From IMG/VR virus record IMGVR_UViG_3300049617_000202, positions 1 to 22,172 of that record: a stretch of DNA of 22,172 nucleotides; one strand, given 5' to 3'. Of the stretch, positions 1-22,172 are shown piece by piece. Made by a program: the position numbers and the translations under genes. The DNA is from a virus. The notes below the pieces were generated by a model. It was not told where the DNA came from and searched no databases. It worked only from the letters and a program-made list of their open reading frames with translations. The first letter of the stretch is position 1, and the number at the start of each line of letters is the position of its first letter.

Positions 1-1
1 T

Positions 2-790
2 CGATCCGCGCCAGCCGCGGCTGGCGGCGATGCTGGAGAAGAGAGGGGTGTTGGTCCAGAACCAACGCCATCACGCCACGATCCCGCGACGCGAGCCACG
101 CCTGATGCGAGGGCCGGCCAGGACGAGGACTTAGCTGTTGGTTTAAAACCAACGCCTCCGCACGAGCCCAATCCGCCAAGCGAGTTTGGGCCGGGAGCTA
201 CTCAGGAAAAAGGGGTTGGTGTTGGTTTAAAACCAACGGCGGTGTTGGTTTTAAACCAACAGGGTGTTGGTTCAGAACCAACGGCAGGTGTTGGTTTAAA
301 ACCAACGCCCAAGGTTCTTCCTGATCTTAAAGGTATCGAAGGTATTGAAGGTATTGATGAGAACTGGAGTGGTCTTGATGAGAGTAATATCTCTTTAAGA
401 CCACTCCAGAAAGAACCCGCGCGCGAGGCGGCTGTTGGTTTAAAACCAACACCTGAGAAATATCGGCCGGCGCATTGGCCGACGTGGCAAACTGAAAACC
501 GGCTGATGCGGGAGTTGTGGGAGTTTTTCCGGTCGTTCGTGGGGGAGGAGGGAGCCAGGCTGATCATGGAAGGGGATGGTACTGAGGAGAGGCGGGGCTA
601 TGGGAAGCAGTGGCGCTGGCGGATCCGGGAGTTTCCGTTCTGTGTGGAGCAGGCGGTGAAGAGGGTGGAGGCTTGCCGGCGTGAGGTGAAGAGTGTGGGC
701 GGGGCGCTGAATATCGAGTTCATCAAGGCGCAGCGGGCCTGGCTGAAGAAGCAACGGGAGCGACGGGAAGCGGAGGAGGAGGAGGGATGA
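2..790 (+). CDS. Partial hypothetical protein with a repeat-rich N-terminal part (5' end outside window)
   Basis: The reading frame is open from base 2 to the TGA at 788-790, so the true start lies upstream. A GTG at 242 is possible but would fall inside a palindrome cluster. I do not recognise the protein. About the first 150 residues are low complexity and carry six copies of a VGLKPT/VGSEPT/VGPEPT peptide, each encoded by a GTTGGTTTAAAACCAAC-type palindrome, plus a GIEGIEGID run. About 105 C-terminal residues look globular and helical, rich in Trp, Arg and Glu (WPTWQTENRLMRELWEFF, then GKQWRWRIREFPF), ending in a charged tail. The ATGA overlap with the next gene suggests one transcript with the ParB-type gene. 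That position would suit a replication or DNA-binding role, but this is only inference. Confidence 0.7.
   Translation, partial: RSAPAAAGGDAGEERGVGPEPTPSRHDPATRATPDARAGQDEDLAVGLKPTPPHEPNPPSEFGPGATQEKGVGVGLKPTAVLVLNQQGVGSEPTAGVGLKPTPKVLPDLKGIEGIEGIDENWSGLDESNISLRPLQKEPAREAAVGLKPTPEKYRPAHWPTWQTENRLMRELWEFFRSFVGEEGARLIMEGDGTEERRGYGKQWRWRIREFPFCVEQAVKRVEACRREVKSVGGALNIEFIKAQRAWLKKQRERREAEEEEG
50..450 (+). repeat. Cluster of seven 17-bp palindromic repeats (GTTGGTTTAAAACCAAC family)
   Basis: Copies lie at 50-66, 137-153, 221-237, 244-260, 266-282, 290-306 and 434-450. The unit has 8-bp arms around one central base. Copies at 50 and 266 carry centre variants (TCCAGA, TTCAGA). The copy at 244 is the reverse complement. 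The six forward copies all share one phase relative to the partial gene and read VG(L/S/P)(K/E)PT. The inverted copy is shifted and reads LVLNQQ. Spacing is irregular, which argues against CRISPR. Confidence 0.95.
364..409. repeat. Perfect 13-bp inverted repeat inside a coding region
   Basis: CTGGAGTGGTCTT at 364-376 is matched exactly by its reverse complement at 397-409. Inside the 20-nt loop, AGAG (381-384) can pair with CTCT (391-394). The region is translated as part of the partial gene. Its arms differ from the 17-bp palindromes around it, so it is a second repeat type or an RNA hairpin. Confidence 0.85.
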
Positions 791-1200
791 TGGCTACGCC
801 GCTGGTGATGAGCAGGGAGGCGGTGGCGGCGATCCGGGTGGTGCGGGGGTACGCGGAGACGCGGGTGTTCTCGATGCAGGATATTTTCGCGGCGATGCAA
901 ACGGGCTATCGAATCGGGGATGATCCCCACTTCCGAGTGGAGATTCCGATGGGGTTCATTTGTTGTTATAGCGTGGAGATGCAAGAGATCGGCAAGTGCC
1001 GGCATCTATCTATCTCCGTGGCGCGGGAGGGGAGGGTGGTGCATCCGGATGCCGCGCGGTTGCTTGCAGAGGAGTTCGGGTTCCGCGGGGGCCTGAATGA
1101 TTACAACCTGGTCTGGATGGAGGATCTGCCAGACGGGCGGAAGGCTGTGAATTTACTTCAACTTTTTGACCCACCTATTCCAACACCACAAACCTTATGA
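787..1200 (+). CDS. Conserved hypothetical phage protein (137 aa)
   Basis: The ATG at 787 overlaps the previous stop as ATGA and follows a purine-rich GGAGGAGGAGGAGG tract, a good ribosome binding site. The protein has no membrane segment. Its middle contains CRHLSISVAREGRVVHPDAARLLAEEFGF, a pattern I associate with small phage-encoded proteins of unknown role, but I cannot name the family. The stop overlaps the ATG of the ParB-type gene, again as ATGA, so the two are probably translated together. Codons end mostly in G, as in its neighbours. Confidence 0.75.
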   Translation: MMATPLVMSREAVAAIRVVRGYAETRVFSMQDIFAAMQTGYRIGDDPHFRVEIPMGFICCYSVEMQEIGKCRHLSISVAREGRVVHPDAARLLAEEFGFRGGLNDYNLVWMEDLPDGRKAVNLLQLFDPPIPTPQTL

Positions 1201-2984
1201 AATTCGCAATTGCAACAGAACTTAGGGAAGGCGCCCGGGCTGACCGAGCGGCCCGGAAGGAAAAGAGAAAGCCAAAACTTAGCCAGGAAGCTATGGAGAG
1301 GATCGCCGCGGCGCAACGGGCGCGATGGGCGGCGTCGCGGGCGGAGCAAGCCAAGGGAAGCAGGGCCGCCACGGCCGGAATGGCCGCAACGACCCATTGT
1401 TCTCCCACGAACGGTGGAGACAATAGTCCACAGACAGCAAATATCGAGGCGCCGGCGATAACTCTGGGGGAGGGGATCATGGCGCTGGATAAGACGATCA
1501 CGGACGCCGCGAGGCGCGCGGGGGTGCCTGTGGCGGCGATGAAGCATCTGCCGGCGCCGCTGGTGAATGCGGCGATCCTGGGGAAGGATGGGTATCAACT
1601 CATGCCGCTGGACCGGATCAAGCCGAGCCCGCTGAATCGTAAGGAGCGGGACGCGGCGAAGTATAAGGAGCTGGTGGAGAGTGTGCGGGAGCACGGGGTG
1701 ATATCGCCGATTATGATCAGGCCGCTGCCCAGGGAGGCGGGCTCGGCAGCGGAGGAGATGCTGCCGGTGTATGAGATTGTGTATGGCGAGGGGCGGTGGA
1801 TGGCCTGCGGGGATGTGGGCCTGAAGGAGATTCCGGCGATCATCCGAGGCGATATGGATGAACGCGCGGCGGAGGAGCTGAGGCTTACGGAGAATCTGCA
1901 ACGGGAGGATCTGCGGCCGGTGGACGAGGCGAGAGGGTTCAAGCGGTTGATGGAATTGGGGGCCTCGATTGCGGACCTGGTGAAGAAGTTGAACCGCAGC
2001 CAGGCGTCGATTTATAACCGGCTGAAGCTGCTGGAGCTGCCGGAGACGATTCTAAAGGAGGTTGAGGCCGGGAAGCTTTCTGCGAGTCACGCGGATTTGG
2101 CGGTGCGGATTGAGAATCCAGAGGTGCAGGCGAAATTTGTGAAGGAGATTCTGACGCCGAAAGAGGAATGGGTGGATGGGGAAAAAGTGGAACGGGAAGT
2201 GTCTGTGAGGGAGGCCAAGGTGCTGGCGGACCGGGCGAAAGAGGAGGCTGAGCGCGAGGAGAAATGGAACTCTGAAACGAAAAAATTCCGTCAAGAGGGG
2301 ATGGATGTGCTGAGTCTGGAGGCGAGTGAGAAGGTGTTTAAGCCGTACTCTAACCAACTCAAGGACAGCTATGTGAGCGCGGAGGCGGTCTGTCCCTATG
2401 ATGACCGCAAATGGACGTGGCGCAGGCTGATGGATGTCTTTCCGAACTCGCCCCAGGCGATGGTGGCCGCGGACTCTCACAGCGGAAAGCCGGTGATTTT
2501 TTATCCCTTCCGAGGGGCATGCAGCGCTCTCAAAAGGTCCGGCATCGTGATCCCGGCCGAGAAGGACGAGAAGTTGAACGCGGCCGATCTCCGTAAAAAG
2601 CAATTGGAAGAACAGGCGGCGCAGCGCGAATTGATGATCGAGGGGGACAAGCGTCGTCTGGCGCCGGTGATCGCGGCGGTGGAGAGTCGCGAGCCGAATG
2701 CCGGCACGTGGCGGTTCATTGCGGATGATCTCGCTGAGCGTAATGAATGGGATCTTGAAATCCTTGGACGTCGAGGAATTGACTATAACCGGGAGAAGGG
2801 CGGCTGGGACGCGCACGTAAAGGCGCTAAAGGGGTATATCGCCAAGGCGGATGGCAAGGTGCTGCGGGGGCTGGTGATTGAGATGTTGCTCTGGGACTGT
2901 AATCGGGTGGACGAGGCGAAGCTGAGGCGGCTGGCGGGGATGGTGAATGTGAAATTACAAACGGTTGTAAAGGGGAAGAAGTGA
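1197..2984 (+). CDS. ParB/Spo0J-family DNA-binding protein (595 aa)
   Basis: A ParB N-terminal domain spans about residues 134-285. It holds a box 2-like GEGRW (197-201), where the usual GERR has become GEGR, and a box 3-like TENLQREDL (231-239). These are the CTP-binding elements of ParB-family CTPases. A helix-turn-helix follows at about 256-278 (ASIADLVKKLNRSQASIYNRLKLL). Residues 20-50 are basic and include a KLSQEAMERIAAAQRARW stretch. The region from about 320 to 595 is long, charged and unassigned, making this roughly twice the usual ParB length. No ParA gene is visible, so it may bind phage DNA for segregation, replication control or regulation. ATGA and GTGA overlaps couple it to both neighbours. 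A TTACAAACGGTTGTAA repeat encodes part of the C-terminus. Confidence 0.88.
   Translation: MKFAIATELREGARADRAARKEKRKPKLSQEAMERIAAAQRARWAASRAEQAKGSRAATAGMAATTHCSPTNGGDNSPQTANIEAPAITLGEGIMALDKTITDAARRAGVPVAAMKHLPAPLVNAAILGKDGYQLMPLDRIKPSPLNRKERDAAKYKELVESVREHGVISPIMIRPLPREAGSAAEEMLPVYEIVYGEGRWMACGDVGLKEIPAIIRGDMDERAAEELRLTENLQREDLRPVDEARGFKRLMELGASIADLVKKLNRSQASIYNRLKLLELPETILKEVEAGKLSASHADLAVRIENPEVQAKFVKEILTPKEEWVDGEKVEREVSVREAKVLADRAKEEAEREEKWNSETKKFRQEGMDVLSLEASEKVFKPYSNQLKDSYVSAEAVCPYDDRKWTWRRLMDVFPNSPQAMVAADSHSGKPVIFYPFRGACSALKRSGIVIPAEKDEKLNAADLRKKQLEEQAAQRELMIEGDKRRLAPVIAAVESREPNAGTWRFIADDLAERNEWDLEILGRRGIDYNREKGGWDAHVKALKGYIAKADGKVLRGLVIEMLLWDCNRVDEAKLRRLAGMVNVKLQTVVKGKK
2955..2970. repeat. 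TTACAAACGGTTGTAA palindromic repeat, copy 1
   Basis: A 16-bp element with 6-bp arms around ACGG, in the last codons of the ParB-type gene, read as LQTVV. Further copies are at 11684-11699 (same orientation) and at 17440-17455 and 21162-21177 (inverted). Confidence 0.9.
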
Positions 2985-3226
2985 TCATCCCTTTGGACAT
3001 CCGGGGTTGCTTTGAGGAGTTCGTCGCCGCGGCGTATCGCGGTTCCGTTGGGCCTGATTCAGTTCAGTATATGGAATGCGAACGGGCCTTTGTGGCTGGG
3101 ATGCACGCGCTCCTTTGCCACATGTTGACCTTTGATGATGCTGTTACGGGCGATGCGGAGCTGGAGCGGCTGCTGGCGGAGACTCGCGATTTTGGAAAAC
3201 GTGTCGGTGGCTCGGGAGGAAATTAA
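2981..3226 (+). CDS. Small hypothetical protein (81 aa)
   Basis: A GTG start at 2981 overlaps the ParB-type stop as GTGA. The in-frame ATG later in the gene would remove most of the acidic helical N-terminal half. The sequence begins IIPLDIRGCFEEFVAAAYRG and ends in a Gly-rich tail. It has no recognisable motif or membrane segment. The coupling and shared G-ending codons place it in the same operon. Function unknown. Confidence 0.65.
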   Translation: MIIPLDIRGCFEEFVAAAYRGSVGPDSVQYMECERAFVAGMHALLCHMLTFDDAVTGDAELERLLAETRDFGKRVGGSGGN

Positions 3227-3240
3227 GGTAATGTGCACGG

Positions 3241-3615
3241 ATGGTGCCGTTTCGAATCGCGCTGGATGTGGAGTTGCTCACATCGAAGGAGGTCTGTTTT
3301 ATCCTGAAGTGGTCTCGGATGACGCTGTGGCGGCGGAAGATGGAGGGATGCCCGTTTGTGGCGGGTCGCATAAGCGGGGCGAGCCTGGCTGCGTGGCTGA
3401 GGGCGCGGGTGGCTCCGAAAAATCAGGAGGGGTCGGCTATTCCAAAATGGAAACGGAAGCCGCGGCGCGCGTGTACGGTGGGACCGATGGGACAGAATGG
3501 GACCATTTGTTACCTGAAATCGATGGCGGGGGGTGAGGCTGTGATGCTTATCAAGGTGCATGCTCAAAGAATCCCGCGACTGCGCCGGTTCCCGCAGGAC
3601 GTTTGTCACGCCTGA
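3241..3615 (+). CDS. Excisionase-like helix-turn-helix protein (124 aa)
   Basis: Residues 12-55 (LLTSKEVCFILKWSRMTLWRRKMEG.PFVAGRISGASLAAWL) have the layout of the HTH_17/MerR-like excisionase domain: a helix-turn-helix, a short wing, then a helix carrying the W-L pair. Such proteins bind DNA as excisionases or small phage regulators. I chose this frame over an overlapping open one at 3132-3536 because only this one carries a domain. The C-terminal half is basic and irregular. It includes a run of three TGGGAC units near 3479-3503, which suggests repeat insertion or a frame change beyond the HTH. No strong ribosome binding site sits directly before the ATG, though GGGAGGA lies about 20 nt upstream. 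Confidence 0.6.
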   Translation: MVPFRIALDVELLTSKEVCFILKWSRMTLWRRKMEGCPFVAGRISGASLAAWLRARVAPKNQEGSAIPKWKRKPRRACTVGPMGQNGTICYLKSMAGGEAVMLIKVHAQRIPRLRRFPQDVCHA

Positions 3616-3624
3616 TGGGGCACG

Positions 3625-4191
3625 ATGACGCCGAAATTTCACGATGCGTCTGATCGGCCGGAGGCGAGTTATTGGCCGGAAATCAATATGGATACGCCGC
3701 TGGATGTGGCGATGGAGCTGATCGCGAAACAGTCTGTGATGCTGCCGGCGAATGTGGGGCGCGCGTGGTTTAATAAGACGGCGGCGACGGTGATGATGGC
3801 GGCGATTGAGGAGGCTAAGGGGGAGGATCGGCTCAGGGATTTGTTCGACGGGGCGGAGCCGTCGCGGGTGGACCTGGAGATGACGGCGCGGCTGCTGTCG
3901 GAGATTGCAACGAGTGATAATTGCCGGCTGCAGGCTCGGTGCATGGAGTTTGTGCTGGAGTTGACGACGGAGAGCCAGACGGAGATCGCGGCGGCCGAAG
4001 GGGTGGGCAGGGCGGCTGTGAGTAAGCGGTGTATCAGGATTTGTGAGGCGCTGGGGCTACCGCCAAGCCGCGGGATGAAGAAGGAGAAGACGCGCGCTGT
4101 TTATGCCGATAGGCAACGGGGGAAACGCAGCCGGCCGGCGCGCGAGCCGTGGGCGTTCATGGGGATGCTGGGAGGGATTTATGGAGTTTGA
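3625..4191 (+). CDS. HTH-containing phage regulatory-type protein (188 aa)
   Basis: Residues 118-139 (QTEIAAAEGVGRAAVSKRCIRI) form a helix-turn-helix resembling sigma-70 region 4 or other tri-helical DNA-binding domains. It is preceded by a helical region and followed by a strongly basic tail (GMKKEKTRAVYADRQRGKRSRP). A role in DNA binding, for example early regulation or replication, is likely, but no family was recognised. The ATG at 3625 follows a GATGGGG stretch. The gene's last codons overlap the start of the next gene by 11 bp. Confidence 0.7.
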   Translation: MTPKFHDASDRPEASYWPEINMDTPLDVAMELIAKQSVMLPANVGRAWFNKTAATVMMAAIEEAKGEDRLRDLFDGAEPSRVDLEMTARLLSEIATSDNCRLQARCMEFVLELTTESQTEIAAAEGVGRAAVSKRCIRICEALGLPPSRGMKKEKTRAVYADRQRGKRSRPAREPWAFMGMLGGIYGV

Positions 4192-4696
4192 TCCGTTTGC
4201 GCCATTGGTTGTGGTGGACGAGCTGGCGTACGCAATCGACGATGCGCTCAATAGTGTGGATGAGACGATGGGTATGGTGGGTTTGACTATTCGGAAGATC
4301 ATTATCGCAGGGCGGATGCTGATCGTTAAGAAGGGGGAATTGAAATACGGTGAGTTTTTCCACTGGATCGAGGCTCATTATCCACGGCTGCTGAGATCTG
4401 TGGCACAGCGCTGGATGAAGCTGGCGGAGTTTGACGCCAGGAAGGGCGCTGATCTGGAGAATGCTAACAGTGTGACGCAGGCGTACAGGCTGGCAGGCAT
4501 ACTGCCGGAACTGGATGGAGGGACTGGCGATAGCAAGGGGTATGGCTCGGCGTCGTTCATCACGCACCTGGTGCAGGCGAGTAATCAGCTCAACGCACGG
4601 ATATCCAACTGCCCGGTCGCGCAGTGGTCCGCGCAAGATCGATCGCTATTAAAGCAACGCCTCGAGCCCTTGGCAGAGCTTTACGCCAAGCTGTGA
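4181..4696 (+). CDS. DUF3102-like phage protein (171 aa)
   Basis: I placed the start at the ATG at 4181 because GGAGGG lies 4-9 nt upstream. An in-frame ATG at 4103 would add a basic stretch that only reads through the previous gene. Residues 40-84 (IIAGRMLIVKKGELKYGEFFHWIEAHYPRLLRSVAQRWMKLAEF) match the DUF3102 pattern, in which a helix with G-K-L is followed by HG/YG-F-W-E and an Arg-rich helix ending in RxMKLAE. DUF3102 proteins occur in phages and mobile elements and their function is unknown. This is the last gene of the G-ending-codon block, followed by about 110 bp without a convincing gene. Confidence 0.7.
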   Translation: MEFDPFAPLVVVDELAYAIDDALNSVDETMGMVGLTIRKIIIAGRMLIVKKGELKYGEFFHWIEAHYPRLLRSVAQRWMKLAEFDARKGADLENANSVTQAYRLAGILPELDGGTGDSKGYGSASFITHLVQASNQLNARISNCPVAQWSAQDRSLLKQRLEPLAELYAKL

Positions 4697-4806
4697 CCGG
4701 CCTACCCTTATGGCATCTATAGTCGACCCTCCCCCCTACAAGGAATCTCTTCCCCAACCACCCCAGCCGAGGGGTCTTGGCGACTCTCAGCGTTTTCGTA
4801 CGTGTT

Positions 4807-5622
4807 ATGAAAAAAACAGGTTCCCATGATTCCACGCGCCGGCTGACGGCGAAGGGGGTCGAGGCATCGGGGATTCCGGTCTTTTGTTCCTTCACGAAGA
4901 TCGCGCCGGCGGCGGAACTGAAGCCGTTCCCTGGGAACTGGAACAAACATCCGGCGGCGCAACTGGATCGGTATGAGCGGGTGGTGATGGGCAACGGCTG
5001 GCGCCGGGCCGTCGTGGTGTCCGCGCTCTCTGGCTGCATCACGAAGGGCCATGGCGCCTGGCAGATGGCGCCGCGCCGGGGACTCGAGGTGCCGGTGGAG
5101 ATTCAGGTTTACCGGAACCGCGCCGAGGAGATCCGCGACCTGGTGGCGGATAACAAACTGGCCGATCTCGCGGAGAGCGACGACGAGGCGTTGCTCAAAC
5201 TGCTGTCGGAACTGGATGCAACGGACCTTCAATTCGCCGCGGTGACCAGCGCTGAGTTGGAACGGTTGATGGCCGAGACGGATATCCCGGAGGGCGAATT
5301 TCCCATCACGTCGAAGCTCGGCGAGAGTTACGACTACGTGCTCATCTTCACGACGAACGCCACGGAGTTCGCCTTCCTCCAAACCCTGCTCAATATCCGT
5401 CAGGAACGTTCGTACAAGAAAACCGGCGTCGGCCTCGGCCGCGCGATCCCGCTCGATCGGGCACTGAAAGCTCTCCATGAAAATCGTCATTCCATCCATG
5501 TCGCGGGCAAACTCGATGACGAGCCACTGGCTCCTTCCAAACGCGGTCGTGTGCGTGCCACTAAGCCAGTTCGGAGAGTACGCCAAGGCGGTCCCAAGCG
5601 TACGGCTGCTAAGTCACCCTGA
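4807..5622 (+). CDS. ParB/sulfiredoxin-fold (ParB-like nuclease domain) protein (271 aa)
   Basis: The ATG at 4807 starts MKKTGSHDST. A TTG at 4777 in the same frame could add 10 residues. Residues 30-135 follow the plan of ParB-like domains that accompany phage DNA methylases. They contain PGNWNKHPAAQLDRY, then GNGWRRAVVV, then KGHGAWQMAPRRGLEVPVEIQVY, then DLVADNKLADLAESDDEALLKLLSEL. GHG replaces the usual GHGR/GERR box, so catalysis or CTP binding is uncertain. Residues 176-225 (YDYVLIFTTNATEFAFLQTLLNI..., GVGLGRAIPLDRALKAL) form a second conserved-looking domain I cannot name. The last 46 or so residues are basic and overlap the glycosyltransferase gene by 146 nt. A role in DNA modification or nicking is inferred from the neighbour. 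Confidence 0.75.
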   Translation: MKKTGSHDSTRRLTAKGVEASGIPVFCSFTKIAPAAELKPFPGNWNKHPAAQLDRYERVVMGNGWRRAVVVSALSGCITKGHGAWQMAPRRGLEVPVEIQVYRNRAEEIRDLVADNKLADLAESDDEALLKLLSELDATDLQFAAVTSAELERLMAETDIPEGEFPITSKLGESYDYVLIFTTNATEFAFLQTLLNIRQERSYKKTGVGLGRAIPLDRALKALHENRHSIHVAGKLDDEPLAPSKRGRVRATKPVRRVRQGGPKRTAAKSP

Positions 5623-6229
5623 TTGCGTCAGGGGCCTGACGCCGAAGCTCAATTGGATCCTCGATTACTTCCGGGATGAGGACGCGGTCGTGTTCGTCGA
5701 CGACGACATTGCCAGCGTGCAGCGGTGCTTTGTTTCACCGGGGGAAAGCTCCACCATCCGCGAGCCGGCGCTGATCGAAGCGATCATCCACGCCACTTAC
5801 ATTTTGGCGCGCGACGTGGGCGCTTATTACTTTGGATGGGAGGCCAGCAACGGAGCGCTCCGTTATTACACCGGGTTGAAGCCGATAATGCTTACCGGTT
5901 ACATCAATGGTTGCGCCATGGGATTCCGCAAGGGTCACGGCTTGCGATTTGATGAGAGGATAACCGCGAAAAACGATTTCGATATCGCCGCGGCCAATGC
6001 TCACCGGCACCGGCTCTGCGTTAAAGATTGCCGTTACACGTTCTGCCAAAGGGAAACCTTCACCGGTCGCGGCGGCCAGGCCGCATACCGCACTAATGAA
6101 ACAGAGAAGCGCGATGTGGCGCTCCTACAAAAGAAGTGGGGCGATATCTTTTCCTTCGGTGGCCACAGCGGTACCAGGAAGCGTGACTATGCGGGCATCC
6201 AGAAGATCACTATGAACTTACCCTTCTAA
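5477..6229 (+). CDS. GT-A-fold glycosyltransferase-like protein (250 aa)
   Basis: The N-terminus KIVIPSMSRANS is a typical first strand and nucleotide-sugar loop of phage GT-A enzymes. VVFVDDDI at 71-78 supplies a DxD-type metal site, and a later KNDFDIAAANAHRHRL (165-180) sits where the acidic acceptor or catalytic loop is expected. There is no signal peptide or membrane segment, so it acts in the cytoplasm. In phages such enzymes often transfer sugars to modified DNA bases. With a ParB-like gene directly upstream, that is the leading inference here, but no base hydroxylase or hydroxymethylase is visible. The start is firm because the first strand begins at the ATG, even though that overlaps the upstream gene by 146 nt. 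Confidence 0.78.
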   Translation: MKIVIPSMSRANSMTSHWLLPNAVVCVPLSQFGEYAKAVPSVRLLSHPDCVRGLTPKLNWILDYFRDEDAVVFVDDDIASVQRCFVSPGESSTIREPALIEAIIHATYILARDVGAYYFGWEASNGALRYYTGLKPIMLTGYINGCAMGFRKGHGLRFDERITAKNDFDIAAANAHRHRLCVKDCRYTFCQRETFTGRGGQAAYRTNETEKRDVALLQKKWGDIFSFGGHSGTRKRDYAGIQKITMNLPF

Positions 6230-6230
6230 T

Positions 6231-6524
6231 ATGTGGCTCGACTGGTATTCAAAAAAACCTCTACCCATGCCAGGGCGGATCCTCGATTTTGGCGAACTCG
6301 GGAAGGTCTATGTAGTAGAATCCCGGGACGGATATTCTGAGTTTAATGAAGTCGAGGAGTTCTGGCCCAGGCACCGCGTTTACGGAGTTTATGCCGGATT
6401 CTACCGTCAGATTCTCGTCCGCGTGATTCCTCCCACCTTCAGCACCGGCCCTGCCAAGCGAAAGAAAAGTTCCGCCGATGCTGTAAGTGCTAGACGCAAG
6501 GGGCGGCACCGACGAAACTCCTGA
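6231..6524 (+). CDS. Small hypothetical protein (97 aa)
   Basis: The ATG follows the glycosyltransferase stop by one base. Residues 1-70 look like a compact beta-rich protein (GRILDFGELGKVYVVESRDGYSEFNEVEEFW), with no recognised motif. The last 27 residues are Lys/Arg/Ser-rich and are encoded by DNA that is duplicated upstream of another gene (see the leader at 6441-6592). The natural C-terminus may therefore have been extended into a leader region. Function unknown. Confidence 0.55.
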   Translation: MWLDWYSKKPLPMPGRILDFGELGKVYVVESRDGYSEFNEVEEFWPRHRVYGVYAGFYRQILVRVIPPTFSTGPAKRKKSSADAVSARRKGRHRRNS

Positions 6525-6592
6525 CGTTCCTGAATTACCAGGGACACCAAACCGGGAAGAGACAACCCGAACAAAAACCGTCACCTGCAAAT
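6441..6592 (+). promoter_or_regulatory. Duplicated leader, copy 1, upstream of the DUF932 gene
   Basis: This stretch resembles 8203-8359. Shared blocks, in order: AGCACCGGCCCTGCCA with near-identical flanks (6441-6470), CGAAACTCC near 6513, GGACACCAAACC (6542-6553), GGGAAG, and CAACCC. GGACACCAAACC begins 51 nt before the ATG here and 54 nt before it in copy 2. It is A/C-rich with no clear Shine-Dalgarno. It may hold a promoter or translation signal. Confidence 0.6.
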
Positions 6593-7552
6593 ATGGCACA
6601 TTGCCTAAGTATCGTAGAAGGCCGCGCGGAGATGTTCAGTGGGCGCGGAATCAATCCCTGGCACGGGCTGGGCACAGTAGTCGAGGGCCTGCTTACTTCA
6701 CAGGCCGCCCTCGAGGCGGCGCACCTGGATTGGTGTGTGAAGCCGCACCCGGTCACCGCGGCGGTGAACGGCCGCGAGCAAGTGGTCGAGGGTTACAAGG
6801 CCATCGTCCGCATGGACAACGGCGTCCCGCTTTCCATCATGCGGGACACTTACCACCCCATCCAGAACGGCGAGGCCTTCGAGTTCTTCGATGCCGTCGT
6901 CGGCGACGGGCAGGCCGTCTATGACACCGCCGGCGCGCTCCACGGCGGGCGCCGGGTCTGGATCATGGCGCGGCTGCCCAGGCCGCTCTTCATCGAGGGC
7001 GACCAACTCGAACGCAACATCCTTCTGGTCACGAGCCACGACGGATCGAGCACATTGAAGATGATGCACGTCACCACGCGTGTGGTCTGCCAGAACACGC
7101 TCTCCATTGCGCTCTCGAATGCGCAGCACTCCATCAGCATCCTCCACCGGGGTAATTACAAGGAGCGCGTTGCCCAGGCACAGCGGGCGCTGAAAATCAG
7201 CTACGGCTACTTCGATCAGCTCGGCCTCCTCATCGCCGATCTGGCAAAGACGCCATTCACCCGCGACGAAATGCAGGGCTTCACGGAGCGACTGCTCCCG
7301 ATCGAGGATGGCCAAAAGTCGCCCCGCACGGAGAAGTCCAGGGGCGAGATTGCCGGGCTCTTCCGGAGCGGTACCGGAAACAGCGGCCGGACCAAGTGGG
7401 ACGCGCTGAATGCGGTCACGGAATTCGTGGACCACCGCCGCACCTACGGCAAGACGCAGCAGGGCGGATCGCAGGAAACGCGCTTCGCCAGCACGCTCTT
7501 TGGGAGCGGCGCCGAGATCAAATCCCGTGCGGTCGATCTCCTGACCAACTGA
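6593..7552 (+). CDS. DUF932 phage/plasmid-like protein (319 aa)
   Basis: The protein matches the DUF932 (phage/plasmid-like, TIGR03299-type) family. It has PWHGLG near the N-terminus (22-27), a central MRDTYHPIQNGEAFEFFD (83-100), and the signature TTRVVCQNTL (161-170). Its length is normal for the family. The family is common on phages and plasmids and its biochemical role is not established to my knowledge. The start is firm because the PWHG motif usually lies about 20 residues in. The gene has its own leader and a strong terminator 13 bp after the stop, so it can form a monocistronic unit. Cytoplasmic, no membrane segment. Confidence 0.88.
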   Translation: MAHCLSIVEGRAEMFSGRGINPWHGLGTVVEGLLTSQAALEAAHLDWCVKPHPVTAAVNGREQVVEGYKAIVRMDNGVPLSIMRDTYHPIQNGEAFEFFDAVVGDGQAVYDTAGALHGGRRVWIMARLPRPLFIEGDQLERNILLVTSHDGSSTLKMMHVTTRVVCQNTLSIALSNAQHSISILHRGNYKERVAQAQRALKISYGYFDQLGLLIADLAKTPFTRDEMQGFTERLLPIEDGQKSPRTEKSRGEIAGLFRSGTGNSGRTKWDALNAVTEFVDHRRTYGKTQQGGSQETRFASTLFGSGAEIKSRAVDLLTN

Positions 7553-7565
7553 CCTTCACGGCAGG

Positions 7566-7600
7566 AAACGCCCTGCGGTAACACGCCGCGGGGCGTTTTT
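7566..7600 (+). terminator. Strong intrinsic terminator after the DUF932 gene
   Basis: AAACGCCC (7566-7573) pairs with GGGCGTTT (7591-7598). The inner TGCGG/CCGCG extends the stem to 13 pairs, one of them T-G, around a 7-nt loop. A T run (7596-7600) follows. It lies 13 bp after the stop codon. Confidence 0.9.
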
Positions 7601-7653
7601 GTGCCCCGAACCCCGGACGAGCCGACCGGAAACCACAAACGGCGCATGCAAAA

Positions 7654-7842
7654 ATGAAAAACAAACAAGCACTGAAACTGCCGGACCCTTTGCTGGTACG
7701 GTATTATCGGGAAGATCGCATTGACCTCATCACCAGGGTAACGCGCCTGCGCGGCGGCGATATCGAGGTCACACTGAGTAGCGGCGCCGTCGAGCACTGG
7801 CAGCACCTGAAGGACTTGGGCTGGGTTCCCAAGCCGGATTGA
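7654..7842 (+). CDS. Small hypothetical protein (62 aa)
   Basis: An ATG-started frame beginning MKNKQALKLPDPLLVRYY, with a beta-rich middle (RIDLITRVTRLRGGDIEVTLSSGAVEHW) and an acidic-to-neutral end. It could be a small beta-barrel-like protein, but no family was recognised. The C-biased codons match its neighbours. The start lacks a Shine-Dalgarno and is preceded by an A/C-rich leader, as elsewhere in this block. Confidence 0.55.
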   Translation: MKNKQALKLPDPLLVRYYREDRIDLITRVTRLRGGDIEVTLSSGAVEHWQHLKDLGWVPKPD

Positions 7843-7846
7843 CCGC

Positions 7847-8203
7847 TTGCGGACAGTGCCCCGCCTGGGGCAGATTCCCACCGTGAGCGCGGCCAATGCA
7901 AGAGACGCCGCGGACGATTGGGTCGCGGGGGCAAGGTTGCCCCCCGACCTTTCCGGCCGCACGGTGCAGCTCGTCGTTTTCGAGAGCGAAGAGGATTGCC
8001 GTTATTTCTATCCGCGCCGTGCGATGAAATGGCAGCAGCAGGTCAATACCTACATTTCCCGGGCGCTTCGCGGCCGCAAGGGGAAGATAGTGCGGGTCGC
8101 CGTCACGCAAACCGGGTACCGGGAATGGCTTGGCCGGCGTGGTGACACATTGGAGCTACGGCGTGAGTACGCGGATAGGTTCCAGAAACTCCTGGACTTG
8201 TGA
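7847..8203 (+). CDS. Hypothetical protein (106-118 aa)
   Basis: The frame opens with TTG at 7847. GTG at 7856 or 7883 are alternative starts. The last gives MSAANARDAADDWVAGARLP and looks the most natural N-terminus. The body (RTVQLVVFESEEDCRYFYPRRAMKWQQQVNTYISRALRGRKGKIVRVAVTQTGYREWL) is alpha/beta with many basic residues. No family recognised. It sits a few bases after the previous small gene and probably shares its transcript. The stop is next to leader copy 2. Confidence 0.55.
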   Translation: MRTVPRLGQIPTVSAANARDAADDWVAGARLPPDLSGRTVQLVVFESEEDCRYFYPRRAMKWQQQVNTYISRALRGRKGKIVRVAVTQTGYREWLGRRGDTLELRREYADRFQKLLDL

Positions 8204-8359
8204 GCACCGGCCCTGCCACGCGCAGGTAAAGTGATTGTTCGATTGGATTAGCGCGACAGCACGACTGCCGGCAGCGAAACTCCATTTGTTCGATAGAGAA
8301 CTACCGGACACCAAACCAAAAAGGGAAGCGCCCAACCCACCAAACAGGGCATCAAAACA
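8203..8359 (+). promoter_or_regulatory. Duplicated leader, copy 2
   Basis: This is the second copy of the leader at 6441-6592: AGCACCGGCCCTGCCA at 8203-8218, CGAAACTCC near 8275, GGACACCAAACC at 8306-8317, then GGGAAG and CAACCC. It separates the small genes from the 8360-10132 operon, so it may carry that operon's promoter. No canonical -35/-10 pair was convincing. Confidence 0.6.
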
Positions 8360-8734
8360 ATGAACGCAGTTAGTAACATCCGCAGTCTCGGCCTCTCGAA
8401 GGTCAATCACCTGGTCAAAGCGGCCGCGCGGTACCAGGAACTCCAGCCGGCCTTCGCCGATTGGGCCGCCGGCGAAGTCTATGTATGCAAGAAGACCGGC
8501 GATTACCGGTACCGGTTCGGCGAGCAGAGTAAGTCAATCGCGACCTGGAACACCGCCGCCCGCGAAATCTTCGCCGGCCCGGAGGAACTCGCCTTCGCCG
8601 CCATGGTACTCGCTGCGAAGCCACAACTCCCCGATGCGGATATGCAAAAGAAATTGCATAATTGCATAAAGCCCGCGGTCACCACGTCCACCCGCGCCAA
8701 CATCATCGCGATGGCCACAGGAGCCGCGGCTTAA
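8360..8734 (+). CDS. Hypothetical protein heading the SymE-like/AAA/RarA-C operon (124 aa)
   Basis: A helical, soluble protein beginning MNAVSNIRSLGLSKVNHLVKAAARYQELQPAFADW, with no motif I can name. It follows leader copy 2. Its stop overlaps the next ATG by one base (TAATG), so it is the first gene of a translationally coupled chain. Codons end mostly in C. Function unknown. Confidence 0.6.
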   Translation: MNAVSNIRSLGLSKVNHLVKAAARYQELQPAFADWAAGEVYVCKKTGDYRYRFGEQSKSIATWNTAAREIFAGPEELAFAAMVLAAKPQLPDADMQKKLHNCIKPAVTTSTRANIIAMATGAAA

Positions 8735-8937
8735 TGAAGACGCTCACCGTCTCGCGGCTCTTCCGGATGCAGCCGATCCATCGGCCATTGCGCTGGAGTA
8801 CTCAATTCGTGCCTTTCCTGCGCGTCAGCGGGAAATGGCTCGCGGCAGCCGGTTTCCATCCTGGAGGGAAAGTCACCATCCGCGTCGAGAACGGCGCCCT
8901 CATCATCGAGCCGCTGAGAGAGGGGACCGCGCGATGA
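8734..8937 (+). CDS. SymE-family-like small protein (67 aa)
   Basis: Residues 26-60 (VPFLRVSGKWLAAAGFHPGGKVTIRVENGALIIEP) match the SymE pattern P-x-L-R-x-x-GxWL-xxAGF-xxG-x-V-x-V-xxGxLxI. SymE proteins have an AbrB-like swapped-hairpin fold. The E. coli member is a type I toxin that condenses the nucleoid. Here the gene is inside an operon with overlaps on both sides (TAATG before, ATGA after), and I see no antisense RNA gene. It may act as a nucleic-acid-binding partner of the downstream ATPase rather than a classical toxin. I chose the ATG at 8734 over upstream ones because upstream residues only read through the previous gene. Confidence 0.7.
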   Translation: MKTLTVSRLFRMQPIHRPLRWSTQFVPFLRVSGKWLAAAGFHPGGKVTIRVENGALIIEPLREGTAR

Positions 8938-9575
8938 TCCGCCTCGATCTCCCACTCATTGGCGGCGCCGTCACCGTCCTCGAGACGGCCAGGGCGCTCG
9001 CCTCGCGGCACAAGAGCGTCGCCATCCTGGTCCACGGCGATCCGGGCGTCGGCAAGTCCCACTTGCTCGATTTGCTGGCGGCGGAGATCGCCGGCTCGCC
9101 CTTCGCCGTCGAGCGCGTCAACGGTCAATCCCTCGGCATCGACCTGGTGCGGGAATGGAGGGAGCGCGCCGGCTACGGCAATCTCTTCTCGCGGTGGACC
9201 GTCAAGCGCATCGACGAACTCGATGAGGCCAGTTCCAGCGCCCGCGCGGAGCTGCTCACCTACCTCGATTACATGCCGCCCGGCCTCGCGGTCCTCGCCA
9301 GCACGAACAATTACGCGCGGCTCCGCGCCGAATCCAAGGGCCGGCTGGAGACACGGTTCAAAGCGTTCCGCGTCGAGGCCCCCACCATCGAGGAGGCGCG
9401 GCATTACCTCTGGTCATGGTTCCGCATCCCCGTCTCGGCCGCGCTTGCGATCGCAAAGGGCGCGGTACCCGACGGATGCCTCGCCAGCGAGGGCGTGAAC
9501 ATGCGAGCCTGTGTCGAGGACGCCGAATCCTTCGCCGCGGCGGTCTTGGTCGCCAAGGGGAAAGCCGCGGCATGA
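8934..9575 (+). CDS. Small AAA+ ATPase, clamp-loader/RarA-like N-terminal half (213 aa)
   Basis: Walker A GDPGVGKS is at 35-42, Walker B VKRIDELDE at 89-97, sensor 1 ASTNN at 121-125, and an arginine-finger-like SKGRLETRF at 133-141. This is a nearly bare AAA+ core. Full clamp-loader or RarA proteins run past 400 residues. The ATG at 8934 overlaps the SymE-like stop as ATGA. The gene ends in ATGA with the next one, whose product resembles the C-terminal part of RarA, so the two may work as a split ATPase. It probably remodels or loads proteins on DNA at stalled replication sites, by analogy. A MoxR-like ATPase is an alternative. Confidence 0.8.
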   Translation: MIRLDLPLIGGAVTVLETARALASRHKSVAILVHGDPGVGKSHLLDLLAAEIAGSPFAVERVNGQSLGIDLVREWRERAGYGNLFSRWTVKRIDELDEASSSARAELLTYLDYMPPGLAVLASTNNYARLRAESKGRLETRFKAFRVEAPTIEEARHYLWSWFRIPVSAALAIAKGAVPDGCLASEGVNMRACVEDAESFAAAVLVAKGKAAA

Positions 9576-10132
9576 CATTCGCCGAAATCATCACCCCGGG
9601 CGGCTTCCGATGTGGCGAGGTCGCGAGCGCGATGCAAAAGTGCATCCGCCGCGGCCTCGCCGAGGATGCCCTCTTCTGGGCCACGGAACTCGATCTCGCG
9701 GGCTTTGGCGAATACGCCTGGAAACGTCTCAAGATCATCGCCAGCGAGGACGTGGGGCTGGGGGAGCCGCACGCGCCGGCGACGATCCAGGCGCTTTACC
9801 AGAGCTGGCAGGATCAGCGGAAGAAGAAGGACACCCACCACGCCCCGGAGCGTCTATTTTTTATTCACGCCGTTCTATATTTGGCCAGCGCTCGCAAGAG
9901 CCGGATGGTCGATCACGCCCTGGTGGTCATGTACGAGGGCAACCGGGAGGGCCGCGAGATGCCGGACTTCGCCCTGGACAGGCACACCGCCAGGGGAAGG
10001 GCCTTAAAACGCGCGTGGAAGCATTGGTGGGCATGCGGAGCCCACCTGGAGAACAAAGCGCCGGGAATCGACCCCTACGAAGCCAGGGCACGGGAAATCA
10101 GGACCGATCATCAGCTCGAAATGGAGTTCTGA
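9572..10132 (+). CDS. RarA/MgsA C-terminal-like protein (186 aa)
   Basis: The protein follows the C-terminal region of RarA (MgsA, Mgs1/WRNIP1 family). It has AMQKCIRRGLAEDALFWATEL (20-40), KRLKIIASEDVGLGEP (51-66), HAVLYLASARKSRMVDHAL (99-117), and MPDFALDRHTARGRALKR (130-147). These correspond to RarA blocks resembling DAALYWLARM, RRLVRMASEDIGLADP and LALAPKSN. It has no Walker motifs. In RarA this region drives tetramerisation and SSB or DNA contacts at replication forks. ATGA coupling to the upstream AAA+ gene supports a two-polypeptide RarA-like complex. The start follows from the overlap and from the first conserved helix. Confidence 0.72.
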   Translation: MTFAEIITPGGFRCGEVASAMQKCIRRGLAEDALFWATELDLAGFGEYAWKRLKIIASEDVGLGEPHAPATIQALYQSWQDQRKKKDTHHAPERLFFIHAVLYLASARKSRMVDHALVVMYEGNREGREMPDFALDRHTARGRALKRAWKHWWACGAHLENKAPGIDPYEARAREIRTDHQLEMEF

Positions 10133-10170
10133 CCGGCGACACTGCTTTGAAAAGAAAAGTGAAAAAGTTC

Positions 10171-10199
10171 TTGCCCTAACTACGTGAGGCACGTAGTCT
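10171..10199 (+). promoter_or_regulatory. Operator-like inverted repeat and possible promoter before the DUF4160/DUF2442/XRE cassette
   Basis: ACTACGTG-AGG-CACGTAGT (10179-10197) is a perfect 8-3-8 inverted repeat. A -35-like TTGCCC (10171-10176) and -10-like TAGTCT (10194-10199) are spaced 17 nt, which puts the palindrome over the spacer and -10. That is the expected layout for autorepression by the XRE-type protein encoded downstream. An A-rich tract lies just upstream. Confidence 0.55.
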
Positions 10200-10247
10200 C
10201 CCACTTGTAGACGGAAGAGCGAACCGACCAAACCCGCACCCGACAAA

Positions 10248-10508
10248 ATGCCAGAAATCAGCCGCTTCTATGGAATCCAGGTCTTCGTCAATTTCGACGA
10301 TCATCTTCCTCCGCACTTCCACGCCACCTATGGCGATGACGAAGTGCTCATCAACATCAACACCCTCGCAATCTATCGGGGATCAGTCCCGCGCCGCGCG
10401 CTGCGCATGATCCGCCTTTGGGCGTCGCTGCATCAGGCCGAGCTTATCGAGGAATGGAATCTCGCGGAGGCCGGACGCCCAACCTTCAAAATCGACCCGC
10501 TGCCATGA
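10248..10508 (+). CDS. DUF4160 protein, toxin-like partner (86 aa)
   Basis: The sequence opens MPEISRFYGIQVFVNFDDHLPPHFHATYGDDEVLININ. DHLPPHFHA at 18-26 is the DUF4160 signature, followed by the usual G-x-P-RRALRMIRLWASLHQAELIEEW. The length is typical for the family. DUF4160 genes are usually paired with DUF2442 genes and are considered toxin-antitoxin-like, though activity is not settled. The stop overlaps the DUF2442 start as ATGA. The inverted repeat about 50-70 bp upstream suggests operon autoregulation. Confidence 0.88.
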   Translation: MPEISRFYGIQVFVNFDDHLPPHFHATYGDDEVLININTLAIYRGSVPRRALRMIRLWASLHQAELIEEWNLAEAGRPTFKIDPLP

Positions 10509-10813
10509 ACAAAGTCAAAAGCGTTCGCCACCTTGGCGATTATCGGGTGAGTCTGGTCTTCCGGGACGGCCGCACGTTCGACCTCGACCTCCGCCCCATT
10601 TGCGAGGGCGGTCCGGTGTTCGAGCCCTTGCGAGACATCGAGTTCTTTGCCCGCGTCGCCGTCGCGGATTGGGGCGTCATCCATTGGCCCAATGACGCGG
10701 ATATCGACTCCGACGTCCTGCGTTACTGGTGCGAGCTTGGCCGCGTGGCCACCAGGGAGGAAACCAATGCCTACTTCCAACACCAGGAAAACCGTGCCGC
10801 CAGCGCAGCCTGA
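10505..10813 (+). CDS. DUF2442 protein, antitoxin-like partner (102 aa)
   Basis: VKSVRHLGDYRVSLVFRDGRTFDLDLRP followed by VADWGVIHWPNDADIDSDVLRYW matches DUF2442, with its D-G-R strand turn and W-x-(N/D)-x-x-D-I-x-x-D-x-L end. The ATG at 10505 overlaps the DUF4160 stop. Its last 47 nt overlap the XRE gene. DUF2442 domains are often fused to, or followed by, an XRE helix-turn-helix, so this pair looks like a split version of that arrangement. Confidence 0.87.
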   Translation: MNKVKSVRHLGDYRVSLVFRDGRTFDLDLRPICEGGPVFEPLRDIEFFARVAVADWGVIHWPNDADIDSDVLRYWCELGRVATREETNAYFQHQENRAASAA

Positions 10814-10979
10814 TATTTCCGTCCGGTTAAAAGAGTGGCGTGAGCGTCTGGGCCTGACTCAGCGCCAGGCTGCCGAGCGGCTCGGAGTATCGGAGCGCAC
10901 CTTCCAGCAATGGGAGCAGGGTCGCCAATCGCCTCGAGGCCTCGCGCTCAAGACGCTTCAAACGGAGATCGCCCGATGA
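10767..10979 (+). CDS. XRE-family helix-turn-helix regulator (70 aa)
   Basis: Residues 17-58 (ISVRLKEWRERLGLTQRQAAERLGVSERTFQQWEQGRQSPRG) are a textbook XRE/Cro HTH with the TQ-AAERLGVS-Q-WE-G signature. The ATG at 10767 is preceded by GGGAGG (10755-10760) at good spacing. A longer frame upstream only reads through DUF2442. It is the likely binder of the 10179-10197 palindrome and the antitoxin or repressor of the cassette. ATGA-coupled to the next gene. Confidence 0.88.
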   Translation: MPTSNTRKTVPPAQPDISVRLKEWRERLGLTQRQAAERLGVSERTFQQWEQGRQSPRGLALKTLQTEIAR

Positions 10980-11524
10980 AAGCGGAACCGCCGATTCCGC
11001 GCGAAGCCTCCGCTCGAGGCGGGAGGCGCAAAACAGCGAAGAAGCTTAACGCAATGGCGCACGCCCAGGGCGCCAGGCGCCGGCACTCCGCGGCGCGGAT
11101 CGCCGCGCTCAAGGTCCCAGTCCCGTTTGCCGACGTTCGCGATTTCCTCACGAATCTCCGTGAGCTTTTGGACCAGTTTCCGCTTGGCACCCACGGCGAA
11201 ATCGCCGAGCGAATCGGCGTCAGCGGATCATCGACAGTTCGAAAGTATCTCCTGCTCAAGAAATTTCCGACACAGGGGAAGCTCGATAAGCTCGCGGCGT
11301 GGTGGAAAGCCCATCGGAACGTGCCGTCCGACGCCACCGGCCGAAAGCCCCACGCGCCCGCCGCCGGACCGCGAGCCATCTCGTTGAGCAAGCTCACGCC
11401 GGCAGTCACTACACGTCTCCACAAGGCCGCGCGCTTGCGCAACGTGTCACCGCTGCAATTGGCCGACCAAATCCTCGAGCGTCACTTGCCTTCGCTCGAT
11501 GACCTTGCCAGGGCCGAACGCTGA
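10976..11524 (+). CDS. Basic DNA-binding-type protein (182 aa)
   Basis: The N-terminal 45 residues are strongly basic. Residues about 50-110 (PFADVRDFLTNLRELLDQFPLGTHGEIAERIGVSGSSTVRKYLLLKKFPT) contain a helix-turn-helix resembling other phage regulators. The C-terminus (LTPAVTTRLHKAARLRNVSPLQLADQILERHL) resembles a ribbon-helix-helix or similar dimerisation segment. I could not name the family. The ATG at 10976 overlaps the XRE stop as ATGA, so it may be the last gene of the cassette or a separate regulator placed before packaging. Confidence 0.65.
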   Translation: MKAEPPIPREASARGGRRKTAKKLNAMAHAQGARRRHSAARIAALKVPVPFADVRDFLTNLRELLDQFPLGTHGEIAERIGVSGSSTVRKYLLLKKFPTQGKLDKLAAWWKAHRNVPSDATGRKPHAPAAGPRAISLSKLTPAVTTRLHKAARLRNVSPLQLADQILERHLPSLDDLARAER

Positions 11525-11539
11525 CACGCCTCTCCGGGC

Positions 11540-12664
11540 GTGACGTTCACCCCAGAAGACCGCGAGACACTTCGGAAGAAGGAGCAGGCAAACTGCATCC
11601 GCAAGCTGCACGCGGGGAAGACCCTCACCCGCGACGAGCGGCGGATGCTCGATGAGTTGTCCGATAGCCAGCCGGCCGCCGGTTTACAAACGGTTGTAAA
11701 CTTCGCCGCGAACTGGGACGAGCTGGCCCAGCGGCTCGGCGTCAGCCGGCGGAGCATCTTGAAATGGCGCGAGCGCGAGGACCTCGCGGCGATGCTGCCC
11801 CGCCCCAGGGCCGATGGGCGCCATGATATCGCAGCCTGGCAGCGGGCCATGGTCGAGCATGGGCTCGCCGGCGCCGATGAATTCGCCGACATCGGGAGCG
11901 GCGTCACCCCGGAGGACGATGGGGCCCCAAAAAATCTCCGTGATTGGAAGGTCGAGCGCGAAAAGCGCATCGTCCGCAAGCTCGATATCGATATCGACGT
12001 CCTGGAACGCACGCTCCTCGTCGCCGCCGGCCTCGAGGTGGCGCTCGGCGCCACCTTCGCCGCCATCCAGACCAAGCTCTCCCAATTTCCCGCCAGGGCA
12101 GCCCGTTTCCTCGTCGGGATCCGCGACGAAGCCGTAGCCGAGGAAAAATTGAGGGACGAAATGGACGCCGTCCTCACCGATCTGCATTCCGCCAGTTACA
12201 TCGACGATGCGATTGCCGGCGTTTTTGGCGAGCCCGGGAACGCCAATCTCCCGATTGGCTCCTCAGAAAATACCCCCAATATCGAAGCCCTCGTCCGCGC
12301 GGTCCTGGCCCGGATCGGACGCCGCGTCATCAGTGAGGCAGGTCAGGGATCGGGCGCGCTGGAAACCGAGGCCGGAATGGATCCTGATCCTCTCCCTGCT
12401 GCTGCTGCACATGGTGCTTCGCCGCCACCGCTGCCATCGCCAGCTCCTCCGGCGACGCATCTGCCGGCAGTTTCACCGAAGCGAACCGCCAGCTCCCGGC
12501 CTCGTTCGCGCGCTCCCGGTAAAGCACCTGCAGTTCCCGGTCAGGAGGTCCTGAGCCTGTCGAAGGATCGTCCGGCACGCGCCAAGGTGCCAAAGGGAGC
12601 ACCTCGGCGCAAGCGTGGTAAAAACGCCGATGAATCGGCTAAGGCCGAAAACAGCACGCCTTGA
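11540..12664 (+). CDS. Small-terminase/Nu1-like HTH protein with a repeat-bearing tail (374 aa)
   Basis: A GTG start at 11540 gives an N-terminus with [24 protein letters not shown], a pattern seen before the DNA-binding domain of Nu1-like packaging proteins. The HTH follows at about 60-78 ([20 protein letters not shown]). A helical region spans about 130-270. Position directly before the large terminase supports a role in recognising phage DNA for packaging. Three repeat families read in frame: TTACAAACGGTTGTAA as LQTVV, a GGGAACGCCAATCTCC element as GNANLPIG, and CTGAGCCTGTCGAAGGA as LSLSKD. From about 12360 onward the tail is Pro/Ala-rich with codons unlike the rest, so the true functional end may be earlier. 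The last bases are antisense to the SEC-C gene. Confidence 0.65.
11684..11699. repeat. TTACAAACGGTTGTAA palindromic repeat, copy 2
   Basis: Identical to copy 1 at 2955-2970. It is in frame in the small-terminase-like gene and again read as LQTVV. Confidence 0.9.
12236..12260. repeat. GGGAACGCCAATCTCC repeat inside the small-terminase-like gene
   Basis: It begins GGGAACGCCAATCTCCCGAT and continues TTGGC, the same as the left arm of the composite hairpin at 21092-21154. It is read in frame as GNANLPIG. The internal GCCAATC/GATTGGC makes a small palindrome. Confidence 0.88.
12330..12602 (-). CDS. Candidate minus-strand small protein (low confidence)
   Basis: On the complement this frame gives [19 protein letters not shown] and then [24 protein letters not shown]. 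That composition is more protein-like than the Pro/Ala-rich + strand reading of the same DNA. It lies just downstream of the minus-strand SEC-C gene, so the two could form one antisense unit. A GTG at 12602 would start it, but the first 20 residues come from repeats. It could equally be an antisense shadow. Confidence 0.3.
   Translation of the reverse strand: MLPLAPWRVPDDPSTGSGPPDRELQVLYRERANEAGSWRFASVKLPADASPEELAMAAVAAKHHVQQQQGEDQDPFRPRFPARPIPDLPH
12546..12610. repeat. REP-type element plus 12-bp inverted repeat
   Basis: CCTGAGCCTGTCGAAGGA, a REP-type word widespread in bacterial genomes, begins at about 12550. Next to it, GCGCCAAGGTGC (12579-12590) and GCACCTCGGCGC (12599-12610) form an inverted repeat with one mismatch and an 8-nt loop. 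Both lie in the tail of the small-terminase-like gene. Confidence 0.8.
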
Positions 12665-12857
12665 ACTTCCGGCCGCTGCCGCATGGGCATGGGGAATTCC
12701 TGCCCACCTTCGTCTGACCGGTCCGCTCGAGCTGGCGTTGCCGGAACGGGCTCAGATTAAGCGGATCGATCTCGAAGACATTTTCGAGCAGCTCCGGGGT
12801 GAGCGTGCGGCGGAAATGTTCGAACGAGGCGATATCGCCGGTTGCTGCGTTGGCCAT
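12639..12857 (-). CDS. SEC-C zinc-motif protein on the opposite strand (72 aa)
   Basis: The C-terminal [19 protein letters not shown] is a complete SEC-C motif (CxCxGSGxKxKxCC type), the zinc-binding element best known from the C-terminus of SecA and many small proteins. The N-terminal part ([33 protein letters not shown]) is helical. The ATG is at 12857-12855. It fills the gap between the terminase genes and overlaps the small-terminase-like stop tail-to-tail by 26 bp. It is the only confident minus-strand gene here. Its role is unknown; possibilities include a moron gene or a packaging cofactor. Confidence 0.85.
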
Positions 12858-12894
12858 GCCGGCAACCTCCGCGCGGTGACAGTCCCGCGCAAGT

Positions 12895-15147
12895 GTGCTC
12901 GACCCTCAGACCTGGCTCAAGGCCATCATCCGCGCCACCATCCGCCCCAGGCCGCGCTCCCGCCTGTGGAAGTGGCTCGACCGCTGGGCCGTCGTCCCGG
13001 AGGAGGCCGGCGGTCCCTGCACCGGCCGGCTCCGCACCGGCCGCGTCCCCATCTTCCGCGGCATCTATGACCTGGCACAGCGCCGCGGCGTCCATTTCAT
13101 CACCGTCGTCGCCAGCGCCCGCGTCGGCAAAACCCTCTTCAGCATCTGCATGGTCCTGTACTGGATCGGCGAGCGATTCGGCCACGTCGTCTGGCTGGAT
13201 CCCACCCGCAAAAGCGCCGTCAAGCTCGTCCGGACGGAACTCGAAGAGTTCCTCCTTCAATGCAAGCCCGTCCGCGACCTCGCCATCATTTCGCGGAAAA
13301 CCTGGACCACCCTCGAGAAGTCCTTTCGCGGAAAGCTATTCCGCATCGTGGCCAGCGGCGCCGAGGCCGATCTCCACGGCTTCAATGCCGAACTCGCGAT
13401 TATCAACGAGCGCGATTTATGCCGAGCCAGCGTCAGCCGCGACGCCGCCAGTTACGATAAGATCGTCGCCCGCACCAAGCTATTTACGGGGTCGCGATTA
13501 GTCATTGATAACTCGACGCCAGGGGAGGGGGGCGAGCTGAGTCCCACCTGGCAATCCTTCCTGCGGCGCAGTCAGCATTACTGCTATTTCCCATGCCCCC
13601 ATTGCAGCCGGGAGAAGAAAACCCGAACGCAGAGGCGCAGAGACGCAAAGGCAGCAAAGGCAAAAGCTTTTAAACAGGATTTACAGGATGGACAGGATGG
13701 GAAGGGAAAACTCCCCCGCCGCCATCCTGTAAATCCTTTAAATCCTGCTAATCCTGTCGAAAATTCCCCCGCCTGGACGCCCCCCAGCGAAGAAGACGTA
13801 GAGCCCGGCCGCTCGCCACTGAGTTACGAGCCATCCCTCCGCGGCTGGCAGCGCCTCAGCTTCTTCATCGATCAAAAACTCGTCCCCTTCGATAAGCGCC
13901 TCGAACCCATCCGCACCAAGGGCAGCAAACGCGGAGTCGTCCCGCCACGCGATAAGTGGCGCGAGGAAAAGACCGGCCAATTCAAATTCTCCCAATTCGC
14001 AATCTACGAGCAAAAGCCGCGCCTCGATGACCCGACCCAGACCGAACCCATAAAGGTCGGGTACGACATGGAGGGCGTCGAGGCAGGCACCACCTACGAG
14101 TGCGCATGGTGCAAAAAGGACATCGAATTCAGCGAACTCGGCTGGATGCTCGACCGGTACCGCTGGATCGCGCACAACCCCGCCGCGCCCAAGGATAAGC
14201 TGAGTTTCCAGATCTGGGCCGCGCAGAACCCCTTCGAATTCTGGGGCCTGATCTCCAAGCAATTCATCGAGGCCAAAGGAAACCTCGGCGCGATGATCAC
14301 CTTCTTCCAGCACACGCTGGGGCTGCCCTTCATCCGCGCGAGTACGGTCATCAAAGAAGACGATATCGACCGCGTCATCGCCCGCACGCCCGATCGCTAC
14401 GTCCAGGGCCAGATACCGCGCGAGGCCGAGGTACTCACCATCACCATCGACGTTCAGGGCACGCAATTCTGGTTCGTCATTCGCGCCTGGGGTATCCTGT
14501 GGGACACTCCCGACTGGCCCACGTGGTCCGCCCTCGTCGATTGGGGCGAAGCCGTGAGCTGGGGCCAATTGCTCGAGATCTGCGGCCTGCAAGCCGATGC
14601 CCGCGGCCACATCCGCAAGTTCGTCTTCAATTACCCGGATGGTACCTCGCGCGAGTACGTCATTACTTCCGGCCTCGTCGATTCCGGGTTCGAAGCCCAG
14701 GACAATAAAGACGTCTACTCCTTCTGCCAGCGTAACAGCGCCATCTTCAGCCCATCAAAAGGCGGCGACGCCAGCAAAACCCGCGGTAACACCGTCCGGC
14801 TCTCCCCCATCATGGACGATAGCATGGACCTGGTCTGGTTCTGGTCCGATTACTTCGCGTGCAACCTATACTACGATTGCATCAAGGACGGCGCCACCAT
14901 CGCCGGCACCATCTATTGGTGGCTGCCTGTAAACGTCGATCGTCATTACAAAACCCAACTCACGGATGAGCTGCAAATCGAGAAGGATGGCCGCCGCGTC
15001 TGGGATAGCCGGACAAAAAACAATCACCTTGGCGATTGCGAAAAACAGCAGCGTGTCCTCAGCGGCTTCGTCGAGGAAATCCTCGATGGCCACCGCGCCG
15101 AGCGCGCCGCGGTGGAAAAGGCCGCGGAGGAAAAGGGGCAGCACTAA
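12895..15147 (+). CDS. Terminase large subunit, GpA type, with in-frame repeat insertion (750 aa)
   Basis: The packaging motor ATPase/nuclease. A Walker A-like VASARVGKT is at 72-80, VVWLDPT at 98-104, and a Walker B-position [10 protein letters not shown] at 166-175, with NERD in place of the usual [15 protein letters not shown] is at 208-220. A zinc-ribbon-like CPHC (234-237) and CAWC (403-406) pair is present, and the nuclease-domain TITIDVQG is at 515-522. The start is GTG at 12895. Residues about 241-290 are encoded by two genomic repeat families inserted without breaking the frame, between the two Cys pairs. This makes the protein longer than usual GpA terminases. The stop codon is part of a CGCAAAG-type repeat. 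Confidence 0.9.
13628..13766. repeat. Two tandem repeat families inserted in the terminase gene
   Basis: The first is an ACGCAGAGGCGCAGAGACGC-type run (13628-13661). The second is a hairpin in which AGGATTTACAGGATGG (13676-13691) is exactly inverted at 13722-13737, followed by more AATCCTG units. The same AATCCTG words recur upstream of the S49 protease and after the capsid gene. Confidence 0.9.
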
Positions 15148-15245
15148 CCGCAAAGATCGCAAAAGGGGGAACTGGCGGAGATTTCCCAAAACGCAATTTT
15201 CTTACGCTTCCGGAATCTTTGCGTTCTCTGCGTTCTTTGTGGTTA
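15146..15245. repeat. CGCAAAG/TTTGCG hairpin repeat, copy A
   Basis: AACCGCAAAGATCGCAAAAG at the left is matched imperfectly by TTTGCGTTCTCTGCGTTCTT and GTGGTTA at the right. The left end overlaps the terminase TAA (15145-15147). Related copies lie at 15749-15833, 18779-18852 and 21599-21662. The gap 15148-15423 before the next gene holds this repeat, a promoter-like motif, a terminator and another inverted repeat, but no gene I can support. Confidence 0.85.
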
Positions 15246-15254
15246 CCCGCCCCT

Positions 15255-15280
15255 TTTGACACGCCGCCGCGCTCTAGCTT
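15255..15280 (+). promoter_or_regulatory. TTTGACA motif, copy 1 (promoter-like)
   Basis: TTTGACA at 15255-15261 contains a perfect -35 TTGACA. CTAGCTTCGG starts 12 nt later. A similar pair (TTTGACA, then CTAACTCCG after 11 nt) occurs at 19405-19431. No standard -10 box lies at 16-18 nt. Two further TTTGACA copies are at 15404-15410 and 18864-18870. Confidence 0.4.
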
Positions 15281-15291
15281 CGGCGACTAGC

Positions 15292-15332
15292 AACGGCCCG
15301 CCTCTTTCGAGAGTCCCGGGCCGTTGTCTTTT
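15292..15332 (+). terminator. Intrinsic terminator-like hairpin between terminase and joining-protein genes
   Basis: AACGGCCCG (15292-15300) pairs perfectly with CGGGCCGTT (15317-15325). A nested CTCT-TTCG-AGAG forms a UUCG-capped inner stem. GTCTTTTA follows. It could end terminase transcription or act as an attenuator for the structural genes. Confidence 0.75.
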
Positions 15333-15343
15333 ACCGGCCATAA

Positions 15344-15398
15344 TTCCAGACACCGTCTGGAAAAATCAGCGTCCATCAGCGTCCATCCGCGGTTCCTC
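15344..15398. repeat. 8-3-8 inverted repeat and GCGTCCATC repeat string
   Basis: TTCCAGAC-ACC-GTCTGGAA (15344-15362) is a perfect inverted repeat with the same geometry as the one at 10179-10197 but a different sequence. It is followed by the repeated words CAGCGTCCATCAGCGTCCATC and GCGGTT, a string of genomic-repeat type. Confidence 0.75.
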
Positions 15399-15423
15399 TT
15401 TCCTTTGACAGCCGCGCTCCGGC

Positions 15424-15741
15424 GTGTCCCAAGCCTCCGATCTCCTCGACGTCCTCCTCGACCAGATCGAGGCCGGCAACCCCGCCTTCGTCACCGATCT
15501 ACAGACCAAGGCCCTCGCCCAGATCACCGCCGGCAACGGTGAACTCCCCATCCTCACCACCGGCACCGTTAACGGCAAAGCCTTCGGCCGCACCGTCCCG
15601 CTCACCGCCGTCCAGGTCGCCCGGCAATGCGCCGAGGCACTTCGCGAGGCGGCCGGCTACGGCCCCATCACCAATATCGATTTCAGCCGCTCCCTGCCCG
15701 ACGGCATGGGCGACCGCGGCGACGAGGAGAGCTGGCCATGA
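15424..15741 (+). CDS. Small head-joining-type phage protein (105 aa)
   Basis: The GTG at 15424 starts MSQASDLLDVLLDQIEAGNPAFVTDLQTKALAQITAGNG, followed by a beta segment (LPILTTGTVNGKAFGRTVPLTAVQVARQCAEALREA). Its place between the large terminase and portal is where lambda-like phages encode gpW-type head-tail joining proteins. That function is inferred from position and size, not from a clear motif match. TTTGACA lies only 13 nt before the start, and no Shine-Dalgarno is evident. Confidence 0.65.
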   Translation: MSQASDLLDVLLDQIEAGNPAFVTDLQTKALAQITAGNGELPILTTGTVNGKAFGRTVPLTAVQVARQCAEALREAAGYGPITNIDFSRSLPDGMGDRGDEESWP

Positions 15742-15748
15742 GGCGATC

Positions 15749-15833
15749 AACCGCAAAGATCGCAAAGATCACAAAAGGGAGGGGAGGTTTCGCGCCCGGA
15801 ATCTCTGCGTTCTCTGCGTTCTTTGTGGTTAAC
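15749..15833. repeat. CGCAAAG/TTTGCG hairpin repeat, copy B
   Basis: AACCGCAAAGATCGCAAAGA at the left, CTCTGCGTTCTCTGCGTTCT and TTGTGGTTAA at the right. It fills the space between the joining-type gene and the portal gene. Confidence 0.88.
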
Positions 15834-15850
15834 CCCTCTGGAGCCCGGCC

Positions 15851-17431
15851 GTGAACGTCCTCGGCCTCCTCAGCCGGTTCCTCGGCATCGGCACCAACGC
15901 TTTCGCGGACACCATCCTCGAGTCCGTCGACCGCGCCAACGTCCGCTTCATCCTCCCGCTCGATTCCGCGCTCTATCTCACCGCGACCTCGCGCCGGCTC
16001 ATCAACGAGAAAATCGAGTGGTGCTGGCAAAACTTCGGTTGCGTCAAAGAGGCCGGCGCCGGCGTCGCCCGCCACACCGTCGGCAAGGGCGTTTCCCTCG
16101 AGAGCAACTCCGACGACGACGAATGGAACCAGCTCGCCGAGGACGATTTCGAGCAATACGCCCTCACCCCCGCCCGTTGCGATCTTGCCGCGCGCCGCAA
16201 TTTCTACGAAGCGCAAACCACCATGGTCGAGCACCGCGTCTTCCGTGGCGAGGCCCTCGCGGCCCATGGCAACAACGAGGAGTGGGGCGATTGCCCCGCC
16301 TTCCAGCTCTATGATAGCGAGGAAATCTCCACCCCGCCCCCCGCCGGCAGCATCGGCGATAAGATCATCCTGGATGGCATCGAACTCGACGCCAATTCCC
16401 GCCCTCTCGCCTATCATCATCGCAATCTCGACGGCATGACGTGGACGGCGATCCCGCGTTCCCAATTCATCCATTGGTTCAAGGGCCATGCCATCAACCA
16501 GGTGCGCGGCATCTCCGATCTCGCGCAAGCCGTCAATCCCCTGGTCGATATCTACGAGCTGAGCCGCCTCGCCACGAAATCCGCCAAAGCCCAGCAGCTC
16601 ATCGCCCTCGTCCTGAAGAACGTCCCGAAGTCCAAGGGCCGCGGCGCTATCGGCGCGTTGCGCAAGGCTGTTCCCGGCTCCCCCGGCTGTAACGAGGGCA
16701 ACCTCGCCACCGATTACTCCCAGCTCGAGAAACTCACCACCGCCAGCGGCGCCGGCATCGCGTATCTGAATGGCGACGGCGAAGCCCAGCTCCTCACCGC
16801 CAATTCCCCCAGCCCATTGGTCGAAGGGTACATCACCGGCCTGCTGATGAAGAACGTGTACGCCGCCCTCGGCCTGCCATCTTCCTTCTCCTGGGACCCC
16901 GAGAAACTCGGCGGCGCCAACATGCGCTTCATCCTTTCGAAGAGCGATCTGCTCTTCCAGGTCCTCAGCGACGCCCTCATTTATCGGTTCTGTAATCCCA
17001 TCGCGTTCCGGTACCTGGATTGGCGCATCAAGACCGGCATGCTCCGTCCGTGCAAGGACAAGCTGTGGGCCTCGAAGCTCTCCTGGCAGACCCCGCCCCG
17101 CGTCACCGTCGATAACGGCCACGAGGTCAAGCTGCTCATCGAGCTGCTCGCCAATGGCCTCCTGACCATGCGCGAGTACTGCAACGCCCGCGGCCTGAAT
17201 TACCGCAACGTCATGCGGCAATGGATCCGCGAGCCCCTCGAATTCATCCGCATCGCCAAACAGGAAATCGCACTCTCCAAGGATTTCCTGAAGCCCGACG
17301 AAGGCGAAAAGCTGTTGGCCCTCTGGATCCAGAACATGCCCCTCTGGCGCTCGAGCAAGCCCGGCCAGGGCACCCAACCCGACGCCAACGGAGGCGGCGG
17401 CGGTGGCAACGGAGACGGAGAAAACTCATGA
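15851..17431 (+). CDS. Phage portal protein, lambda family (526 aa)
   Basis: The GTG at 15851 begins MNVLGLLSRFLGIG. The core holds the lambda-type portal pattern: VGKGVSLESN, then MVEHRVFRGEALAAHG, IILDGIELDANSRPLAYHH, RSQFIHWFKGHAINQVRGISDLAQAVNPLVDI, and the C-terminal LPSSFSWDPEKLGGANMRFILSKSDLLFQ. The length is normal for the family. The portal forms the dodecameric ring at the head vertex through which DNA is packaged. The C-terminus ends in a Gly/Asn-rich tail. The stop overlaps the next ATG (ATGA). The order terminase-joining-portal-protease supports the call. Confidence 0.93.
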   Translation: MNVLGLLSRFLGIGTNAFADTILESVDRANVRFILPLDSALYLTATSRRLINEKIEWCWQNFGCVKEAGAGVARHTVGKGVSLESNSDDDEWNQLAEDDFEQYALTPARCDLAARRNFYEAQTTMVEHRVFRGEALAAHGNNEEWGDCPAFQLYDSEEISTPPPAGSIGDKIILDGIELDANSRPLAYHHRNLDGMTWTAIPRSQFIHWFKGHAINQVRGISDLAQAVNPLVDIYELSRLATKSAKAQQLIALVLKNVPKSKGRGAIGALRKAVPGSPGCNEGNLATDYSQLEKLTTASGAGIAYLNGDGEAQLLTANSPSPLVEGYITGLLMKNVYAALGLPSSFSWDPEKLGGANMRFILSKSDLLFQVLSDALIYRFCNPIAFRYLDWRIKTGMLRPCKDKLWASKLSWQTPPRVTVDNGHEVKLLIELLANGLLTMREYCNARGLNYRNVMRQWIREPLEFIRIAKQEIALSKDFLKPDEGEKLLALWIQNMPLWRSSKPGQGTQPDANGGGGGGNGDGENS

Positions 17432-17652
17432 TCGCCGATTTACAACCGTTTGTAATTCCGCATTCCGCACTCCGCATTCCGCATTGCTTCGCCCCCGTCG
17501 ATTGGCCCGGCGACGAAGACGAAATGGAATCCGTTTTTGCCCGCAACCGCCGCACTTCGCCCCATAAGTCCCACGCAATCAGACATAGGTTGTCTACATG
17601 TAGACAAGTCGGCGCCCCCCTTGGGCGGGCGAAGCAAAGCGAAGCCCCCTGA
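17428..17652 (+). CDS. Small repeat-laden ORF after portal (74 aa)
   Basis: The ATG at 17428 overlaps the portal stop. The peptide starts MIADLQPFVIPHSALRIPHC, which comes from a TTACAACCGTTTGTAA repeat followed by CATTCCGCA-type repeats. The middle (FAPVDWPGDEDEMESVFARNRRTSPHKSH) is the only part that looks like ordinary protein. The end comes from the TTGTCTACATGTAGACAA palindrome and a GC-rich repeat. It may be a small phage gene heavily invaded by repeats or a remnant. Function unknown. Confidence 0.4.
   Translation: MIADLQPFVIPHSALRIPHCFAPVDWPGDEDEMESVFARNRRTSPHKSHAIRHRLSTCRQVGAPLGRAKQSEAP
17440..17487. repeat. TTACAACCGTTTGTAA copy 3 (inverted) plus CATTCCGCA repeat string
   Basis: The 16-bp element at 17440-17455 is the reverse complement of copies 1 and 2. 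It is followed at once by tandem CATTCCGCA/CTCCGCATTCCGC units up to about 17487. Confidence 0.88.
17590..17607. repeat. Perfect 18-bp palindrome TTGTCTACATGTAGACAA
   Basis: The sequence equals its own reverse complement over all 18 bases. It lies inside the small ORF after the portal gene. It could be a repeat element or a binding site; no second copy was seen in this window. Confidence 0.9.
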
Positions 17653-17670
17653 CATCCCCCCTTTGATTCT

Positions 17671-17841
17671 ATGACTACGCGATTCATGTGGGCCGTCTTC
17701 GAAGGCGACGAACAACTCACCGCCTGGAACACCGCGCGGGACCGAGTACTGGGCGCATGGAAACGCTCCGGCCGCCGCGGCCAGGGCGGCAGCTTCACCC
17801 TCCGCAAAAAAGGCTTCATCGAACCGAGCCCCGGGTCCTGA
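17671..17841 (+). CDS. Very small hypothetical protein (56 aa)
   Basis: An ATG-started frame reads MTTRFMWAVFEGDEQLTAWN and continues TARDRVLGAWKRSGRRGQGG, then SFTLRKKGFIEPSPGS. It is basic and soluble, with a composition consistent with a real small phage protein. It falls between the portal and protease genes, where other phages carry small accessory head proteins. No family recognised. It ends just before an AATCCTGTC repeat. Confidence 0.45.
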   Translation: MTTRFMWAVFEGDEQLTAWNTARDRVLGAWKRSGRRGQGGSFTLRKKGFIEPSPGS

Positions 17842-17845
17842 TCCC

Positions 17846-17890
17846 AATCCTGTCCATCCTGTCCATCCCGTAAATCCTGTCTAAAAATTC
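17846..17890. repeat. AATCCTGTCCATCCTGTCC repeat string upstream of the protease gene
   Basis: Tandem AATCCTGTC/CATCCTGTC/CATCCCGTAAATCCTGTC units end in TAAAAATTC directly before the protease ATG at 17892. A similar string ending in TAAAAATTC lies at 20481-20517, and related units lie in the terminase gene. Confidence 0.88.
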
Positions 17891-17891
17891 C

Positions 17892-18779
17892 ATGCGAATC
17901 CCCGAGTTCCTGTTGAGCGAGCCCCTGGCCGTCCACGCCCCGTCGCTGGCAGGGTGGATGATGCGGCGCGAGCGCATCGAGGCGATCCTAATGGGCGCCG
18001 ATCCGCGCGGTGCGTCGCGGGAGTCTCAGTCCTCCGCCCCGGACCCCGCGAGGTTCGATTGGTTGGCTGCTTACGTCAATGGGCGGCGCCCGTACCAGGT
18101 CACGAACGGGATCGCGGCGATTCATGCCAACGAGATCCTTGCCCGCACGCATACCACTTTCGACAAGGCCTACGGCGACACCCATTACAACGACCTGATT
18201 TCCGAACTCGGCCAGGCCGCCGGCGACGACAAGGTGCGCGGCATCCGGCTCGATATTTCCAGCCCCGGCGGTTCCGCGGTCGGCGCACCCGAGGCAGCCG
18301 CGGCCGTCCTGGCAGCGCGCCAGCAAAAGCCCGTCGTGTCCCACATTGAAACCGTGGGCGCCAGCGCCGCGTACTATCTCGCCGCAGCCAGCAACGCCAT
18401 CATAGTATCGCCCAGCGCCATTGTCGGCAGCGTCGGCACCATCTCCATGTTCGCGGATATCTCCGCGATGCTCGAAAAAATGGGCGTCAAGGTCAACCTG
18501 ATGACGCCCAAGGTCAGCGACCTGAAGGCAGCAGGCAACCAAGTCCGCCCGATGACTGATGACGAGCAGGATTACCTCCAGGACCGCCTCGAATCCATCA
18601 ACGCGAAATTCACCGGCTGGGTTCAATCCAACAGGCCCGGCGTCAGCGACGACGCGATGCGCGGCCAGTGGTTCTCCGGCCAGGACGCCGTCGACCAGGG
18701 CCTCGCCGATTGCACCGGCAGCGTCGACGACGCCAACGCCGCCCTCGATGCGCTGATAGCTTACTCGAACGGGGAGTGA
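17892..18779 (+). CDS. Prohead protease, S49/ClpP-fold (295 aa)
   Basis: Residues about 65-275 follow the S49 (SppA-like, lambda gpC N-terminal) protease plan: GIRLDISSPGGSAVGAPEAA (117-136), then HIETVGASAAYYLAAASNAIIVSPSAIVGSVGTIS, where Ser158 in GAS is the likely nucleophile. K207 or K212 (TPKVSDLKAAG) is a candidate general base. It cleaves scaffold and head proteins during capsid maturation. In lambda this domain is fused to the scaffold region. Here the scaffold candidate is separate and next downstream. The ATG at 17892 follows the TAAAAATTC end of a repeat, with no Shine-Dalgarno. Confidence 0.92.
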   Translation: MRIPEFLLSEPLAVHAPSLAGWMMRRERIEAILMGADPRGASRESQSSAPDPARFDWLAAYVNGRRPYQVTNGIAAIHANEILARTHTTFDKAYGDTHYNDLISELGQAAGDDKVRGIRLDISSPGGSAVGAPEAAAAVLAARQQKPVVSHIETVGASAAYYLAAASNAIIVSPSAIVGSVGTISMFADISAMLEKMGVKVNLMTPKVSDLKAAGNQVRPMTDDEQDYLQDRLESINAKFTGWVQSNRPGVSDDAMRGQWFSGQDAVDQGLADCTGSVDDANAALDALIAYSNGE

Positions 18780-18852
18780 CCGCAAAGAACGCAAAGAGCG
18801 CAAAGGGGAGGGTGTCCGGAATCTCTGCGTTCTCCGCGCTCTTTGCGGTTAA
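18779..18852. repeat. CGCAAAG/TTTGCG hairpin repeat, copy C
   Basis: ACCGCAAAGAACGCAAAGAG on the left pairs with CTCCGCGCTCTTTGCGGT on the right. The left end touches the protease stop codon (18777-18779). Confidence 0.88.
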
Positions 18853-18863
18853 TCATCCGGCGC

Positions 18864-18870
18864 TTTGACA
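18864..18870 (+). promoter_or_regulatory. TTTGACA motif, copy 3
   Basis: CGCTTTGACAG occurs here and at 19402-19412. The start codon follows 16 nt after TTTGACA, too close for an ordinary promoter unless the message is leaderless. It may instead be a conserved leader element of the structural genes. Confidence 0.35.
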
Positions 18871-18879
18871 GCGCGCGAC

Positions 18880-18900
18880 GTGCATCATGTTTCGATGCAC
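18880..18900 (+). promoter_or_regulatory. Hairpin with the start codon in its loop
   Basis: GTGCATC (18880-18886) pairs perfectly with GATGCAC (18894-18900). The 7-nt loop ATGTTTC begins with the ATG of the scaffold-candidate gene. In the mRNA this would present the start codon in a loop, which could regulate initiation. Confidence 0.6.
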
Positions 18901-19396
18901 CCGCTTTTCCCCTCGGTTTTTCTTCGCAGCCGATAAAGACGCACAGGGAGGCAAAGCTGCCCCCACCGTCCCAGAGCTGACCGCAAAGGTCCTCAAGCTC
19001 GAAGCTGATCTCGCAATCGCCGGTGAGAGCGCGACCGAAACCGGCGCCGCCCTGAAGGTTGCCAACGAAACCTCGACCAAGCTTCAGACCGATCTCACCG
19101 CGGCCACCCTTCGTGCCGACAAAGCCGAAGCCGACCTGGTCATCGCCAACGCCGCCGCCGCGAAGCTTCAGACGGATCTCACGGCCGCTACGCAGCGCGC
19201 CGATAAAGCCGACGCCGATCTCAAAATAGCCGACACCCGCGCCGAGTTGAAGGTGCGCGAACTCTACGCCTCCAACGGCCTGGTCCTCCCCGCCAAGCAA
19301 GCCGGCGCCGGCGACCACACCGTCACGCAAAAGCCGGACAATGCGGCCCTCACCCCCCGCCAGCGCCTCGCCGCCGGCTTCAACGCTCAGGGTTAA
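18887..19396 (+). CDS. Coiled-coil scaffold/head-assembly candidate (169 aa)
   Basis: The middle (about 28-125) is an Ala/Lys/Glu/Asp-rich coiled coil with two similar units, KLQTDLTAATLRADKAEADL and KLQTDLTAATQRADKADADL. The C-terminus (NAALTPRQRLAAGFNAQG) could contact the capsid. Position between protease and major capsid genes, with this composition, fits a scaffold protein that shapes the procapsid and is cleaved by the upstream protease. The N-terminus (MFRCTRFSPRFFFAADKD) is unusual. Its ADKDAQGGKAA part resembles repeat-derived sequence, so the true start could differ. Confidence 0.7.
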   Translation: MFRCTRFSPRFFFAADKDAQGGKAAPTVPELTAKVLKLEADLAIAGESATETGAALKVANETSTKLQTDLTAATLRADKAEADLVIANAAAAKLQTDLTAATQRADKADADLKIADTRAELKVRELYASNGLVLPAKQAGAGDHTVTQKPDNAALTPRQRLAAGFNAQG

Positions 19397-19404
19397 CGCA
19401 CCGC

Positions 19405-19411
19405 TTTGACA
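19405..19411 (+). promoter_or_regulatory. TTTGACA motif, copy 4
   Basis: CGCTTTGACAG followed after a short spacer by CTAACTCCG, resembling the pair at 15255-15283. It lies 43 nt upstream of the capsid ATG, a workable distance for a promoter or leader element, but a standard -10 is missing. Confidence 0.4.
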
Positions 19412-19454
19412 GTCCACCGCTTCTAACTCCGCAACTCTTTCCAAAAAACTCACC

Positions 19455-20480
19455 ATGGCACTCGGCACTTATACCCTTCTCGACCTCGCCTCCCGCAGCT
19501 CCAAAAACGTCCAGGCCGTCATGGAAGGCGTCCTCACCTTCGCTCCCGAGCTGATGGTGTTTCCCTGCTTCCCCAGGGCCGGCCTCACCTACTCGACCCT
19601 GACCCGCACCGAGATCCCCACCGGCGCATTCCGCAGCGTCGGCGGCGGCGTCCCGGTGACCAAGAGCGCATGGGCCAAGAAAGTCGGCTCAATGGCCGTA
19701 TTCGAAGCCGCCATGCGGGTTCCCGAGGACATTGTGGTCGCGGCGCAGTCCGAGAACGCCGATTTGATCCTGGGCGATCTCCTGGCCGATGAAGCCATCG
19801 CCACCGTTCGCGGCAGCGCCATCACCATCGGCTCGCAGGTCTGGTACGGCCAGGCCATCAACTCCGCCGGCTTCGTCGGCCTCTCGACCCAGATCGATAC
19901 CAACGACAACGAGATCAACGCCGGCGGCAGCGGCACGGCATCGAGCTCGAGCGCCTACCTCGTCTATCTCGATAACAACGTCGTGAATCCCCAGGGCATC
20001 CACTTCCTGCTCGGCAACAGCGGCCGCATGACCATGAACGATGTCTGGCTCAAGCAGCAGCTCGCAGTCCCCGGCAGCAATCCGACCGCGCTGTACATGG
20101 CGTACATCAACAACTTCCTCGCCTTCCTCGGCTTCGTGATGGCGCGGCCGCAGAACGCCTATCGTGTGAAAAACATCACCACGGCGTATCCCTTCACCGA
20201 TGCCATCGCCGCGGCCCTGCTGGCCAAGGTTCCCTACGCCCTGCAGCAGGACTTGACCAAATGGCGCTGGATGATGAACACGCAAGCCCGGCTCAGCCTT
20301 CAGGCCAGCCGAGCCACCGTGAACGTCGCGACCCCGGCCAACAAGGGCCTGAGCGCCGGCGGCGTTTATCCCGAGATGCCCGTCAGCGCGATGGGCATCC
20401 CCATCCAGGTCACCGACTCGCTGCTCCCGAACGAGCACGCCGGCCTCTTCCAGTCCTTGGTCGCACAGCCCGCCCTGTAA
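19455..20480 (+). CDS. Major capsid protein (341 aa)
   Basis: Size and position (after protease and scaffold, before a cement-type protein) point to the HK97-fold shell protein. Supporting segments include an N-terminal MALGTYTLLDLASRSSKNVQAVMEGVL, an early RTEIPTGAFRSVGGGVPVTKSAW loop, a VWYGQAINSAGFVGLSTQI stretch typical of phage capsid proteins, and a C-terminal PVSAMGIPIQVTDSLL. There is no signal peptide. The short A/C-rich leader before the ATG carries a TTTGACA motif but no strong ribosome binding site. I did not assign a capsid subfamily. Confidence 0.85.
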   Translation: MALGTYTLLDLASRSSKNVQAVMEGVLTFAPELMVFPCFPRAGLTYSTLTRTEIPTGAFRSVGGGVPVTKSAWAKKVGSMAVFEAAMRVPEDIVVAAQSENADLILGDLLADEAIATVRGSAITIGSQVWYGQAINSAGFVGLSTQIDTNDNEINAGGSGTASSSSAYLVYLDNNVVNPQGIHFLLGNSGRMTMNDVWLKQQLAVPGSNPTALYMAYINNFLAFLGFVMARPQNAYRVKNITTAYPFTDAIAAALLAKVPYALQQDLTKWRWMMNTQARLSLQASRATVNVATPANKGLSAGGVYPEMPVSAMGIPIQVTDSLLPNEHAGLFQSLVAQPAL

Positions 20481-20517
20481 TCATCCTGTTCATCCCGTCA
20501 TCCTGTCTAAAAATTCT
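20481..20517. repeat. CATCCTGTTCATCCCGTCATCC repeat string after the capsid gene
   Basis: Units TCATCCTGTT, CATCCCG and TCATCCTGTC end in TAAAAATTC, as at 17846-17890. It starts right after the capsid TAA and lies 21 bp before the next ATG. Confidence 0.85.
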
Positions 20518-20537
20518 GACTTAGTAACCAAAGCAAA

Positions 20538-21032
20538 ATGAACATCCTTCGCAACCTTTTCGGCCCTCTGGCCTTCGCCGGCATCTTCCATGGCGCTTAC
20601 GGCACAGGCCCTTACGCCAACGACGCCACCATCAACACCCGCACGTTGCAGGACCTGAATGCTCAGGTCTCGGTCGCGTTGCCGGCAGCCGGCGCCAGCG
20701 CCACTAGCGCCATCCTCGATACCGCCCAGGTCAATCCCGGCCGGCTCGAGGACGTGGAGATATTCATCAGTTTGCCGGCCACCCCGGCCCTGGTGAACAC
20801 GTACACGATCACCCTGCAACTCCAGGACAGCGACGACGGCGTCACCTTCGGCAACACCATCAACGCCCCCGTCTCGGTCATCACCGGCACGCTTGGGCCC
20901 GGCGGCGTCGCCTCCTATTCGCAGTTCGCCGTCCCCATCGGCATTGGCCGGTACATCCGGCTCGTGGCCACCGCCAGCGCCAGCGCCGGCAGCAACGTCG
21001 CCGTCTCCGCCACGTTCGGATTCATCTTTTAA
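20538..21032 (+). CDS. Capsid cement/decoration-type protein (164 aa)
   Basis: A beta-rich sequence in which ITLQLQDSDDGVTFGNTINAPVSVITG and GIGRYIRLVATASASAGSNVAVSATFGFIF follow the pattern of phage capsid cement proteins of the Bbp16 type. It would bind the outer shell as trimers and stabilise the expanded head. Position right after the major capsid gene agrees. The N-terminus LRNLFGPLAFAGIFHGAYG is hydrophobic but, in this context, not a convincing signal peptide. Confidence 0.7.
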   Translation: MNILRNLFGPLAFAGIFHGAYGTGPYANDATINTRTLQDLNAQVSVALPAAGASATSAILDTAQVNPGRLEDVEIFISLPATPALVNTYTITLQLQDSDDGVTFGNTINAPVSVITGTLGPGGVASYSQFAVPIGIGRYIRLVATASASAGSNVAVSATFGFIF

Positions 21033-21054
21033 AGGAAGCGTCCTCAATTCCCCT

Positions 21055-21177
21055 ATGTGGGACCCTGGGGGACGCTCCCCACATTTTCCCTGGGAACGCC
21101 AATCTCCCGATTGGCCTCCGCTTCCCAAATGCCAATCAGGAGATTGGCGTTCCCGGGTGAATTACAACCGTTTGTAA
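21055..21177. repeat. Composite repeat region: three inverted repeats in a row
   Basis: ATGTGGG (21055-21061) with CCCACAT (21078-21084). Then 24-bp arms beginning GGGAACGCCAATCTCC (21092-21115 and 21131-21154), with one mismatch and a 15-nt loop. Then TTACAACCGTTTGTAA copy 4 (21162-21177), ending 1 nt before the next ATG. The second element shares its arm with the copy at 12236-12260. Confidence 0.9.
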
Positions 21178-21178
21178 A

Positions 21179-21592
21179 ATGGCAAAAGTCGCAACTCCCT
21201 CCGCCCTGGTAGGCGAGGCCTACGCCATCATCAAGGAGCGCGACGCGAAGATCGCGGAGCTGCTCGTCATCAGCGAAAAACTCATTGCCCTCGGCGCCGG
21301 CCGCTACTGCGACGAGGCCGATCCCAAGCTCCTCTGCACCGTCGTCGCAGCCATCGCCGATTCCACCGGCGCCGTCTCCTACTCGCTGACGGATCCACTT
21401 GCCGCGCGCGAAATCGCCGGCATCGCTTATGGCAAACTCTTCGACCGCGTCGTCGCGTATTTCCCGGCCAAGGGCTTCGCGGATCTCGTTCCCAAATTCC
21501 TTACGCCGGCCAAGGCGGCCAAGCTCCTGTCGCTCTGCCTGGTCCCGGGCAAAGCCATCAGCGGCAAGCGCGCCCATATCTTGTGGAAGTAA
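21179..21592 (+). CDS. Hypothetical phage structural-region protein (137 aa)
   Basis: A mostly helical protein (SALVGEAYAIIKERDAKIAELLVISEKLIALGAGRYC, then PLAAREIAGIAYGKLFDRVVAYFPAKGFADLVPKFLTPAKAAKLLSLC) of unknown family. Its ATG directly abuts a palindromic repeat, so any ribosome binding site would be within that repeat. Position after the cement candidate suggests a head or head-completion role. Confidence in function is low. Confidence 0.7.
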   Translation: MAKVATPSALVGEAYAIIKERDAKIAELLVISEKLIALGAGRYCDEADPKLLCTVVAAIADSTGAVSYSLTDPLAAREIAGIAYGKLFDRVVAYFPAKGFADLVPKFLTPAKAAKLLSLCLVPGKAISGKRAHILWK

Positions 21593-21598
21593 ATAATC

Positions 21599-21662
21599 AA
21601 CCGCGGAGAACGCAAAGATCACAAAGATTTTTTGCTCTGCGTTCTTTGCGTTCTTTGTGGTC
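21599..21662. repeat. CGCAAAG/TTTGCG hairpin repeat, copy D
   Basis: AACCGCGGAGAACGCAAAGA on the left and GCGTTCTTTGCGTTCTTTGT plus GGTC on the right, with a short T-rich centre. The ATG of the next gene follows directly, so the repeat forms its entire leader. Confidence 0.88.
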
Positions 21663-22061
21663 ATGAACGATTTCTGCGACGGCATCCCTCCCATTCCAGG
21701 CCCGCTGCGCCAGCTCGCCGAGGCCGGCTTCCGGATGTGCCTCCAGATGGGTCTCGGCACCGCCATCAAATACAACGGCCTGTGCCGTCCCTGCGTGGCC
21801 ACCGGCATCGAGAAGCGCGCCCAGATGAAGCCCACCGGCTTCGAAGTCACCGCCCAGCCGGCTGCGGAAATGTTACGCACGGATTTCGACGAGCTGAAGC
21901 TCGAGAACCAGTGCGAGGTAACGATCAACGGAGTGAACCTCCTCTTCGACGGCCTCTCGAATGGCGATTACGACCCCGCAGACCCGTGCGTCAGCCTCAA
22001 ATTCAAACATCGCACCAAGAACAATGCAGGCTCCAGACCTTCAAACACTTTTCGCGGTTGA
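21663..22061 (+). CDS. Hypothetical head-completion-region protein (132 aa)
   Basis: The ATG at 21663 follows a CGCAAAG-type repeat. An in-frame GTG at 21657 lies inside the repeat and is less likely. The N-terminus carries Cys residues (NDFCDG, FRMCLQMG, NGLCRPCVATG). The rest (TDFDELKLENQCEVTINGVNLLFDGLSNGDYDPADPCVSLKFKHR) looks beta-rich. No family recognised. It overlaps the next gene by 38 nt, and such overlaps are common among head-tail connector genes. Confidence 0.65.
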   Translation: MNDFCDGIPPIPGPLRQLAEAGFRMCLQMGLGTAIKYNGLCRPCVATGIEKRAQMKPTGFEVTAQPAAEMLRTDFDELKLENQCEVTINGVNLLFDGLSNGDYDPADPCVSLKFKHRTKNNAGSRPSNTFRG

Positions 22062-22172
22062 GGCCGCGTTGGAGCCGGCGACCGCGGCGTTCCTGGGGTC
22101 GCAGTCCATCCCCGTGTTCACATCGCGCAGCGGCGGCCCGCTGCCCGCGCGGCGCCTCGCTCTACACCTCGA
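22024..22172 (+). CDS. Partial phage protein at the right edge
   Basis: The ATG at 22024 opens a frame (MQAPDLQTLFAVEAALEPAT, then AAFLGSQSIPVFTSRSGGPLPARRLALHL) that runs off the window without a stop. It overlaps the previous gene by 38 nt. The position suggests a head-tail connector or tail-completion protein, but too little is visible to assign a family. Confidence 0.55.
   Translation, partial: MQAPDLQTLFAVEAALEPATAAFLGSQSIPVFTSRSGGPLPARRLALHL

Follow-up and report, generated by a model that had tools for sequence, protein, structure and literature searches.

An in-frame bacterial hairpin repeat in the probable zinc-ribbon loop of a phage large terminase

This analysis indicated that the large terminase gene (terL) of the virus record IMGVR_UViG_3300049617_000202 contains, in frame, a complete copy of a dispersed hairpin repeat. 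Our preferred reading, to which we give a probability of roughly three in four, is that a bacterial palindromic repeat landed in a permissive zinc-ribbon loop of the protein (TerL), which most likely still packages DNA. The stretch analysed (the window, 22,172 bp) carries a lambda-like packaging and head module, in which Pfam and PHROGs identified a small terminase (phrog_57), a GpA large terminase, a lambda-type portal, an S49 protease and a GP7-type capsid protein. Exact repeats of at least 14 bp cover 807 bases of the window, versus 28-225 in shuffled sequences.

The terL hairpin, TTTTAAACAGGAT...ATCCTGTCGAAAA, was located by folding and repeat matches at about 13668..13763, its outer limits being set from other copies of the element. 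These 96 bp correspond to 32 codons, situated between the two CxxC pairs of TerL, and their translation begins QDLQDGQDG. The hairpin consists of a short loop flanked by inverted arrays of a 9-bp unit, CAGGATNNA; repeat comparison placed three units in the left arm (13674..13700, plus strand), and four reversed units form the right arm (13722..13757, minus strand), which pairs with the left one unit out of register. The 16-bp arms described as perfect in an earlier note on this DNA (13676-13691 and 13722-13737) are indeed exact, and they lie within a larger imperfect hairpin (13674-13757). RNA folding of 13620-13790 gave -61.2 kcal/mol (z -4.56, none of 200 shuffles being as good), and the 24-mer CAGGATTTACAGGATGGACAGGAT had four matches in the window with at most three mismatches, where 0.00 were expected from shuffles; the hairpin is far beyond chance. 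The search made in the hairpin analysis found no Rfam match, and no target-site duplication was evident by eye at the element.

The earlier note had traced the insert to two repeat families with intergenic relatives in the window, which holds for one of them. The CAGGAT family does have such relatives: repeat comparison revealed an array between the portal and S49 protease genes (17844..17890, minus strand), and a partial element follows the capsid gene (20483..20516, minus strand), sharing the 17-mer ATCCTGTCTAAAAATTC with 17874-17890. The second family, an 8-bp-period repeat of ACGCAGAGGCGCAGAGACGCAAAGGCAGCAAAGG on the 5' side of the hairpin (13626..13661, plus strand, pattern ACGCAGAGGCGCAGAGACGCAAAGG, translated into about 12 residues), has no close copy elsewhere in the window (best 22/35); its best match, 27/35, lies between genes in a related phage, G001 (see below), immediately behind the portal gene. 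Four intergenic CGCAAAGNN hairpins of 9-bp period, lying at 15146..15245 (directly after terL), 15749..15831, 18777..18850 and 21600..21661, have only the motif in common with this 8-bp repeat.

The terL gene itself (12895..15147, plus strand) is an intact open reading frame with a GTG start, encoding a 750-aa TerL of GpA type according to Pfam and phrog_15. It matched both GpA_ATPase (PF05876; E 3.3e-23, 83 bits, curated cut-off 25.6) and GpA_nuclease (PF20454; E 4.7e-18, 65.8 bits, cut-off 22.5); the earlier view that genomic repeats sit in frame between the Cys pairs of a GpA terminase is supported. Alignment with 10 phage terminases placed Walker A at SARVGKT (residues 74-80, 13114..13134, plus strand). 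In the alignment, the Walker B position is occupied by NERD (residues 171-174, 13405..13416, plus strand), where Asn replaces Asp and Glu is kept. The same NERD is present in G001, while phage nd4 has DERD; the window and G001 thus have Asn-Glu in place of the usual Asp-Glu, which the family models do not require. The motif is therefore atypical, as previously noted, but, being common to both phages, it lends no support to the idea of damage. The two Cys of the first zinc knuckle, CPHC (residues 234-237, 13594..13605, plus strand), are conserved without exception across 12 GpA terminases, and the second knuckle, CAWC (residues 403-406, 14101..14112, plus strand), was assigned from the alignment and the positions of Cys pairs. 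TerL resembles the lambda gpA family in its ATPase and nuclease domains, its paired CxxC motifs and the lambda-type portal and S49-type protease encoded downstream, and differs from it by the Asn at the Walker B Asp and by its 165-residue loop.

The spacing between the CxxC pairs is indeed highly variable, with about 20-47 residues in named GpA terminases, 129 in G001 and 165 in the window. About 70 extra loop residues are common to the window and G001 and absent from named relatives, so that the loop was already enlarged in their lineage. A GpA profile over the knuckles matched the ribosomal L44e zinc ribbon in PDB (E 6.6e-4), in which the inter-Cys segment is likewise long, and this match supports a zinc ribbon at the TerL knuckles. 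A single-sequence search of PDB found no TerL homologue, and the profile gave only zinc ribbons of L44e type. From these comparisons, the inter-Cys loop probably belongs to a zinc ribbon that separates the ATPase part of the protein from the nuclease part. We infer that the insert is exposed at the surface of TerL, an AlphaFold model built from two sequences being unusable (mean pLDDT 31.5).

The related phage G001 (IMGVR_UViG_3300041432_000025, L006/G001) is collinear with most of the window. It was the only close relative that profile and single-protein scans returned from the collections searched. Its TerL is 82% identical to that of the window and lacks the hairpin: after the first knuckle, 72 residues of the window stand opposite CPYCSAYSAAQSERSRKSKAPAEPWVAPSNEDVEPG in G001, and both proteins resume at the same conserved motif, with a net difference of 36 codons. 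The in-frame insert is thus flanked on both sides by conserved TerL sequence. The corresponding part of G001 terL contains no exact repeats of at least 14 bp, and the CAGGAT copies of G001 are between genes. At the place of the 8-bp repeat, G001 has its own non-repeat stretch, rich in Arg, Lys and Ser, with no significant similarity to that of the window (28% of shuffles were as good). An insert is therefore present as proposed earlier, but its clearly lineage-specific part is the hairpin of about 32 codons (net 36 versus G001) rather than some 46 codons. The relatives aligned, G001 without the hairpin and named terminases with shorter loops, have shorter and unrelated sequence here; homologous non-repeat sequence of the same length, which by the earlier note would have refuted its reading, did not turn up. 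Loops of about 20 to 165 residues among relatives, together with the hairpin-free G001, fit the earlier suggestion of a loop that tolerates large inserts.

As G001 is the single close relative, and polarity is set without an outgroup of similar divergence, one may ask whether the ancestral loop was the longer one, the hairpin having since disappeared from G001. We consider this very unlikely, since the element is a dispersed repeat, with copies elsewhere in the window genome and in other phyla, and since the loops of the named GpA relatives are short and free of the repeat; a gain in the window is favoured. Its age is another matter: synonymous sites of terL are near saturation between the two phages, so that the insertion cannot be dated from G001, and the left arm is 89% complementary, over 38 nt, to the intergenic copy at 17849-17886, which does not bear out the idea of a recent insertion.

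Selection was detected in terL, with a pN/pS of 0.16 versus G001, and values ranged from 0.12 to 0.42 across the 11 genes compared (terL and 10 others), as averages over the whole divergence and not over the period since insertion. The gene is under purifying selection; this, the lack of frameshifts and the shared NERD with its kept Glu speak for a gene that was functional until the insertion. The earlier note had raised the alternative of a compromised terminase in a decaying prophage; on this view the insert would be an early step of decay. A conserved motor gene interrupted by 32 codons that form a stable hairpin would be in line with this, as would the Asn at the Walker B Asp. Yet neither terL nor the other genes compared showed any stop or frameshift, the Asn is common to G001, the catalytic Glu is kept and a second phage, seen in three records, carries the same kind of insert. 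With these pN/pS values and a shared NERD, nothing points to decay, which appears unlikely.

Other repeat families of the window touch other genes. A 16-bp near-palindrome, TTACAAACGGTTGTAA, occurs in four identical copies (2955-2970, 11684-11699, 17440-17455 and 21162-21177), two per orientation, where none is expected by chance. Its counterpart in G001 is TTACAAACGTCTGTAA (three copies) and the perfect TTACAAACGTTTGTAA (one copy), at reverse-complement coordinates 5746, 12026, 15469 and 21714. Three copies are positionally equivalent in the two phages, one lying within the small terminase gene, one behind the portal gene and one ahead of ORF 21179; each genome has its own version, and the copy in the small terminase is in frame, reading LQTVVN versus LQTSVN. 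Such concerted change points to a site bound by a protein, perhaps parS bound by the ParB-like protein encoded at 1197-2984. The window also encodes a DUF932/TIGR03299 protein of phage/plasmid type (6593-7552) and no integrase was noticed in it, so the record is possibly a phage-plasmid. The palindrome GTTGGTTTAAAACCAAC or a close variant of it occurs seven times at 50-450, four of the copies being spaced 22-24 bp and the group lying partly within ORF 242-790, an iteron- or operator-like arrangement. The repeat CCCGGGAACGCCAATCTCCCGATTGGC is found at 12233-12259, 21089-21115 and 21131-21157, where one copy is read in frame, as PGNANLPIG, by the small terminase gene and the other two face each other between genes; near this place the G001 small terminase has a different repeat, of GGCTACGCCGGGACAAGG type. 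The in-frame CAGGAT hairpins found are those of terL cases only, the small terminase and ParB genes carrying other repeat families.

The CAGGAT family extends well beyond these phages. Two plasmids that were checked, one from Spirosoma (Bacteroidota, E 2e-8) and one from Thiodictyon (Gammaproteobacteria, E 3e-6), carry hairpins of the same design between their annotated genes, so that the family is not confined to a single bacterial phylum. The 9-bp unit was not printed as a genomic repeat in the literature searched, and the hairpins are apparently unnamed there. For a survey of viruses, IMG/VR was scanned for CAGGATNNACAGGATNNACAGGAT, which gave 98 stretches, and an inverted partner was then required, yielding a short list of elements. 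Most of these have no open frame across them on either strand; in L053 and L078 an open frame exists on the minus strand alone, and that of L053 does not read as a gene. Many pattern hits in viral open reading frames, where the pattern encodes DPVDPV, TGYTGY or TGSTGS, were rejected as coincidence in low-complexity proteins, and the frame of L053, like further open frames spanning the pattern, was rejected for lack of family support. A hairpin of L019 that lies in an open frame, considered as an in-gene candidate, was set aside because the element is just upstream of a terminase start; it is a CGCAAAG hairpin of 9-bp period (5595-5653), directly upstream of what appears to be another terminase gene. 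In L078 (1671-1818 and 2203-2340) and L085 (1495-1640), another hairpin, made of a related unit (for example ACAGGGATGGAGGGGATA), sits within the loop of the CAGGAT hairpin, forming nested elements.

One in-frame case emerged from this survey. L037 has a 903-codon open frame that reads through a CAGGAT hairpin between CPAC and CVAC, in frame, giving DRINKMDRMENNPVNPVHPV; the product is a GpA terminase (PF05876, E 5.6e-7; phrog_675, E 3.7e-33), whose distant relatives in Dolphis, Rhodovastum and a Yersinia phage have a short loop. L037, L103 and L062 are 99.97-100% identical, and thus represent the same phage in three IMG/VR records, so that the case counts once. BLASTP between the window and L037 terminases gave its best match only over the loop (E 0.036) and nothing significant outside it, and the two genes adjoin different portal families, on which grounds we regard the insertions as independent. 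The parallel rests on two phages, L037 having no close relative lacking the insert. Other hairpins of the family in viral contigs are apparently intergenic, with no open frame or one without sign of a gene. As the loop makes up, by our estimate, very roughly 1% of phage coding sequence, one independently found coding insertion landing in it is suggestive, and the inter-Cys loop of GpA terminases seems to tolerate such insertions.

The second case also bears on a trivial explanation. Short repeats can cause misassembly of metagenomes, and could have misjoined two halves of terL; with contiguous TerL sequence in the correct frame on both flanks, and a parallel case in three records that are identical over their overlap around the insert, we regard such an artefact as extremely improbable. 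The hairpin might alternatively be kept for a function: it could influence translation or stability of the terL mRNA, serve as a DNA site in replication or packaging, or provide a peptide loop with a role of its own. Hairpins of this one family indeed occupy the same loop of two unrelated terminases, and the other window copies follow genes, where mRNA hairpins often act. The arms nevertheless differ between the phages in the NN dinucleotides, their left-arm peptides being QDLQDGQDG and DRINKMDRME, the hairpin is absent from G001 and all named relatives aligned, and tolerance alone could explain the position; a function of the hairpin thus seems to us improbable. A bolder proposal, that the GpA zinc-ribbon loop is a recurrent landing site of one widespread bacterial hairpin family, favoured or functional there, and that bacterial repeats repeatedly remodel the packaging motor, is put forward only tentatively and seems to us rather unlikely.

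From a mechanistic point of view, the preferred reading of a tolerated landing would involve a palindromic element, made of inverted CAGGATNNA arrays, spread by a mobiliser through bacterial plasmid and phage genomes. One copy would have inserted itself into the inter-knuckle loop, in frame and bringing no stop codon, next to the 8-bp-period repeat, and about 32 extra residues would be carried in a loop of the probable zinc ribbon where family inserts already vary greatly in length. TerL with its insert most likely still packages DNA; we infer both this retained function and the mode of insertion.

Foreign sequence inside phage terL genes is already known in the form of inteins and introns. 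The CAGGAT insert is likewise foreign sequence within terL, but it has no matched splicing or endonuclease domain (no intein family in Pfam or PHROGs matched the 32 codons), stays in the protein and does not lie at a catalytic motif. REP/REPIN and MITE-like elements are also short imperfect hairpins with several, mostly intergenic, copies per genome; the CAGGAT family differs in having no target-site duplication evident by eye. The closest analogy is with Rickettsia palindromic elements, which are found in intergenic regions and also, in frame, within unrelated genes whose proteins are reported to stay active (PMC10969869, PMC6649704). In the same way, the CAGGAT family is a dispersed palindromic repeat with intergenic copies, and one copy is in frame within a conserved gene while absent from the G001 orthologue. 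The differences are a phage motor gene, inverted 9-bp arrays, more than one phylum and only two in-frame cases found, and the likeness is offered as an analogy. The terL insertion may therefore best be read as a phage analogue working like a Rickettsia element, without membership of that family being claimed.

In-frame palindromic elements as such are already known from Rickettsia, and what is new here is the phage motor gene, the repeat family and the repeated position. Palindromic repeats read in frame within proteins are best known from these bacteria; here members of a family common to several phyla occur in two cases at one and the same loop of a phage motor protein. If our reading holds, the CAGGAT hairpins deserve description as a repeat family, and the inter-knuckle loop would be a site where the packaging motor accepts extra sequence.
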